Positions 1-64,000 of a DNA stretch of 64,000 nucleotides are shown here, piece after piece. Numbering within the stretch: position 1 is the first letter of the stretch; every line of letters starts with the position of its first letter. The notes below the pieces were generated by a model that worked only from the letters and a program-made list of their open reading frames with translations, was not told the DNA's origin and searched no databases. The stretch is taken from assembly GCF_015644725.1 (NCBI RefSeq), contig NZ_CP064795.1, positions 2,044,501 to 2,108,500 on the forward strand. Direction: 5' to 3'. The stretch is from Salinimonas marina. GTDB taxonomy: Bacteria; Pseudomonadota; Gammaproteobacteria; Enterobacterales; Alteromonadaceae. Made by a program: the position numbers and the translations under genes.

Positions 1-443
1 GTATGGATCGCGCCCTGGAAATATTCAAAAACGGCGTGCCGGATGTGTTTAATCACAATCTGGAAACCATACCGCGCCTATATCGCGAATGTCGGCCTGG
101 TGCCAACTATCAGTGGTCACTGGACTTACTGAAAAAATTCAAAGCTCAACATCCGCATATTCCTACCAAGTCAGGTCTGATGATGGGCATGGGTGAAGAA
201 AGCGACGAGATAAAAGGCGTGTTGCGCGACCTGCGTGAACACAATGTTGATATGCTGACCCTGGGCCAGTATCTGCAACCCAGTCGCCATCATTATCCGG
301 TTAAAAAATATGTGCATCCTACCGAATTTGATGCGCTGGGTGATTATGCCCGCGAGATCGGCTTTACCCAGGCTGCGTGTGGTCCCATGGTACGCTCCAG
401 CTACCATGCTGATCAGCAGGCGGCGGGCAAAGAAGTAAAATAA
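1..443 (+). CDS. lipA: lipoyl synthase LipA, C-terminal part (5' end outside window)
   Basis: Radical-SAM enzyme that inserts two sulfurs into protein-bound octanoyl groups to make lipoyl cofactors for pyruvate and 2-oxoglutarate dehydrogenases and the glycine cleavage system. About 147 residues are visible. They carry the C-terminal family signatures [41 protein letters not shown] and the final RSSYHADQQ. The N-terminal CxxxCxxC radical-SAM motif lies upstream of the window. The frame enters from the left edge, so the first in-window ATG is internal. A strong hairpin terminator follows about 120 bases after the stop. Confidence 0.95.
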
Positions 444-564
444 AGCGGGCTGGCCAGCATTAAACGTCTGGCCTGATAAGTATCTGGTAAGCCATGGCTT
501 TGCGCCAATGACCCGCCGGTACTTATCTGCTGGCGAAGCTGAGCTCAGCTAAGTATAAAAGGAT

Positions 565-606
565 AAAGCGTTCGTACTGTGTATTGCATGGTACGAACGC
601 TTTTTT
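565..606 (+). terminator. intrinsic terminator downstream of lipA
   Basis: A 13-bp perfect stem (AAAGCGTTCGTAC pairing with GTACGAACGCTTT) with a 13-base loop is followed by a T tract. It lies about 120 bases past the lipA stop in the right orientation to end that transcript. Confidence 0.85.
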
Positions 607-1054
607 GTTGGTTTGCCGTAGGGTTGATGACACGGCATTAACACCGGGCGGGTCAGCACCTGAAATAGTTATCTCCCTGCTGCGCTGCACCGGTTGCGTA
701 TAGGCACTACCTGGTTTGCCCAGGCTATTTTTATACTACCGTCCCACTTTCTTTACGCTTACAAAGCCCGGCTTGTCCCGTACCTTGTGCTCAGGCCTTG
801 TGGGCTGTGGTTGTGGGTCGTCCTTGTCGGTAAAAACGCTTAACAGTCACAGGTGCGCTCCACCGCTTTGAACGGTAAGTGATCTGTTGCGTGGTACGTG
901 TTACCAAGAATACGGGAATGCTTAACAATATAAACCGGGGGTTAGCGGGGATGAGCTCAGTTAACTCACCGTAACAGTTGCAGGCCAGCGATAATCGCCT
1001 GGCGCCGGGCACAGCGCCAGTTAAGTACCAAGGTTTTTTATGGCGACGGTCAAT

Positions 1055-1099
1055 ATGGTGGCCAGCAACATGGTGGCCAGCAACATGGTTACCAGCAAC
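1055..1099. repeat. 15-bp tandem repeat, three copies
   Basis: The unit ATGGTGGCCAGCAAC occurs twice exactly and a third time with two changes (ATGGTTACCAGCAAC). A degenerate copy may precede it. The unit length is a multiple of three, so any frame through it stays open, which explains the overlapping open frames on both strands. Confidence 0.85.
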
Positions 1100-1227
1100 A
1101 TGGAGGGCGTACGCTTTTCCCGGGCCAGCCAAACTGCGGGCAAGACCTTGCATCACCGTGACGGTAAAGCCAAAGAGGTATACAAAACCTCAGGTCCGGT
1201 AGGTATCCCTTTGGCGTTTTTCTGTGC

Positions 1228-1863
1228 TTAACTTAACTGCAGTTTGTCCATCAATAATACCGCCTGGGTCCGGGTATTGATTTCCAGTTTGCGCAAAATG
1301 GCGCTGATGTGGGCTTTGATGGTCGCTTCGGTGACATTCATTTCGTGGGCGATTTGTTTGTTCATAAGCCCGGCCCGTAAAAATGACAACACCTGAATCT
1401 GCTTGGGGGTCAGTTCCCGAAAGCGCTGTAACAACTGGGCCATTTCCGCATCCACGGTTTCCAGCTCAGCGTGCATTGACTCTGGAATCCAGGTGTCGCC
1501 TTCGGTGATATGTTTAATGGCCTGAGCAATGTCTTTGGTAGGGGTGGATTTTGGAATAAACCCCTGCGCGCCTAAGCTCATCACCTGCGCCACCACCTCA
1601 ATACCTTCACTGGCCGACACCACGGCCACCGGAATATCCGGATAGGCTTCGCGCACTGAGATCAAGCCGTTGAAATACTCTGCCCCTGGCATAGTCAGGT
1701 CCAGCAGAATCAGCTCTATCTCACGCTGCTCGTTGAGTACCGCCAGCATTGAATCAAGGGAATCTGCCTCTAGAATTTCCGTATTTTCGAAGTATGGCGC
1801 CAGTGCACCTCGCAGTGCCTCCCGAAACAACGGATGATCGTCGGCAACTAAAATCTGCGTCAT
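1228..1863 (-). CDS. LuxR/NarL-type response regulator
   Basis: Two-component response regulator of 211 residues. The N-terminal receiver domain has the acidic pair DD at residues 8-9, the phospho-acceptor Asp55 in LILLDLTMPG and the conserved Lys in FIPKS. The C-terminal LuxR helix-turn-helix reads LTPKQIQVLSFL, then NKQIAHEMNVTEATIKAHI. The ATG chosen is preceded by GGGA at a good distance; a TTG four codons upstream is the alternative. No histidine kinase gene is adjacent, so the signal and targets are unknown. The overall type resembles ErdR/AgmR-like regulators of alcohol metabolism, but that is only a resemblance. Confidence 0.85.
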   Translation of the reverse strand: MTQILVADDHPLFREALRGALAPYFENTEILEADSLDSMLAVLNEQREIELILLDLTMPGAEYFNGLISVREAYPDIPVAVVSASEGIEVVAQVMSLGAQGFIPKSTPTKDIAQAIKHITEGDTWIPESMHAELETVDAEMAQLLQRFRELTPKQIQVLSFLRAGLMNKQIAHEMNVTEATIKAHISAILRKLEINTRTQAVLLMDKLQLS

Positions 1864-2036
1864 GTTTATTCCCAAACCTAAATAATTATGCCTTACAGTA
1901 ATACTTTAGACTAATAACCGAAAGTGCAAAAAGCAAATATAGCGGAGTAAACAATAAGTTTTGTCACGAAGCAATTGGAAATTACCGCAAGACAGGTAAA
2001 ATTGGCCCATTCTGTGTTTAGCTAAGGCCTGTCAGT

Positions 2037-2777
2037 GTGAGTAAACAAGACAAAATCTTTGCCAACCCGATGCAATCGGTAGACGACTTTACCTTTGATG
2101 AAGCGGTGGCTGATGTTTTTCCCGATATGATAAAACGTTCGGTGCCCGGGTATCAGACCATCGTGCATACCATTGGCGAGCTTGCCAGCCGCTATGTAAA
2201 AAGCGCCACCAAGGTGTATGATCTCGGCTGCTCTTTAGGTGCAGCCAGTTTATCGGTGGCTCGTGCTACCCATGATACCCCCTGCGACATCATTGCCATC
2301 GACAGCTCCAAAGCCATGGTCGAACGCTGTAGTCGAACCATTGCCTCCTTCGCCCTGCCTAACCCTATCACTGTGGAGCAAAAGCTGGCGCAGGAAACCG
2401 ACATTGAAAATGCATCCATGGTGATTATGAATTTTACCTTGCAGTTTATTCAGCCTGACGATCGTCTGGCGTTATTACAGCGCATTTATGCCGGCATGAA
2501 TCCTGGTGCTATTTTAGTGTTGTCAGAAAAGGTCAGCCACCCCACCCTAAGCGGCAATGAACTGCTGATTGACCTGCATCATCAGTTCAAGCGGGATAAT
2601 GGTTATAGCGAACTGGAGGTTTCCCAAAAACGCGCGGCGCTGGAGAATGTGATGCTGACTGACTCATTTGATGCGCACCAACAACGACTGCTGGAGGCAG
2701 GCTTTGACGACGTGGTGAAGTGGTATCAGTGCTACAACTTTATGTCGTTGGTAGCAATAAAAGGAAAAAGCACATGA
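2037..2777 (+). CDS. cmoA: carboxy-S-adenosyl-L-methionine synthase CmoA
   Basis: Converts S-adenosylmethionine and prephenate to carboxy-SAM, the donor used by CmoB to make 5-oxyacetyl uridine at the wobble base of certain tRNAs. The 246 residues match the usual family length (about 247). The SAM-binding motif YDLGCSLGAASL lies near residue 60, with the family-typical MNFTLQFI and LSEKV segments after it. It starts with GTG. The stop overlaps the cmoB start (ATGA), so the pair is translationally coupled, as in many gammaproteobacteria. Confidence 0.95.
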   Translation: MSKQDKIFANPMQSVDDFTFDEAVADVFPDMIKRSVPGYQTIVHTIGELASRYVKSATKVYDLGCSLGAASLSVARATHDTPCDIIAIDSSKAMVERCSRTIASFALPNPITVEQKLAQETDIENASMVIMNFTLQFIQPDDRLALLQRIYAGMNPGAILVLSEKVSHPTLSGNELLIDLHHQFKRDNGYSELEVSQKRAALENVMLTDSFDAHQQRLLEAGFDDVVKWYQCYNFMSLVAIKGKST

Positions 2778-3757
2778 ATACTCTGGCCCGCCAGTGGTTT
2801 GATAGCGCTTATTCCTGCCTGATTGAAAATGGTTTAAGCCATTGGCTGGAAAGCTTACCGGCACAATTACAGCAGTGGGACCAACATGGCCAGCATGGCG
2901 AATTTAATAAATGGTGTCGGTTAATTGATAAACTTCCGGCCCTGCCTGGCGCTGATATTGATCTTGCCACCCAGGTTAAAGTCGGTAACGCCAACGACCT
3001 CACCGATTATCAAAGCAAACAAATCGCCGGCTTGTTACGGCAGTTTATGCCGTGGCGAAAAGGTCCCTTCAATTTGTATGGCATTGATGTGGACACCGAA
3101 TGGCGCTCGGATTGGAAATGGGATCGGGTGGCAAAACATCTCTCCCCGCTGGCTAACCGAAAAGTATTGGATGTCGGCTGCGGCAGTGGCTATCACCTGT
3201 GGCGAATGTATGGAGAACAGGCCAAATGTGTCTTTGGTATCGACCCTACCAACCTGTTTTTGATTCAGTTTCAGGCCATCAAGCATTTTATCGGTCCCGC
3301 TCCGGTTCATTATCTGCCACTCGGCATTGAACAAATGCAGCCAGTCCAGGCCTTCGATACGGTATTTTCCATGGGCGTGCTTTATCATCGTAAAGATCCC
3401 CTGCAGTTTTTAGAGCAGCTTAAAGCCCAGCTGCGTTCCGGGGGTGAACTGGTGCTTGAAACGCTTATTGTAGAAGGTGATGAACATACGGTCTTCATGC
3501 CCGGCGAACGCTACGCTCAAATGCGTAATGTCTGGTTTTTGCCTTCTCTAGCAGCCCTGTCCACCTGGCTGGAGCGCCTGGGTTTTAAAGATATTACGGT
3601 AGTAGATGTGAATACCACCAGCCTGGATGAGCAGCGCGCCACAGACTGGATGCCTAACCAGAGCCTGAAAGATTTTCTGGACCCCCACGACCTTACCAAA
3701 ACCATTGAAGGTTATCCCGCCCCCAAACGTGCGGTACTGATTGCTACCCGCAAATAA
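2774..3757 (+). CDS. cmoB: tRNA U34 carboxymethyltransferase CmoB
   Basis: Transfers the carboxymethyl group from carboxy-SAM to 5-hydroxyuridine at tRNA position 34. This is the partner step to CmoA. The protein is 327 residues, close to the E. coli enzyme. Visible motifs are the N-terminal WxxP-rich helical region, WRSDWKWDR, the nucleotide-binding VLDVGCGSGYHLWRM around residue 125, and SMGVLYHRKDPL. The ATG overlaps the cmoA stop and is preceded by AAGGA within the end of cmoA. Confidence 0.95.
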   Translation: MNTLARQWFDSAYSCLIENGLSHWLESLPAQLQQWDQHGQHGEFNKWCRLIDKLPALPGADIDLATQVKVGNANDLTDYQSKQIAGLLRQFMPWRKGPFNLYGIDVDTEWRSDWKWDRVAKHLSPLANRKVLDVGCGSGYHLWRMYGEQAKCVFGIDPTNLFLIQFQAIKHFIGPAPVHYLPLGIEQMQPVQAFDTVFSMGVLYHRKDPLQFLEQLKAQLRSGGELVLETLIVEGDEHTVFMPGERYAQMRNVWFLPSLAALSTWLERLGFKDITVVDVNTTSLDEQRATDWMPNQSLKDFLDPHDLTKTIEGYPAPKRAVLIATRK

Positions 3758-4092
3758 CCTTCGAGGTTAAGACTCGTAGAGGCTGTGCGCCATCTTGGCG
3801 CATTTGCCTTGTTTTGGCCCTGTTTTGGTGCAGTGTGGTGCATTGCCTTTGCCCCTGTCGGGCTAATGCCATTCGTGGTTCCTGCCACAGCCTGCTGCCC
3901 GGCGCCGCGGATATCGCTTTTCAAGTGATCATTCCAGCCGGTCCCTGCGTTTTAACTGCACGTTGTGCTTACGCCTATGGCGTGGTTTGTGCTTTATCCC
4001 TGTTAAACGCATCTAAACCACGCCTTTTCATTTGGGTGATGTAGCCGCAACAGGCCGTTTTTTTTTCAAATTTACGCTTTACAAGGTAGCAC
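3758..4092. other. intergenic region without a recognisable gene
   Basis: The 335 bases between cmoB and the glucosylglycerate operon should carry the operon promoter. A nine-T run occurs near 4058-4066 but without a convincing stem before it. One 76-codon open frame has a Cys/Leu-rich, low-complexity translation and no domain, and is not called. Confidence 0.5.
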
Positions 4093-4917
4093 ATGACATC
4101 AATGCAAACGCTGGTTTTTACCGATATGGATGGCACCCTGCTGGATCACAATACCTATAGTTATGAGCCAGCCAGACCTGCGCTTGAAGCATTGGCGCAG
4201 CAGCAGATCCCAGTGATTCCCACCACCAGCAAAACCTATGCTGAGATGCTGGTATTAAGAAAAACCATCGGGCTGAACGGGCCTTTTATTGTAGAAAACG
4301 GCGCGGCGGTGTTTATTCCTCATAACTTTTTTGATCAAAAGCCTGCCGGAACCGTATGGCAGGACGGCTTTTGGTGCAAATCGTTTATTTCATCTAAACA
4401 GCACTGGCTGCAACTTTTGGAACAGATAAAAGCCGAATTTGATCAGCAGTTTACCCATTTCAGTGCCATGAGTCTGAAGCAAATTCAGCACGCCACCGGG
4501 TTGAATGAAGATGATGCACGCCGGGCCGCTCGTCGCCAATATGGTGAGCCGGTACTTTGGCAAGGCGAAGCGTCGGCAAAACAGGCCTTTATAGAGGCAA
4601 TTTCAGCCCGGGGTGGCTATCCTTTAGAGGGCGGCCGGTTTATTCATATTTCAGGAGACTGTGATAAAGGCCAGGCATTACAATGGTTATGCAACGAATA
4701 TCAGCGCCAGCATAATGTCCGGACACAATCGGTGGCCCTGGGCGATGGCAACAACGATATTGCGATGCTCGAAGCAGCAGACATTGCCATACGCATCCAT
4801 TCGCCCAATCACGAGCCGCCAGAATTACAAAAACAACAACAGGTTTACACCAGTACCCAACATGGCCCCGCTGGCTGGAACGAGACACTGACAACATTGC
4901 TTTCATTACCTATTTAG
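4093..4917 (+). CDS. HAD-IIB glycosyl-3-phosphoglycerate phosphatase
   Basis: Member of the mannosyl-3-phosphoglycerate phosphatase family (YedP-like) of HAD hydrolases, 274 residues. The catalytic pair D11/D13 sits in VFTDMDGTLL. The motif-II region PTTSKT, the family motif FIVENGAA and the motif-IV GDGNNDIAMLEAAD are all present. Next to a GT81 synthase, the natural substrate is more likely glucosyl-3-phosphoglycerate, giving glucosylglycerate; this is inferred from context, as members of this family are known to accept either sugar. AAGGT lies before the ATG. The next gene starts 8 bases after the stop, so this is the first gene of a three-gene operon. Confidence 0.85.
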   Translation: MTSMQTLVFTDMDGTLLDHNTYSYEPARPALEALAQQQIPVIPTTSKTYAEMLVLRKTIGLNGPFIVENGAAVFIPHNFFDQKPAGTVWQDGFWCKSFISSKQHWLQLLEQIKAEFDQQFTHFSAMSLKQIQHATGLNEDDARRAARRQYGEPVLWQGEASAKQAFIEAISARGGYPLEGGRFIHISGDCDKGQALQWLCNEYQRQHNVRTQSVALGDGNNDIAMLEAADIAIRIHSPNHEPPELQKQQQVYTSTQHGPAGWNETLTTLLSLPI

Positions 4918-4925
4918 GAGTATAC

Positions 4926-6149
4926 ATGGCCGACTTTTATCAAAACGGTGTGGTGACAACCTTACATAATCTGGCAAATCGTCCCACCGAAGAGCTGGAG
5001 GCAGAGCTACTTCGCTTTTCTCAGAAACGCCCGATGGCGTTGATTCTGCCGTCGCTATATTCCGAGCTTGAGGGCGAGGCCCTGCCCAATATTCTTGAGC
5101 ACTTACAACAGGTTCCATACTTGTCTGAGATTGTTATCGGGCTGGACCGCGCGGACAAAGAGCAATACAAAAGTGCTTTGAAATTTTTTGGCAAGCTGCC
5201 GCAGCATCACCGGATACTGTGGAATGATGGGCCTCGTCTGCAGGCTCTTGATAAAGAGCTTACCGAACTGGGACTGGCACCAAAAGAATTGGGTAAAGGC
5301 CGCAATGTCTGGTATTGCATGGGGTATATTTTGGCCTCAAATCGCGCCGAATCCGTGGCCCTGCATGACTGTGATATTTTAACCTACAATCGCGATTTAT
5401 TAGCCAGACTGATCTACCCGGTGGCAAACCCCATGTTTAACTATGAGTTTTGCAAAGGCTATTACGCCCGGGTTGCCGATGGCAAGATTAACGGCCGGGT
5501 GTCACGCCTGCTGGTTACTCCGTTATTACGCGCCTTAAAGCGTACCTTAGGCGATAATGAATACCTCGAATTTATGGACAGCTTTCGCTATCCGCTAGCC
5601 GGAGAGTTTTCGTTTCGTCGCGATGTGCTTAATGATATCCGAATCCCCAGTGACTGGGGCCTGGAAATTGGCGTATTGTCGGAAATGCACCGTAATTATT
5701 CCCATAATCGGCTGTGTCAGGCCGATATCGCCGAAACCTACGACCATAAACACCAGGATTTATCGCTGCACGATGATCAGGGCGGTTTGTCTAAAATGTC
5801 TATCGACATTACCAAAGCTCTGTTTCGCAAATTAGCCACCCAGGGCGTGGCCTTCAGTCCCGAAACCTTCCGGGCAGTAAAAGCCACGTATTACCGGATT
5901 GCGCTGGACTTTGTCGAAACCTATCATAATGACGCCATCATGAATGGGCTGAATCTGGATATTCACCGTGAAGAAAAAGCGGTGGAAATGTTTGCCAGCA
6001 ATATTATGAAAGCGGGCCAGAGCTTCTTAGACAGCCCCATGCAAACCCCGTTTATTCCAAGCTGGAACCGGGTCACCAGTGCCGTACCTGATATTCTTGA
6101 TCGGCTGCTCGAAGCAGTAGAGGCGGATACATCTGAATTACTGGAGTAG
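4926..6149 (+). CDS. gpgS: glucosyl-3-phosphoglycerate synthase, GT81-like
   Basis: Retaining GT-A glycosyltransferase of 407 residues. It is expected to join glucose from a nucleotide sugar to 3-phosphoglycerate, making glucosyl-3-phosphoglycerate for the phosphatase encoded just upstream. The N-terminal strand MALILPSLYSEL, the donor-loop segment GKGRNVWY (123-130) and the metal-binding HDCD with D148 and D150 followed by Y154-NRD fit the GpgS family. The protein lacks a signal peptide and is cytosolic. It is preceded by AGGAG and followed three bases later by the phosphorylase gene. Donor preference (UDP- or GDP-glucose) cannot be read from the sequence. Confidence 0.85.
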   Translation: MADFYQNGVVTTLHNLANRPTEELEAELLRFSQKRPMALILPSLYSELEGEALPNILEHLQQVPYLSEIVIGLDRADKEQYKSALKFFGKLPQHHRILWNDGPRLQALDKELTELGLAPKELGKGRNVWYCMGYILASNRAESVALHDCDILTYNRDLLARLIYPVANPMFNYEFCKGYYARVADGKINGRVSRLLVTPLLRALKRTLGDNEYLEFMDSFRYPLAGEFSFRRDVLNDIRIPSDWGLEIGVLSEMHRNYSHNRLCQADIAETYDHKHQDLSLHDDQGGLSKMSIDITKALFRKLATQGVAFSPETFRAVKATYYRIALDFVETYHNDAIMNGLNLDIHREEKAVEMFASNIMKAGQSFLDSPMQTPFIPSWNRVTSAVPDILDRLLEAVEADTSELLE

Positions 6150-6152
6150 TCT

Positions 6153-7913
6153 ATGACCACGAACTGGAATTCTTTACACGATAAGGTTACCCATCATTTG
6201 CAGACCATTTATGCAAATGTCAGCCTGGAAAAGTCAGTGGCAGAACTGGCTACCGAATTAATCGAAAGCATGGGGCTTGCCAATGATCATGACATTGTGG
6301 AGCCCAAACATCACTGCAACTACTGGGATGAGCAGGATGTAATGATGATCACCTATGGTGATAGCATCATGCATGGGCACGAAAAGCCGCTGTTCACCCT
6401 GCACCGTTTTTTGCAGACTTACTGCAAAAATACCATCAATAAGGTGCATTTACTGCCGTTCTACCCATACAGCTCAGACGATGGTTTTTCGGTCATTGAC
6501 TACTCCAGTGTGAATGAGGCACTGGGTGAATGGACCGACATCCGCCGGCTGGCGGATGATTACGGGCTGATGTTTGATTTAGTGGTGAACCATTGCTCGG
6601 CCCGCAGTGCCTGGTTTGAAAACTTTATTAAAGGGGAAGGCCCTGGCAGTGATTTTTTCTTCACCGCCAGTCCCGATGATGATTTGTCGCAGGTAACCCG
6701 GCCACGGGTTTCACCCTTGCTACGTGAAACCCCTACCCAACACGGCACTAAATATGTCTGGTGCACCTTTAGCCATGATCAGGTCGATTTTGACTTTTCA
6801 AACCCCAAGGTGCTGTTGGCGTTTATGCAGATCATTCGGCTGTATATCGACAAAGGGGCCAAGGTGTTTCGCCTGGATGCCGTCGCGTTTTTATGGAAGA
6901 TTGTCGGCACCACCTGCATTAACCTGCCTCAGACTCATGAGGTGATCCGGTTGATGCGTACCTTAATAGAACATGTCGATCCGGGCATCATCATCATTAC
7001 TGAAACCAATATCCCGAATCGGGAAAATCTGACGTATTTTGGTAATGCCAACGAAGCTCATGCCATTTATAACTTTTCATTGCCGCCGCTGCTGGTCAAT
7101 ACGCTGGTTACCGGCGACTGCCGCTATCTTAAAAGCTGGATGATGGGCATGCCCCCGGCCCAAAATGGTACCACCTATTTTAATTTCATTGCTTCGCATG
7201 ATGGTATCGGTTTACGCCCGGCCGAGGGCTTGCTGGACGACGAGGAAATCTCCACGCTGGTGCATACCATGCAAAATTATGGGGGCAAGATTTCGTGGCG
7301 GGCCTCGGCTCATGGTCAGCAAAAACCCTATGAAATCAATATCACCCTGTTTGATGCGTTGCAGGGCACAGTGGATGGGCCAGATCGCTGGCAGGTGCAG
7401 CGATTTATTTGTGCCCATGCCATCATGCTGGGCATGGAAGGTATGCCGGGCATTTATATCCATAGTCTGCTGGGCACCTCCAACGATTATGAAAAGGTGG
7501 CCAATACCGGTCAGAACCGCTCCATCAACCGCAAGCGCTGGGAATATGACGAGCTGGAGCGGTTACTGGACTCGCCCTATTCGCAGCATCACCGGGTACT
7601 CACCCAAATGTCACAATTGATTCGAATTCGTAAGGCGCAGCCGGCGTTTCACCCTAATGCCACGCAGTTTACGCTGCAACTGGGCAATCAGTTGTTCGGT
7701 TACTGGCGACAAAGCCTGGATCGTAATCAAAGTATCTTTTGTGTCAGTAATATCTCTAATGAGGAACAGTCGGTATTGATGTCTGACATCAATCTTATTG
7801 GTACGGATCACTGGGTAGATTTAATCAGCGGCGAAACCATTGAAGATGACAGTGGTTATCTGCATTTGACGCCCTATCAAACCGTCTGGATCAGCAACCA
7901 TCACCATCAATAG
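6153..7913 (+). CDS. GH13_18 glycoside phosphorylase, probable glucosylglycerate phosphorylase
   Basis: Alpha-glucan-type phosphorylase of the sucrose-phosphorylase subfamily, 586 residues. Catalytic signatures are FDLVVNHCS (region I), nucleophile D242 in [11 protein letters not shown], acid/base E284 in IITETN and stabiliser D350 in ASHDG. Sucrose phosphorylases are shorter (about 490-500 residues); this longer form resembles the glucosylglycerate phosphorylases described in Meiothermus and E. coli (YcjM). Location behind gpgS and its phosphatase makes glucosylglycerate plus phosphate to glucose-1-phosphate plus glycerate the most likely reaction. Sucrose or another glucoside cannot be excluded from sequence alone. 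A short hairpin without T tract follows the stop. Confidence 0.85.
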
Positions 7914-8068
7914 CCTGTCTTCGGGCTATCTCCCTGAGCGCAAACAACATGGACCCGGTTTGCGCCAACTGGTCCGGGCCTGTCTGTCATTGGCCCGAAA
8001 CCACTGGCCGCCACCCAAAATTTTCTTCATAATCACTGCCTTTTAACCGACAAATCAAAGGGTTTTGT

Positions 8069-9316
8069 ATGGCTTCGGAGCAATGGCTGAGTTTACCAGA
8101 TGCCCGCCGCGCACTGTTGCAGCAGGCGCGGCCGGTGGCTGAGGTGCAAAACTGTCCGGTGGTCCATGCGCTTGGGCGCATTGTCGCTGAGAATATCTAT
8201 GCCCCCATCAACGTCCCGCCCCTGGCTGTGTCGGCGATGGACGGCTATGCGTTGGCGCCCGGCGCCGTCAACCCCACCAATACCTTTGAAATCGTCGTGA
8301 CCATACTGGCGGGTCAGGATGTTTCCACCATACAGCTAAAACCTGGGCAGGCTGCGCGGATCATGACCGGGGCAGGCATTCCGGACGGGGCTGACCGGGT
8401 GGTAATGCAGGAAAATACCACGCAAAGCGCCAACACAGTACAGGTAGGCCCTTTGCCCGGTCCGGGGGAAAACATTCGGGCTAAGGGCAACGATATTGCC
8501 TGTAACGAGCAGGTGGTAAGTGCCGGGGTTCGGCTAAAGCCAGCACACCTGATGTTGCTCAGCTCTTTGGGTATCGCCCATATCCGGGTGTATCGCAAAC
8601 TGAATGTCGCGTTACTGGCGACCGGCGATGAATTGAGATACCCGGGTGATTCACTCTCACCCGGACAAATCTACAACTCTAACAGTGTTGGTATCGCGGC
8701 GTTGCTGCAGCCCTATGATGTTAACCTTATTGATTTGGGCATTGTTGCGGATAAACCTGAAGCGCTAAAGCAGATATTTAAAGATGCCATGGCCTGCGCC
8801 GATATTTTGATTAGTTCGGGCGGCGTGTCTGTGGGTGAGGCTGATCATGTAAAATCGGTATTGCAGAACCTCGGTCGTGTGGGCTTCTGGAAGGTCGCCA
8901 TGAAACCCGGTAAACCCTTTGCGTTTGGTCATCTCGATACGTGCTTGTTCTGCGGTGTTCCCGGTAATCCGGTGTCGGCGTATGTCACCACCGAGCAACT
9001 GGTGGTACCGCTGATTCAGCATATCCAGGGCGAACAACATTTACCCGAGCCACTGATCATCGAGGCTACGCTTACGGCTGAGGTTCGTCATCGGCCTGGC
9101 CGGGCAGAATTTGTGCGTGCCCAACTTGCCCAGGATGCCCACGGCCGCTGGCAGGTGGCCCCGCTGCCAAAGCAAAGTTCCGGGGTGATGACCACGGTTA
9201 CCCGCGCCAATGCTTACCTGCTGGTCCCGGCCGACAGTCACGGACTGGCGTGCAATACCCTGGTGTCCGTTCAGCCTTTTGATTTACACAGCAACTGGAG
9301 TCCTTCTGCCTCGTGA
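8069..9316 (+). CDS. moeA: molybdopterin molybdenumtransferase MoeA
   Basis: Inserts molybdate into adenylated molybdopterin, the last common step of molybdenum cofactor synthesis. At 415 residues it matches the family. Motifs: SAMDGYAL in the N-terminal part, RIMTGAGIPDGADRVVMQE, the MoCF domain with LLATGDEL, NSNSVG and SSGGVSVGEADH, then MKPGKPFAFG and GVPGNPVSAYVT, and the C-terminal beta-barrel domain. The stop overlaps the GTG start of the following MATE transporter. Molybdenum-related genes mocA and xdhC lie a few kilobases downstream on the other strand. Confidence 0.95.
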   Translation: MASEQWLSLPDARRALLQQARPVAEVQNCPVVHALGRIVAENIYAPINVPPLAVSAMDGYALAPGAVNPTNTFEIVVTILAGQDVSTIQLKPGQAARIMTGAGIPDGADRVVMQENTTQSANTVQVGPLPGPGENIRAKGNDIACNEQVVSAGVRLKPAHLMLLSSLGIAHIRVYRKLNVALLATGDELRYPGDSLSPGQIYNSNSVGIAALLQPYDVNLIDLGIVADKPEALKQIFKDAMACADILISSGGVSVGEADHVKSVLQNLGRVGFWKVAMKPGKPFAFGHLDTCLFCGVPGNPVSAYVTTEQLVVPLIQHIQGEQHLPEPLIIEATLTAEVRHRPGRAEFVRAQLAQDAHGRWQVAPLPKQSSGVMTTVTRANAYLLVPADSHGLACNTLVSVQPFDLHSNWSPSAS

Positions 9317-10686
9317 CCTTATTCACCCCTCGATTTGCCCTGGAAAGTAAACGCCTGATCCAGCTGACCTGGCCGCTGTTAATCGCTCAAATCACCCAAA
9401 TGCTGATGGGCGTGGTCGATACCGTCATGGCCGGACAATACAATGCGCTGGATATGGCGGCGGTGGCCCTGGGCTTTAGTATTACCATTCCGTTAATGTG
9501 CTTTTTACAGGGTATTGCATTGGCCCTGCCACCAATTATTTCCCGTTATCAGGGTAAGGGGGCCTCGGGGCAGGTGGCATTTGCTGCGCAGCAGGCCGGT
9601 TATCTGTTGTTACTGATAGGCGCTTTAATAGTGTGTCTGTATCCTTTGGTGCCAACCATTCTTAATTGGTTTCCAATGGAGTCCGGGCTCTACACGATTA
9701 CGCTGGACTATGTTCACTATGTACTGATAAGTATGCCGGCGTTTGCCCTGTATCAGTGGCTTCGCAACTATTGTGAGGGCCTGGGCAATACCAAACCTAC
9801 CATGATCATCACGGTTATCGGTCTGGGTTTTAATGTCATCGCCAATTATGTGTTTATCTATGGTGTCGGCCCCATCCCTGCCTTTGGGGGCGCCGGCTGC
9901 GGGATCGCCACCGCGATCGTGATCACAGTGATGTTTTTCAGTACGCTGGTGTATACCAGCAAAAGCCGCCGTCTGAGTGTATACGGGTTATTTAACACCC
10001 TACATTTGCCGGATTTTAAAATGATGCTGCGCACCTTCAGGTTAGGTTTCCCGGTCGCGATGACCCTGTTGTTTGAGGTCACCCTGTTTGCGGTAGTGGC
10101 ATTATTGCTGGCCCCGTTTGGGGCCACCACCGTCGCCGCCCACCAGGTAGCGCTGAACTTTTCATCGCTGATGTTTATGTTTCCGCTGAGTATGGGTATG
10201 GCAGTTTCGATTCGGGTCGGATATCGGGTCGGCCAGAAAAATTATCGGCAAGCCACCACTGCGGTACACAGCGCCCTGGTTATCGGGTTACTGGTCGCCA
10301 TTGGTACCGCCAGCTTCACCCTGTTAGCCAAGGATTTTATTATTGGTCTGTATACCAATGATCCAGCGGTCTCCTCGCTGGCCAGTGCGCTGCTTATTTA
10401 TGCGGCTATGTTTCAGTTTTCTGATGCGATTCAGGTGATTTCAGCCAATGCGCTGCGTGGCTATAAGGATACCACCGCCATGTTTATCATTAGCTTTTGC
10501 GCATACTGGGGCGTGGGTCTGCCCACCGGGGTTATACTGGGGCGCACCGACTGGCTCACGGCAGCACCGATGGCAGCCGCGGGTTTCTGGATAGGCATTA
10601 TTGCCGGATTAAGTTGTGCGGCGATACTGCTGGGCGCCCGACTTTATTATGTGGTCAAACACCAGCCCCAGCGACGCGTTGCCTGA
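9313..10686 (+). CDS. norM: MATE family multidrug efflux transporter (NorM-like)
   Basis: Inner-membrane cation/drug antiporter of 457 residues, the same length as E. coli MdtK/NorM. The hydrophobic profile fits 12 helices. Family segments include LTWPLLIAQITQMLMGVVDTVMAG, the central GLGNTKPTMIITVIG and the second-half repeat TVAAHQVALNFSSLMFMFPLSMGMA. The GTG start overlaps the moeA TGA by four bases (GTGA), so translation is coupled although no functional link with molybdenum cofactor is known. Confidence 0.9.
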   Translation: MTLFTPRFALESKRLIQLTWPLLIAQITQMLMGVVDTVMAGQYNALDMAAVALGFSITIPLMCFLQGIALALPPIISRYQGKGASGQVAFAAQQAGYLLLLIGALIVCLYPLVPTILNWFPMESGLYTITLDYVHYVLISMPAFALYQWLRNYCEGLGNTKPTMIITVIGLGFNVIANYVFIYGVGPIPAFGGAGCGIATAIVITVMFFSTLVYTSKSRRLSVYGLFNTLHLPDFKMMLRTFRLGFPVAMTLLFEVTLFAVVALLLAPFGATTVAAHQVALNFSSLMFMFPLSMGMAVSIRVGYRVGQKNYRQATTAVHSALVIGLLVAIGTASFTLLAKDFIIGLYTNDPAVSSLASALLIYAAMFQFSDAIQVISANALRGYKDTTAMFIISFCAYWGVGLPTGVILGRTDWLTAAPMAAAGFWIGIIAGLSCAAILLGARLYYVVKHQPQRRVA

Positions 10687-10730
10687 CCTGTGGAGTCCAT
10701 TTCATAGCAAACAGAGACCGTGGCGAAGGC

Positions 10731-11414
10731 TTAGCGGGGAGGTTCTTCGGGTTCTGTCTCGGGAGCATCGGGCGCCCGGGACAGCTGTTCCCGGATTTGT
10801 GGATCATCGGGTTCTTCGGGGTTTTCCCAGCTGTAGGTTTTGCGCTCGGGACGAGGGTCTTCACGCCACCAAATAAGCGCTGCAATCAGGCCCGAGACGC
10901 CCCCAAAAAAGTGCGCCTCGTAGGAAATATCCGGCTCAGTAGGAAAGATGGTCAGCACCATGGTGCCATACATAAAAAAGGCGATCATCATCAACGCTAC
11001 CGAACGGGCATCGCGGCGTAATACCGAAACCACAAACACAAAAAAGAATAAGCCGTGGGCCAGGCCGCTGGCCCCCAGGTGATTTGCTTCGCGGCCGAAT
11101 AACCATACGCCCAGCCCGCTCCCCAGCCAGGTTATCACTATCACTTTAAAGCGTGACGATGGATAGCCATACACCAGCACGCTGCCAAGCACCAGTAGCG
11201 GCAGGGTGTTATTAAACAGATGCTCATAGCCGGAATGAACCAGTACTGAGGTTACAATACCGTGTACCCGGCTAAGCTCAAGGGGATAAACCGCCAGCAA
11301 GGATAAAGGCAGATCAAACAATACGCCGGCTGACTGAATCACCCACAACAAAGCAACCGCACAGGTGACACTTTTGATCGCCCCCGCCAGACTATAAGAC
11401 GCAGGGTTGCTCAT
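10731..11414 (-). CDS. rhomboid family intramembrane serine protease
   Basis: Six-helix membrane protease of 227 residues. The active-site serine is S116 in GASGLAHG and the histidine H168 in YEAHFFGG. The usual HLFNN motif after helix 1 is present (SGYEHLFNN). A hydrophilic, acidic and proline-rich tail of about 45 residues follows the last helix. The ATG chosen has AGGG upstream; a GTG seven codons earlier is possible. It is the last gene of a minus-strand run after mocA. It is distinct from the rhombosortase encoded elsewhere in the window. Substrates are unknown. Confidence 0.85.
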   Translation of the reverse strand: MSNPASYSLAGAIKSVTCAVALLWVIQSAGVLFDLPLSLLAVYPLELSRVHGIVTSVLVHSGYEHLFNNTLPLLVLGSVLVYGYPSSRFKVIVITWLGSGLGVWLFGREANHLGASGLAHGLFFFVFVVSVLRRDARSVALMMIAFFMYGTMVLTIFPTEPDISYEAHFFGGVSGLIAALIWWREDPRPERKTYSWENPEEPDDPQIREQLSRAPDAPETEPEEPPR

Positions 11415-11499
11415 TGATAAACCCTGCAGCCCCACAGATAAAGCCTTATGGTCTTATTCAATACCACTGCCCCCCTCCAGGCGCAATCTGTTTGACCGC

Positions 11500-12096
11500 T
11501 CACCCTAAAAATTCCCGGTAAGTTTGTGGCGTGTCGATATCGACTCTGGCTTCGGCATGGGGCACAGGAATACAAGCCGGCGGCGATTGGGCCATGGCAT
11601 CCTGCAATAAGATACCGGCGCCCTTGTCACCTGAAAGCTGAGTCAGTAACGGCCAGAAGCACCTGGGAAAGATTGCCGGGGCGGTTGCTTTTCCTTCCCA
11701 GAAGCTGGCGATAATGGTTTCGGGTTGGGTTTTGGCCACCTCCCATAAACTATTCAGGCTGGAGGTCGTCACCAACGGCAAATCACCCAGCGTAATAAGC
11801 AAATGGGTTACCTCCTTGGGCAGCGTCTGGGTGTAGGCCACCGCTTCGTGAATACTGGTCGCCATCCCCTGCTCCCAGTTGGCGTTATGAATTAGCTGTA
11901 TGGGCCTGGCAAAGTCGTGCTGGCTTAATGCGTTATGATAGGCCCCGCTTATCACCATCACCGGCGAGGGTGACAGAGGCGCACATTGGTCAATACAGTG
12001 ACCCAGCAAAGTCTGTCCATCGGTTAACGGTAGCAACATCTTATTACTGCCGAATCGCTGTGAACGGCCCGCGGCCAGAATCGCTATGCTGAGCAT
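11500..12096 (-). CDS. mocA: molybdenum cofactor cytidylyltransferase-like protein (MocA/MobA family)
   Basis: NTP-transferase fold protein of 198 residues, expected to transfer CMP to molybdopterin for xanthine-dehydrogenase-type enzymes. The N-terminal signature AILAAGRSQRFGSNKMLLP binds the nucleotide; HNANWEQGMATSI and LGDLPLVT with the metal-binding Asp follow; VDIDTPQTY is at the C-terminus. The start codon overlaps the repaired end of xdhC, a common pairing because XdhC and MocA act on the same cofactor form. Which enzyme receives the cofactor is not visible here. Confidence 0.85.
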   Translation of the reverse strand: MLSIAILAAGRSQRFGSNKMLLPLTDGQTLLGHCIDQCAPLSPSPVMVISGAYHNALSQHDFARPIQLIHNANWEQGMATSIHEAVAYTQTLPKEVTHLLITLGDLPLVTTSSLNSLWEVAKTQPETIIASFWEGKATAPAIFPRCFWPLLTQLSGDKGAGILLQDAMAQSPPACIPVPHAEARVDIDTPQTYREFLG

Positions 12097-13069
12097 GCGT
12101 CCCCCGGCAAACTATTAATTTTATAGGGTTTTTGATGCAAAGCAGCATGCACCTGCGACAACATAGACAGGGCAATAGATTCGGGCAGCTCACCGCCGAT
12201 ATCAAAGCCAGCCGGTGACTGCAGGGTAAGGGTAATTCATTCCAGCATAAATTCGCCTGTTCCAGTACCCGCTTAGTACGGTGCTGCGGGCCCAGTAACG
12301 CCAGATACTGCAAATTTGCTGGCGGTTCGCCCGTAACAGCCTTCAGACTGCGGGCATCCAGTTCCACCTGATGGTGCATGATAATCACGGCATCGGCTTG
12401 CTGATAATGAGGTAAAGCCGCGATGTTATCCGCAGCCTGCTTAGTACACTGACTGGCACTGGCAAACTCAGCCGGCCGGGCATAGCGCGCCCGTTCATCA
12501 TTAACCAGTACCCGCCAGCCGATTCGGCTGGCCAGATCGCATACCGGCACCGCATCCACGCCCCCGCCCAACAGCAACAGGGTGGGCGGCGGCGTCAGCG
12601 TATGGCAAAAGTCGTCAACACAGGTGGAGTCTTGCCCAATATGGGCTGTGGCGGGACCAGCCTGGGTGGACTGGCAATAATGTACCGATTGATTTTGCAA
12701 CAGCCTGGCCCGAACCTCATTCAAACACAGGTAGTCATTTTGCGCGTCAACTGGCTGCAATAGCAGCGTCACTTCGCCGCCGCAACCGATACCCAGGCGC
12801 CAGGCGACGTCCCCTTCCTCGCGCATGTCGTAAGTGACCGTGCGCGCGTGGCCGGTCATCCAGCATTTTTGCGCATGATGATACAAGTCACTTTCAAGAC
12901 AGCCACCACTGACCACCCCTAACTGAGCCCCGGTATCATTGAACAGCATCATGGCTCCGGCCTTGCGATAGGCCGAGCCGTGGGTTTCGATAATGGTAGC
13001 CAGTAGCCACTGCCCGTCATCTTTGTGGTGGTACCACTGTTCCAGTAAGTGGTAAAAATGGTGTTTCAT
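12084..13069 (-). pseudogene. xdhC: XdhC/CoxF family molybdenum cofactor chaperone, frameshifted in this sequence
   Basis: Protein thought to bind and sulfurate molybdenum cofactor before insertion into xanthine-dehydrogenase-type enzymes. The N-terminal XdhC domain (ATIIETHGSAYRKAGAMML, GVVSGGCLE, IGCGGEV) and the C-terminal Rossmann domain (LLLLGGGVDAVPV, HHQVELDARSL, LLGPQHR) are visible. The frame breaks near 12224-12226 in a GGG run. Adding one base gives LQSPAGFDIGGELPES and a normal C-terminus ending in GDACSA, overlapping the mocA start. Without repair the frame runs on into a non-homologous tail. Probably an assembly error rather than a dead gene. The ATG used starts the conserved domain directly; an in-frame upstream extension of 14 codons looks spurious. 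Confidence 0.85.
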
Positions 13070-13194
13070 AACAATACACACCCTGGCTCGTGTGCGCTCA
13101 AAGCAAGGCACGGAGCATTATTAACAAGAGGAATGCTTATACGTACCTTCGCGGCCCCTAAATTGTTCACCAGGACCGCCCAAAGAAGGTAGTT

Positions 13195-14370
13195 TTAGCC
13201 ACTGAGCTCGGCAATCGCGGCCGTCATGCCATCCAGGGTCAGCGGATACATACGCTGTTCCATGATCTGATGCACAATACTAATGGATTGATAGTAATTC
13301 CAGTACGCCTGCGGCTGTGGATTGAGCCACACGGCATCACCGAAATGGTCCAGCAATCGTTGCATCCAGACACTGCTCGGCTCTTCATTCCAGTGCTCCA
13401 CACTGCCGCCCGGATAGGTGATTTCATAAGGGCCCATAGTCGCATCCCCCACAAAAATAACTTTGTAATCGGGACCAAACCGATGAATGATATCCCAGAC
13501 ATCGATGGTGTCGCTGCGCCGGCGGGCGTTGTCCTGCCACACGCCTTCGTACACACAGTTATGAAAATAAAAATACTCCAGATGCTTGAACTCGCTGTGA
13601 ACCGCAGAAAACAACTCCTGCATTTGTTCCACAAAGGGATCCATCGAGCCGCCCACATCAAGAAACATCAAAACTTTGACGGCATTGTGACGCTCAGGCG
13701 TCATATGGATGTCCAGCAGCCCCCCCTTTCGCGCCGTCTGGGCAATCGTGGTGTCTATATCCAGTTCCATACTGGCGCCGGTGCGGGCAAACTTGCGTAA
13801 TTTGCGCAGCGCCATTTTGATGTTACGGGTACCTAGCTCCACATCCGAAGACAAATTTTTAAACTCACGCTTGTCCCAGACTTTGGCCGCCGAAAAGTTA
13901 CGATTGCCAGGCTGGCCAATGCGCACACCCTGCGGATTGTATCCAAATGCTCCAAAGGGAGAGGTGCCGCCGGTACCTATCCATTTACTGCCGCCCTGGT
14001 GCCGTTTTTCCTGTTCTTTAAGGCGCTCCTGCAAGGTTTTCATCAGCTCATCCAGGCCGCCCAGGGCTTTGATCTGGGCTTTTTCCTCTTCGCTAAGCTG
14101 CTTTTCAAACGCTTTACGCAGCCAGTCTTCGGGAATGTCTTTATCAAATAAATCCAGCGCCTGGATGCCTTCAAAATAATCTGCGAAGGCTTTATCAAAG
14201 CGATCAAACTGGGTTTCATCTTTTACCAGCATCAGCCGGGCCAGATAATAGAACGCATTGATGTCGGCAAACACCACGTGCTGCTCTAGAGCCCGCAACA
14301 AATCCAGCAACTCGCGCAGACTGGTTTTGACACGGTAACGGCGTAGTGTGAAGAAAAAATCAATGAGCAT
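13195..14370 (-). CDS. CoxE-like VWA domain protein
   Basis: Protein of 391 residues combining an N-terminal helical region with a C-terminal von Willebrand A domain. The MIDAS-type motif reads FLDVGGSMDP, the form usual for this family, with later Asp/Thr positions in VIFVGDATMGPYE. Proteins of this kind work with a MoxR AAA+ ATPase; in carbon-monoxide dehydrogenase operons the pair CoxD/CoxE helps mature the metal centre. Here the MoxR gene is directly upstream and the start codon overlaps its stop (TAATG). The pair is also widespread without known Cox enzymes, so the client is uncertain. Confidence 0.85.
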   Translation of the reverse strand: MLIDFFFTLRRYRVKTSLRELLDLLRALEQHVVFADINAFYYLARLMLVKDETQFDRFDKAFADYFEGIQALDLFDKDIPEDWLRKAFEKQLSEEEKAQIKALGGLDELMKTLQERLKEQEKRHQGGSKWIGTGGTSPFGAFGYNPQGVRIGQPGNRNFSAAKVWDKREFKNLSSDVELGTRNIKMALRKLRKFARTGASMELDIDTTIAQTARKGGLLDIHMTPERHNAVKVLMFLDVGGSMDPFVEQMQELFSAVHSEFKHLEYFYFHNCVYEGVWQDNARRRSDTIDVWDIIHRFGPDYKVIFVGDATMGPYEITYPGGSVEHWNEEPSSVWMQRLLDHFGDAVWLNPQPQAYWNYYQSISIVHQIMEQRMYPLTLDGMTAAIAELSG

Positions 14371-15206
14371 TAGCGGCGTGCCATAAAGGCCAGTTTTTCA
14401 AACAGGTGGATGTCCTGCTCGTTTTTAAGCAAGGCGCCATATAAGGGCGGAATGGCGGTCTTTCCATCTTTACTGTGCAAAGCTTCAGGCGGGATGTCTT
14501 CAGCCAGCAGCAGTTTCAGCCAGTCTATCAGCTCGGAAGTCGAAGGTTTTTTCTTAAGCCCCGGCACATCACGAATCTCGAAAAACGCGTTCAGCGCATC
14601 ATCGAGCAGCCGGGTTTTTAGTTCGGGGAAATGAACCTGGACAATCTCACGCATCTGCTGGGCATCAGGAAACTGAATGTAGTGGAAAAAACAACGCCGC
14701 AAAAAGGCATCCGGCAGCTCTTTTTCGTTGTTTGAGGTAATAATAACAATAGGCCGTTGCGCCGCTTTTATCACCTGCTGAGTTTCATAAACAAAAAACT
14801 CCATTTTATCCAGCTCCAACAACAAATCATTGGGAAACTCGATGTCGGCTTTATCAATCTCATCAATCAGCAATACGGGCCGTTGCCCGGCTTCAAATGC
14901 CTGCCACAACTTGCCTTTCACAATATAATTGCCAATGTCATGCACCCGGTCGTCGCCCAGCTGGGAGTCACGTAACCGTGATACCGCGTCATATTCATAC
15001 AGGCCCTGTTGCGCTTTGGTGGTGGACTTGATATGCCACTGAATCAGCTCGGTATTCAAACTGGCGGCCAGCTCTTCTGCCAGTAAGGTTTTACCGGTCC
15101 CCGGCTCGCCTTTGATAAGCAAAGGTTTTTCTAAGGTGATGGCGGCGTTTACTGCCAGCTGCAGCTCATCACTGGCAATGTAATTGTCGGTACTGCTAAA
15201 AGCCAT
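14370..15206 (-). CDS. MoxR/CoxD-like AAA+ ATPase
   Basis: AAA+ ATPase of 278 residues. Walker A GEPGTGKT spans residues 33-40, Walker B is LLIDEIDKAD, and sensor-1 is IITSNNEKELPDAFLRRC with an arginine finger. MoxR ATPases remodel metalloenzyme complexes with a VWA partner, and that partner is the next gene. The ATG chosen follows a clean AGGAG; an upstream in-frame start eight codons earlier would overlap that site. This is the first gene of the minus-strand run toward mocA. Confidence 0.9.
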   Translation of the reverse strand: MAFSSTDNYIASDELQLAVNAAITLEKPLLIKGEPGTGKTLLAEELAASLNTELIQWHIKSTTKAQQGLYEYDAVSRLRDSQLGDDRVHDIGNYIVKGKLWQAFEAGQRPVLLIDEIDKADIEFPNDLLLELDKMEFFVYETQQVIKAAQRPIVIITSNNEKELPDAFLRRCFFHYIQFPDAQQMREIVQVHFPELKTRLLDDALNAFFEIRDVPGLKKKPSTSELIDWLKLLLAEDIPPEALHSKDGKTAIPPLYGALLKNEQDIHLFEKLAFMARR

Positions 15207-15430
15207 AGGTGCTCCTTTAAAATGCCCCACTAAGCCATAGAATTTATCTCAATACAAATAACCATATCATATAGCTAAAAATCACTTTAATTTTTACATC
15301 CTGACACCAATCATACAGGAGTAAATAACAGTATCTTGCAATGGCCTGGGTTTAGTTTGCGCTTGTATTTACAGGCAAAATAAACCATAAAGGCGTATGA
15401 CAATGATTCCAAGCGAATAAAGGACGACTA

Positions 15431-16396
15431 ATGAACGTATTTGACGACAATTCCCTGGCTATCGGCGGTACGCCGCTGGTAAAACTTAACCGGGTTACCG
15501 GTGGTAATGTGTATGCCAAAATGGAATCGCGCAATCCTAGCTTTAGTGTAAAGTGCCGTATTGGTGCCAACATGATTTGGGACGCAGAAAAACGTGGCGT
15601 TTTGACCGAAGGCAAGGAAATTGTTGAACCCACCAGTGGTAATACCGGCATTGCGTTGGCGTTTGTCGCGGCCTCCCGTGGTTACAAACTGACCCTGACG
15701 ATGCCAAGCAGCATGAGTCTTGAACGTCGTAAGCTACTTAAAGCGCTGGGCGCGAATCTGGTGTTGACCGAAGCCCCTAAAGGGATGAAAGGCGCAGTAG
15801 CTGCTGCCCAGGAAATTGTCGACTCAGATCCTGACAAATACATCCTGTTGCAACAATTTGATAATCCGGCCAACCCTGAGATCCACGAGCTGACCACAGG
15901 CCCGGAAATCTGGGAAGGCACCGAAGGCAAAATCGATGCCTTCGTAGCCGGCGTCGGCACGGGCGGCACCATTACCGGGGTAAGCCGTTATATCAAGAAA
16001 ACCAAAGGTAAAGCCATTACCTCGGTGGCGGTGGAGCCAACCGACTCACCGGTTATCACACAGGCAAAAAATGGTGAAGAGCTGACCCCGGGCCCCCACA
16101 AGATTCAGGGCATTGGTGCGGGCTTCATCCCGGGCAACCTGGATTTGGATTTGGTTGACGAAGTCGAGCAAATCACCAACGACGAGTGTATGGAAATGGT
16201 TCACCGGTTAATGAAGGAAGAAGGCATTTTGGCTGGTATTTCTTCAGGCGCTGCCGTCGTCGCGGCGAAGCGTTATGCCGAGCGACCTGAAAACAAAGAC
16301 AAGGTGGTAGTGGTCATTCTGGCCAGCGCCACCGAACGCTATCTGTCCAGCCCGTTATTTGCCGGCGAATTTGGCGAACAGGAAGAAGTGCAGTAA
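15431..16396 (+). CDS. cysK: cysteine synthase A
   Basis: O-acetylserine sulfhydrylase, which makes cysteine from O-acetylserine and sulfide with pyridoxal phosphate. 321 residues. The cofactor Lys is K41 in SVKCRIG. The substrate loop [12 protein letters not shown] and the phosphate-binding [15 protein letters not shown] are intact. The C-terminal [11 protein letters not shown] and [11 protein letters not shown] segments are also typical. It is monocistronic: a strong terminator follows within 60 bases and the upstream neighbour is divergent. Confidence 0.95.
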
Positions 16397-16433
16397 GATT
16401 AACGTTACTGACGCGACCTGCTGAATAAAAAAG

Positions 16434-16456
16434 CGAGGCCTACGGCCTCGTTTTTT
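16434..16456 (+). terminator. intrinsic terminator of cysK
   Basis: The stem CGAGGCC / GGCCTCG with a TAC loop is followed by six T and preceded by an A run. Confidence 0.92.
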
Positions 16457-16518
16457 GTTGGGCAGGGTAATAGCCTCCCGGCCACCTTATAGGTACATGA
16501 TCTTAAAAGGATGTAATC

Positions 16519-16968
16519 ATGATGACACGTTTAGCTGCCCTTCCCATGATGCTATGGATAGTGCTTTTATTAACTGGCTGCAACCAGGACGGCGGTGCGA
16601 CTAACGACAAGGTGAAAGACGATACTCCGGAACATGCGGCTTTGGTGTTTGCCCGCAGTATCTATAACGATAAAAACCTGGACAAGGCGCTTTCCCTGAG
16701 TACCCCCAGATTGCAACGAATTCTTAAAAACTACCATATCAACAGCAATGTGCAGCGCCATGTGTTCAACCTGCCATACGAGCAGGTAAAGATTGTGGCT
16801 GATGGCGGCAACAAAATTGGCCGGGCTCAGTTTGCTGAAAATGCCTCGGTGGTATTATTTTTCAGTGGTACCTACAATGATGATCGTATTGAAGAGTTAC
16901 GGGCGGTAAAGTTACTGCGGCAAGACGGCCAATGGAAAGTAGACCGTGTTACCGCTAACTTTCGATAG
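16519..16968 (+). CDS. small lipoprotein of unknown function
   Basis: 149 residues with a signal peptide and lipobox LLTGC (lipidated Cys21), so it should be anchored in the outer or inner membrane. The mature part (DTPEHAALVFARSIYNDKNLDKAL at its start, GQWKVDRV at its end) resembles small NTF2-like/DUF4878-type lipoproteins, but I do not recognise a specific family with certainty. The first of two adjacent ATGs is used; AAAAGGA lies upstream. It has its own position after the cysK terminator and is convergent with ggt. Confidence 0.75.
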   Translation: MMTRLAALPMMLWIVLLLTGCNQDGGATNDKVKDDTPEHAALVFARSIYNDKNLDKALSLSTPRLQRILKNYHINSNVQRHVFNLPYEQVKIVADGGNKIGRAQFAENASVVLFFSGTYNDDRIEELRAVKLLRQDGQWKVDRVTANFR

Positions 16969-16980
16969 CGAAAAACGTTG

Positions 16981-18759
16981 TTAACGCCCTACGGCCACCC
17001 CTTCGCGGCGGGGATCCGCCCCCCCAATATAGCGCCCATCTTTGACCTGAATGCCATGTAAGCCGCTATTCAGATCGATCACCCTGATGGTGTGTCCCAG
17101 CTTTTCCAGTGGGTGTTGCAATTGTTCAGCCGTGGTCCCTTTTTCCAACGCGGTGTAGTCGTTGCGATTGGTGATCCGCGGCAGATTAATCGCCTGCTGC
17201 ACATTTAAGTCAAAATCCACCACGCCTATGACCGCTTGGGCGACATAGTCGATAATCCGACTGCCACCGGGCGACCCTATAACCAATTCCAGCTCCCCTT
17301 TTTCATCAAATACCATGGTCGGGCTCATCGAGCTGCGTGGCCGTTTATGCGGTTCCACCCGATTCGGAACCGGGTAGTTACCCCGGGTAGGATTAAAAGA
17401 AAAATCAGTAAGCTGATTGTTCAGTAAAAAGCCGTCGACCATTAAGCCGGAGCCAAACATAAATTCAATGCTGGTGGTCATAGATACCGCATTGCCCTGC
17501 TTATCGATAATGGAAATATGGCTGGTATTAGCCTGCTCTAATGACATACCAGGTTGGATTCGTGCATTTTCGTACGGCTTACCGGCCCGGGCTTTATGCC
17601 ACTTTTTGTCCACACTGAGGCTTTGCGCGCGCCGTTTAAGATAGGGCTCGTTGATCAGTGACGCCACGGGTAGGTTGGTAAAATCGGTATCGGCGATATA
17701 GGCCTCCCGGTCGGCATAGGTCAGGGCACTGGCCTGCACAAACAGATTCACAAACTCAGGACTCAGCGGGGTATACGAACCAATTTCAAACTTTTCCAAT
17801 AGTTTGAGAATCTGATACACATTAATGCCGCCCGAACTCGGCGGGGCCATGCCACAGACTTTTTTGTCCCGGTAAGGGCCACATACGGCGCTGCGCTCCA
17901 CTGGCTGATAGTCTTTCATATCTGCCATAGAAATACGGCCCGGATTCACCGGCGCATTGTTTACCGTATCAACAATTTTTTGTGCCAGCGCCCCGGTATG
18001 TAAATAGTCGGCGCCCTGACGGGCAATATTGCGAAGGGTTTTTGCCAGTGGTTTATTTTTTTTGTTGACGCCCGCCTTTAAAGGCATTCCCGCCGGGAAA
18101 AAATATGTACTGCTACCGGCAAATTCCCGCAGCCCGGGATGATAATCCAAAGCCACCAGCCTGGCTAACCGTTCGGATACCCGAAATCCCTGGGTCGCGG
18201 TGTCTATAGCATCGTCAAACAGACTGTTCCAGGGCAAGGCCCCGTGTTGACTATGCGCCAACTCCAGTGCGCGCAAGGCGCCTGGTACGCCTACCGACAT
18301 GCCCCCCACCAGCGCCTCCAGCCAGGGCAACGGCCGGCTATTTTTCATAAACCAGTATGCATTAACCTGCTTAGGGGCGATTTCTCGTCCATCAAAGGTA
18401 TGCAGTTGCTTATTCTGATTGTCCCAGTACAAGATAAAGGCGCCACCGCCGATGCCGGATGACTGGGGCTCAACCAGGGTCAGCATGGCTTGTATCGCGA
18501 TGGCCGCATCAATCGCGCTGCCGCCTTTTTCGATAATGTTTTTGCCTGCCCAGGATGCATACGGATTGGCAGCCACCACCATATATTCATCGGCGATAAA
18601 AGCCTGCTTTTGGGTAAAGCCGGTATGAGCTTCAGGCTCGCGGGTTTCCACCGGGGCGGTTTGAGCTATCGCGCTCCCCCCCATCAACACGGTGGCAATC
18701 ATCGCGCTTAATGCGCGCTTAACCATTCCCTTAAGGTTATTCAAACTATCAGGCCTCAT
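16981..18759 (-). CDS. ggt: gamma-glutamyltranspeptidase
   Basis: Periplasmic N-terminal-nucleophile enzyme that hydrolyses or transfers the gamma-glutamyl group of glutathione; 592 residues. It has an N-terminal signal peptide (ALSAMIATVLMGGSAIAQ). The self-cleavage and nucleophile threonine is T412 in NTSHISIID. The oxyanion/substrate segments FMFGSGLMVDGFLLNNQLTDFSF, RPRSSMSPTMVF and GSPGGSRI are intact. The start codon overlaps the stop of the enoyl-CoA hydratase gene (TAATG), so the two genes are co-transcribed and translationally coupled. An internal ATG 11 codons later is the alternative start. Confidence 0.92.
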   Translation of the reverse strand: MRPDSLNNLKGMVKRALSAMIATVLMGGSAIAQTAPVETREPEAHTGFTQKQAFIADEYMVVAANPYASWAGKNIIEKGGSAIDAAIAIQAMLTLVEPQSSGIGGGAFILYWDNQNKQLHTFDGREIAPKQVNAYWFMKNSRPLPWLEALVGGMSVGVPGALRALELAHSQHGALPWNSLFDDAIDTATQGFRVSERLARLVALDYHPGLREFAGSSTYFFPAGMPLKAGVNKKNKPLAKTLRNIARQGADYLHTGALAQKIVDTVNNAPVNPGRISMADMKDYQPVERSAVCGPYRDKKVCGMAPPSSGGINVYQILKLLEKFEIGSYTPLSPEFVNLFVQASALTYADREAYIADTDFTNLPVASLINEPYLKRRAQSLSVDKKWHKARAGKPYENARIQPGMSLEQANTSHISIIDKQGNAVSMTTSIEFMFGSGLMVDGFLLNNQLTDFSFNPTRGNYPVPNRVEPHKRPRSSMSPTMVFDEKGELELVIGSPGGSRIIDYVAQAVIGVVDFDLNVQQAINLPRITNRNDYTALEKGTTAEQLQHPLEKLGHTIRVIDLNSGLHGIQVKDGRYIGGADPRREGVAVGR

Positions 18760-19523
18760 TATTTAAACTTTTCAGGATTCAGCGGCCGTTTATGCAAAAA
18801 CGCATCGAAGGCTTCACGGGCCGGCTCACTGGCCATCGCCTCTAAGAACAAATCCAGCTCCACACTGATATGCTGTTCAATGGCTTCTTTGTCAGTGTTA
18901 AGCAACGCTTTGGAGTGATGCAAAGCAAATTGAGGTTTGGCTGCCAGTGCCTGGCACACTTTATCCACCCGCGCGGTGAGTTTTTCAGCCTCGAGTACCG
19001 CGGTTACCACCCCGCCCTCGCAGGCCTCTGTGGCACTGAAGGGTTCGCCCAGCATTAACCATTCACTGGCTTTGCGGCGACCCGCCAGCCGTGGCAGTAA
19101 ATAGCTGGAAGCATACTCTGGCACCAGGCCCAGGTTGATAAACGGTAATGCAAAACGGGTATTGTCGGCGGCGTAAACCAGGTCGCAGTGCAGCAGTAAG
19201 GTGGTACCAATTCCAACCGCCAGGCCATGAACCTGGGCCACCACGGGCTTGGTACAGTCCACCAGCGCATGCATAAACGCAGAAACCTCAGAAATTTGAT
19301 GGTCATCACCCTGCCCGGCAAAATCGCTGATATCATTGCCGGCGGTAAAGCAGTCGCCTGCCCCCTGAATACGAACGACCTTGATGTTGTCGTCTGCATT
19401 TGCCTGAATCAGCGCATCGGCCAGGTTTTGATACATCTGCCGGGTTAAGGCATTTTTTTTATCCGCCCGGTTCAGGGTCAGTACCAATACATTATCCTGC
19501 TGAGTTACAGTCACATGGCTCAT
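18759..19523 (-). CDS. enoyl-CoA hydratase/isomerase family protein
   Basis: Crotonase-fold protein of 254 residues. The CoA-binding oxyanion-hole segments are AGNDISDF (after GDCFTAG) and the GLAVGIGTTLLLHCDLVYAAD region; LPFINLGLVPEYASS contains the typical active-site acidic position. It could act as an enoyl-CoA hydratase or delta-3-cis isomerase; no fatty-acid oxidation genes flank it. AGGAG precedes the ATG. The downstream partner is ggt, an unusual pairing. Confidence 0.85.
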   Translation of the reverse strand: MSHVTVTQQDNVLVLTLNRADKKNALTRQMYQNLADALIQANADDNIKVVRIQGAGDCFTAGNDISDFAGQGDDHQISEVSAFMHALVDCTKPVVAQVHGLAVGIGTTLLLHCDLVYAADNTRFALPFINLGLVPEYASSYLLPRLAGRRKASEWLMLGEPFSATEACEGGVVTAVLEAEKLTARVDKVCQALAAKPQFALHHSKALLNTDKEAIEQHISVELDLFLEAMASEPAREAFDAFLHKRPLNPEKFK

Positions 19524-19611
19524 AAACGCTCCTGGTTTGATTGCACAGTTATTTTCGTTATTTTTTGTGTATGATAGCCAGCATCGCTAAAAATAGAAAT
19601 CATTCAAATTA

Positions 19612-20196
19612 ATGATCACACTGCCGTTATCGCCAAAATACAGTGTTGGCCCGCTGATTATCGCCATTGCCTCAATTATAATTTTTATCTTTGAACCCGC
19701 TGCCACCACCTGGCTGGCTTACGATCGTTATGCGTTACAGGGATGGGAAACCTGGCGTTTGCTGACCGCTAACCTGGTTCATACCAATGGCTACCATTTA
19801 CTGCTAAACCTGGCCGGGTTGGGATTACTGTGGTTACTGCACGCGGAGCACTATCGCATCGTGCGCTTTTTGAAAGTGTTTGGCTGGTGTTCATTAGGGA
19901 CCGGCCTGGCGATCTATATCGGCTCGCCTGATCTTATCTGGTATGTGGGATTATCCGGGGCATTACATGGTGTCTTTGTCTGGGGCGCCTGCATGGATGT
20001 GACGTCAGGACTGCGTTCCGGCTGGCTACTGTTGTTGGGTATTGCCGCCAAAATTGGCTATGAACAAGTGGCTGGCAGCAATGGCGCGGTGGCCGAATTG
20101 ATTCAGGCGCAGGTGGCCACCGATGCTCACCTGTATGGGGCGGTTTGTGGTCTGGTATTGTTTTTTGCAATGTATGGCATCAAAAAACGTAAATAG
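19612..20196 (+). CDS. rrtA: rhombosortase
   Basis: Rhomboid-like membrane protease of 194 residues that removes the GlyGly-CTERM anchor from proteins exported to the cell surface. The catalytic serine is S115 in GLSGALHG and the histidine H173 in TDAHLYGA; HTNGYHLLLNLAG after the first helix is typical. Six hydrophobic segments are visible. The gene is alone, divergent from the enoyl-CoA hydratase, and ends in a terminator. I see no GlyGly-CTERM tail on any protein encoded in this window. Confidence 0.9.
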   Translation: MITLPLSPKYSVGPLIIAIASIIIFIFEPAATTWLAYDRYALQGWETWRLLTANLVHTNGYHLLLNLAGLGLLWLLHAEHYRIVRFLKVFGWCSLGTGLAIYIGSPDLIWYVGLSGALHGVFVWGACMDVTSGLRSGWLLLLGIAAKIGYEQVAGSNGAVAELIQAQVATDAHLYGAVCGLVLFFAMYGIKKRK

Positions 20197-20221
20197 CCGC
20201 AACCACCACAGGTAACCATCC

Positions 20222-20250
20222 AAAAACGCCGGCATAATGCCGGCGTTTTT
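20222..20250. terminator. bidirectional intrinsic terminator
   Basis: AAAAACGCCGGCAT and ATGCCGGCGTTTTT form a near-perfect stem between convergent rrtA and the S9 peptidase gene. It works in either direction. Confidence 0.9.
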
Positions 20251-20276
20251 CATTGTCAGTGCAAGAATTATCGGAC

Positions 20277-22777
20277 TTATAAAGTTTCTTCAAATAACTT
20301 GTAGATGCGACGATATTCATCCAGCCACGAACTTGGTTGTACAAAACCATGGGGTTCTACCGGGTAAATCGCGGTTTCAAAATCCTGTTTTTCCAGCTCA
20401 ATCAACTTTTGCACCAAACGTACCGTGTCAGCGAAAAAGACATTGTCATCGACCATTGGCGCGTTGATCAGCAGTGGTTTTTGCAAACCATCGGCAAAGT
20501 AGATTGGCGAACTACGCCGGTAGGCAATCGGGTCGACCTCGGGAGTATTGAGGATGTTTGCCGTGTAAGGCGTATTATAATGCGCCCAGTCCGTTACCGG
20601 CCGCAGCGCCGCGCCCGCCTGAAACAGCTCGGGCTTTTTAAACATTGCCATAAAGGTTAAAAAGCCGCCGTACGAGCCGCCATAGGTACCGATTCGTTCG
20701 CGATCGACATTGGCATTATTTACCAGCCAGTTCACCCCATCGGTCAGATCCTGTACCTCAGGCTGTCCCATGTCACGGTAGATGGCTGTGCGCCAGTCAC
20801 GGCCGTAGCCAGCGGATGCCCGGTAGTCCATATCCAGAACCACATAACCTTGTTGTACCAGCATGCTGTGAAACATAAATTCACGGAAGTAGTCAGACCA
20901 GCCCAGGTGTGAATTTTGTAAATAACCCGCGCCATGGTTGAACACCACCGCTTTGCGAGGTTCACCCTGTTGATAATTTTCCGGCAAATACACCCGGGCA
21001 TAAATGGGCTGGGCGGTATGGCTGGACTCAATGGCTACAACCTGCGGCACGCTCCAGGGCTGGGTTAGAAACTCATCACTGATGGTGTCAGTGATTTTTT
21101 CTGCAGCGACAGCAGGATCCGTGGGCTTTAAATACAGCTCCGGTGGCCGGGTAACTTTGCTGTGAGTCAGCAGTAGCGACTGCTCATCCGGACTCAGGTT
21201 ATAATCGGTCATGCCGTTAAGATTGGTCATTGCCGTATTTTCACCGGTTTGCAGATTTACCCGATAAATTTCATAGACCCCGGGGTGCTTTTTATTGGCT
21301 TTGTAGTAAAGGTATTTATCATCCCTGGTCAGCGTGGGGTCATCGGTGACAAATTGCCCCTGCGTCAGGGCTTGGGCTGCCTGACCGGGCTTTTGCAGAT
21401 ACAGATGCGAATAGCCTGAACGTTCAGACTGAAAATACAATGTCTCGCTGTTGTGCAGCCAGCCAAACTGGTTATACCGGTAGTTTATCCAGGCATCATC
21501 ATGCAGCCGGGCCTGACTTTCAAGCCGGGCGTCCTGTAGATCCACGGTAGCAATCCAGCGGTCCTTGTTGTCCCAGGCTTCGAGCATAATCGCCACCGCC
21601 TGACCCTGGTTCTGCCAGCGAATCGACGGCTCACTCCAGTACCAGCTTTCCAGCAAGGTAATTTCACGAGGCAAGCGATTTACCTGATAAGACTCCCCCG
21701 GGCCCGGGCATTTTCTGTTTTTTCTTCGGCCAGAACATCTTCGTTATAACCGGGTAATGTTTTAAAAGACAGCGGTTGTTTTTGGTTTGTGGCCAGATCC
21801 ACCAGCCACAGTTCATGATTAACCGGTTCTGAGTCTGCGACCCGTTGGCGCACTTTTTTTGTATCAATACGCCCATCTTCCTGAATATAATGGGGCATAA
21901 TATCGGTGTCATCACGCCACGGCTTATCCTCGGTGGTGGCAATAATCGCCTTATCACCGGCCGGAGAAACCGACACCGCCACCAGCTTCTGGTCCGGAGC
22001 AAAATACAATGACTCAGGCGCTACGGCCTGACTGGTGGCGGCCAGTTCACGATTTTGCTGCGCCTGTTCTTCACGATGCGCGCGTTGTTTGGCCACATAA
22101 TCAATCAGCGATATCTGCTCCCGGGCCACAAAATCTTCAGGCTCTGCTACCGGTTCGGGTTTGTCGGAAAACTGCCAGCTGAGGAGCTGTTCGCGCTGGC
22201 CGGTTTGCAGATTGATGGCGATCACTTTGTTCCCCGCACGCGCCATCAGCCGCCCGTCAGTCATAAACTGTAACTGCGTCAGTTTGGACCCGCCCCGGGT
22301 GAGCTGGACCAGCTGCCCCTGACCTGACTGTACATAGACACTGTCTTTAAACCGGTACGCGGTGGTAGTGCCATCAGAGCTAACCACTTTTTCATCAAAA
22401 CGGTAACGGTGCAGATCAGCGCCATCGGCTTGCCGGGCATTATCCGGGTCGGACAGGGGCGCCACCAACACTGAATTCAAATCGCTATCGAGTTTTTCCT
22501 GCTCATAAACAATATGGCTGCCATCAAAGGAAAAGCCTGGCCGTTGGGGGGAGCGTCCCAACCATTGAGGATCTGCCATGATCTGTTTCAGGGTTAATTC
22601 GCCTGAGTCACTGACCTGAGACTCGGGCACCTGCGGTTGCATTATCGCAGCGGGGGCAGAGGTGTTATCAGAGCCTGATGCACGGGTCGCTGATGAGTCC
22701 GGAGCGGATGTCGATGAACAGGCACTCAGCGCGCTGGCAACAGCCACACTGAGCGCCATTTTGGTGAGATTTTTCAT
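20277..22777 (-). pseudogene. S9 family prolyl oligopeptidase-like lipoprotein, frameshifted in this sequence
   Basis: Dipeptidyl-peptidase/prolyl-oligopeptidase-type serine peptidase, about 830 residues when repaired. The N-terminal part has a lipobox LSAC (Cys20) and a beta-propeller; the C-terminal part carries the alpha/beta-hydrolase domain with Ser in GTYGGSYGGFLT, Asp in APMVDDNVFF and His in PVEPHGFVQP. The frame breaks in a run of five C (21695-21699). One more base joins TENARARG to ESYQVNRLPREI and restores a continuous family member. All catalytic residues are present, so this is most likely a sequencing error. The gene is alone on its strand, with an unusual leader region upstream. 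Confidence 0.88.
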
Positions 22778-22929
22778 GTGTTTGAATCTTTTTAGTTTGT
22801 TATTTTCGCTCTCATTATACGCAAGCTGGGTTGGCGGCGGTCAAGCTTCATCTCTAATGTTGTTAAAGTCATCTTACATTGTGCCTACATCCTTCTAACA
22901 CATAAGCCAGATGCTTTTCTGTTACGCAT

Positions 22930-22954
22930 AAAAAAGCCCCGCATCCGGCGGGGC
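22930..22954 (-). terminator. orphan intrinsic terminator upstream of the S9 peptidase gene
   Basis: On the minus strand GCCCCGC, a 5-base loop and GCGGGGC form a perfect 7-bp GC-rich stem followed by six T. It lies about 150 bases before the S9 start codon, so it would end a short upstream transcript or attenuate the peptidase mRNA. Confidence 0.85.
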
Positions 22955-22966
22955 AATCAAGCACAC

Positions 22967-23035
22967 TCAACTTGGAACACACATTAGCTCTAAACACTTG
23001 CCTCGCAGTGCGAGAAAGAATATTGCTAACTGCAT
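22967..23035 (-). CDS. candidate 22-residue small ORF or leader peptide
   Basis: An ATG-initiated frame of 22 codons starts MQLAIFFLAL and ends CLELMCVPS, with its stop 12 bases before the orphan terminator stem. The N-terminal half is hydrophobic and the C-terminal half contains two cysteines. No clear Shine-Dalgarno sequence precedes the ATG (upstream bases read ACTAAATCT). It may be a leader peptide, a small membrane protein, or a chance frame within a small RNA. I cannot name a family. Confidence 0.4.
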   Translation of the reverse strand: MQLAIFFLALRGKCLELMCVPS

Positions 23036-23315
23036 AGATTTAGTCAGTTACAAAACGGGGAAGTTCAACTTTTTTGCGCTTTTTAAAAATAATTTGTACT
23101 TCCGCTGCCTGCCCCGACCCACCAGGCTTGGCCGGTCAACCCGCGGCAAACCCGCAATCGCTTGTTAAAATGTCTATTTTTCATAAACCTATAATACTCA
23201 TCGCATACGATATTAGCTTGAGCGAATATCGCTCGGGTAATCCTGTACGCCGAGTAAAAAGCAGGTCATGATAACCGCTTTTGACTATCACTGTAATTGT
23301 TTGGCAGGAACCTCA

Positions 23316-25070
23316 ATGCGTAAATTTGCAATAGGACTTATTCCATTGCTGCTTCTTAGCGCCTGTGCCACGCGGGATCCGGTAATTAAAGGGCAGCCTT
23401 CAAGAGAGCTTTCTACTCCTTACACGCTAAAAAGCGGCGGCTTTGTTCCACCTCTGCAACGCGGGGTCACGGTCCGGCACGCCGAGCTATGGTTCAACTT
23501 TGATTTTGAACGTAAAGTGCTTTACGGCACCAGCGAACTTACCTTAGACAGTCAGCGTAAAAAACGCACCATTTCGGTCGATCTGGATACCCGCTTCAAA
23601 GTTGAGCAGGTATGGATTAATGATCAACCCGTGCCCTCGGGCAATGTCAAAAATCCCGATGGCCAGCTGCTTATCACCCCGCAAAATGCCGTGGTTTTTC
23701 CATTAAAATTGAAAATACAGTACTTCGGCCGGCCCCGCACACCGGTAAAAGCGCCCTGGGATGGCGGCGTTATGTGGCAACAGACCCCAACCGGTGAACC
23801 CTGGCTGGCCACGGCGGTGCAAGGCGAAGGCTGTGATTTATTCTGGCCTTGTATTGATCAGCCCACCGGCGAACCGCAACAGCTTGATTTGCACATTACC
23901 GTGCCAAAGAACCTGGTGGCAGCCAGTAACGGCGTTTTGCAAAAAGTGACGCAGCTGGAAAACGCCCACACCTTTCACTGGCATAGCGATGCGCCCACCA
24001 ACACCTATGGCGTGGCGTTGAATATTGCCCCCTATGAAACCTTGACGGCAGACTTTGACAGCCGGTTTGGTAATCGCTACCCGCTTACCTATTATTATTT
24101 ACCCGGGGTAGGTACTCAGGCCGACGCCACCGGCCAGGATGCCGACACCCAGGCCAACGCTAAGGCTTTATTTGCCGAGCTTCCACAAATGCTTGAATTT
24201 TTTGAACACTACATTGGTCCCTACCCATTTCCAAATGACAAAGTGGGCATTGTGCAGACACCTCATTTGGGCATGGAGCATCAGTCTATTAATGCCTATG
24301 GCAATGGCTATAAAAAAGACGCCTACGGCTTTGACTGGCTGTTACAGCACGAACTGGCCCATGAATGGTTTGGCAATCAGCTGACCAATACCAGCTGGGA
24401 CCATATGTGGTTACATGAAGGACTGGGCACATATATGCAACCACTTTATGCCCAGTACCTGCATGGCGATGTTGCCTATTATGGCTACCTGAACAAAATT
24501 CGAAGTCAGCTGAACAATCGCTACCCCATAGTGAGCGGCAGGGTAAAGGCCGAAGAGGAAGTCTATGACAAAGACAAAGGCCCGGGGCTGGACTTGTATT
24601 ACAAAGGCGCCTGGGTAATGCATACGCTGCGTTATCTGATTGGCGATGACGCCTTTTTTGGGGCAGTGACAGAGTTGGTCTATGGCCGCCGCGACCCGCA
24701 ACCCGGTAACTTTGCGCCGCGCTATGCCAGTACCACAGACTTTATCCGGCTGGTAAACCGCCATAGTGGCAGCGATATGAACTGGTTCTTCGATACCTAT
24801 TTATATGAAGCCTCGCTCCCGGAGCTGGTGACCCGCCGCACCGCCAGTGCGATAACGCTGGAGTGGCAGACCAGCGCTGAATCCCAGTTTGTTATGCCGC
24901 TACAAATCAGCATCAACGGGGAGCTTCAGACCCTGTCTATGACAGGCAAAACCACCCTGGCGGTAACCCGCAATGATGTGGTCATTGTTGACCCCCATAG
25001 TCGGGTGTTACGCCAGCACAGGCGCTTTGAAGAGCTGAAAGCTTACCGAGCCCGCGGCAGCCAACCGTAA
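23316..25070 (+). CDS. M1 family metallopeptidase (lipoprotein)
   Basis: Zinc aminopeptidase-like protein of 584 residues. A signal peptide with lipobox LLSAC (Cys17) follows the ATG chosen here, which has AGGAA upstream; the longer frame starting 16 codons earlier would destroy the signal peptide. The zinc site is HELAHEWFGNQ with the third ligand in LHEGLGTY. The exopeptidase motif reads GMEHQS instead of the classical GAMEN. The usual Tyr lies in the DLYYKGAWVMHTLR region. It is divergent from the S9 peptidase, so both may serve extracytoplasmic peptide breakdown. Confidence 0.9.
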   Translation: MRKFAIGLIPLLLLSACATRDPVIKGQPSRELSTPYTLKSGGFVPPLQRGVTVRHAELWFNFDFERKVLYGTSELTLDSQRKKRTISVDLDTRFKVEQVWINDQPVPSGNVKNPDGQLLITPQNAVVFPLKLKIQYFGRPRTPVKAPWDGGVMWQQTPTGEPWLATAVQGEGCDLFWPCIDQPTGEPQQLDLHITVPKNLVAASNGVLQKVTQLENAHTFHWHSDAPTNTYGVALNIAPYETLTADFDSRFGNRYPLTYYYLPGVGTQADATGQDADTQANAKALFAELPQMLEFFEHYIGPYPFPNDKVGIVQTPHLGMEHQSINAYGNGYKKDAYGFDWLLQHELAHEWFGNQLTNTSWDHMWLHEGLGTYMQPLYAQYLHGDVAYYGYLNKIRSQLNNRYPIVSGRVKAEEEVYDKDKGPGLDLYYKGAWVMHTLRYLIGDDAFFGAVTELVYGRRDPQPGNFAPRYASTTDFIRLVNRHSGSDMNWFFDTYLYEASLPELVTRRTASAITLEWQTSAESQFVMPLQISINGELQTLSMTGKTTLAVTRNDVVIVDPHSRVLRQHRRFEELKAYRARGSQP

Positions 25071-25088
25071 TCAGCCAGGCGTGCGGTC

Positions 25089-25129
25089 AGGCTACTGGTC
25101 AGACGCGGTCGCGCCCTGGCCGGTAGCCT
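25089..25129. terminator. possible hairpin between convergent genes
   Basis: AGGCTACTGG pairs with CCGGTAGCCT (one G-U) around a 21-base GC-rich loop. No T tract follows, so its role as a terminator is weakly supported. Confidence 0.35.
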
Positions 25130-25147
25130 ATTAGAACCCTTTATCGC

Positions 25148-26388
25148 CTAAAAACAGTCAAGCGCTTGGGCAAAGTCGGCAATCAGATCTTCGGTGTCTT
25201 CAATGCCCACGGAGATCCGCAGCATGGTTTCGCTGATGCCCATCTCGGCGCGCTCGTCGGCACTGTTTTCATAAAAGATGGTCTGGGCCACGGGCAACGC
25301 CAGGGTCCGGGTGTCGCCCAGGTGGGTGGCGCAGATAGCCAATTCCAGCTTGTTCAGAAAGGCTACGGGATCGATATGCCGGGCTAAATCAAGACTCAGG
25401 ATCGCGCCATAGCCGGTCAGCATTTGTTCACGGGCCGTAAAGTGTTGGGGATGGTCGGCCAGCCCCGGATAATAAACCCGGCTGACTTTGTCGTGATTGT
25501 CTAAAAACAGTGCCAGTTCTTTGGCATTGTTGCAGGCCCGCTCCATTCTTAAGGCCAGCGTTTCGATACCCACCGCGATTTTGTGCGCCGCCTCACTGGA
25601 TAAGGTGGCGCCCATATCCCGCAAGCCCTTTTTCTTGATCTGGGTTAAGCCACGCTGGGAGGCATCTGCCACCTGATACGCCGGCAGAATATTCGCAAAC
25701 CCGGTCCAGTCGAACAAACCGGTATCCACCACCGCGCCGCCTAAAGCATGCCCGTGCCCCGCCACATACTTGGTCAAAGAGCACACCACCAGACTCGCCC
25801 CCAAAGCTTTGGCATCCACCAGTGGGGTGGCGTCATGGTGTTATCCACAATCAGCAAAATTGTACGTTCCTGGCAATATTTGCCGATGGCCTGAATGTCG
25901 GCCACCTGAGTGGCCGGATTGGCCACGGTTTCGGTGAAAACCGCACGGGTGTTGGGCTGATACGCCTCGGTAATGGCTTCCAGCTCGGTCACATCTACAA
26001 AGCTTATCTGAATCCCCAGATCAGCCAGGGTATTCATCAGACTGCGTGAGTTTCCAAACAGGTAACGGCTGACAATAATATGGTCACCCTGGCGAAACAG
26101 CGATAAAAAAGTACCACTGATGGCGGCCATTCCCGTGGCGAAACACACGGCCCCTACCCCTTGCTCAAGCTGGTTTATCTGGTTTGCCAGCGCCTGCATC
26201 GACCCGGTAGAAGAGCGCCCATATACATGGCCCGCCTGCTTGCCCTGAAAGACATCAATAATATCCTGGGCATCCTGGTATTCGAATAATACCGAAGAGG
26301 TCGCCGCGGTATGGACCGCGCCATCGGCCGGTTGATTTAAACGGCGGTCACCGTGAATCTGGCGGGTAGTAAAGCCCTGCTTGCTCAA
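25148..26388 (-). pseudogene. trans-sulfuration (Cys/Met metabolism) PLP enzyme, frameshifted in this sequence
   Basis: Cystathionine gamma-synthase/lyase or methionine gamma-lyase family protein, about 413 residues when repaired. Visible: YGRSSTGSMQALANQINQLE, the PLP-binding ATGMAAIS, VDNTMTPP, and the Schiff-base lysine in SLTKYVAGHGHALGG; the C-terminal domain ends with LRISVGIEDTEDLIADF. The frame breaks at a run of four G (25824-25827); adding one base gives PPPLVDAKALG. The start is probably the TTG before SKQGFTTRQIHGD, which has GGGAG seven bases upstream. The exact reaction cannot be decided from sequence. Confidence 0.85.
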
Positions 26389-26608
26389 GAGTTGCTCCCA
26401 GTAAATGCGCAATAATAATTAGGCTCACGTTAGCATAAATTCCCGGAATTGTGCGCAGGTGGTATTAATTTTCAGCTTTTCGACTATGCTTTGGATTAAG
26501 GGTAGATCAAAAGTGTGAGGCAATAACATTCAGTTTCAGGTTGATCCGGATTAAAAACACTTGCCTATAAGGATCACGCACTAGGCTAAAGGAGAAGTAT
26601 CTGCCGTT

Positions 26609-27375
26609 ATGTGTATTCTTTTTATTGCCAAAGCGCAGCGCAAAGATTATCCCTTAATCATCGCTGCCAACCGGGATGAGTTTTATAACCGTCCGACCCA
26701 ACCCTCTCATATATGGTGTTCACATCCTCCCATATTTGCCGGTAAAGACTTAAAAGCCGGAGGCACCTGGATGGGGGTCACCCGCAGTGGTCGGATAGCG
26801 GCGCTAACTAACATTCGTAAACCGGACAGCGATTCAGAATCAGCCCGCTCACGGGGCGAACTGGTGGTCGACTATCTACTGAGCCAACATAACGACCGCG
26901 AGTATCAACAACAGCTCACTCAGCAATCTGACCAGTACAACGGGTTTAACCTACTGTACGGCAACTGGAAAGATCTGAAGGTGTTCAACAATCATACCCA
27001 GCAGCATGAACCATTAACCAATGGGGTGCACGGCTTATCAAATGCCACCTTAAATGCCCCTGGCCCAAAGTATCGCGCGGCGTCGGCGCGCTCAGTGAAT
27101 ATTGCAGCGGCGCTTCGGCCCTCACCGAAGATGCGCTGTTCTCATTGCTACGGGATGCCACTCAGGCCCCCGATGACATGCTTCCCGATACCGGTATCAA
27201 CAAAGCCTGGGAAAAAACCCTTTCTCCAATCTTTATTCAATCGCCGGATTATGGCACCCGCTCATCCACCTTGTTACTGGTTAAGCGAGACGGCAGTGCC
27301 AGCTGGTTTGAACGCACCTTTGATGCCGAGGGTAAGCAGGTCGACCAGGCCAGCGCGCTGTTTCAATTCAATTAA
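26609..27375 (+). pseudogene. NRDE/TANGO2 family protein, frameshifted in this sequence
   Basis: Member of the NRDE (TANGO2/Ser-rich) family, named after the AANRDEFYNRPTQ motif near residue 22. The N-terminal Cys2 (MCILFIA), AGGTWMGVTRSGRIAALTNIR and NGFNLLYGNW are typical. After LNAP the frame breaks in a run of four C (27057-27060). Adding one C gives WPKVSRGVGALSEYC and continues to YGTRSSTLLLVKRDGSASWFERTFD, which is the conserved family C-terminus. About 255 residues when repaired. The function in bacteria is uncertain; eukaryotic TANGO2 has been linked to Golgi organisation and heme transport. Confidence 0.85.
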
Positions 27376-27493
27376 TAACACTGCCTATACCACGGTTATG
27401 GGGTAATAAAATCAGCGATTAGGACTCGTATTTTCTGCTATGAGTGGCATAATGCCTGACTCGCTTATAATTCACGCAATGTGAGGAACTATC

Positions 27494-28684
27494 GTGTTTG
27501 AAGTATTACCCCATCTGGATCCGGATCCTATTCTTGGTTTGTCTGTCGCCTACAAAGAAGATAAAAATGATGCAAAAATTGACCTCGGTGTAGGCGTTTA
27601 TAAAGACGAAAAAGGTAATACGCCTATTCTTTCTTCGGTGGCCAGGGCGCAATCCATTTTGCAGGAACGCGAAGACACCAAAAGCTATATTACGCCCCAG
27701 GGCAATCAGGGTTTTATCGACAACATGCTTACCCTGTTGCTGGGTGAAGCCAGCCCGGTCCTGATGGCCGACCGTGTGGCCGCGGTGCAAGCTCCCGGCG
27801 GCTGTGGTGCGTTGCGTATTTTATCTGAGCTGTTAGTTCGGTGTAACAAAGATGCCCGGGTTTTTGTCAGTGATCCCACCTGGGCCAATCACATCCCTTT
27901 AATAGGCTCTGCGGGCCTGGCGCTGGAAACCTACCCCTACTTTAGTAAAGATAAAGCCGGCATCCGGTTCGATGCGATGATGGATAAGCTTAAAGAAGCT
28001 GGTAAAGGTGATGTGGTCCTGCTGCACGGTTGTTGTCATAACCCCACCGGTGCTGATCTGACCAATGAGCAATGGGACGCTGTGTTAAAGCTCGCTCAGG
28101 AACGGGGATTTTTGCCGTTTATTGATGTGGCCTATCTGGGCTTTGGCGACGGTATTGACGAAGATGCCTATGGTATTCGCTTACTGGCCGAAAACCTGCC
28201 CGAGGTCATCATTGCAGCCTCTTGCAGCAAAAACTTCGGGTTGTATCGGGAGCGGGTTGGTCTAGCGGCCATCATTACCGATAACAGCAAAGTTAAAAAA
28301 ATCGCTCAGACCCAGATTCAGTCGGTGGCACGTGAGTCTTATTCCATGCCGCCAAGCTATGGAGGTGCGCTGGTGGACATTATTTTGTCCGATAAAGCAT
28401 TAAACCAGGAGTGGGTGAGCGAAGTGAACAGTATGCGTAATCGTATGAAGACGCTGCGCTCAATGCTGGTGGACAGACTTGAAGCCAATGGGGCGCAACA
28501 GGACTTCAGCTTTATCAACGACCAAAAAGGCATGTTTTCGTTCTTATGCATTACCCCTGAACAGGTGTTGCAGCTTCGTCGTGAGCATAGCGTGTATTTT
28601 GTTGAGTCCAGTCGCATCAATATTGCCGGCATCAATCAGCAAAATGTAGACACTCTGGCAAAAGCGCTGGTATCTGTGCTGTAA
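27494..28684 (+). CDS. aspartate/aromatic amino-acid aminotransferase
   Basis: Class I PLP aminotransferase of 396 residues, AspC/TyrB type. Typical features are LGVGVYKDEKGNTP, the PGGCGALR phosphate loop, HNPTGADL, FIDVAYLGFGDG and the Schiff-base K246 in SCSKNFGLYRERVG. It starts with GTG after GAGGAAC. Substrates should be aspartate, tyrosine and phenylalanine with 2-oxoglutarate; which dominates is not readable. It is monocistronic with a strong terminator. Confidence 0.92.
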   Translation: MFEVLPHLDPDPILGLSVAYKEDKNDAKIDLGVGVYKDEKGNTPILSSVARAQSILQEREDTKSYITPQGNQGFIDNMLTLLLGEASPVLMADRVAAVQAPGGCGALRILSELLVRCNKDARVFVSDPTWANHIPLIGSAGLALETYPYFSKDKAGIRFDAMMDKLKEAGKGDVVLLHGCCHNPTGADLTNEQWDAVLKLAQERGFLPFIDVAYLGFGDGIDEDAYGIRLLAENLPEVIIAASCSKNFGLYRERVGLAAIITDNSKVKKIAQTQIQSVARESYSMPPSYGGALVDIILSDKALNQEWVSEVNSMRNRMKTLRSMLVDRLEANGAQQDFSFINDQKGMFSFLCITPEQVLQLRREHSVYFVESSRINIAGINQQNVDTLAKALVSVL

Positions 28685-28697
28685 CCAACCGCTGCCC

Positions 28698-28732
28698 AAA
28701 AAGCCTGTGATACCTGCTATCACAGGCTTTTT
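28698..28732 (+). terminator. intrinsic terminator of the aminotransferase gene
   Basis: A 15-bp perfect stem (AAAAAGCCTGTGATA pairing with TATCACAGGCTTTTT) with a CCTGC loop. Confidence 0.93.
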
Positions 28733-28910
28733 AAATATACTCCCACTTTAATAAACGGGTCCGCCCGGGCGCCGATGTTACTCTTACTGACTCATGTTAT
28801 TTCTGGCCTTATACCGCCGGCTTTGTACCGTTTTATTTGTCATTAACGATAAACCCGCCATGCCTTCAGCATTCTGGCCCACGCCCATGGCAATATGATA
28901 AGACATAAAC

Positions 28911-28936
28911 AAAAAAGACGCCGGTGGGCGTCTTTT
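28911..28936 (-). terminator. intrinsic terminator of the SDR-oxidoreductase operon
   Basis: On the minus strand GACGCC and GGCGTC flank a four-base loop and are followed by six T. It sits about 35 bases after the SDR stop. Confidence 0.85.
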
Positions 28937-28968
28937 GAAAAGCTGGTTTCCCAACATGCTCACTAGCC

Positions 28969-29730
28969 TCAGGCTAGCATGCCACCATCTACCGTGATCG
29001 TGCTGCCGGTGGTATAACTTGAGGCATCGGACACCAGGTACAATACGGTGCCGGCCATTTCGTCAGGATGGGCAACTCTGCCTAAGGGAATCTGGGCCAG
29101 AGCCGATTTGAGTATTTTATCGTTGCTGGTCAGCGCGGAGGCAAACTTGGTATCGGTCAGCCCTGGCAATAATGCATTTACCCGAATGTTGTGCTTGCCA
29201 CATTCTTTGGCAAAAGACCTGGTCATACTGATAACCGCGGCCTTAGTAATGGAATAAATTCCCTGCATATCACCCGGCACAACGCCATTAACCGACGCGG
29301 TATTTAATATCACACCATGGCCTTGCTCACGCATCATTTTACCCGCTTCCACAGACATGAAAAAATAGCCCCGGATATTCACATCTACGGTTTTCTGAAA
29401 AGCCGCCAGATCGGTATCCAGAATATGTCCAAAGTACGGGTTTGCCGCGGCATTATTGACCAGAATATCCAGCTGCCCATGGTTTTTGGCGATATCGGCA
29501 AAGGCTGCCGTTATCTGATCCATATCTCCCACATGACAGGCCAGCGCAGCTGCCTTGCCGCCGCTATCACGAATGGCCGCAGCCACAGTCTCACAGCTTT
29601 CCTGTTTGCGACTGGACACAATAACATGGGCACCGTATTGGGCCAGTAAATGGGCAATGGATTCACCAATGCCCCGGCTGGCGCCTGTTACCAAAGCTAC
29701 TTTGCCGGTTAAATCAAATAGATCGCTCAT
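28969..29730 (-). CDS. SDR family oxidoreductase
   Basis: Classical short-chain dehydrogenase of 253 residues. Cofactor motif TGASRGIG spans 15-22, NNAA 92-95, catalytic Ser146, Tyr159 and Lys163 (YSITK). The C-terminal TGSTITVDGGMLA is typical. An Arg just after the second beta strand (SSRKQ) suggests NADP preference. It follows the CurA-like gene at a 9-base gap and has GGAGC before the ATG, so the two form an operon. The substrate is unknown. Confidence 0.88.
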   Translation of the reverse strand: MSDLFDLTGKVALVTGASRGIGESIAHLLAQYGAHVIVSSRKQESCETVAAAIRDSGGKAAALACHVGDMDQITAAFADIAKNHGQLDILVNNAAANPYFGHILDTDLAAFQKTVDVNIRGYFFMSVEAGKMMREQGHGVILNTASVNGVVPGDMQGIYSITKAAVISMTRSFAKECGKHNIRVNALLPGLTDTKFASALTSNDKILKSALAQIPLGRVAHPDEMAGTVLYLVSDASSYTTGSTITVDGGMLA

Positions 29731-29739
29731 GGGTGCTCC

Positions 29740-30744
29740 TTATTCGTGGTTAACTTTAAGTACCAGCTTGCCGAAGTTTTCACCCCGGAACAGCATCATC
29801 AGTGTGTCCGGGAAAGTATCAATACCTTCAACCACATGCTCTTTGGCTTTGAGTTTGCCCTGCCCTATCCAGCCGGCCATTTCCCGCGCCGCCTCGCCAT
29901 AGTGCTTGACATTGTCAAACACCACGATGCCTTCCATGCGGGCGCGATTGACCAACAACGACAGATAGTTAGATGGTCCTTTTACCGCACTGGTATTATT
30001 GTACTGGCTAATAGCGCCACAAATAACAATCCGCGCACGTAGGTTAATCTGGGTAAGCACCGCATCCAGTATATCGCCGCCCACATTATCAAAATACACA
30101 TCCACGCCGTCCGGGCAGGCCGCGCGCAGCGCTTTTTTGACATCTTCATTTTTGTAATCGACCACCGCGTCGAAGCCCAGTTCACGGGTCAGGTAATCGC
30201 ACTTTTGCTGACCGCCGGCGATGCCAACCACCCGACAGCCCTTAATTTTAGCAATTTGACCCACGACGCCACCGACTGCCCCGGCCGCGCCTGAAACCAC
30301 CACGGTTTCACCTTGTTCAGGCAAACCGGTTTTCAGCAGCCCAAAATAGGCGGTCATGCCCGGCATGCCCAACACCCCAAGATAACGCTCTAGCGGGGCC
30401 AGATCAGGATCCACTTTGTGTACGCCCTGGGTGGAACATACGGCGTATTGTTGCACGCCAAAGCTGCCATAAACCTTATCACCGGCACTGAATTTATCGT
30501 CGTTTGATTCAAGTACTTCACCCACAGCCCCGGCACGCATCACCTCGCCTAATTGGACTGGCTCAATATAGGATTTGCTGTCGTTCATCCAGCCACGCAT
30601 CGCCGGATCCAATGAGATGTATTCAACCTTAACCAGAATCTCGCCGGGCCCGGGAGCACCAACCTCGGTCTCATTGTATTTCCAGTTTTCACGGGTGGGC
30701 TCGCCTTTAGGGCGCGCGGCCAGTAACCATTGATTGTTTTTCAT
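29740..30744 (-). CDS. NADP-dependent oxidoreductase, zinc-less MDR (CurA/leukotriene-B4 dehydrogenase type)
   Basis: Medium-chain reductase of 334 residues without the zinc ligands. The N-terminal NNQWLLAARPKGEPTRENW and SLDPAMRGWM are family signatures; GAAGAVGGVVGQIAK binds the cofactor; FDNVGGDILDAVL and MEGIVVFD follow. Relatives reduce enones, alkenals and curcumin. It is the first gene of a two-gene operon with an SDR enzyme. The divergent GlxA-type gene is a likely regulator. Confidence 0.9.
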   Translation of the reverse strand: MKNNQWLLAARPKGEPTRENWKYNETEVGAPGPGEILVKVEYISLDPAMRGWMNDSKSYIEPVQLGEVMRAGAVGEVLESNDDKFSAGDKVYGSFGVQQYAVCSTQGVHKVDPDLAPLERYLGVLGMPGMTAYFGLLKTGLPEQGETVVVSGAAGAVGGVVGQIAKIKGCRVVGIAGGQQKCDYLTRELGFDAVVDYKNEDVKKALRAACPDGVDVYFDNVGGDILDAVLTQINLRARIVICGAISQYNNTSAVKGPSNYLSLLVNRARMEGIVVFDNVKHYGEAAREMAGWIGQGKLKAKEHVVEGIDTFPDTLMMLFRGENFGKLVLKVNHE

Positions 30745-30824
30745 TATAACTCCGTGTCGTTATGCTGACTGCTGTCAGACAGGATGAGAATGTAAATAGA
30801 TTGTGACACAGGTCTGACCATCAA

Positions 30825-30853
30825 TTGACTGTCAAAAATGACACAATTATGGT
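30825..30853 (+). promoter_or_regulatory. candidate sigma-70 promoter and inverted repeat for the GlxA-type regulator
   Basis: TTGACT and TATGGT are separated by 17 bases, a plausible promoter reading toward the regulator gene. Within it TGACTGTCA is a perfect 4-1-4 inverted repeat. The site lies in the gap shared with the divergent CurA-like operon, so it could serve both. Confidence 0.45.
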
Positions 30854-30903
30854 TAATTAGGACATCCATAGTTATCAGTTATAGACCCTGATGAGACCCA
30901 TTA

Positions 30904-31908
30904 ATGAATACTAGTATGACGCCGGCCAATGTGGTGGTGTATGGCTTTGACCGGGCGTTATCCAGCGCCATTACCGGAGTGGTAGATTTGTTTGCCCAGG
31001 CCGGGGTAACCTGGCAGGCCATTCATGGCCAGTCTGTCGAGCCGGTGTTTTCGGTGCAACTGCTCTCGGCAGGAGGCAGTGATATTCGCTGTGCCAATGG
31101 CATTACCCTTAAAGCAGACGGTGCATTAACTGCCCACACCAAGCCGGATTTGCTCCTTATCCCTTCCATTGGCTCTCAGATAGACCAGGTGCTGGCTACC
31201 GAGCGCAGCCTATACCCATTACTACGACATTTTCACACCGCGCAGGTAGATATTGCGGCCAATTGCACGGGTGTGTTTTTATTGGCCCAGGCCGGGTTGT
31301 TGGACCAAAAAGCGGCCACAACCCACTGGGGATTTGCCAGCACTTTTGAGCAAAAATACCCCGGGGTGGACTTACAAAGCGAAAAATTGCATACCTGTCA
31401 GGAGAATATTTTTTGCGCCGGCGGTGGTATGGCCTGGTTTGATTTAGCGCTGCTACTGATCGAACGCTATGCGGGTGCGCAGGTGGCCCGGCAAACCGCT
31501 AAAGCCCATGTTCTTGATCTGCCACGCTATAACCAGAGTTTGTACGCCGGCTCCCGCCGCCAGATAATGCATCAGGACAGCTTAGTACGCGAGATTCAGA
31601 ATCATATGGCCCGGCAACTGGCTGGCCTGATATCGCTGGAACGTGTGGCCAGTCATTTTAATGTTACCCCCCGCACCCTGACCCGGCGCTTTAAGGCGGC
31701 CACCGGCATGTCGCCCGGCCGCTATTTACAGCAGTTACGGATTGATCATGCCCGCAAATTATTAGAAACCTCACGCTGTACCCTCGACAGTCTGCTACCG
31801 CAAATTGGTTATGAAGACGCCAGCTCATTTTCACGCTTGTTTAAACGTCATACAGGCTATTCAGTATCTCAATATCGCGCAAAATTTAGCCGTGATGAAA
31901 ATTTATAA
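30904..31908 (+). CDS. GlxA family transcriptional regulator (DJ-1/PfpI plus AraC domains)
   Basis: 334-residue regulator. Residues 1 to about 200 form a DJ-1/PfpI-like domain with the elbow segment ANCTGVFLLAQAGLLD. Residues about 225-325 contain two AraC helix-turn-helix motifs (ISLERVASHFNVTPRTLTRRFKA and IGYEDASSFSRLFKRHTGYS). It faces away from the CurA-like/SDR operon across 159 bases, the usual layout for a regulator and its target. The ligand is unknown. Confidence 0.88.
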   Translation: MNTSMTPANVVVYGFDRALSSAITGVVDLFAQAGVTWQAIHGQSVEPVFSVQLLSAGGSDIRCANGITLKADGALTAHTKPDLLLIPSIGSQIDQVLATERSLYPLLRHFHTAQVDIAANCTGVFLLAQAGLLDQKAATTHWGFASTFEQKYPGVDLQSEKLHTCQENIFCAGGGMAWFDLALLLIERYAGAQVARQTAKAHVLDLPRYNQSLYAGSRRQIMHQDSLVREIQNHMARQLAGLISLERVASHFNVTPRTLTRRFKAATGMSPGRYLQQLRIDHARKLLETSRCTLDSLLPQIGYEDASSFSRLFKRHTGYSVSQYRAKFSRDENL

Positions 31909-32024
31909 TAAAAATAAGATATAAATAATTTGTAAATCAAGTAAACTAAGCAGCCGCAAGCAGTCCAATCAGCAGACTGCGCACAAAACAATTTAAAAAC
32001 ACATTACCTTCACTTGGTGGACAC

Positions 32025-34316
32025 ATGAAAACACATCGCATCGCTGCCCTTGCACTTGCTATTGGAGCCGCGTTTAGCAGTCCTCTTTTGGCACAGGAAA
32101 CCCAGCAAAAGCCAAAAGAATCTGAATTGGAGCAAATCACCGTTACCGCTCAAAAGCGGACGCAATCAATCCAGGAAGTTCCGCTTTCTATTGCTACCTT
32201 AAGTGGTGAAAAGCTGGACAGCCTGTTTGCCGGCGGTGAAGATATCCTGGCACTGGCCGTACGCGTACCCGGACTGTATGCCGAATCTTCCAACGGACGG
32301 GTAGCCCCACGTTTTTATATTCGTGGACTGGGCAACACTGACTTCGATTTAGCCGCCTCACAACCGGTGTCCATTGTGATGGACGAAGTGGTAATGGAAA
32401 ATGTGGTCTTAAAAAGCTTTCCGCTGTTCGATATTCAACAGGTTGAAGTTTTGCGTGGTCCTCAAGGGACCCTGTTTGGGCGCAACACCACCGCTGGCAT
32501 CGTAAAATTCGACACCGTTAAACCCGGGCAGGATTTTGAAGGGTATGGCAAGGCGGTTTATGGCAGCTATAACACCCTCAATTTTGAAGGCGCGGTGGGC
32601 GGCGGAATTACCGATGACTTATCCGGTCGTATTTCGGTATTGTCTCAAACCCGCGATGATTATATCGACAATGGCTTTACCGGTCAGGAGGATGTGATTG
32701 GTGGTTTTGATGAGAAAGCCTGGCGTGCTCAGTTATTGTATCAACCCAGTGACCGTTTCTCGGCCTTATTCAATGTCCATGGCCGGGATTTGGACGGCAC
32801 CGCGTCAATTTTCAGAGCCAACATTTTTGACAAAGGCAGCAACGACCTCAACGCCAACTACGATCGGGATGTGGTGTATTATGATGGCGACATTGATGGA
32901 AATGGCGCCGATAACAACCCGCAAAGCTATGAAGGTTTTGGTTCATCATTGAAGATGACCTACGACTTTGACGCGGTCGAATTAACCTCAATTACGGCCC
33001 TGGAAACCGCCGATGGGCGCAGTCTGGGTGATATTGATGGCGGCGCGGGTTCTGGTGTTACCGAAAATACCGGTTTCATTCCTTTCACTGCGGTCACTGA
33101 AGATAAGCTTAATGATCTTGAGCAATTCACCCAGGAAATTCGTATCGCCAGTCAAACTACCACGCCCATGAGCTGGCAGGTTGGCGCCTTTTTCTTTGAC
33201 TCTTCGTTTGATGTTACCAGTACCGATGGTCTGTTTGGTGCCTCTACGGTTTTTCATGAAAACACCACCTGGGCGGTATTTGGCCAAAGCTCGTATCAGG
33301 TGAATGAAAAACTGAATGTGACCGCCGGCGTCCGCTATACCCATGATGACAAATCATTGCGGGTGGGCCAGCAAAATGTCGATGGCCCCTGTAATTTCCT
33401 CGACTTTAACGGCGATGGCATCAACGAATGCTCGGCTCAGGATTATGATCCGGTGGATGTTGATGATGGTCAGGTAAGCTTTGAACTTAGTGGTAATTAT
33501 CGTTTAACCGATGATATTTCATTGTATGCACGCTATGCCAATGGCTTCCGTGCCCAAACCATTCAGGGCCGGGATGTGGCGTTTGAAGGCGCCCCGTCTG
33601 TGGCTGAAGCCGAAACCATTAATTCCTACGAAGTGGGTTTTAAGTCTGACTTGCTGGATAAAACCCTGCGCTTCAATGCCGCCGCGTTTTATTACACCGT
33701 GGATGACATGCAATTTTCGGCCATCGGTGGCGGCAATAACTTCACCGCGCTGGTTAATGCCGATAAGGGCGAAGCCTACGGCTTTGAAATTGACACCCAG
33801 TGGCTGGCCACGGATCAGCTGACCCTGACGGCAGGCTACAGTTACAACCATACCGAGATTAACGACGACACCTTGTCGGTACAGCCATGTGGTTCTAACC
33901 CTGGCTTAGAGTTTGCCGGCAACTGTACGGTAACCGACCCACGCCCGGATGGCTACGCAGCCTTTATTGATGGAAACCCGTTCCCGCAGGCACCGGAGTC
34001 TATCTTTAACTTTACTGCCCGTTACTCTATCCCTATGGGCAGTGACGGCGAACTGTTTGCGTTTACCGACTGGGCATTCCAGGGCGAAACCAACTTGTTC
34101 TTATACGAAGCCGTAGAGTTTACCACCGACGACAATGTTGAAGGCGGTCTGCGCGTCGGGTATGAAAACTTCACCCACGGCTATACAGTGGCCTTGTTTG
34201 GTCGCAATATCACCGATGAAGACAATGTCAAAGGCGCCATCGACTTTAATAACCTGACCGGGATCGTCAACGAACCACGGATTTGGGGTGTGGAAGTTAA
34301 GATGACCTTTTACTAG
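32025..34316 (+). CDS. TonB-dependent outer-membrane receptor
   Basis: 763-residue receptor. A signal peptide ends near LLAQ (residue 24), a TonB box lies in EQITVTAQKR, and the plug domain contains RFYIRGLGN and VEVLRGPQGTLFGRNTTAG. A beta barrel follows, ending with the aromatic terminus KMTFY. The sequence type matches generic Proteobacterial receptors of the IroN/FyuA-like CirA class. No siderophore, polysaccharide or vitamin genes are adjacent, so the ligand is unknown. It ends in a strong terminator. Confidence 0.9.
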   Translation: MKTHRIAALALAIGAAFSSPLLAQETQQKPKESELEQITVTAQKRTQSIQEVPLSIATLSGEKLDSLFAGGEDILALAVRVPGLYAESSNGRVAPRFYIRGLGNTDFDLAASQPVSIVMDEVVMENVVLKSFPLFDIQQVEVLRGPQGTLFGRNTTAGIVKFDTVKPGQDFEGYGKAVYGSYNTLNFEGAVGGGITDDLSGRISVLSQTRDDYIDNGFTGQEDVIGGFDEKAWRAQLLYQPSDRFSALFNVHGRDLDGTASIFRANIFDKGSNDLNANYDRDVVYYDGDIDGNGADNNPQSYEGFGSSLKMTYDFDAVELTSITALETADGRSLGDIDGGAGSGVTENTGFIPFTAVTEDKLNDLEQFTQEIRIASQTTTPMSWQVGAFFFDSSFDVTSTDGLFGASTVFHENTTWAVFGQSSYQVNEKLNVTAGVRYTHDDKSLRVGQQNVDGPCNFLDFNGDGINECSAQDYDPVDVDDGQVSFELSGNYRLTDDISLYARYANGFRAQTIQGRDVAFEGAPSVAEAETINSYEVGFKSDLLDKTLRFNAAAFYYTVDDMQFSAIGGGNNFTALVNADKGEAYGFEIDTQWLATDQLTLTAGYSYNHTEINDDTLSVQPCGSNPGLEFAGNCTVTDPRPDGYAAFIDGNPFPQAPESIFNFTARYSIPMGSDGELFAFTDWAFQGETNLFLYEAVEFTTDDNVEGGLRVGYENFTHGYTVALFGRNITDEDNVKGAIDFNNLTGIVNEPRIWGVEVKMTFY

Positions 34317-34378
34317 ATGACCTGTTACTAGATCAACGCTCATGGCGCATGCTTATGCGCTGTGCCAGGTTATTGAAC

Positions 34379-34406
34379 AAGGCTTGCAGCAATGCAGGCC
34401 TTTTTT
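34379..34406 (+). terminator. intrinsic terminator of the TonB receptor gene
   Basis: AAGGCTTGCA pairs with TGCAGGCCTT over 10 bp (one G-U) with a GCAA tetraloop, followed by a run of T. Confidence 0.9.
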
Positions 34407-34989
34407 GTTGCCGATGATGCAGGTGTAAGGGTTAACAATGGCGTCAGCCCTGCCCCGCCTTTGCTTGTTTTCGCCAGTCGGTTTTTATCTGAGTTTACAA
34501 ACCCGGCCGCCAGGTATGCGCTCAGCAGTAAGCCGCACCAAAGCCTTAGTATCAACGCCTTAGCATCAAAACTTTAGAACCAGGACGTTGTCCCCGCCAG
34601 CCTGACACCTTTTAGCCACACACCTTATAGCCATGCCCTCATAGCCAAGCCCCAAAGGTTAAGGTAAAAACTGGGTCGGTGTTTTAAGCACCCAGTCAGT
34701 ACAGTTGCGCCGGGTGAGACCATATTCTGTTAACAGGAACGTCAATGGTGTGCTGATGGCCTAAGGTGCTATTGAGATTGCTTTGCCCTGGCTTTGACTT
34801 GGCCTGGGCTGGCAATGATGACAGGTGTAACCCCGGCGAACGCGGCGATGCTATTGGCAGGGCGATTTCGGTAAACCTGCACACGGGCCACACAGGGATG
34901 GTAAATTTAATGGCGGGTGCTCCCCCTTTACCTGATAACCGGCCCGTCACCACCGTCATTTTCACGGGCCGGTTTCCAATCGCGCTTAT
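34407..34989. other. intergenic region without a convincing gene
   Basis: The bases between the TonB receptor terminator and the end of the convergent RND gene contain frames of up to about 90 codons on both strands, none with a recognisable domain. A loosely repeated ~15-base pattern around CACCTTATAGCCA occurs near 34600-34650. A hairpin at the right end probably terminates the RND operon. Confidence 0.5.
34938..34983 (-). terminator. probable terminator hairpin of the RND efflux operon
   Basis: A perfect 10-bp stem (ACCGGCCCGT / ACGGGCCGGT) around a 26-base loop lies 6 bases past the RND stop. The T tract after it is short, so confidence is moderate. Confidence 0.55.
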
Positions 34990-37900
34990 TTATTCGCGGA
35001 TCAGGGTTTCAGGGTGCGCCTGCTGATTGGTGTTTTTACGAAATAAGCCGCGAATATCATCCAGTATCAGGTACAGCGAGGGCACCAGCAACAGGGTAAT
35101 AACGGTGGCGAATAAAATACCGAAAGCCAGCGAAATGGCCATCGGGATAACAATCTGAGCTTGCAGACTGCGTTCAAACACAATCGGCATCAACCCCATA
35201 AAGGTGGTCAGCGAGGTTAAGATAATGGGCCTGAAACGCTGGGTACCCGCGCTTATGGCCGCATCAATCAGCTTATGGCCTTCGGCGCGGGCACGGTTAA
35301 CAAAGTCCACCATGATCAGGCTGTCATTAACCACCACGCCGGATAACGCAATAATTCCGCACAGCGACAAGGAGCTGACTGCCATGCCCAGCACCAGGTG
35401 CCCGACAATTGCCCCCACCACCCCAAACGGGATAACCGCCATGATGATAAATGGCTGTGAATACGATCTTAAGGGGATAGCCAACAGCGCATAGATGGCA
35501 AACAACGCAAACATCAGACCCTGGAACATGCTGAACAGCGCATCCTGTTCTTCTTTGGAGTTCCCCTGCAGCTGAAAGTCCACTTGCGGGTAACGCTCCA
35601 GAATATCAGGGATCACGGTCATCACCACATCGCGGGTGACTTCCCCCGGTTCCAGTAAGCCTTTGTCTACTTTAGCCCCTACGGTGATAGAGCGGTTACC
35701 ATCCACCCGCACAATCGACGAAAACCCTTCACCCAGACTGATCTGGCCCACCTCTTCAAAGGGAATATCATCCCCGTTCGGTGCCCTTACCCGCATGTTT
35801 TCTAGGTATTCTATCGAGTTACGGGCCTCTTGCGGGTAGCGCACCATGACCTTTACTTCTTCATCATCGCGTTGCAGACGCTGTACTTCGGCGCCATAGA
35901 AGCCAAAGCGCACTTGTTGGCCAAGCTGCTGCAAGCTGATCCCCAGCGTTTCTGCCTGGGGTTTAAGCGATAGCTGTATTTCGTCACTGCCGCCGGCAAA
36001 GGAGTCATTAATGTCACTCAAGCCCTCGTAACTGGCCAGACGATCTTTTAATGCCTGGGCGGCCTCCTGCAGTGCATTGATGTCTGCAGAGGTGAACTCA
36101 AAGCTCATGTCCGGACCGCCAAAACCGTCTCCCGAACCAATATTGAGAGTTTTAACTCCCGGTATTTCAGGCATCTGCTCACGCCACAACTGATGGATTT
36201 CATAATCTGGCAATTCACGGGTTTCGCCTTTGCTTAGCTCCACAAACACCTCGCCGCCAAGATTACCATTATCAAATGCGATGGCATGCTGTATCACCCC
36301 AGAGCCGGTTTCCTCTTCCACTTTGTCATTCATACGATGCATGGCGGCCAGCATTTCGTTCAATGCCTTATCCCGCTGACTCAGTGAGGAGCCCGGCTGC
36401 AATTCAAAGCTGGCCGACATAAAATCACTGGGAATATCGGGGAAAAAGACAAAACGTACAATGCCGCCGGCGAACAAGCCGATGGTGAGAATCAGCATCG
36501 CCACAAAAGTGGCCAGGGTGGTATAGCGATTGCGAACCGCTTTGGCCAAAAATGGCGCATATTGGTTGGTGACAAATCGTTTGATACCTTCACTGAAAAT
36601 ATTGCGAAAACGCTGAAAACGATTTTGTTTATCGGGATCGGGCTTACTCAGTTTCATGTGTACCAGGTGCGCAGGTAAAATCAGTTTCGATTCCACCAGC
36701 GAGAACACCAGACACACAATGACCACCCAGCCGATGGACTTCCAGATAACCCCAAAGGGCCCGGACACCATCAACATCGGGGTAAATGCGGCAATGGTGG
36801 TCAGCACCCCGAAGGTCGCCGGCATGGCCACCTTTTTAACCCCGGCAATAACATTGTCGGTGGAATGTCCCTTGGTATCGATTTCGGTATAGGCTGACTC
36901 CCCCATAATGATGGCATCATCCACCACAATCCCCAATACCAGAATAAAGGCAAACAGGCTCAGCAGGTTAATCGATACCCCAACAAATTCCATTGGCATC
37001 ACCAGGATGGCGCCTAAAAAGCAAACCGGCAGCCCCCAAATCACCCAAAAAGCCAGTTTCACCCGTAAAAACAGTGACAGTACAATGAATACCAGCAAGG
37101 CACCGAAGCCCATATTTTCCAGCATCATATTGAGACGGTCATTCAGGTAAAATGATACATCACCCCAGGTATCGGCTTTCAGATGTGCCGGAAACTCAGG
37201 GCTTTTTTCGGCAATATAGTTGTTAACCTGTTCGGAAATTTCCAGGGCATTCTGATCGCCCACCGCCCGCACTCGCATGCTGACCGAGGGTTTACCGTCA
37301 AAATACGCAAAACGGTTGTCTTCTACAAAACCATCATCGATGGTGGCTACATCCCCCAGGCTCACTCTGGTGCCATCGCTGCTGGTTAATAGGGTAAGCT
37401 GGGCAAACTCCCTGCCGGTATACGCCTGTCCTTTGGTACGAAGCAAAATATCGCCATTATCGGTGCGAATCGAGCCACCGGGTAAATCGACACTGGACTG
37501 TCTGACCTTGTTGACCACCTCGGAAAAAGTCAGGTTGTACTTTTGCAAGTCACGCTCTGACAATTCAATGGAAACTTCATAATCGCGGGCACCGACCACA
37601 GTGACACTGGTGATACCATCAAGATTGGCAATATCATCTCTGATTTGCTTGGCAAACTCTTTTAATTCGCGCTCACTGGCTTCTCCATAGACCGACACCC
37701 AGATAACATCTGACTGTATTTTTTGTCGGTAGATAACCGGTTTTTCGGTGTTACCAGGAAAACTGGGGATGGCGTCCACCTGTACCTTCACTTCATCAAG
37801 CACTTCCTGCACATCGTAGGTTTCTTCTACTTCAATGCTAACGGTGCCCAGCCCCTCCCGGGCAGTGGAGGTTATCTTTTTGATGCCTTCCAGATTTTCG

Positions 37901-38133
37901 ATAGCTTCTTCTATCTTTAACAGCACCCCTTCTTCTACTTCCTGAGGGGCCGCGCCCAGATAGGGTACGCGCACATTCACCACATTAATTTCGACCGGCG
38001 GAAAAATCTGTTTTTGAATCGTGAAGGCACTAACCAAACCGCCTATCAGCAGAACCCACATAAGCAGATTTGAGGCGACATTGTTTCTGGCGAACCAGGC
38101 AATCATCCCTTTGTGTGTATCAATCCTACTCAT
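34990..38133 (-). CDS. RND family efflux pump inner-membrane subunit (AcrB-like)
   Basis: Proton-driven resistance-nodulation-division transporter of 1047 residues, the usual size. Twelve helices and two large periplasmic loops are visible. The proton-relay Asp pair lies in LGIVVDDAIIMGE, matched by VVVNDSLIMVD in the second half. The N-terminal NNVASNLLMWVLLIGG is typical of the subgroup. It follows its adaptor gene by 4 bases. No outer-membrane TolC gene is in the operon. Substrates could be drugs, detergents or other amphiphiles. Confidence 0.92.
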   Translation of the reverse strand: MSRIDTHKGMIAWFARNNVASNLLMWVLLIGGLVSAFTIQKQIFPPVEINVVNVRVPYLGAAPQEVEEGVLLKIEEAIENLEGIKKITSTAREGLGTVSIEVEETYDVQEVLDEVKVQVDAIPSFPGNTEKPVIYRQKIQSDVIWVSVYGEASERELKEFAKQIRDDIANLDGITSVTVVGARDYEVSIELSERDLQKYNLTFSEVVNKVRQSSVDLPGGSIRTDNGDILLRTKGQAYTGREFAQLTLLTSSDGTRVSLGDVATIDDGFVEDNRFAYFDGKPSVSMRVRAVGDQNALEISEQVNNYIAEKSPEFPAHLKADTWGDVSFYLNDRLNMMLENMGFGALLVFIVLSLFLRVKLAFWVIWGLPVCFLGAILVMPMEFVGVSINLLSLFAFILVLGIVVDDAIIMGESAYTEIDTKGHSTDNVIAGVKKVAMPATFGVLTTIAAFTPMLMVSGPFGVIWKSIGWVVIVCLVFSLVESKLILPAHLVHMKLSKPDPDKQNRFQRFRNIFSEGIKRFVTNQYAPFLAKAVRNRYTTLATFVAMLILTIGLFAGGIVRFVFFPDIPSDFMSASFELQPGSSLSQRDKALNEMLAAMHRMNDKVEEETGSGVIQHAIAFDNGNLGGEVFVELSKGETRELPDYEIHQLWREQMPEIPGVKTLNIGSGDGFGGPDMSFEFTSADINALQEAAQALKDRLASYEGLSDINDSFAGGSDEIQLSLKPQAETLGISLQQLGQQVRFGFYGAEVQRLQRDDEEVKVMVRYPQEARNSIEYLENMRVRAPNGDDIPFEEVGQISLGEGFSSIVRVDGNRSITVGAKVDKGLLEPGEVTRDVVMTVIPDILERYPQVDFQLQGNSKEEQDALFSMFQGLMFALFAIYALLAIPLRSYSQPFIIMAVIPFGVVGAIVGHLVLGMAVSSLSLCGIIALSGVVVNDSLIMVDFVNRARAEGHKLIDAAISAGTQRFRPIILTSLTTFMGLMPIVFERSLQAQIVIPMAISLAFGILFATVITLLLVPSLYLILDDIRGLFRKNTNQQAHPETLIRE

Positions 38134-38137
38134 CCGG

Positions 38138-39355
38138 CTATCCCCCTACCTTAACTTGCTCAGTTTCATCAGGGGTATCTTCGTCTATCTCTGGCGGCTG
38201 GGGCTCGTCGCCCGGTAACCGAACTTGCATTCCGTTGTAAGGATTGGGAACGGCACTTAACACCACCCGTTCACCGTTTTCCAAACCGTCGGCAATGAAG
38301 ACCTGGCTGGCATTGGTACGGGCGACTTCAACCGGCTTGATTTGAATTTCATTATCATCGTTTACCGTCAAAATGGTCTGATCCAGACGCAAAACGCTGC
38401 GGGGCAGTACAAACAAATCACGTTGTTTACCGGTGGTGATCTCTGCCTCTACAAACTGACCAAAGCGTAACAACGGCTGTCCACCCTCACTGTTGCGCTG
38501 GTAGGGATCTGGCAAGCGCGCCACCAAATAGCTTACCCGGCTGGCTTCATCTAATACACCTTCAGAACGCACCAGGCTGGCTCTCCATTGCTGGGACATG
38601 CCGTTCACCCGCGCTTTTAATAAGACGTTATGTTTGCGGCCTATACCCTGATCCAGATCGATAAAGGCCATATCGCTATCGGCCACCGGCAATCGTATTT
38701 CCGCAATATCGGTGCTGTACAAGGTGCCAACCGTACTGCCTAGCCCCACAAACTGACCAATATCAATGTCGCGCGATACCACCAGACCATTGTAGGGGGC
38801 CCGGATTTCAGTGCGCTGCAGATTACGTCGCGCACGCTCCAGACGTGCCTGCGCGGCTTTCACATTAGCCTGCTCGCGTGCCAACTGGGGTTTTCGTAGC
38901 CCAAGTTCAGGGGGAATGCCAGAATTTACTGACTGCCATTCGGTTTTGGCCACCTCGCCACGGGCCATCTCCTCAGTCAGAGCGGCCTGGGCCTGGGCCA
39001 GTTGTGCTTCAGCCAGACTGATTTCGGTCTGGTAGTCGTCAGATTCCAGGGTGACCAGCACCTCACCTTTATCAAACATGCCACCGGCCACAAAATTATC
39101 TGAAATATCAACAACTTTACCGCTTACCTGGGCACTAAGGTTAGTTCGATGGTTAGGAATAACATTGCCCTGGGAGCTCACCGTAAACGTTACCGCGGTT
39201 CTGCTCACTGGTTCAGCATCCACTAAAAATGCTTTTGTTTCAACGGGTTCGGTGGGCGGGGGTTGTTTACTTTTTACCAGCACTACCGCCAGAACTATGG
39301 CAACAAGGACAATAACCAGCGGTATACCCGCTTTGGTCCAGACAGCATTTTTCAT
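38138..39355 (-). CDS. RND efflux periplasmic adaptor (membrane fusion protein)
   Basis: HlyD/AcrA-type adaptor of 405 residues. One N-terminal membrane anchor (IPLVIVLVAIVLAVVLV) replaces a lipobox. The lipoyl halves are QGNVIPNHRTNLSAQVSGKV and EIRAPYNGLVVSRDIDIGQFV, with a coiled-coil hairpin rich in Ala, Gln and Glu between them (about residues 110-180). The C-terminal tail is acidic and proline-rich. It is the first gene of the two-gene efflux operon. Confidence 0.9.
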   Translation of the reverse strand: MKNAVWTKAGIPLVIVLVAIVLAVVLVKSKQPPPTEPVETKAFLVDAEPVSRTAVTFTVSSQGNVIPNHRTNLSAQVSGKVVDISDNFVAGGMFDKGEVLVTLESDDYQTEISLAEAQLAQAQAALTEEMARGEVAKTEWQSVNSGIPPELGLRKPQLAREQANVKAAQARLERARRNLQRTEIRAPYNGLVVSRDIDIGQFVGLGSTVGTLYSTDIAEIRLPVADSDMAFIDLDQGIGRKHNVLLKARVNGMSQQWRASLVRSEGVLDEASRVSYLVARLPDPYQRNSEGGQPLLRFGQFVEAEITTGKQRDLFVLPRSVLRLDQTILTVNDDNEIQIKPVEVARTNASQVFIADGLENGERVVLSAVPNPYNGMQVRLPGDEPQPPEIDEDTPDETEQVKVGG

Positions 39356-39607
39356 TCTATTCCCTTTGATAATTGGAGCATTTTTTAACGCATCCCTTTT
39401 ATGAAAAAAGGTGATAAGGCGTATTTTAATTCTTATTCAGGCAGTCTATCGCGTCTTTGAGACAATGGCATGTGTAAAACTGTTAATAAATATGATCTTT
39501 TTCAAAACATCCTGGCAACAGCGCATCACAGCCGTATATTTTTTCAAAAAACTGCACCCGGCCCCTTGATATGGTTACTTTTTAATCGTAATTTAATAGT
39601 GCGAACC

Positions 39608-39937
39608 ATGGCAACGGATGAACAAATCATGAGTCTTAAAAAGCAGTATCTGAAATCAAAACCTGTATGTAAGGTGACCTTCCGGCTCAAGGCATCAGAG
39701 GCTGGTAAAGCCGCCCGGGCCCGGCTGGTTGGCGATTTTAATCAATGGGATAAAGCAGTATCGCCCATGCGTAAACTTAAAAACGGGGACTTTACGCAAA
39801 CGGTGACCCTGGAAAAAGATCACGAATACGCTTTTCGATATTGGGTGGACGATAAATGCTGGGAAAATGACTGGGAAGCAGATGGGTACCAGCGTTCGCC
39901 GTTAAGTAATGAGGATAATTCTGTAGTACGGGTGTAA
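39608..39937 (+). CDS. small isoamylase early-set (CBM48-like) protein
   Basis: About 109 residues forming one carbohydrate-binding immunoglobulin-like domain: KVTFRLKASEAGKAARARLVGDFNQWD, MRKLKNGDFTQTVTLEKDHEYAFRYWVDDKCWEND. This is the glycogen-binding type fold found in AMPK and isoamylase N-termini, here without a catalytic domain. The ATG before ATDEQIM is used; a later ATG before SLKKQYL is also possible. The longer upstream frame is unlikely to be translated. Perhaps it senses or binds glycogen; no glycogen genes are nearby. Confidence 0.75.
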   Translation: MATDEQIMSLKKQYLKSKPVCKVTFRLKASEAGKAARARLVGDFNQWDKAVSPMRKLKNGDFTQTVTLEKDHEYAFRYWVDDKCWENDWEADGYQRSPLSNEDNSVVRV

Positions 39938-39982
39938 TATTCGCGGGGTGCTGAAGCAGGCTCCAGGCCCCGCGCAATCAAT

Positions 39983-40909
39983 TTAAATGGATTTTTCGAG
40001 CTCTGGCAGAATGTCGAATAAATCCCCTACCAAACCGTAATCAGCGACCTGGAAAATGGGCGCTTCTTCGTCTTTATTGATAGCCACAATGACCTTTGAG
40101 TCTTTCATGCCGGCCAAATGCTGGATAGCACCGGAAATACCGACGGCAATATACAGCTGCGGCGCAACAATTTTGCCGGTCTGACCGACCTGCATGTCAT
40201 TGGGAACAAATCCGGCATCTACCGCAGCCCGTGAAGCGCCAATCGCTGCGCCTAATTTATCAGCAATGCCTTCCAGCATGGCAAAGTTTTCGCCATTTTG
40301 CATACCACGACCGCCCGAAATAATAATTTCAGCGGCACCCAGCTCAGGACGCTCAGACTCTGTCAGTTCTTCACTAACAAATTCGGCGCCTTTAGCGGCC
40401 GAGCCCATGGTCAGAGCTTCAACTTCGGCATTGTTATCCAGACTTTGGGCATCAAAGGCTGAAGCACGCACGGTCAGCACCTTGATGGTATCTTGTGACT
40501 GTACGGTAGCAATGGCGTTACCGGCATAAATAGGCCGCACAAAGGTATCTGCTGACTCAATAGCGATAACATCGGATAATTGGGCGACATCTAACAAAGC
40601 CGCCACGCGCGGCATAAAATTTTTGCCGGTGGTAGAAGCGCTGGCCAGAATATGGCTGTAATCTTTGCCTAATTCCACCAGCAGATCTGCGGTATTTTCA
40701 GCTAGTTGATGAGAAAAATGCTCACTGTCGACCTTTAATACCTTAGTCACTCCACTGATTTTGGCGGCTTCGCTGGCGATGCTGTCACAGTTTTGGCCGG
40801 AAACCAGTAAATGAATATCGTCCCCAATCTGGGTGGCCGCGTTTACCAGTTTGGCCGTTTCGGGCTTAAGCTGGTCATTATCATGCTCTGCATATACTAA
40901 AACAGTCAT
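39983..40909 (-). CDS. etfA: electron transfer flavoprotein alpha subunit
   Basis: FAD-binding subunit of 308 residues. The C-terminal FAD domain carries [51 protein letters not shown] and [24 protein letters not shown]. With EtfB it carries electrons from acyl-CoA dehydrogenases to ETF-ubiquinone oxidoreductase. Its start overlaps the etfB stop by one base. Confidence 0.95.
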
Positions 40910-41658
40910 CAGATCACCTTTGCTTCGTTTTTAAGCTTATCAATTAATTCAGCAACATCCGCTACTTTCACGCCGCCCTTACGTTGCGCCGGGGCTTCTA
41001 CTTTGAGCATTTTGACCTTTGAGGTTAAATCAACATCAAAATCGCTGGCCGGCATCACATCCAACGGCTTACGTTTGGCTTTCATGATGTTCGGTAACGA
41101 GGCATACCGCGGCTCATTTAAACGCAAATCGGTAGTCACTACCGCGGGCATCGTTAAGCTGATAGTTTGCAGGCCGCCATCAATTTCACGCGTTACCTTA
41201 ACGGCATCGCCTTCAACCACAACTTCTGAGGCAAAGGTGCCCTGCGGCATATTGGTCAGTGCGGCCAGCATCTGACCCGTCTGATTATTATCAGAGTCGA
41301 TGCTTTGTTTGCCAAGAATAACCAGCCCGGGTTCTTCTTTTTCAACCAGCTTCGCCAGTAGCTTGGCAATTTGCAGCGAATCGAGTGACTCGTCGGTGTC
41401 AATCTGAATACCACGATCAGCACCTAAAGCAAGAGCTGTTCGGATTTGTTCCTGACAACTTTTGTTGCCCACAGACACCACCACCACTTCTTCGGCGATG
41501 CCTTTTTCTTTCAGGCGTACGGCTTCTTCCACCGCAATTTCACAAAAGGGATTAATGGCCATTTTGGCGTTGGTGAGATCAACACCTGAATTATCAGCCT
41601 TTACCCGCACTTTTACGTTGTAGTCAATGGCACGCTTGACCGGTACAAGTATTTTCAT
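40909..41658 (-). CDS. etfB: electron transfer flavoprotein beta subunit
   Basis: AMP-binding ETF subunit of 249 residues. Typical segments are [64 protein letters not shown] and [17 protein letters not shown], the last including the recognition loop for partner dehydrogenases. First gene of the etfBA operon. Two palindromes in the divergent promoter region suggest shared control with the ETF dehydrogenase gene. Confidence 0.95.
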
Positions 41659-41791
41659 TTCTTACCTCAAGATGTGAGTGTTTGCCGGTGACTGAGCACC
41701 CTGTTTCAGAACCCATCAGATAAATTAATTCTGATGTCACTTCATCGCTTTACGCTGCATTAACGTAAAACCATGAAGGATAATTACAACC

Positions 41792-41807
41792 TTTACGTTT
41801 ACGTAAA
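41792..41807. promoter_or_regulatory. palindromic operator site 1, etfBA / ETF-QO promoter region
   Basis: TTTACGTTTACGTAAA is a perfect 7-2-7 inverted repeat. Its form resembles sites of LiuR-type MerR regulators of branched-chain amino acid and acyl-CoA catabolism in gammaproteobacteria, recalled from the literature rather than checked. Half-sites TTTACG and CGTAAA also occur nearby at 41749-41769. Confidence 0.65.
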
Positions 41808-41828
41808 CTTATTTGCAATCTACTTCCT

Positions 41829-41846
41829 GTTGACGTAAACGTCAAC
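41829..41846. promoter_or_regulatory. palindromic operator site 2, etfBA / ETF-QO promoter region
   Basis: GTTGACGTAAACGTCAAC is an 8-2-8 perfect inverted repeat of the same architecture as the neighbouring site, 38 bases away centre to centre. Both lie between divergent genes of one electron pathway. Confidence 0.65.
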
Positions 41847-41949
41847 CTGGATTACCTTTCGAGGCGGTATTTAATTTACAAGTTTTTGACACTTCGCATT
41901 ATTTGTTTCACCTATAGTGCACTATAACGATAATTTTTAAGGAGCCTGT

Positions 41950-43596
41950 ATGGAACGTGAATCAATGGATTTTGATGTTGTCATTGTTGGCGCTGGTCCA
42001 AGTGGTCTGGCTGCTGCGTGTCGGCTGATGCAGCTGGCAAACGAAGCCAGCCAGGAACTTATGGTCTGCGTAGTAGAAAAAGGCTCAGAAGTAGGCGCGC
42101 ACATTTTATCGGGTGCAGTTTTTGAACCCCGCGCCCTTGAAGAGCTCTTCCCAGACTATAAAGAAAAAGGGGCACCCCTATCGACGCCGGTGACCGAAGA
42201 TGAAATTTATTTGTTAAAAGACGAATCTTCAGCCCGCCAGCTGCCTGCCTGGATGACCCCGAAAACCATGCATAATAAAGGTAACTATATTACCTCCATG
42301 GGTAATATGTGCCGCTGGCTGGCCGAACGTGCAGAAGAGCTGGGCGTTGAAATTTTTCCGGGCTTCCCGGCCACCGACATTCTTTACAATGATGATGGGA
42401 GTGTGGCCGGGGTGGTCACCGGAGACATGGGCGTCAGTGCCGCCGGTGAACACAAAGACGGCTATATGCCGGGCATGGAGTTGCGTGCCAAATATACCTT
42501 ATTTGCCGAAGGCTCCCGAGGCCACCTGGGTAAAACCTTAAATGAAAAGTTTGAGCTGGATAAAGACGCCAGTGAACAACATTATGCATTAGGCTTTAAA
42601 GAAATCTGGGATATCGACCCCGAATTGCACCAACCTGGTAAGGTCATTCATACCGCAGGCTGGCCTCTGGATGAGGCCACAGGGGGTAGTTATTTGTATC
42701 ACGCCGAAGATAATCAGGTATTAGTGGGTCTTATTGTCGATTTAAATTATGACAATCCTTACCTGAGTCCTTTTGATGAATTTCAGCGCTTGAAACATCA
42801 CCCGGTTTTTAGTCAGTATCTCAAAAATGGTAAACGGGTTTCATATGGCGCCAGAGCCATTACTAAGGGCGGCTTTAACTCCCTGCCTAAAATGCACTTC
42901 CCGGGTGGCTTATTAGTCGGTTGCGACGCCGGCACCCTGAACTTTGCTAAAATTAAAGGTAATCATACCGCTATGAAGTCGGGCATGCTGGCGGCAGAAA
43001 CCGTTTTTGATGCTATTAAAAACAACAGTGAATCAAATAACCTAAGCGCTTTTGCAGAAAATCTTAAAAACTCCTGGTTATATGATGAGCTGTATAAGTC
43101 ACGCAACTTTGGTCCGGCCATCCATAAATATGGCAATTTCTGGGGTGGTGCATTTAATACCCTGGAGCAAAACTTTTTTGGCGGCAATTTAATGGGGGTC
43201 ACATTAAAAGATAACACCCCAGACCATGCGCAGCTAAAAACCGCCGATCAGGCAGTGAAGATTGATTATCCCAAACCGGATGGACAATTAAGTTTTGACA
43301 AGCCCTCCTCGGTGTATTTATCCAATACCAACCATGAAGAAGATCAGCCTTGTCATTTGCAGTTGATTGATAAAGACATCCCGATAAAGGTCAACCTACC
43401 TAAGTATGCAGAACCCGCTCAACGCTACTGTCCTGCCGGGGTTTATGAGGTGGTGGAGCAAGACGGGGAGCAGGTATTTCAAATAAATGCTCAAAATTGC
43501 ATTCATTGTAAAACCTGCGATATCAAAGATCCTTCACAGAATATTCGCTGGGTTACCCCAGAAGGAACGGGCGGGCCTAATTACCCGAATATGTAA
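41950..43596 (+). CDS. electron transfer flavoprotein-ubiquinone oxidoreductase
   Basis: Membrane-associated flavoprotein of 548 residues that passes electrons from reduced ETF to ubiquinone. FAD-binding VGAGPSGLAAACRL starts near residue 14; GAHILSGAVFEPRAL and AEGSRGHLGKTL are typical. The C-terminal ferredoxin-like part binds a 4Fe-4S cluster through CPAGVYEV and CIHCKTCDIKDP and ends with TPEGTGGPNYPNM. AAGGAG precedes the ATG. It is divergent from etfBA, completing the pathway. Confidence 0.95.
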   Translation: MERESMDFDVVIVGAGPSGLAAACRLMQLANEASQELMVCVVEKGSEVGAHILSGAVFEPRALEELFPDYKEKGAPLSTPVTEDEIYLLKDESSARQLPAWMTPKTMHNKGNYITSMGNMCRWLAERAEELGVEIFPGFPATDILYNDDGSVAGVVTGDMGVSAAGEHKDGYMPGMELRAKYTLFAEGSRGHLGKTLNEKFELDKDASEQHYALGFKEIWDIDPELHQPGKVIHTAGWPLDEATGGSYLYHAEDNQVLVGLIVDLNYDNPYLSPFDEFQRLKHHPVFSQYLKNGKRVSYGARAITKGGFNSLPKMHFPGGLLVGCDAGTLNFAKIKGNHTAMKSGMLAAETVFDAIKNNSESNNLSAFAENLKNSWLYDELYKSRNFGPAIHKYGNFWGGAFNTLEQNFFGGNLMGVTLKDNTPDHAQLKTADQAVKIDYPKPDGQLSFDKPSSVYLSNTNHEEDQPCHLQLIDKDIPIKVNLPKYAEPAQRYCPAGVYEVVEQDGEQVFQINAQNCIHCKTCDIKDPSQNIRWVTPEGTGGPNYPNM

Positions 43597-43627
43597 AACT
43601 GATCTTTTTAACGTTTATTTAATTAAT

Positions 43628-43657
43628 AAAAGCAGCACATCGCTGCTTTTTTTTTTT
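43628..43657 (+). terminator. intrinsic terminator of the ETF-QO gene
   Basis: AAAAGCAGC and GCTGCTTTT with an ACATC loop are followed by a long T run. Confidence 0.9.
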
Positions 43658-43714
43658 ATAAAAATTAACTATGATGTATAAAGTACTGATAATAAATAAA
43701 CGCAAGGTTAATAA

Positions 43715-44116
43715 ATGAGCGAATTTTTAGATATTTTAACCCATGGAAGACGTTTACAGGGAGCAGTAAAGGAATTGTCTTTGTCTGAACTTGAAACGGT
43801 TCAGGACAAGCTTGGTAACATCATTGAAAAGCGTCGGGAAAAAGCCGCCGAAGATGAGAAAAAAGAGCAAGAAAAATTAGAGAAGATCGCGCAGATCCAT
43901 CAGCAAATGCAAGAAGCAGGGTTGGATGTTAACGATTTAGAAGCGGGTCAGGTACCAAAAACCCAGACGCGCAAAACAGGCAAGAAAAGGCCCGTTAAGT
44001 ATTCACTGACCGATGCTGATGGCCAGGAACATAAATGGACCGGTATTGGCCGTATGCCAAAAGTGTTTAAAGAAGCCATCGAAAACGGAAAAGACTTGCA
44101 GAGCTTTTCAATTTAA
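43715..44116 (+). CDS. hns: H-NS family nucleoid protein
   Basis: 133-residue nucleoid-associated silencer. The N-terminal half is a helical oligomerisation region (LTHGRRLQGAVKELSLSELETVQDKL, then a Glu/Lys-rich coiled coil). The C-terminal DNA-binding domain has KWTGIGRMPKVFKEA, equivalent to the WTGxGRxP motif. A positive linker KTGKKRPVKY precedes it. It binds curved AT-rich DNA and represses acquired genes. It is monocistronic with its own terminator. Confidence 0.92.
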   Translation: MSEFLDILTHGRRLQGAVKELSLSELETVQDKLGNIIEKRREKAAEDEKKEQEKLEKIAQIHQQMQEAGLDVNDLEAGQVPKTQTRKTGKKRPVKYSLTDADGQEHKWTGIGRMPKVFKEAIENGKDLQSFSI

Positions 44117-44169
44117 TTATTGAAACGATTGCTGTAATACCTGATTAGCTCTCTACTCAGGTAATAGGT

Positions 44170-44208
44170 AGCCGGTAATTAAAACCTTGTGTTTTATGCC
44201 GGCTTCTT
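44170..44208 (+). terminator. intrinsic terminator of hns
   Basis: Outer stem AGCCGG/CCGGCT and inner stem TAAAAC/GTTTTA enclose a short loop, followed by TTCTTT. Confidence 0.7.
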
Positions 44209-44303
44209 TGTTTCTGGCCCCAGATAGATTATGGGGTGATTAATTTTTTAAGTGAATATTGGCCAAAAGGTTAATATTCAGCTTTCGACGCTGGGTGTTT
44301 GAA

Positions 44304-45095
44304 ATGAGCATTAAGTTACATTACGAAACCACCGAAAACGAATCTTCTGCTTCATGGCTGGTTTTGATTCATGGTTTATTTGGCAGCCTTGATAATCTGG
44401 CCGGAATTAAACGCCACTTTAGTCAGCACTATAATATTCTTAGTATCGACTTGCCTGATCATGGACAGTCACAGCATTTTGAATCTTTTGACCTGATTCA
44501 GACCGCCCATGAAATTGATGCGGTGTTAAAGCATATTGGCGCTGATGAATATCATCTGCTTGGGCATTCGCTGGGTGGAAAAGCCGCGATGTTGTGTGCA
44601 TTGCATTATCCGGACAAAATTGCCAGCCTGATGGTTGCGGATATTGCGCCAGTGGATTATCCGGCCCGCCATGATGCCATTATTAACGGGCTTGAAGCCG
44701 TAGACCTGGCAACACTGGACAACCGCAAAGATGCTGATAAACAACTCAGCGAACATGTTAGCGAGCCGGGTGTCCGACAATTTCTGCTAAAAAGTTTGTA
44801 TCAGAACGACCAGCAGCAGTGGCAATGGCGCTTTAATTTAGCCGGCTTAACCGCCGCCTATGATGAGATTCGTTCATGGCCGTCCGTGAAGATGCAGTTC
44901 ACCCGTCCCACCCTGTTTATTAAAGGCGGTAAATCGGATTATATTCAGACTGCTCATCAAGATGCGATAGCCGCATTGTTTCCAGCTGCCAGAGCCCATG
45001 TCATTCAGGGTGTGGGGCATTGGCTGCATGCCGAAAAACCGGCCGCGTTTAATGCGGTTGTAGAGAATTTTTTAAAGCAGCAGAGCACAAATTAA
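44304..45095 (+). CDS. ybfF: alpha/beta hydrolase YbfF
   Basis: Acyl-CoA esterase-like hydrolase of 263 residues. The nucleophile Ser is in LLGHSLGGKAAM, the oxyanion region in LIHGLFGSLDNL, the Asp in the segment before FIKGGKSDYI, and the His in VGHWLHAEKP. The ATG before SIKLHYET is used; the frame is open 15 codons further up but those residues do not belong to the domain. The order ybfF, DUF2788, fldA and then fur is a familiar gammaproteobacterial neighbourhood. Confidence 0.88.
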   Translation: MSIKLHYETTENESSASWLVLIHGLFGSLDNLAGIKRHFSQHYNILSIDLPDHGQSQHFESFDLIQTAHEIDAVLKHIGADEYHLLGHSLGGKAAMLCALHYPDKIASLMVADIAPVDYPARHDAIINGLEAVDLATLDNRKDADKQLSEHVSEPGVRQFLLKSLYQNDQQQWQWRFNLAGLTAAYDEIRSWPSVKMQFTRPTLFIKGGKSDYIQTAHQDAIAALFPAARAHVIQGVGHWLHAEKPAAFNAVVENFLKQQSTN

Positions 45096-45175
45096 CCAGG
45101 TATTTTTAAACGCTATCCTGTGCCGCAAGCGTATAGGATATGATATAGTTCACGCCGAATTGGGATGAGGGGTTT

Positions 45176-45394
45176 ATGCCCGCTAACAGTTACGAGATAT
45201 TTGAATCTGTTTCGATATACATCGGCCTGGGAGGCTTGTTTATCTTAATGGGTTTAGCCGTGCACGACGTATTAAAAAAAAACGATGTGCCGATTATTGG
45301 TAAGGTTGTGGTCTACGGCGTGTTAGGTGCAGGCGCACTTGGTTTTTTAGCAAAAGGCCTGATTGAGGTATTCTGGTTAGGCACCGGCGTGTAA
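45176..45394 (+). CDS. DUF2788 family small membrane protein
   Basis: 72-residue protein with two hydrophobic helices (YIGLGGLFILMGLAVHDVL and VVYGVLGAGALGFLAKGLI) separated by KKNDVPIIGK. It belongs to a conserved unknown family usually found between ybfF and fldA, as here. Probably an inner-membrane protein; function unknown. Confidence 0.85.
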   Translation: MPANSYEIFESVSIYIGLGGLFILMGLAVHDVLKKNDVPIIGKVVVYGVLGAGALGFLAKGLIEVFWLGTGV

Positions 45395-45423
45395 GCAAAA
45401 CAGTTAAACAATAGAGGTTGAAT

Positions 45424-45948
45424 ATGGCAACTGTTGGCCTATTTTTCGGAAGCGATACTGGTAACACAGAACATGTCGCGAAGATGATTCAAAAAGAATT
45501 AGGAAAGCATCTTATTGATGTTTTCGATATTGCAAAAAGTAGCAAAGAAGCCATTGCAGAATACGATCTGCTGATTTTTGGTATTCCGACCTGGTATTAC
45601 GGCGAAGCCCAATGTGACTGGGATGACTTCTTCCCGGACCTTGAAGAGCTCGAGTTTGAAGACAAACTGGTGGCTATTTTTGGTTGTGGTGATCAGGAAG
45701 ATTATGCCGAATATTTTTTGGATGCGATGGGCATGATTCGCGATATCGTTGAACCCAAAGGTGCCATCCTGGTAGGTCAGTGGCCTACCGCGGGCTATGA
45801 ATTTGAAGCCTCTAAAGGAATGGCAGATGATGACCATTTTGTCGGTCTGGGGATTGACGAAGACCGTCAACCTGAATTGACCGAAGAACGGGTTAAAGCT
45901 TGGTGTAAGCAGTTATACGATGAACTGTGTCTGGCTGAACTGGCTTAA
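45424..45948 (+). CDS. fldA: flavodoxin FldA
   Basis: Long-chain flavodoxin of 174 residues. The FMN phosphate loop is GSDTGNTE, the aromatic stacking regions are PTWYYGEAQCDWDD and GCGDQEDYAEYFLDA. It donates electrons to radical enzymes and replaces ferredoxin under iron limitation. The ATG after AGAGG is used in preference to a TTG two codons upstream. No clear Fur box was found just upstream. A strong terminator follows. Confidence 0.93.
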   Translation: MATVGLFFGSDTGNTEHVAKMIQKELGKHLIDVFDIAKSSKEAIAEYDLLIFGIPTWYYGEAQCDWDDFFPDLEELEFEDKLVAIFGCGDQEDYAEYFLDAMGMIRDIVEPKGAILVGQWPTAGYEFEASKGMADDDHFVGLGIDEDRQPELTEERVKAWCKQLYDELCLAELA

Positions 45949-45992
45949 CCTTCACGGTTGAATTAAGCCGGCTGATTTAAAACAGTCAAAGC

Positions 45993-46021
45993 AAAAAGCT
46001 GCCTGCCCGGGCAGCTTTTTT
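45993..46021. terminator. bidirectional terminator between fldA and the chemoreceptor gene
   Basis: An 11-bp perfect stem AAAAAGCTGCC / GGCAGCTTTTT with a six-base loop and a T run, between convergent genes. Confidence 0.92.
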
Positions 46022-46059
46022 GTTTTATCAGTCACCGTGCACTGAGCCGCTGTGGCGGA

Positions 46060-48078
46060 TTACAGTCTGAATCGCTCTACGGCTTTTCTCAGGCTATCCA
46101 TCTGACTATCAAGCTGCATCACTGCATCATTTGCCTGGTGAGTGCTATGGGCACTGGAATCGGCCAGTTGCACAATGGTTTCAAGACTGCTGGCGACCTC
46201 GGCCAACAAGCTATCCTGCTGCTGGGTATCTGCGACTATATGTTCATTTATCTGGCCTAGTTGCCCGATAATCTCACTGATTTGAGCCACCTGTTGCTTA
46301 ACCTGCTCGATAACATCCACCCCTGCCCGGGCTTGCTCCCGACCTGCAGTAATCGCGGTTACCGCGCTACTGGCATCCTGTTGCAGACTGCTGATCATGC
46401 GTTCTATTTCTTCGGTGGAGTGTTGGGTCCGATTGGCTAAGGTTCTCACCTCATCCGCTACCACCGCAAAACCGCGTCCCTGTTCACCGGCACGCGCCGC
46501 CTCAATGGCCGCATTCAATGCCAATAAATTAGTTTGCTCAGCAATGGTTTTAATCACATCCAGAATACTACCAATGTTTCGACTGTTTTCATCCAGCCGG
46601 GCAATGGTTCGGGCCGATTCATCTGCCTGAGCAGCCTGTTCATTGCTTTGTCTTCGACATTGTTCCACCAGCGAAGAAATCGCCTCACTCTGGCGGGTAA
46701 TGGTTTGTAGTGAGGTGCTGGAGCGTTTTATCTGCGTCAGATTACTGCGACTGGTGTGCTGCACATTTTGCGTATTTTCTGCGGTACGGGTGACCTGTTC
46801 GCGTTGTTCATCAACATCTTTCAGGCTCTGCTCACCCATCGCCACGCTATCTTTTGAAATCGCCACCAGCTGGGTTTCCTGAGTGTGAATATTCCCAATC
46901 AACTCCCGCAAGCTCTGGATCAGCATATTGACTTTGTGCGCCAACACTGAAAATTCGTCATTGCCTTTCTCGTTCAGGGAGGTGGTTAAATCGCCCTGCG
47001 CCAGTGCATCCAGGCCGTGGTTGATTTGGGTCAGCGGACGGGCAATACTGCGGGTGGCCATGGTGCCCAGAATAAACGCTGCCACCAGTCCCACCGCGGT
47101 AACGACCAGCGTTTCCAGCAGGCTTTCCTGAACGGTTTCTACAATACTATGCTGACCTTCAATAGTGGCTTTACTCACTGCTTCAAACAGCGTATTGGTG
47201 GCAGCTAATGCCTGACCCAGCGCTCTATCGGCTTCATTGTGATATTCGATACTTTGTTCGGCGGCCTGCTGGACCGCAAGATGCAATGCGATCAAGCCGG
47301 TTTCCGGTGAGTTGACCGCGTCGGTAAGCTTTTCAAATTCTTCGTTAAACGCCTTGACCGTACCGTCATTGTCGATGGTCTCGGCTAACCGGTTTAAAAA
47401 GTCCTTATCGACAGTAAGATTGCTAAATTGATAATTCAGATCTTCAATCACCGCCGAAGTGGCGCTGCGCTGGTCGGCCTGAATTAAATCGGCCAGAGCC
47501 TGATTGAGAGTCAGAAGCTTGTTATCAATATTGGTTCCTGCGCCGATCAGCGTCTCTAATCCTGGCGCATTGTTATCAAGATAACTTAAGTCCAGCATCA
47601 ACGCGCTGGCTTCATCCGCGCTATTGAGTACTTCGGTATACCTGGCGGTTCGTTGCTTTTGTAGCTGTAATTTTTGTTGCAGCGCCTGATACATGAGGCT
47701 TGCAGCCTCTATGAACTGTTGTGACTGAGCGATGGCCTGCTCAATCGTCTGCTGCCGTACGCTGTTGACCGTGCGTTGTTCAAGTTGAGTAAGTTGCGCA
47801 TTAAATTTAGTGCTCAACGCACTGAATTCATTCGCATTACGGGTAAGTGCGGCGGGCTCGGTTTTATGAAAGCCATTGGCAACGATAGTAGCTAAGGTCA
47901 GTGTTTCGGATTTTATTTCCATCATCTGAATTTGCAGTGGCATTTTTTCTTCTACCACCGAGACCGCCGCCTGTCTTATTTCGGTTAATCCAAAAAACGA
48001 TAACACCCCAATAATTAACAACAATAGCCAGAATATGGCAAACCCTATTATTATTTTTTTGACAACTGTGAGCCGCAC
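46060..48078 (-). CDS. methyl-accepting chemotaxis protein
   Basis: Chemoreceptor of about 672 residues. One N-terminal helix (KKIIIGFAIFWLLLLIIGVLSFFGL), a long helical periplasmic domain, a second helix (LVVTAVGLVAAFILGTMAT), a HAMP domain (RPLTQINHGLDALAQGDLTTSL) and a cytoplasmic signalling domain whose tip reads IAEQTNLLALNAAIEAARAGEQGRGFAVVADEVRTLA. The GTG before RLTVVKK is preferred because AGGA lies nine bases upstream and the product then starts like its relatives; an ATG 13 codons earlier lacks a binding site. Ligand unknown. It sits between fldA and fur, usually adjacent genes. Confidence 0.9.
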   Translation of the reverse strand: MRLTVVKKIIIGFAIFWLLLLIIGVLSFFGLTEIRQAAVSVVEEKMPLQIQMMEIKSETLTLATIVANGFHKTEPAALTRNANEFSALSTKFNAQLTQLEQRTVNSVRQQTIEQAIAQSQQFIEAASLMYQALQQKLQLQKQRTARYTEVLNSADEASALMLDLSYLDNNAPGLETLIGAGTNIDNKLLTLNQALADLIQADQRSATSAVIEDLNYQFSNLTVDKDFLNRLAETIDNDGTVKAFNEEFEKLTDAVNSPETGLIALHLAVQQAAEQSIEYHNEADRALGQALAATNTLFEAVSKATIEGQHSIVETVQESLLETLVVTAVGLVAAFILGTMATRSIARPLTQINHGLDALAQGDLTTSLNEKGNDEFSVLAHKVNMLIQSLRELIGNIHTQETQLVAISKDSVAMGEQSLKDVDEQREQVTRTAENTQNVQHTSRSNLTQIKRSSTSLQTITRQSEAISSLVEQCRRQSNEQAAQADESARTIARLDENSRNIGSILDVIKTIAEQTNLLALNAAIEAARAGEQGRGFAVVADEVRTLANRTQHSTEEIERMISSLQQDASSAVTAITAGREQARAGVDVIEQVKQQVAQISEIIGQLGQINEHIVADTQQQDSLLAEVASSLETIVQLADSSAHSTHQANDAVMQLDSQMDSLRKAVERFRL

Positions 48079-48279
48079 CTTACTACATCCTGAAAATCTT
48101 ACTGCGACGGCTAACATACAAAAATGTTATATTTGTGTAAACAAATAGTTTGTTTGAAGTTTTGTTCTGGCCTTATCTAAAAGCGAATGCGTTATGGCCC
48201 CCAATTTTTCTGCCGGGGGGATAGACCGGCGCTAAATGATGGTTTTTTGCCCAAACATTTGACAAAGGTACCCTTTTAC

Positions 48280-48307
48280 TTTCAAATCAATTCAAGTTAC
48301 CTATAAT
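48280..48307 (+). promoter_or_regulatory. candidate sigma-70 promoter of fur
   Basis: A perfect -10 hexamer TATAAT (48302-48307) lies 37 bases before the fur ATG, with TTTCAA as a weak -35 at 16-base spacing. The region is AT-rich and divergent from the chemoreceptor gene. Confidence 0.5.
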
Positions 48308-48343
48308 AACCTCTATCTTCGAACAGCCCTGAAGTTGGTATTA

Positions 48344-48769
48344 ATGGATCAAAATAAAGAGTTAAAAAAGGCTGGCCTAAAAGTCACCTTGCCGCGCCTG
48401 AAAATACTGCAAATATTGCAGGAGCCAAAGAATCAGCATATCAGTGCTGAGGATGTCTACAAGATTCTTATTGATCAGGGCGAGGAAATTGGGCTGGCAA
48501 CGGTTTACCGGGTTCTGAACCAATTTGACGATGCTGGCATTCTCAATCGTCACCATTTTGAAGGTGGCAAATCCGTTTTTGAGATGAGTCACAAGGACCA
48601 TCATGACCACCTGGTCTGTCTTAAGTGTGGCAAGGTCATAGAGTTTGAAGACGACATGATTGAACGTCGCCAGCTTGAAATTGCGACTGAAAACAAGATG
48701 AAACTCACGCATCACAGCCTGTATTTATACGGTGAGTGTACTGACGGTGACTGCGACAACCTGGACTGA
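48344..48769 (+). CDS. fur: ferric uptake regulator Fur
   Basis: Iron-responsive repressor of 141 residues. The winged helix contains KVTLPRLKILQILQEP and GLATVYRVLNQFDDAGI. The metal-binding region has the motif HKDHHDHLVCLKCGKVIEF, and the second cysteine pair is in GECTDGDCD. The ATG before DQNKELKK is used; the TTG three codons earlier is less likely. It is monocistronic. Confidence 0.95.
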   Translation: MDQNKELKKAGLKVTLPRLKILQILQEPKNQHISAEDVYKILIDQGEEIGLATVYRVLNQFDDAGILNRHHFEGGKSVFEMSHKDHHDHLVCLKCGKVIEFEDDMIERRQLEIATENKMKLTHHSLYLYGECTDGDCDNLD

Positions 48770-48857
48770 GATCCCCGGGGATCTGTTTAATGCGGTAGCT
48801 GAGGTTTAATCTATTGTGATTTAATCTGTGTGACTACTTCGTCATTACAACTTATTG

Positions 48858-48896
48858 AAAAAGCCCGCTGATTCACCTGAATCAGCGGGCTTTTTT
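48858..48896. terminator. bidirectional terminator between fur and dat
   Basis: An 18-bp perfect stem, AAAAAGCCCGCTGATTCA paired with its complement, and a minimal loop. Its right arm reaches into the stop codon region of the convergent aminotransferase gene. Confidence 0.92.
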
Positions 48897-49761
48897 ATAG
48901 CGTAAACTTGTGCTTGTTAAATGCTGCCAAGGCTGCTTCCCACACCGGGCCTGCCTGCCCCTCCCCGATGGTTTGCTCGTCGATGTGAGTAACCGGGGTG
49001 ATTTCCTTACTGGAGCTGGTCAGCCACACTTCCTGGGCCTGCAGTAACATGGTTTTGCTGATTACCTGCTCGTACACCGCAATGCCTTCTTTAGCCAGGC
49101 TTTCAATGACCAGCTTGCGGGTTATACCCGGTAACAACTGATAATCCAGCGGCGGGGTATAAATATCACCCTGCCAGACCACAAAAACATTGCACGAACT
49201 GGCTTCGGTGACCTCATCATGCGCATTTAGCAAAATAGCTTCCTGCTTGCCCTGTGCTTTGCCCTGCTCAAAATGCATGACATTACCCAGCAGCGAGGTT
49301 GACTTGATGTGGCAGCGTTCCCAGCGCCGGTCTTTTAATAACGCCACATCCAGGGTGGTAACCTGCTCAGGCGTGGTCGCCGGTGGCGCCGCCAGGGTAA
49401 ATCCATAGCCAAAGACGGTGGGCGTAATGTCTTGCGGATACGCATGCTGCCGGCTCATCACGGTACCCCGGGTTATCTGCAAATACACGCCGATGTAATC
49501 GCTGCCCAGTTCGCTGCGGTTACGCTGTATCAGCGTATCAATCAGCGTCTGCCACTGTTGGGCACTATAGGGATTATCGATTTGTAACTCAGCCAAACCA
49601 TCACTCATGCGCGATAAATGTGCCTGCAACCCAATGGGCTTGCCATAGTGCGTTGGGATAACCTCATAAATACCATCACCAAATAAGAATCCCCGGTCCA
49701 TCGGTGAAATGGATGCCTGTTCTAATGGCATGTACGCGTTGTTTAAAAACGCTGTTGTCAT
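48895..49761 (-). CDS. dat: D-amino-acid transaminase (fold-type IV)
   Basis: Branched-chain/D-amino-acid aminotransferase family, 288 residues, most like D-alanine aminotransferase. The N-terminal SPMDRGFLFGDGIYEVIP is typical, Schiff-base K153 is in HIKSTSLLGNV, and EASSCNVFVV and LLPGITRKLVIE bind the cofactor. It would interconvert D-alanine and 2-oxoglutarate with pyruvate and D-glutamate. Its ATG overlaps the pxpC stop by four bases, so it is the last gene of the pxpABC operon. Confidence 0.88.
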   Translation of the reverse strand: MTTAFLNNAYMPLEQASISPMDRGFLFGDGIYEVIPTHYGKPIGLQAHLSRMSDGLAELQIDNPYSAQQWQTLIDTLIQRNRSELGSDYIGVYLQITRGTVMSRQHAYPQDITPTVFGYGFTLAAPPATTPEQVTTLDVALLKDRRWERCHIKSTSLLGNVMHFEQGKAQGKQEAILLNAHDEVTEASSCNVFVVWQGDIYTPPLDYQLLPGITRKLVIESLAKEGIAVYEQVISKTMLLQAQEVWLTSSSKEITPVTHIDEQTIGEGQAGPVWEAALAAFNKHKFTL

Positions 49762-50717
49762 AACTGCTGTTCACCTTCAAATAACTGTCTGTCCAGACGA
49801 TTCCTCAGTAACCATTTGGCCCGGGCATTGTCGATATCAATCCTGGCAAAGGTAACCATATCACCGGGAACAGCCTGGGCCAGACGATAAATATCATACT
49901 CGGCAACGCACCCGATTTTCGGATACCCGCCTAATGTCTGCCGGTCTGACATCATCACAATGGGCTGGCCATCCGGCGGCAATTGAATAGCCCCAAAATT
50001 GATGCCTTCAGAATGCATTGTACTGATTTGCGGCTCAATTGGCTGCCCCTTGAGGCGATATCCCATCCGATCTATTTGATTGGTTACTTCATATTCACTG
50101 TCAAGAAACAGGGGTAATTGCCAGCCTTCAAAGGTGTGGGCCTGATAGCCGGGAATCATATCCAGTGGCGTATCCAGGCTGTAATCCGGAATTTCTTCGG
50201 CTGCTAAATGTCGATCGGTGTGGGTGGCGGCGGCCAGGGTGTCGACCACAATTTCATCATTTACTTTCAGCGGCCTGCCTTCATTACCCAACCCACCAGC
50301 TTGTTCACGAACCACGATAGACTGGCTTTCGCCTACAAACGGCAGCGCCCACTTGCCGGCAATACCGATATAGCTACGGGTGCCCAACCGCGCCGGCGTT
50401 ACCGTGACAGTATCGCCGGCATTGAGCTGTTGGGTCTGCCAGGGCGTAGCCGCGGTATTGTTTATCTGCAAATCAAGCTGGGGACCGCCCACCGCGATGG
50501 TGCAGGCGTCACTGACACTGAAACAGAAAGTGCCGATAACCTCAAAAGTAGCACTGTGACGCGGATCGCCACATAACCAGTTAACCAGATGATAGCTACG
50601 AATATCCGCTGCCCCGGACACACAAAACCCGACCTCCTGCATGCTCAGACTACGGCCGGCATCGACCACCAGCGCCAGCATTCCGGCATCTTTAATGGTG
50701 ACGGTTACATTACTCAT
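49758..50717 (-). CDS. pxpC: 5-oxoprolinase subunit PxpC (biotin-dependent carboxyltransferase-like)
   Basis: 319-residue subunit of the ATP-dependent bacterial 5-oxoprolinase that opens pyroglutamate to glutamate. It begins VTIKDAGMLALVVDAGR; conserved segments are GDPRHSATFEV, TRSYIGIAGKW, IDRMGYRLKG, MHSEGINFGAIQLPPDGQPIVMMSDRQTLGGYPKIG. The ATG lies eight bases inside the end of pxpB, so the two are coupled. An upstream in-frame start would overlap pxpB more deeply. Confidence 0.9.
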   Translation of the reverse strand: MSNVTVTIKDAGMLALVVDAGRSLSMQEVGFCVSGAADIRSYHLVNWLCGDPRHSATFEVIGTFCFSVSDACTIAVGGPQLDLQINNTAATPWQTQQLNAGDTVTVTPARLGTRSYIGIAGKWALPFVGESQSIVVREQAGGLGNEGRPLKVNDEIVVDTLAAATHTDRHLAAEEIPDYSLDTPLDMIPGYQAHTFEGWQLPLFLDSEYEVTNQIDRMGYRLKGQPIEPQISTMHSEGINFGAIQLPPDGQPIVMMSDRQTLGGYPKIGCVAEYDIYRLAQAVPGDMVTFARIDIDNARAKWLLRNRLDRQLFEGEQQL

Positions 50718-51399
50718 TACACATCGCCCTGTATTGCTGTTCATCTATGGCGTAAAAACGCACGGTATCGCCTGGTTGCAATTTCACAGGCTGCTCCCAA
50801 TCAAGGTTGAACAGCAAGGTCGGGCACAGCCCAAGCAAGTGCCAGCCACCCGGCGAGACACTGGGATATACTGCAGTTTGCTGATCGGCAATGGCTACCG
50901 CCCCTTTAGGGACCTTGCTACGAGGGGTAGATAAACGCGGACAGCTCAACGCTTCTGGCAGCTCGCCCATGTAAGCAAATCCGGGGGAAAAACCAATGGT
51001 AAAAACCTGAAACTCAGACTGCGTATGCAGACGAATAATTTCATCCGGGCGCAGCCCGGTATGTTCACTTACCGAGTCAAAATCATTGGCTTCGGGGGCC
51101 TGATACCATACTGGAAGCTCAAAATGCTGTGTTTGTTCCACGCTTACCGGTTTTGGTTTGGCCGCACGAAGCGCCTGGTATACCGTGTGAACATCAGCTT
51201 GCTGTAAGTCGAATAACACCAACAAAGAATCATAGCCTGGAATAACCGCATTCAGCCATTGTGCATGGCTGGTTTTCAAGGCGTGTTTCATTGCCTGAAC
51301 CGCCTGGTTGGTTTTGCTCAGGGTGTCTTGCTCAAAATAAACAATCAGCCCGTCGATACCGGCCGGTTCGATACGTTTTATACTGCCAAACGCTTCCAT
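50710..51399 (-). CDS. pxpB: 5-oxoprolinase subunit PxpB (allophanate hydrolase subunit 1-like)
   Basis: 229-residue partner of PxpA and PxpC. Family signatures are AVIPGYDSLLVLFD, HFELPVWY, HTQSEFQVFTIGFSPGFAYMGELPEAL, RLSTPRSKVPKGAVAIADQQTAVYPSVSPGGWHLLG and the end motif LQPGDTVRFYAID. The gene follows pxpA by 5 bases. Confidence 0.92.
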   Translation of the reverse strand: MEAFGSIKRIEPAGIDGLIVYFEQDTLSKTNQAVQAMKHALKTSHAQWLNAVIPGYDSLLVLFDLQQADVHTVYQALRAAKPKPVSVEQTQHFELPVWYQAPEANDFDSVSEHTGLRPDEIIRLHTQSEFQVFTIGFSPGFAYMGELPEALSCPRLSTPRSKVPKGAVAIADQQTAVYPSVSPGGWHLLGLCPTLLFNLDWEQPVKLQPGDTVRFYAIDEQQYRAMCNE

Positions 51400-51404
51400 G
51401 CTGA

Positions 51405-52147
51405 TTATGCTCCTTTGGCAGTATCAATGAGCTGGCGAATCGTTTTTGCCATTTCCACTGCGCCATCGGTATCCCCATGCACACACAGCGAGTCTACTTT
51501 TATCTTAAGCAGATGCTTGCTCTGGGTAGTAATCGTGCCGTTACGGATAAGTTGTTGTACCTGGGCGATGGCTTCATCATGACTCAGCACGGCCCCGGCA
51601 TCCCGGCGCGAGACCAGATACCCCTTATCGGTATAACGGCGATCGGCAAAGGCTTCAAACATGATCTCAATACCAAATTTTTCCGCTTCGCGCTGCAGTT
51701 GTTGATAATCAGGATGCGCCTGTATCATGACAGTGAGCTGGCGATGCCCAAAACTACCAATGGCCTCAAATACCGCTTCACGGAGACTGCGTTGTCGCAT
51801 TAAATCGTTGTATAAGGCGCCGTGGGGTTTCACATAGGTTATCTGGCCCCCCTGAAGCGTTGCCATACCGCTTATGGCGCTAATCTGATATTGCAGGGCA
51901 GCAATTAATTCGGTTTTGGACATGCTCATACTGCGACGTCCAAACCCTTCACGGTCGGGGTAAGATGGATGCGCCCCAACGAAACCTTATTATTAATCGC
52001 TTCTGCCAACGAGTTTTGCAAGGTCACCGGATCACCGGCATGGAACCCACAGGCGATATTTGCCTGGTCAATTAACGGCATAATGGCTGAGTCCACCGGC
52101 ATTTTCCAGGCGCCGTAACTTTCTCCTAAATCGCAATTTAACCACAT
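51405..52147 (-). pseudogene. pxpA: 5-oxoprolinase subunit PxpA (LamB/YcsF), frameshifted in this sequence
   Basis: LamB/YcsF family subunit of about 247 residues when repaired. Motifs: [25 protein letters not shown], then after repair [43 protein letters not shown] and SLCVHGDT near the end. The frame breaks in a run of four C (51974-51977); one more base restores the family sequence without any loss. First gene of the operon pxpA-pxpB-pxpC-dat. Probably functional in the organism. Confidence 0.88.
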
Positions 52148-52215
52148 AGTTTCTTAGCTCTTATTTGGATTGTGCGATATCATGGTAACCGTAATTTTCT
52201 TAACAGTCAGGTTCA

Positions 52216-53076
52216 ATGATACAGGTTGGCAAAATAAACGAGCTGCTGGTAAGCGGCCAATTCCCATTTGGTTTTCAGCTGCGCGATCCACAGGCTGAAG
52301 ATCAGTTTGATGAAGAAACCGTGACCTTGCTAAGCAGCGATGCACCGGCAGACACCACACCCGGTCAGACCCTTGAGGTGTTTGTCCTGCCCGACGAAAC
52401 CGGGGCGTTGATTGCCAAAACCACGCCCCCGGCTATCTTGGTGGGCCAAACCAAAGTACTCAGAGCAGTGAATGCAACCCATTTCGGGGCGTTTTTTGAC
52501 TGGGGTTTGGACAAAGACTTGCTGGTGCCTACCCAGTATCAGGAAGCGTCAATAGATCCGGGCCGGTATTATGTGGTCCATGCTTTTTATGACAAAAAGA
52601 CCAACCGCATTCTGGGCGCTACCCGCCTGCATTATTTTCTGGAAGAACATAACGACGACCTCACCGAAAAACAACAGGTCAGTGCCGTGGTTTATGCTAA
52701 AACCGATCTGGGCTTTAAGGTCATGGTTGCAGAGCGTTTCACCGGCGTCATTTTTCATTCCGATGCGTTCAAGCCGCTTAAAATCGGTGAGCAGGTAGAC
52801 GCCGTCGTTAAAGAAATCCGCCCTGATGGTAAGCTCAATATCGCTTTGCAACGCACCGACAAAGTAGGTCGCAGCACCCTCGAGGAAGCTATTATTGAAG
52901 ACCTTGAGGCACATGGTGGGGTATCGACCTTAACGGATAAAAGTGCCCCCGATGAAATCTATTCACGGTTTCAGGTCAGTAAAGCGGCGTATAAAAAAGC
53001 CCTGGGAGCGTTGTACAAACAGCGCAAAATTGTCATTGATAAACAGGCTGTTCGCCTGTGCAGTAATAAAGGATAA
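52216..53076 (+). CDS. cvfB: CvfB-like S1 RNA-binding protein
   Basis: 286-residue protein with tandem S1-type beta barrels (GQTKVLRAVNATHFGAFFDWGLDKDLLVPT and GEQVDAVVKEIRPDGKLNIALQR) and a C-terminal winged-helix part (YSRFQVSKAAYKKALGALYKQRKIVI). This is the YitL/CvfB architecture. It binds RNA; the gammaproteobacterial role is not defined. The ATG is divergent from pxpA. The OsmC gene follows after 3 bases. Confidence 0.88.
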   Translation: MIQVGKINELLVSGQFPFGFQLRDPQAEDQFDEETVTLLSSDAPADTTPGQTLEVFVLPDETGALIAKTTPPAILVGQTKVLRAVNATHFGAFFDWGLDKDLLVPTQYQEASIDPGRYYVVHAFYDKKTNRILGATRLHYFLEEHNDDLTEKQQVSAVVYAKTDLGFKVMVAERFTGVIFHSDAFKPLKIGEQVDAVVKEIRPDGKLNIALQRTDKVGRSTLEEAIIEDLEAHGGVSTLTDKSAPDEIYSRFQVSKAAYKKALGALYKQRKIVIDKQAVRLCSNKG

Positions 53077-53079
53077 AGC

Positions 53080-53481
53080 ATGAAAGCAACCGTATCCTGG
53101 GATCAAAAACTCAGCTTCACCGGCGTCACCGAGTCTGGCTACAAAACGGTTATGGACGGTAACGGCAAAGCCATCTCCCCCATGGAGTCAGTGTTACTTT
53201 CGGCCGGGGCCTGCTCCAGTATTGATGTGGTCGAAATTCTCAAAAAAGGACGACACCTAGTCTCTCACTGTGAATGTGAACTTGAAGCACAGCGGGCCGA
53301 ACAGCCGCCCAAAGTCTTTACCGCCATTCATGCTCATTATACCGTTAAAGGCTCGCAGCTCAGTGAGAAAGCCGTAGCACGTGCGGTGGAGTTATCGGCG
53401 CAAAAGTATTGCTCGGTAATGCTGATGCTTAAAGACAGCGTAGAAATCACCACCAGCTTTTCCTTGATTGACGACGAATAA
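53080..53481 (+). CDS. OsmC/Ohr family protein (YhfA-like)
   Basis: 133-residue OsmC-fold protein. The two conserved cysteines lie in SAGACSSIDVVEIL and QKYCSVMLML, as in peroxide-reducing OsmC/Ohr proteins. The N-terminal part (MDGNGKAISPMESVL) is closest to the YhfA subgroup, whose substrate is unknown. Co-transcribed with cvfB. Confidence 0.87.
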   Translation: MKATVSWDQKLSFTGVTESGYKTVMDGNGKAISPMESVLLSAGACSSIDVVEILKKGRHLVSHCECELEAQRAEQPPKVFTAIHAHYTVKGSQLSEKAVARAVELSAQKYCSVMLMLKDSVEITTSFSLIDDE

Positions 53482-53491
53482 GCCAACGAAC

Positions 53492-53544
53492 GCCGGAGCA
53501 AGAAGCCTGACCCTATCTCTCTTGCTAATATCCCTTGCTCTGGC
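53492..53544. terminator. long imperfect hairpin between convergent genes
   Basis: GCCGGAGCAAG pairs with CTTGCTCTGGC (one mismatch-like wobble) around a long loop. No clear T tract. Confidence 0.35.
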
Positions 53545-53546
53545 GG

Positions 53547-54340
53547 TTATTCGTAGGTACGCGCTCTTTTAGTCTCTATCGTATCAATGTAGGCATGCCA
53601 GGTGGCATAACCTAATAATGGCATCAGTACCACAAAACCAATAAAACCGGTTACAAACCCTAACACCACCGTAAAAAAGATAATTCCCGCCCACAGTAGC
53701 ATCGGACCTTTGTTTACCCATACGGCGTTTACGCTGGTTAATAGCGCGGTGGCCAGGTCAACTTTGCGTTCCATCAAAATAGGCTGAGTGAACGCACTGA
53801 TAAACAGCAGCAAAATGGCAAACACTGCACCCACCGCCGTTCCCAAAATCAAAAATGGCCATAAGTCGCTAAAGGTTTCATCCAGGTAAGGGGATACAGC
53901 GCATGAATCAATGAGGCCACCCGTAGCCAGAAAATCATAAGAATCATCAGCACCACAGCAAAGCCCCAGCCATTGACCGCATTGCGTTTAATGGCTTTTA
54001 ACGAGTGCCCGAAGCTGGGACGATGACCCTTTTCCAGCTCCCAACTAACATCATATAAGCCCGCGGCTAGAAACGGCCCAATGAGCATAAAACACACCAT
54101 CGCCGGCATGATAATCAGATGCCAGCCGGTCATGGCGACCAGATAGGTAATCAGTAACGGTACCAGCGCAAACAATACGCCATACACAAAGGTGTGGACC
54201 GGGGCCCGCTTCATGTCTCGCGCCGCCAGCGCCAGCCACTTTAACGGATCGCCCGCCGACAATTGCCGACATGGAATAACCCGGGCAATACCACTGTCGG
54301 TAATCGCGTTATGGGGAGGTTCTTTAAACGAATGTGACAT
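53547..54340 (-). pseudogene. DUF2189 membrane protein, frameshifted in this sequence
   Basis: Integral membrane protein of about 264 residues when repaired. The start (IARVIPCRQLSAGDPLKWLALAARDMKRAP) is typical of DUF2189. About six hydrophobic segments follow. The frame breaks after LIHALYP in a run of four G (53890-53893). One more base gives PYLDETFSDLWPFLILGTAVG and an intact second half ending in ATWHAYIDTIE. Probably an assembly error. Function unknown; relatives are sometimes annotated near cytochrome oxidase genes. Confidence 0.85.
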
Positions 54341-54706
54341 AGACAGCCTCGTAGCAGAAATAATCTGACAGTCTCTGGTGGCAGGTCAAACTTCTGACTT
54401 GCTGCTATTACCATAGCGCATTGCCATATTTTAACAAGCCATTAACACCTCGCGCTGGATTTTATCTGCGCTGTTCGTCAAGGCTATCCATTACACCTCA
54501 TCGGCGCTACGTCATTGCTATATGATTTTGGGGGAAAGCTGGATATGTTCGGTAAAGCAACGACAGCGGCATTCTTTACGCCCCCTGCGGTGGTGATACC
54601 AAATGCATTTATCTGCTGTTTTTTCATAAAAAATGCATATTTACCCGTCGCATGTCAGCAGGCTTTGCGATAGGCTGAAGATCACGCTCATCAGGTAACC
54701 AGGATT
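54341..54706. other. intergenic region upstream of alaA
   Basis: This 366-base divergent gap has no open frame worth calling. Two ATGCAT palindromes (54603-54608 and 54633-54638) lie 30 bases apart, about three helical turns, in AT-rich DNA 70-100 bases before alaA. They could be regulator contacts but match no operator I can name. Confidence 0.5.
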
Positions 54707-55927
54707 ATGAAGCCAGTAGCTCGTTCGCACAAACTTGATAATGTCTGCTATGACATTCGCGGGCCGATTGCCGCCCAGGCCCGCAAGATGGAAGATGAGG
54801 GCCACCGCATTCTAAAACTGAATATTGGCAATCCGGCTCCCTTCGGATTTGAGGCGCCAGACGATATTGTCAAAGATGTTATTCATAACCTGCCCACCTC
54901 CCAGGGCTATTCAGACTCCACCGGTATCTATGGCGCCCGGGTGGCGGTGATGCAATATTACCAGCAGATGGAGGTCAAAAACCTGCGTATCAGTGATGTT
55001 TTCATCGGTAATGGCGTCAGCGAAATGATTATGATGTCGATGCAGGCGTTACTGAATAACGGTGACGAGGTATTGTTGCCCGCGCCGGATTACCCGCTTT
55101 GGACCGCCGCAGTGAGCTTGTCCTCAGGAACACCGGTGCATTATCGTTGTGATGAACAGGCTGACTGGTTTCCTGACCTGGACGATATCAAAAGCAAAAT
55201 AACCTCCCGTACCCGGGCCATTGTCCTTATTAACCCCAACAACCCTACCGGTGCGGTGTACAGTAAGGCGTTGCTTGAAGACATTGTGGCGTTGGCACAG
55301 GAACATGGGCTGGTGATATTTTCTGATGAGATCTATGACAAAATTTTGTATGACGGTCATCAACATACCTGTATTGCTTCATTAACCGACGATGTCTTTG
55401 TCGTTACCCTTAGCGGTCTGTCGAAAAATTATCGGGTGGCCGGATTTCGGGCTGGGTGGCTGGTGGTAAGCGGCAACAAACGCATCGCGGCGGATTACAT
55501 CGAAGGGCTCAATATTTTATCGTCGATGCGCATGTGTGCCAATGTACCCTGTCAGACCGCGATCCAAACCGCGCTGGGCGGGTATCAAAGCATTCAGAAT
55601 CTGGTTAATGAGGGCGGACGATTACGTCAGCAGCGCGACATCACCTACGACATGTTAAATCAGATTGAAGGTGTTCATTGTGTGAAGCCCAAAGGGGCAA
55701 TGTATTGTTTTGCCCGGGTCGAGGCCGCCAGGTTTAATATCAGTAATGACGAAAAAATGATTTTTGATTTGCTGAACAGCGAAAAAATACTGCTGGTACA
55801 TGGCCGCGCGTTTAACCTTAACGAAGGCATTTATTTCCGACTGGTGTTTTTGCCGCATACCGACATACTGAAACCAGCACTGTCTAAAATTAATAACTTT
55901 TTTTCCCGTTACCAGCAGGTTCAATAA
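54707..55927 (+). CDS. alaA: glutamate-pyruvate aminotransferase AlaA
   Basis: Class I aminotransferase of 406 residues, almost the same length as E. coli AlaA, making alanine from pyruvate and glutamate. Signatures: [53 protein letters not shown], Schiff-base Lys in [17 protein letters not shown], and the end motif [20 protein letters not shown] precedes the ATG. The yfbR gene follows after 5 bases; the same pair is adjacent in E. coli. Confidence 0.93.
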
Positions 55928-55932
55928 ACTCA

Positions 55933-56541
55933 ATGACGCAGCAAAGTCACTTTTTTGCCCATCTGGCCCGCATGAAGCTCATCAATCGCTGGCCGCTGAT
56001 GCATAATGTTCGTACCGAAAATGTTCAGGAACATTCTTTACAGGTGGCGATGGTCGCCCATGCTCTGGCCCTGATTCGTAATCGTTTTTTCAATGGCACC
56101 GTCAATGCCGATCGCATTGCCACCATTGCCCTTTTTCACGATGTCTCAGAAGTCATCACCGGCGATTTGCCGACCCCGGTAAAGTATTTCAACAGCACCA
56201 TTGCCAATGAGTACAAAAAAATAGAAAAAATTGCTGAGCAAAAGCTGATCGGGATGGCTCCCGAAGCCTTTACCGAAGATTACGCCCGGCTAATCGATGG
56301 TCATAAACACAGCGAAGACGAAGCATTTATTGTCAAGGCTGCCGATGTCCTGTGTGCCTATCTTAAGACGCTGGAGGAGCTCAATGCCGGTAATCAGGAA
56401 TTTAAGCTGGCTAAAAACCGGCTGGATACGCTGTTAAAGCAGTATCAGTCGCCCGAGGTAGATTATTTTATTGAAAAATATGTACCCAGCTTTTCACTCA
56501 GTCTGGATGAAATTACTCAGGACGAGCAGTCTGAAGCCTAA
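55933..56541 (+). CDS. yfbR: 5'-deoxynucleotidase YfbR
   Basis: HD-domain phosphohydrolase of 202 residues that releases deoxynucleosides from dNMPs. The metal-binding His and Asp are in [37 protein letters not shown] and the Asp in [17 protein letters not shown]. It sits between alaA and dgt, so two nucleotide hydrolases are next to each other. Confidence 0.92.
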
Positions 56542-56576
56542 TCCCTTGTTCTTTGAAACCGACAAATGATGTTGAT

Positions 56577-57929
56577 ATGAGTCAGACGACACCATCTAAT
56601 TTTCCCTGGGAGCAGCGCCGGTTGCCCCGCACTGTCCCGCGGGACGGCGACCACCGCGACAGTTTTCAGCGTGATAAAGCACGGGTATTGCATTCCGCGG
56701 CATTTCGCCGGCTACAGGCAAAAACCCAGGTACTCGGGGTCGGGCTGAGCGACTTTTACCGCACCCGGCTCACCCATTCCCTGGAAGCCGCCCAAATTGG
56801 TTCGGGCATCACCGCCCAGTTGCAGTCAAAATACCCCGAGCTGACCGCGGCGCTGAATCTCGACCCGAACCTGATTGAAACCTTGTGTCTGGCCCATGAC
56901 ATAGGTCATCCCCCGTTTGGTCATGGGGGTGAAGTTGCCCTGCATTACATGATGCACAATGATGGCGGTTACGAAGGCAATGGCCAGACCTTTCGAATCG
57001 TGACCCAACTTGAGCCTTACACCGCCCACCATGGCATGAATTTATGCCGCCGCAGTATTTTAGGACTCATCAAATACCCTAATTTTATCGATACCCTGAC
57101 CAACCCGGCCGTGTATGGTCCTACCGATGGTGCCTTACGTGGTATTAAAGCCTCACAATGGCATCCTCCCAAGGGGCTGTTTCGGTGTGACGCTGAGATG
57201 TTTGACTGGCTTCTGGAGCCGCTCACCCATAGCGATCGTGACGCATTTATGCAGTTTGCAAATCCGGCGCAAGCTCACCGCCGTACACGCTTCAAATCGT
57301 TTGACTGTACAATTATGGAGCTGGCCGATGATATTGCTTATGGTATTCATGATTTAGAAGACGCAATTGTCATGGACATGGTTAACAAAGACCGGTTTAT
57401 GGCGCAGGTGGTTAAGCCCCTTGGTGAACTGGAGGTGCCCGGGCTGTCTGAAAACATTGCAACACTGGCAGCAAAACTGTTCAGCGAACATCAATATGAA
57501 CGCAAAAATGCCATCGGGGCGCTGGTGAATGTGTTTATCACAGCGATCCGCATTGATGAAACAGAGTACTTCGAGCTGGAGTTACTCCGCTACCAGGCCC
57601 GTCTGCCCCGCAGCTTCGAACTGGCCCTGGGCCTGTTTAAACAGTTTGTTTACCAGCAGGTTATTTGTCAGTCCCAGGTGCAGGTACTCGAATACCGCGG
57701 CCAGCAAATTATAATGGCATTGTTTGAAGCCTACAGCAGTGATCCGCAAAGATTATTACCGGAAAATACCCGCAAACGCTGGCAGCAGGCTGAACAGCAA
57801 AACAATGGTCAGCGCATCATTGCCGATTACATTTCGGGCATGACCGATGAGTTTGCCTCCCGGCATTATTCCACCCTGTTTGTGCCAAAACACGGGGGGT
57901 ATAAGCGCGACCAGATGAAAGTTGTGTAA
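56577..57929 (+). CDS. dgt: dGTPase family HD phosphohydrolase
   Basis: Deoxyguanosine-triphosphate triphosphohydrolase-like protein of about 450 residues. HD metal ligands are in FYRTRLTHSLEAAQIG, CLAHDIGHPPFGHGGE and IMELADDIAYGIHDLED. Typical RDKARVLHSAAFRRLQAKTQV is near the N-terminus. The ATG before SQTTPSNF is used; the TTG eight codons earlier is less likely. It trims dNTP pools and can limit phage replication in E. coli; whether this paralogue prefers dGTP is unknown. Confidence 0.9.
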   Translation: MSQTTPSNFPWEQRRLPRTVPRDGDHRDSFQRDKARVLHSAAFRRLQAKTQVLGVGLSDFYRTRLTHSLEAAQIGSGITAQLQSKYPELTAALNLDPNLIETLCLAHDIGHPPFGHGGEVALHYMMHNDGGYEGNGQTFRIVTQLEPYTAHHGMNLCRRSILGLIKYPNFIDTLTNPAVYGPTDGALRGIKASQWHPPKGLFRCDAEMFDWLLEPLTHSDRDAFMQFANPAQAHRRTRFKSFDCTIMELADDIAYGIHDLEDAIVMDMVNKDRFMAQVVKPLGELEVPGLSENIATLAAKLFSEHQYERKNAIGALVNVFITAIRIDETEYFELELLRYQARLPRSFELALGLFKQFVYQQVICQSQVQVLEYRGQQIIMALFEAYSSDPQRLLPENTRKRWQQAEQQNNGQRIIADYISGMTDEFASRHYSTLFVPKHGGYKRDQMKVV

Positions 57930-58041
57930 CATAAGAAAGATTATTGTACCCGGTCAGGTCTGTTTCGTAAGAGAAGAGTCGGCATTGCCTCTTAGGGCGG
58001 GTGCCGGCTGATTAAAATGGAAGTATTGACCGGAGTCCTCT

Positions 58042-59043
58042 ATGCCAAAGCCGTTTAAGCCCTCTGTGCATCTTACCGATAATGATGTGACTGATGAGCG
58101 TATCTACAAAGACCGTCGGCGTTTACTAAAATCGATGGGATTTGTCGGCGCCAGCGCGTTATTGTCAGGCCCGGCTCGCGGTATCGGTTGGTTCGATGAT
58201 GACGACAAGGCGCCTTTCAACGGTAAGCCGCTGGATTTTTCAAAAAAACCTGAATTTAGCACCAACGCTACCCAGACGCCTTATGAAAAAGTTTCCAGCT
58301 TCAATAACTTCTACGAATTTGGCACCGACAAAGACGATCCGTCCAAATATGCCGACAAGTTAACCTATGATCCCTGGCAGTTAAAGATTGATGGACTGGT
58401 TGAAAAACCCATCACTCTGGATTATAACGATCTGCTGAATACCTTTGCCCTTGAAGAGCGCATCTACCGCCTGCGTTGTGTGGAAGCCTGGTCCATGGTC
58501 ATTCCCTGGACCGGCTTTGAACTGGCCAAATTATTAAAGCAGGCTAAGCCTTTATCTAAGGCTAAGTATGTTGCCTTCGAAACCTTGTACCGGCCTGATG
58601 AGATGCGTGGCCAGCGCAGCCGGTTTGTGGGCGGCGGGGTTGAATACCCCTATGTCGAAGGATTACGACTGGATGAAGCCATGCATCCATTAACGCTTAT
58701 GTCGGTGGGATTGTACGGTAAAACCTTGCCCCCTCAAAATGGGGCGCCAATCCGGCTGGTGGTGCCCTGGAAGTATGGCTTTAAAAGCATCAAATCGGTG
58801 GTACGGATCACCCTGACCGACAAAGAACCGCCTACGACCTGGAATCGGCTGGCTGCAAATGAATACGGGTTTTACGCCAATGTGAACCCCGAGGTTGACC
58901 ACCCTCGCTGGAGTCAGGCCAGTGAACGGCGCATTGATACCGGTGGATTGTTTGCCCGCAACCGGATCGATACCAAAATGTTTAATGGTTACCAAGAAGT
59001 CGCGCCGTTATACCAAGATATGAACCTGTCGCGCTTCTATTAA
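58042..59043 (+). CDS. msrP: protein-methionine-sulfoxide reductase catalytic subunit MsrP
   Basis: Periplasmic molybdoenzyme of the sulfite-oxidase family (YedY), 333 residues, that repairs oxidised methionines in envelope proteins. A Tat signal is visible as [10 protein letters not shown] near residue 25. The molybdenum ligand is C146 in [14 protein letters not shown]. Conserved [28 protein letters not shown] and [15 protein letters not shown] follow. Its heme partner MsrQ starts 3 bases after the stop. It links to the molybdenum cofactor genes elsewhere in the window. Confidence 0.95.
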
Positions 59044-59046
59044 TTT

Positions 59047-59688
59047 ATGCGTCGTCTTTTAGCACGCCCGGCGCGTCTGACCCGGGCTCAAATACTTACC
59101 GGGAAAACCCTGGTCCATCTTATCTTAGCCGGTTTGCTGACCTTTCAGTTTTTTCTGGGGGCCTCTAATCAGTTAGGCGCAGATCCGGTAGAAGCACTGA
59201 TCAATTTTACCGGCCTCAATGCGGTCCATTTATTGTTTATAACCTTGCTGGTTTCGCCCGCGGCTCGCCATCTGCCGTGTGGTGATATTATGCGATACCG
59301 GCGCTTGCTGGGTATCTACACCTTTGTCTATGCGCTGTCACATTTACTCGTTTATATCCTGTTTGAATTACAGCAAGACTGGTCGCTGCTGGCCAGTGAA
59401 ATTACCGAGCGTCCCTATATTATTGTCGGGCTTTGCGCATTACTGATCCTCACCGCCCTCACCGTCACTTCTTTTGAGTCACTGCGTAAAAAAATGGGTC
59501 GGCGCTGGCAGTCTCTGCACAATTTAATCTATATCTGCATGCCGCTGGTGCTGTTGCATTACAGCTGGTCACAAAAAACCATTATTGCAGAGCCCCTGGT
59601 TTATTGGGCTTTGGCGGCACTGGTGCTGTTACCACGCAAAGACAAAATACGTAGCTGGTTTGCTTTTAGCAAAACCCGCCGACGCTAA
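59047..59688 (+). CDS. msrQ: MsrQ heme-binding membrane subunit
   Basis: Ferric-reductase-like membrane protein of 213 residues with about five or six helices, which passes electrons from the quinone pool to MsrP. Heme ligands are expected in helices carrying NAVHLLFITLLVSPAARH, YALSHLLVYILFEL and WQSLHNLIYICMPLVLLHY. Co-transcribed with msrP. Confidence 0.93.
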   Translation: MRRLLARPARLTRAQILTGKTLVHLILAGLLTFQFFLGASNQLGADPVEALINFTGLNAVHLLFITLLVSPAARHLPCGDIMRYRRLLGIYTFVYALSHLLVYILFELQQDWSLLASEITERPYIIVGLCALLILTALTVTSFESLRKKMGRRWQSLHNLIYICMPLVLLHYSWSQKTIIAEPLVYWALAALVLLPRKDKIRSWFAFSKTRRR

Positions 59689-59713
59689 GCCGGTCAAATC
59701 TTACCGGCTTTTT
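59687..59713 (+). terminator. intrinsic terminator of msrPQ
   Basis: AAGCCGGT pairs with ACCGGCTT around an 8-base loop, with a T run after it. Confidence 0.88.
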
Positions 59714-59860
59714 ATAACTTAGAACAAATTAGCCCTACCACAAAGGTTGTTTAACAAAGAAACAACAAAGCATTAAATCACCTGTCCTCTTCAAAATGGT
59801 AAACTGTCCGGCTTTCAGTGCCCACAGCGCCAATTTTTTGAATGATACACGAGGTCAGCC

Positions 59861-61087
59861 ATGAAGCATGCACAACCCACTGCTCACCCGCCTTCTGAGC
59901 AGCAAGGCTATTCGTTACGCATCGTCACCTTCTGGCTGGCGTTTGGTACCTTTGTGATCGGCTGTAGCGAATTCGCGGCAATGGGTTTATTGCCCTATTT
60001 TGCTGCCGATTTTGATATCTCCGAAGAAGTGGCCGGACACGCTATCAGCGCCTATGCGCTGGGTGTGGTGGTTGGCGCTCCGCTTATTACTTTGTTTTTT
60101 TCCCGGCTGGCCCGTCGCACCATGCTTATCTCGATGATGATCTTTTATGCTGTGGGAAATTTGCTTACTGCGCTGGCCTGGTCAGACTGGGCAATGAATG
60201 CAGCGCGCTTTATTGCCGGTTTGCCACATGGTGCTTATTTTGGAATTGCGATGTTGTTTGCCGCCGATATCGCTGGTAAAAACAAACGCGCCCAGGCGGT
60301 CAGTAATGTCATCATGGGGCTGGCAATTGCAAACATTATTGGTGTGCCTGCTATCAGCGGCATTGGCCAGCTGTTTGGCTGGCGGACCGGATTCTTTTTA
60401 ATCTCGGCGTTTGCGCTGGTGACCTCACTTATGGTTTGGAAAACGGCACCCTTTAGAGGGGCAAACCCGAATGCGAAACCCATGACCGAGCTACAGGCGT
60501 TGAAAAACAAAGATGTGCTGCTGGTGTTACTGATGGGGGCGATAGGATTTGGCGGTATGTTTTCAGTCTATTCTTATTTCAGCGCATCTTACCTGAATAC
60601 CACCTCTGCCCCGGAATGGGGAATTTCAGTAACCTTACTGATTTATGGCATTGGCGTAACCCTGGGTAATATTATTGCCGGCCGTTATTCAGAAGGCCGG
60701 TTGCTGCGCAGCGCCATTTTGTTTCAAATCTTGCTGGGGCTGTCGGCGGCCGCGTACGCAGCGTCAATGGGCAATGCCTATTTAATGACGATTTCCCTGT
60801 TTTTCATTGGTATCGGGGGCGGCATGGTGGTGCCCTTACAGACCCGCTTGATGGATGTGGCCGGTGATGCGCAAACCCTGGCTGGCGCTATGAACCATGC
60901 GGCATTTAATACAGCTAATGCGCTGGGGCCATGGCTGGCTGGCATGGCCTTATCAGCCGGTTATGGCTATGCTTCCACCGGCTGGGTAGGCATGGCGCTA
61001 GCCGGTGGCGGTGTGCTGGTCTGGATTGTGATTGTGCTTGGGCAGTCCGCTAAACAAAGCCAGCCGGTAGAGCAAGGTGCCGGCTAG
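59861..61087 (+). CDS. MFS transporter (AraJ/YdhP-like DHA1 family)
   Basis: Twelve-helix major facilitator of 408 residues. The start FVIGCSEFAAMGLLPYFAADFDISEE and the motif RFIAGLPHGAYFGIA are typical of the AraJ/PbuE-like drug/H+ antiporter group. The loop 2-3 motif reads ARRTMLISMMIFYAVGN. Likely an efflux carrier for sugars, purines or drugs; the substrate is unknown. It ends in a bidirectional hairpin. Confidence 0.88.
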   Translation: MKHAQPTAHPPSEQQGYSLRIVTFWLAFGTFVIGCSEFAAMGLLPYFAADFDISEEVAGHAISAYALGVVVGAPLITLFFSRLARRTMLISMMIFYAVGNLLTALAWSDWAMNAARFIAGLPHGAYFGIAMLFAADIAGKNKRAQAVSNVIMGLAIANIIGVPAISGIGQLFGWRTGFFLISAFALVTSLMVWKTAPFRGANPNAKPMTELQALKNKDVLLVLLMGAIGFGGMFSVYSYFSASYLNTTSAPEWGISVTLLIYGIGVTLGNIIAGRYSEGRLLRSAILFQILLGLSAAAYAASMGNAYLMTISLFFIGIGGGMVVPLQTRLMDVAGDAQTLAGAMNHAAFNTANALGPWLAGMALSAGYGYASTGWVGMALAGGGVLVWIVIVLGQSAKQSQPVEQGAG

Positions 61088-61115
61088 TCTGCTCTGCCTT
61101 AAAACAATGTTGAAC

Positions 61116-61139
61116 AGGCTCTGATAACTGACAGAGCCT
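61116..61139. terminator. hairpin terminator between convergent genes
   Basis: AGGCTCTG and CAGAGCCT form an 8-bp stem with an 8-base loop, between the MFS gene and the zinc-ribbon gene. Confidence 0.7.
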
Positions 61140-61362
61140 ATTTCATATGGACTTTGCCGCCAATCATTTTGTAAGCAGGAGCGCCGCGGATCATGGTTTC
61201 GCGGGCAAATTCCTGGCCACAGCCAGGACAATGACATACCGTGGTGGTGTGATCTTCCACAATCCGTTCAATAAAGCATTTTACCAACGCCCCTTTACCG
61301 CCCTTACGGTATTTAAATATTGGGGCCTTGCATTGCAGACAGGAGATCTGCACCGTACGCAC
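61138..61362 (-). CDS. small zinc-ribbon-like protein of unknown function
   Basis: 74-residue protein with two cysteine pairs, SCLQC and CHCPGC, spaced as in a zinc ribbon, and a basic middle (FKYRKGGKGALVKCF). It ends PAYKMIGGKVHMK. It starts with GTG, with AAAGGA close upstream; the frame stays open further up without a better start. I do not recognise a named family. Cysteine spacing and natural composition argue it is real. Confidence 0.65.
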   Translation of the reverse strand: MRTVQISCLQCKAPIFKYRKGGKGALVKCFIERIVEDHTTTVCHCPGCGQEFARETMIRGAPAYKMIGGKVHMK

Positions 61363-61475
61363 CGGTCCTTTTTTCTTGGTTTGGCCATAACCTGCAATGG
61401 TGATGAACTGATAGCCAACAGGGTAGCCATTTTGCGACCAAAATGCGAGCCAGCCCCAGGTTCATTAATCTTTCG

Positions 61476-62097
61476 CTATTCCTTCGTGAACGCCCAGCCT
61501 ACGGCCACTACCATCGCTACGCTAAACCGAATACGTATAAGCCGCCCATAGCCGGTTTTTTGCAGTACCAGCGCGATAAGATGGCGCGATAAGATGGCGC
61601 GATAAGCCTGCCACAGCTTAACCCCACAAAATCAATCACCACAACCAGAAGCAGACAAAGGAAACCGGTAAGCGCCAGTGACATTGAGGCTGATGAGAAT
61701 GGCAGCATAAACTGAGAAAAAGTGGCCATAAACGCAATATAGGCTTTGGGATTTAGCACACTCAGGGTAAGCCCGTTCACCAACGAGGGGGCATGTTTTG
61801 CTGCTTCGCGGACATTATTCGACGACGCCGGAGCACTGGATAATTCCCAGGCAACATACACCATAAACAGGCCACCGGCGATCTGAAAGGCCAGTTTCAG
61901 GCCGGCAAAGGTAGCAAACAGCACCGCCAATCCCATGCCAGCCGCTATCATAGCCCGGACAGGCTGCCCACATAACAGGGCAACCCACTCCAGATCCGGT
62001 AAGTTGCGCGCACCGCGGCCAGCGCGATAGGAACCGGCCCGGGTGAACCCGGTAACAACACGGTGCCAACCACCAATCCAACTAATGCACTGTGCAT
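61476..62097 (-). pseudogene. LysE family amino-acid exporter, frameshifted in this sequence
   Basis: Repaired, this is a membrane exporter of about 205 residues. The start MHSALVGLVVGTVLLPGSPGPVP carries the family GxPGP motif, and the core reads LKLAFQIAGGLFMVYVAWELSS and LSVLNPKAYIAFMATFSQF. Two frame breaks are needed. The first, at a CCC run (61954-61956), is fixed by one base. The second, near the C-terminus, is fixed either by one base in a CCCC run (61622-61625) or by removing two units of a 13-bp tandem repeat. The repaired C-terminus includes LVLQKTGYGRLIRIRFSVAMVVAVGWAF. Substrate unknown. Confidence 0.75.
61571..61606. repeat. 13-bp tandem repeat inside lysE
   Basis: GCGCGATAAGATG is repeated exactly twice, then a 10-base partial copy follows. 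The unit is not a multiple of three, so copy-number change shifts the frame. Confidence 0.92.
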
Positions 62098-62381
62098 ACG
62101 CCGCGCTGATACTGTTTGTCTGCGCCTGATTATGAGGCCTGATTATAACGGGCTTAAAAACCCAAATGCCTGGTGGCTTCAACGCGCCGGCCACCCCCCT
62201 GTACCCATTGTGCCAGCCATCCAACCACAGTTTCTCTCCCAGCCATAACTGCATTTGTTGACAGCTGAGCCATAATCGATAAGACGGCGTCTTTGCAAGG
62301 CTATTGCAAGTATTTCAATGTTGTTCGGGCACTGTGTACGATAAAATATAGCAATATCGGGCTAATCACACAGGTGAATTC

Positions 62382-63344
62382 TTGTCGCTCAGACAGTATT
62401 TAGGGATACATCAAAACAGAGTTTCAGCAACAGAAATAGCGGTAGCGACCGTTTCTGGCGGGTTGGGTATTGGTCTGGTGGTATTGTCAGCCATGCTGTT
62501 TAAGGCCCAGTGGCCCTTACTCATTAATAGCGCAGTACTTATCCCTATCGCCGCTACCGCGGTGCTGGTTTTTGCCGTTCCCCACGGCGCGTTATCTCAG
62601 CCCTGGCCGGTGATAGCCGGTAATACCTTAAGCGCCGTGGTGGGGGTACTGTGTTACTCCGTTTTCAGTGATAGTCTGGTTAGTATGGCGCTGGCCCTGG
62701 GTGTGTCAGTGCTGATTATGAATCTGTGCCGTTGTCTGCATCCGCCCGGTGGCGCCACTGCGTTAAGTGCGGTGGCGGGCGGCGATGTCATTACCGCCTC
62801 TGGCTTTGAGTTTGTGCTGTTCCCTGTGCTGTTTTGTTCGGTCACAATTGTGGTGATGGCGGTGCTGTTAAACCTGCCTTTTAGATGGCGCTGGTACCCG
62901 GCGCATTGGTTTCATATCAACAAAAAGCTCGAAAAAGTTCCTGCCAGGGAACGCGGAACCGAGCTTACCTCAGAAGATTTCTTACTGGCTGTGCAGCAAC
63001 ATAATTCGTTTATCGATATTACCGAAGACAGCTGGGTCGAACTGCTGGAACAAGCCAAGTTAAATGCTGAAAGTAATTTGCAACACCCTGAACATGTCCG
63101 AAGAAACGCGTTTTACAGCAATGGTAAACTAGGAAAACAATGGCAAATCCGGCAGGTGGTGCAACTTCGCTCCTCCCGCGAGAGCGCTGACTCTGGCAAG
63201 CACGCCATTGAGCAGGTGGTCTATCGGGTCCTGGAAAATAATCAGCCAGGGCCAGAGCACACACAATCTGTTCCGGAATTTTTGCAATGGGCCCGCTTTG
63301 AGGTCGTTTTCGAAGATAACTGTTGGAAAAAAGCGCATCAGTAA
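62382..63344 (+). CDS. HPP family membrane protein with C-terminal extension
   Basis: 320-residue protein. The first ~170 residues form the HPP domain with four or more hydrophobic helices, and the signature around FAVPHGALSQPWPVIAGN and CRCLHPPGGATALSAVAGG. The remaining ~150 residues are soluble (EKVPARERGTELTSEDFLLAVQQHNSF and on), without a domain I can name. It starts with TTG, preceded by AGGTG at good spacing. HPP proteins have been linked to nitrite transport in chloroplasts and cyanobacteria; a role here is not established. Confidence 0.8.
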   Translation: MSLRQYLGIHQNRVSATEIAVATVSGGLGIGLVVLSAMLFKAQWPLLINSAVLIPIAATAVLVFAVPHGALSQPWPVIAGNTLSAVVGVLCYSVFSDSLVSMALALGVSVLIMNLCRCLHPPGGATALSAVAGGDVITASGFEFVLFPVLFCSVTIVVMAVLLNLPFRWRWYPAHWFHINKKLEKVPARERGTELTSEDFLLAVQQHNSFIDITEDSWVELLEQAKLNAESNLQHPEHVRRNAFYSNGKLGKQWQIRQVVQLRSSRESADSGKHAIEQVVYRVLENNQPGPEHTQSVPEFLQWARFEVVFEDNCWKKAHQ

Positions 63345-63529
63345 GCCCCTAACCACCGCCCTACTTTGCCTCTGTGGCCTTCTCGTTTTGCACCAGGTCG
63401 CCGGTGAGGGTTTGCATACCCCACGCGCCGGATGGAACCACAACCCGGGCATTTGAATTTCAATCAAAGTCGATTCCCCCGGCTGTGTAACTCAGCAATC
63501 AAAGTTGGGGGCGCTGCCTTCTGCAGGCC

Positions 63530-64000
63530 TTATTTTACTTCTATCAAAATCTCATTGCGCCGAAACGCCGGCAGGGTAAAAGGACCATTATAGGCCGCGG
63601 TAAATGCGTCACCCTGGATTTGCACATCCTGTTCTGATAGCCACTCTTTCAATTGCCTGGTGTACTGCAGTTTGTTGTCTTCACTAAGGGTGCCGCTAAA
63701 GGTAATCGCAGCAACTTTGAGATTGGTGATCTCGTCTACCCAAACCTCCGGGTTTGTCGGTTCGGGGGTTGACTGGCGGGTAAACCCCCGGGGCATGACA
63801 AACGACATCATGGATTTTTTATTTTCGCCATGCATCAACACCGGCGCGGTCATTTCGATTTGCTGTCTTTGGGGCGGCTTATTATTCTGCTCTTGCTGCG
63901 TACTCATCAGCACCGGTGCGGTCATCTCAATGTTTGATGCTTTGTTGTTAGCACCAGAAATATAATTGAATAGCCGTTTAAAAGCTGCGCCTTGCTCGTC
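63530..64000 (-). CDS. SOUL family heme-binding protein, partial (5' end outside window)
   Basis: C-terminal 156 residues of a SOUL/HBP-type protein. The frame continues to the window edge (FKRLFNYISGANN, then EMTAPVL), so the internal ATG is not the start. Family features are the repeated EMTAPVLM segments, FVMPRGFTRQSTPEPTNPEVWVDE, and the end AAYNGPFTLPAFRRNEILIEVK. Such proteins bind heme or related molecules; their bacterial role is unclear. Confidence 0.88.
   Translation of the reverse strand, partial: DEQGAAFKRLFNYISGANNKASNIEMTAPVLMSTQQEQNNKPPQRQQIEMTAPVLMHGENKKSMMSFVMPRGFTRQSTPEPTNPEVWVDEITNLKVAAITFSGTLSEDNKLQYTRQLKEWLSEQDVQIQGDAFTAAYNGPFTLPAFRRNEILIEVK

Follow-up and report, generated by a model that had tools for sequence, protein, structure and literature searches.

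VrrA from Vibrio cholerae is described in PMC2628432 as a small RNA (sRNA) of 140 nt with a sigma-E promoter that is conserved in relatives, and as one that pairs at the translation start of ompA and represses it. MicA and RybB of the enterobacteria, as presented in PMC1804206, are likewise sigma-E-dependent, have -35 boxes resembling GGAACTT, and are linked to the decay of omp mRNAs, with GGAACTTTT and GTCAAA given there as the sigma-E boxes. For MicL of E. coli, PMC9438474 reports sigma-E dependence, a promoter inside an upstream coding gene, processing from a precursor of about 300 nt, and repression of Lpp. Set beside these, the locus described here shares with VrrA a comparable size and a conserved sigma-E-type promoter upstream, although VrrA is proven by experiment, and pairing with and repression of ompA are only predicted in our case. 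With MicA and RybB it has in common a predicted sigma-E-type -35 element, but its -10 element reads ACTAA rather than GTCAAA. The pairing region of MicA and RybB lies at the 5' end, unlike the presumed one of the present sRNA. As for MicL, the likeness is in the placement of the promoter, since every one of the 48 loci in which an upstream same-strand azoR-like ORF accompanies the strict promoter has the -35 inside that ORF. MicL nonetheless differs in its long precursor (about 300 nt) and its Lpp target, and the locus presented here lacks the azoR-like gene and has an intergenic promoter. From the same bacterial group as our sRNA, Aln1a-c of Alteromonas macleodii are CsrA-sequestering RNAs, reported in a study that gives 127 chromosomal sRNAs (PMC5864184). 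Ours may be among these 127, unnamed; a literature search found no paper that describes it, the sRNA list of that A. macleodii study lying outside what was compared.

The window analysed is a stretch of 64,000 nucleotides from Salinimonas marina (NZ_CP064795.1, positions 2,044,501 to 2,108,500), to which coordinates refer unless stated otherwise. Its minus strand carries at 23035-22930 a conserved sRNA gene of about 105 nt, the existence of which we regard as close to certain, with a 5' end that promoter spacing predicts near 23035-23032 and a predicted 3' terminus within the U run (22930). The preliminary description of this gap had drawn attention to a 22-codon frame followed by a terminator, and both are there as it said: the frame runs from ATG to TGA on the minus strand (23035-22967; MQLAIFFLALRGKCLELMCVPS), and 12 bases past its stop codon lies the stem-loop GCCCCGC-CGGAT-GCGGGGC (22954-22936) with six T at 22935-22930, about 150 bases ahead of the S9 peptidase start (22777). 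Identified by the terminator scan, this Rho-independent terminator has a covarying helix, and its U6 tract is present in all 27 rows of the genus alignment A1, the rows of which were trimmed to end at the tract. Upstream of it, a 5' hairpin (22978-23036) has a base of AUGCA/UGUGU plus UUAGC/GCUAA and a variable apical hairpin, as judged from the folds of 27 sequences. Between the two lies the strongly conserved core GUGUGUUCCAAGUUGAGUGUG (22962-22982), which we presume to be the target-pairing region; it is invariant in the 27 rows of A1, which were themselves selected by an exact core match. Its conserved form in the RNA is GUGUGUUCC[A/U]AGUUGAGUGUG, which is G/U-rich. Along the aligned loci, GAACT is followed after 17 bases by what is mostly [A/C]CTAA and, a few bases on, by TGCAGTTAGC; a variable stretch then leads to GCTAAAGTGTGTTCCAAGTTGAGTGTG, from which a short spacer separates the terminator with its T run. 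In terms of pattern alone, the site is within chance, as the 2-kb region has three terminator-like sites where shuffled sequence gives 2.3 +/- 1.6, and 22-codon frames are common. It exceeds chance because the segment is conserved across relatives. The window has no tRNA or tmRNA.

Searches of the window and of 16 relatives gave no Rfam family at its gathering score, which agrees with the preliminary description, where no known attenuator or sRNA family had been recognised. Matches to anti-hemB, GcvB, and RyhB (E-values of 0.12, 0.21, and 2.2) include the terminator hairpin and were rejected as far below the gathering scores. VrrA, MicA, RybB, and MicL are absent from the eight Rfam families matched at E <= 10, an absence that is informative only for those that Rfam holds. 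Apparently the sRNA forms an undescribed family of a known kind, probably that of the sigma-E-dependent, omp-regulating sRNAs.

With 22925-23090 as the blastn query, the segment was matched in 33 of the 35 other genomes of the genus; outside the family, only one of 24 genomes from other families gave a match, which was confined to 28 bases at the end that holds the terminator. A genome missed by blastn (G016) holds a diverged copy at lax thresholds, and another (G033, 87% complete) has no convincing copy even at these. Within its own genome the segment has a single match, for which reason a repeat element was rejected. The sRNA was also detected by a covariance model, trained on 71 matches, in 89 of the 395 genomes of the family (18 of its 52 genera), once in each, some of the genomes searched having themselves supplied training sequences. 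An earlier model, applied to 394 genomes of the order, had given matches in 15, each of them a member of the same family. Moreover, in a set of one genome per species (84,980 species), the exact 18-base core pattern occurs in 55 stretches, of which 53 are titled Alteromonas, Salinimonas, Aestuariibacter, Marisediminitalea, Planctobacterium, or 'Alteromonadaceae bacterium', the five genera being ones that we take to belong to the Alteromonadaceae. The remaining stretches are from one unclassified gammaproteobacterial MAG and one Verrucomicrobia MAG (L101), and the latter was dropped as a chance match in which the promoter and terminator were not seen. Altogether, the 92 true loci, which include duplicates of some species, correspond to 70 distinct segments. 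The locus of one match (L046) is cut by a contig end. The sequence GTGTGTTCC[A/T]A is retained in most loci of other genera.

In minimum-energy folds, all 27 A1 sequences form the terminator hairpin, and 25 of them also form the 5' hairpin with about the same base, while L016 and L021 take another pairing. Double changes are found at all five pairs of the helix UUAGC/GCUAA and at five of the seven pairs of the terminator helix, where 100% of cells are paired. Of the 22 pairs in the wider alignment, 12 show double changes (47 such cells), a level that none of 500 shuffles attained and that compares with at most five pairs and 13 cells in a slid-partner control; the result leans in favour of the structure because this alignment was fitted to the model. 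Within A1, by contrast, the core pairs are almost invariant and show no covariation. The variable stretch is mostly hairpin, its apical part having z values from +0.5 to -5.2, with a mean of -2.5, in 22 distinct sequences. Outside the genus, a small CAAGU...GCUUG hairpin is weaker and the linear core is better kept.

Directly upstream of the sRNA we found a predicted sigma-E-type promoter that is conserved in relatives, with GAACT as the -35 element (minus strand, 23062-23066) and, 17 nt from it, ACTAA as the -10 element (23040-23044). GAAC-N18-xCTAA is present in 62 of the 70 distinct loci (84 of 93 before duplicates and one chance match were removed), and the other eight have looser GAACT boxes by eye, with TCTGA, TCTAT at 18-nt spacing, TCTTA, ACAAA, and ACCAA as -10 sequences. 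The promoter lies outside the covariance model, and among 31 loci new to the analysis 14 have a strict and 12 a loose promoter, as compared with chance rates per 190 nt in an own-genome sample of 0.1% and 5%, respectively; five have neither, two of which (L350 and L357) show a box by eye. In the genus, GAACT-N17-TCTA[C/T] precedes rpoE in 30 of 30 genomes and GAACT-N17-xCTAA precedes rseA in 28 of 30, with one of the other two having 16 nt. Here, RseA was named from Pfam, and the sigma factor was named RpoE mainly because the promoters of rpoE and rseA have the same -35 element and spacing. The pattern GAACT-N17-xCTAA is rare, with three matches in 1.6 Mb on both strands, one of which is situated between rpoE and rseA (L151 near 11047; about 1140598 in the S. 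marina genome) and suggests separate transcription of the anti-sigma factor. The two others of this own-genome sample are near 5108 in L157 and near 387 in L171. As for a sigma-70 promoter, none is listed just upstream of the sRNA, the nearest same-strand one upstream being at 23297-23268. A counterpoint to sigma-E is that the -10 element in the genus is mostly ACTAA, unlike the enterobacterial GTCAAA. Judged from these sequences, control of the sRNA by sigma-E is likely.

The best predicted target is ompA, and within the genus its repression by the sRNA seems probable to us, if less so than the sigma-E control. In a scan of 660 genes, drawn from 21% of the genome and with heuristic gene starts, ompA is the only gene with a leader that complements the 22-nt core perfectly over 10 nt (CACTCAACTT at -26, just ahead of the ribosome-binding site), so that at least 10 nt were reached by one of 660 sampled genes. 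Perfect complements of at least 8 nt occur in 30 of 35 ompA leaders of the genus, as against none of 30 rpoE leaders and six of the 660 sampled genes. ACTCAAC is present in all 29 readable ompA leaders of the 30 that were fetched, and the count of 35 was arrived at when five more were added and L247 was re-read. Shuffled cores reached the 8-nt ompA count in 1 of 2000 cases when mononucleotides were shuffled and in 60 of 2000 when dinucleotides were; of the 2000 dinucleotide shuffles, 215 reached the 9-nt count. When a wider 29-nt region was scanned over the 660 genes, ompA came second, with the best helix scores being no higher than those of shuffled seeds; its rank is not an independent test because ompA was picked from that same scan. 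Duplexes of the sRNA with the ompA leader are only modestly more favourable in energy than those with shuffled leaders (z averages -1.2, and 7 of 41 genomes have p <= 0.05), and unconstrained duplex energies over the 660 genes gave no clear outlier. A search for the 16-mer complement with up to three mismatches gave 13 places, one of them the sRNA gene itself, versus 18 for a reversed control pattern, and none of these resembles the leader of an outer-membrane protein gene. Separately, a gene for a small outer-membrane-like protein in the same genome (L164 near 7872) has CACACTCA, an 8-nt complement to the core, at about -46.

Among the five ompA leaders of the genus that lack the site of at least 8 nt, those of G016 and G023 have 7 nt and that of G002 has 6 nt of perfect complement to the other half of the core, and these are longer by eye when G-U pairs are counted (duplex p of 0.33, 0.03, and 0.003, respectively). 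Because the three leaders match the GUGUGU half and not GUUGAGUG, the target site may have switched between core halves. Moreover, the core of two diverged copies (L288 in G016 and L361 in G747) carries AACGUUGAGUG, the exact 11-nt complement of CACTCAACGTT, which occurs in many other ompA leaders of the genus and is absent from that of G016 itself. In the sRNA-bearing genera outside the genus, we found no clear common ompA site, the chosen ompA start for one member of that leader set (L260) being doubtful. Nor do the ompA leaders of g29, g33, and g37 genomes show clear changes matching those in the core, so that ompA pairing did not come through the strongest test that sequence offers. The co-occurrence of target sites and sRNA is not independent evidence either, because both are shared by descent.

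Three readings had been offered in the preliminary description, namely a translated leader that controls read-through into the peptidase gene, a free small RNA, and a small hydrophobic protein, and it is the free RNA that the comparison with relatives supports. That the 22-codon frame, with its hydrophobic start, is the gene of a small protein has next to no probability in our estimation, as frames across 30 genus loci range from 1 to 40 codons with unrelated ends, begin with GTG, TTG, or CTG in five, and vary in a way that tracks the RNA pairing. We therefore judge the frame (minus strand, 22967-23035) not to be a gene; in relatives, the RNA segment and terminator hairpin are kept, and the peptide, its length, and its start codon are not. 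These data bear equally on the frame as translated sensor in a leader or attenuator that would act in cis on the S9 peptidase gene, given that no conserved leader peptide precedes the terminator in the 30 loci, and that there is no room for a ribosome-binding site because the ATG sits at the transcription start predicted from promoter spacing. The conserved neighbour in question (PF00326, PF00930; minus strand, 20277-22777) is found downstream on the same strand, as an S9-cluster gene, in 77 of 92 loci, and in 18 of these, the window included, it is at most 700 nt away with no glutathione-peroxidase-like (GPx-like) gene between. However, the gene next after the sRNA in 71 of 92 loci is an opposite-strand GPx-like gene, which disfavours an S9 leader, and it intervenes in all 59 of the loci where the S9 gene is more than 700 nt away. 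Read-through control of the peptidase is thus unlikely, and the leader reading as a whole, judged on minimum-energy folds as far as structure goes, is highly improbable. On the other side, the azoR-like gene (Flavodoxin_2, PF02525) lies upstream in 55 of 92 loci; the window keeps the S9 gene and the Cys/Met lyase of this neighbourhood, and has a divergent M1-family peptidase (PF01433 profile match; plus strand, 23316-25070) in the usual place of the azoR-like gene. The M1 start is most likely at 23316, going by a lipoprotein-like signal, and its frame is open. The S9 frame is broken at 21674-21680 on the minus strand into 365 + 465 aa in different frames, compared with a single frame of 829-852 aa in five of six named relatives, the sixth locus ending too soon. 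The gene of the Cys/Met-metabolism PLP enzyme (25148-26412, minus strand) likewise consists of two overlapping frames (223 + 212 aa), and these two broken genes near each other may reflect assembly errors or decay.

If the RNA itself is accepted, both its sigma factor and its targets might be other than we propose. An RNA of the same anatomy could be transcribed by another ECF sigma factor instead of RpoE, seeing that TIGR02939 has six matches in the S. marina genome, one above the cut-off among the matches listed, and that the -10 of the sRNA is ACTAA against TCTAC in the rpoE promoter. Yet the rseA promoter shares the xCTAA form of the -10 in 28 of 30 genomes, and TCTGA or TCTAT occurs at some of the sRNA loci, leaving this reading very unlikely. 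Less remote, if still improbable, is a trans-acting sRNA under sigma-E for which ompA is not the main target, and in which the most deeply conserved half, GUGUGUUCC, would serve other envelope mRNAs, for example those of TonB receptors. In keeping with it, three g117 loci and two of the three g38 loci have lost the GUUGAGUG half but preserve GTGTGTTCC[A/T]A, and ACTCAAC is found outside the genus in only one of 27 ompA-type leaders, far upstream of the start. Within the genus, however, the ompA site keeps its position even though the sequence upstream of it drifts. GAACACAC was seen at -8 in one of 18 TonB-receptor leaders scored (28 loci given, ten without a callable start), which is weak beside the background of six in 660 genes.

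The reading we favour, and consider likely, is that of a small trans-acting RNA under sigma-E that is probably induced when the envelope is under stress, acts in the manner of MicA and VrrA, and has ompA as its predicted target. By sequence alone, promoter, hairpin, core, and terminator exist and are conserved, and complementarity to the ompA leader is kept within the genus; from these we infer transcription of the sRNA, its drive by sigma-E, binding by Hfq (the gene of which is present in the genome), and repression of ompA. Transcription of the RNA would stop at the terminator singled out in the preliminary description, and the product would fold into the 5' hairpin and terminator and display the G/U-rich core. 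The core would then pair, probably with Hfq, with mRNAs of outer-membrane proteins at a site directly ahead of the ribosome-binding site, and at ompA this pairing would block translation and lower OmpA. More tentatively, and taken jointly, the sRNA could be the principal non-coding branch of the sigma-E response throughout the Alteromonadaceae, with a promoter that in most loci is seated within the 3' end of a gene for a redox enzyme, and a two-seed sRNA without common descent with MicA, RybB, or VrrA that has converged on ompA and switched its target site between core halves by lineage. The "orphan terminator between divergent genes" would find its explanation as the end of an sRNA gene, and the promoter motif that the sRNA has in common with rpoE and rseA would offer a handle for finding the remaining regulon. 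A major group of marine copiotrophs would thereby have a separate family of the sigma-E-dependent, omp-silencing type known from enterobacteria and vibrios, and with it a clean comparison of unrelated sRNAs converging on ompA.
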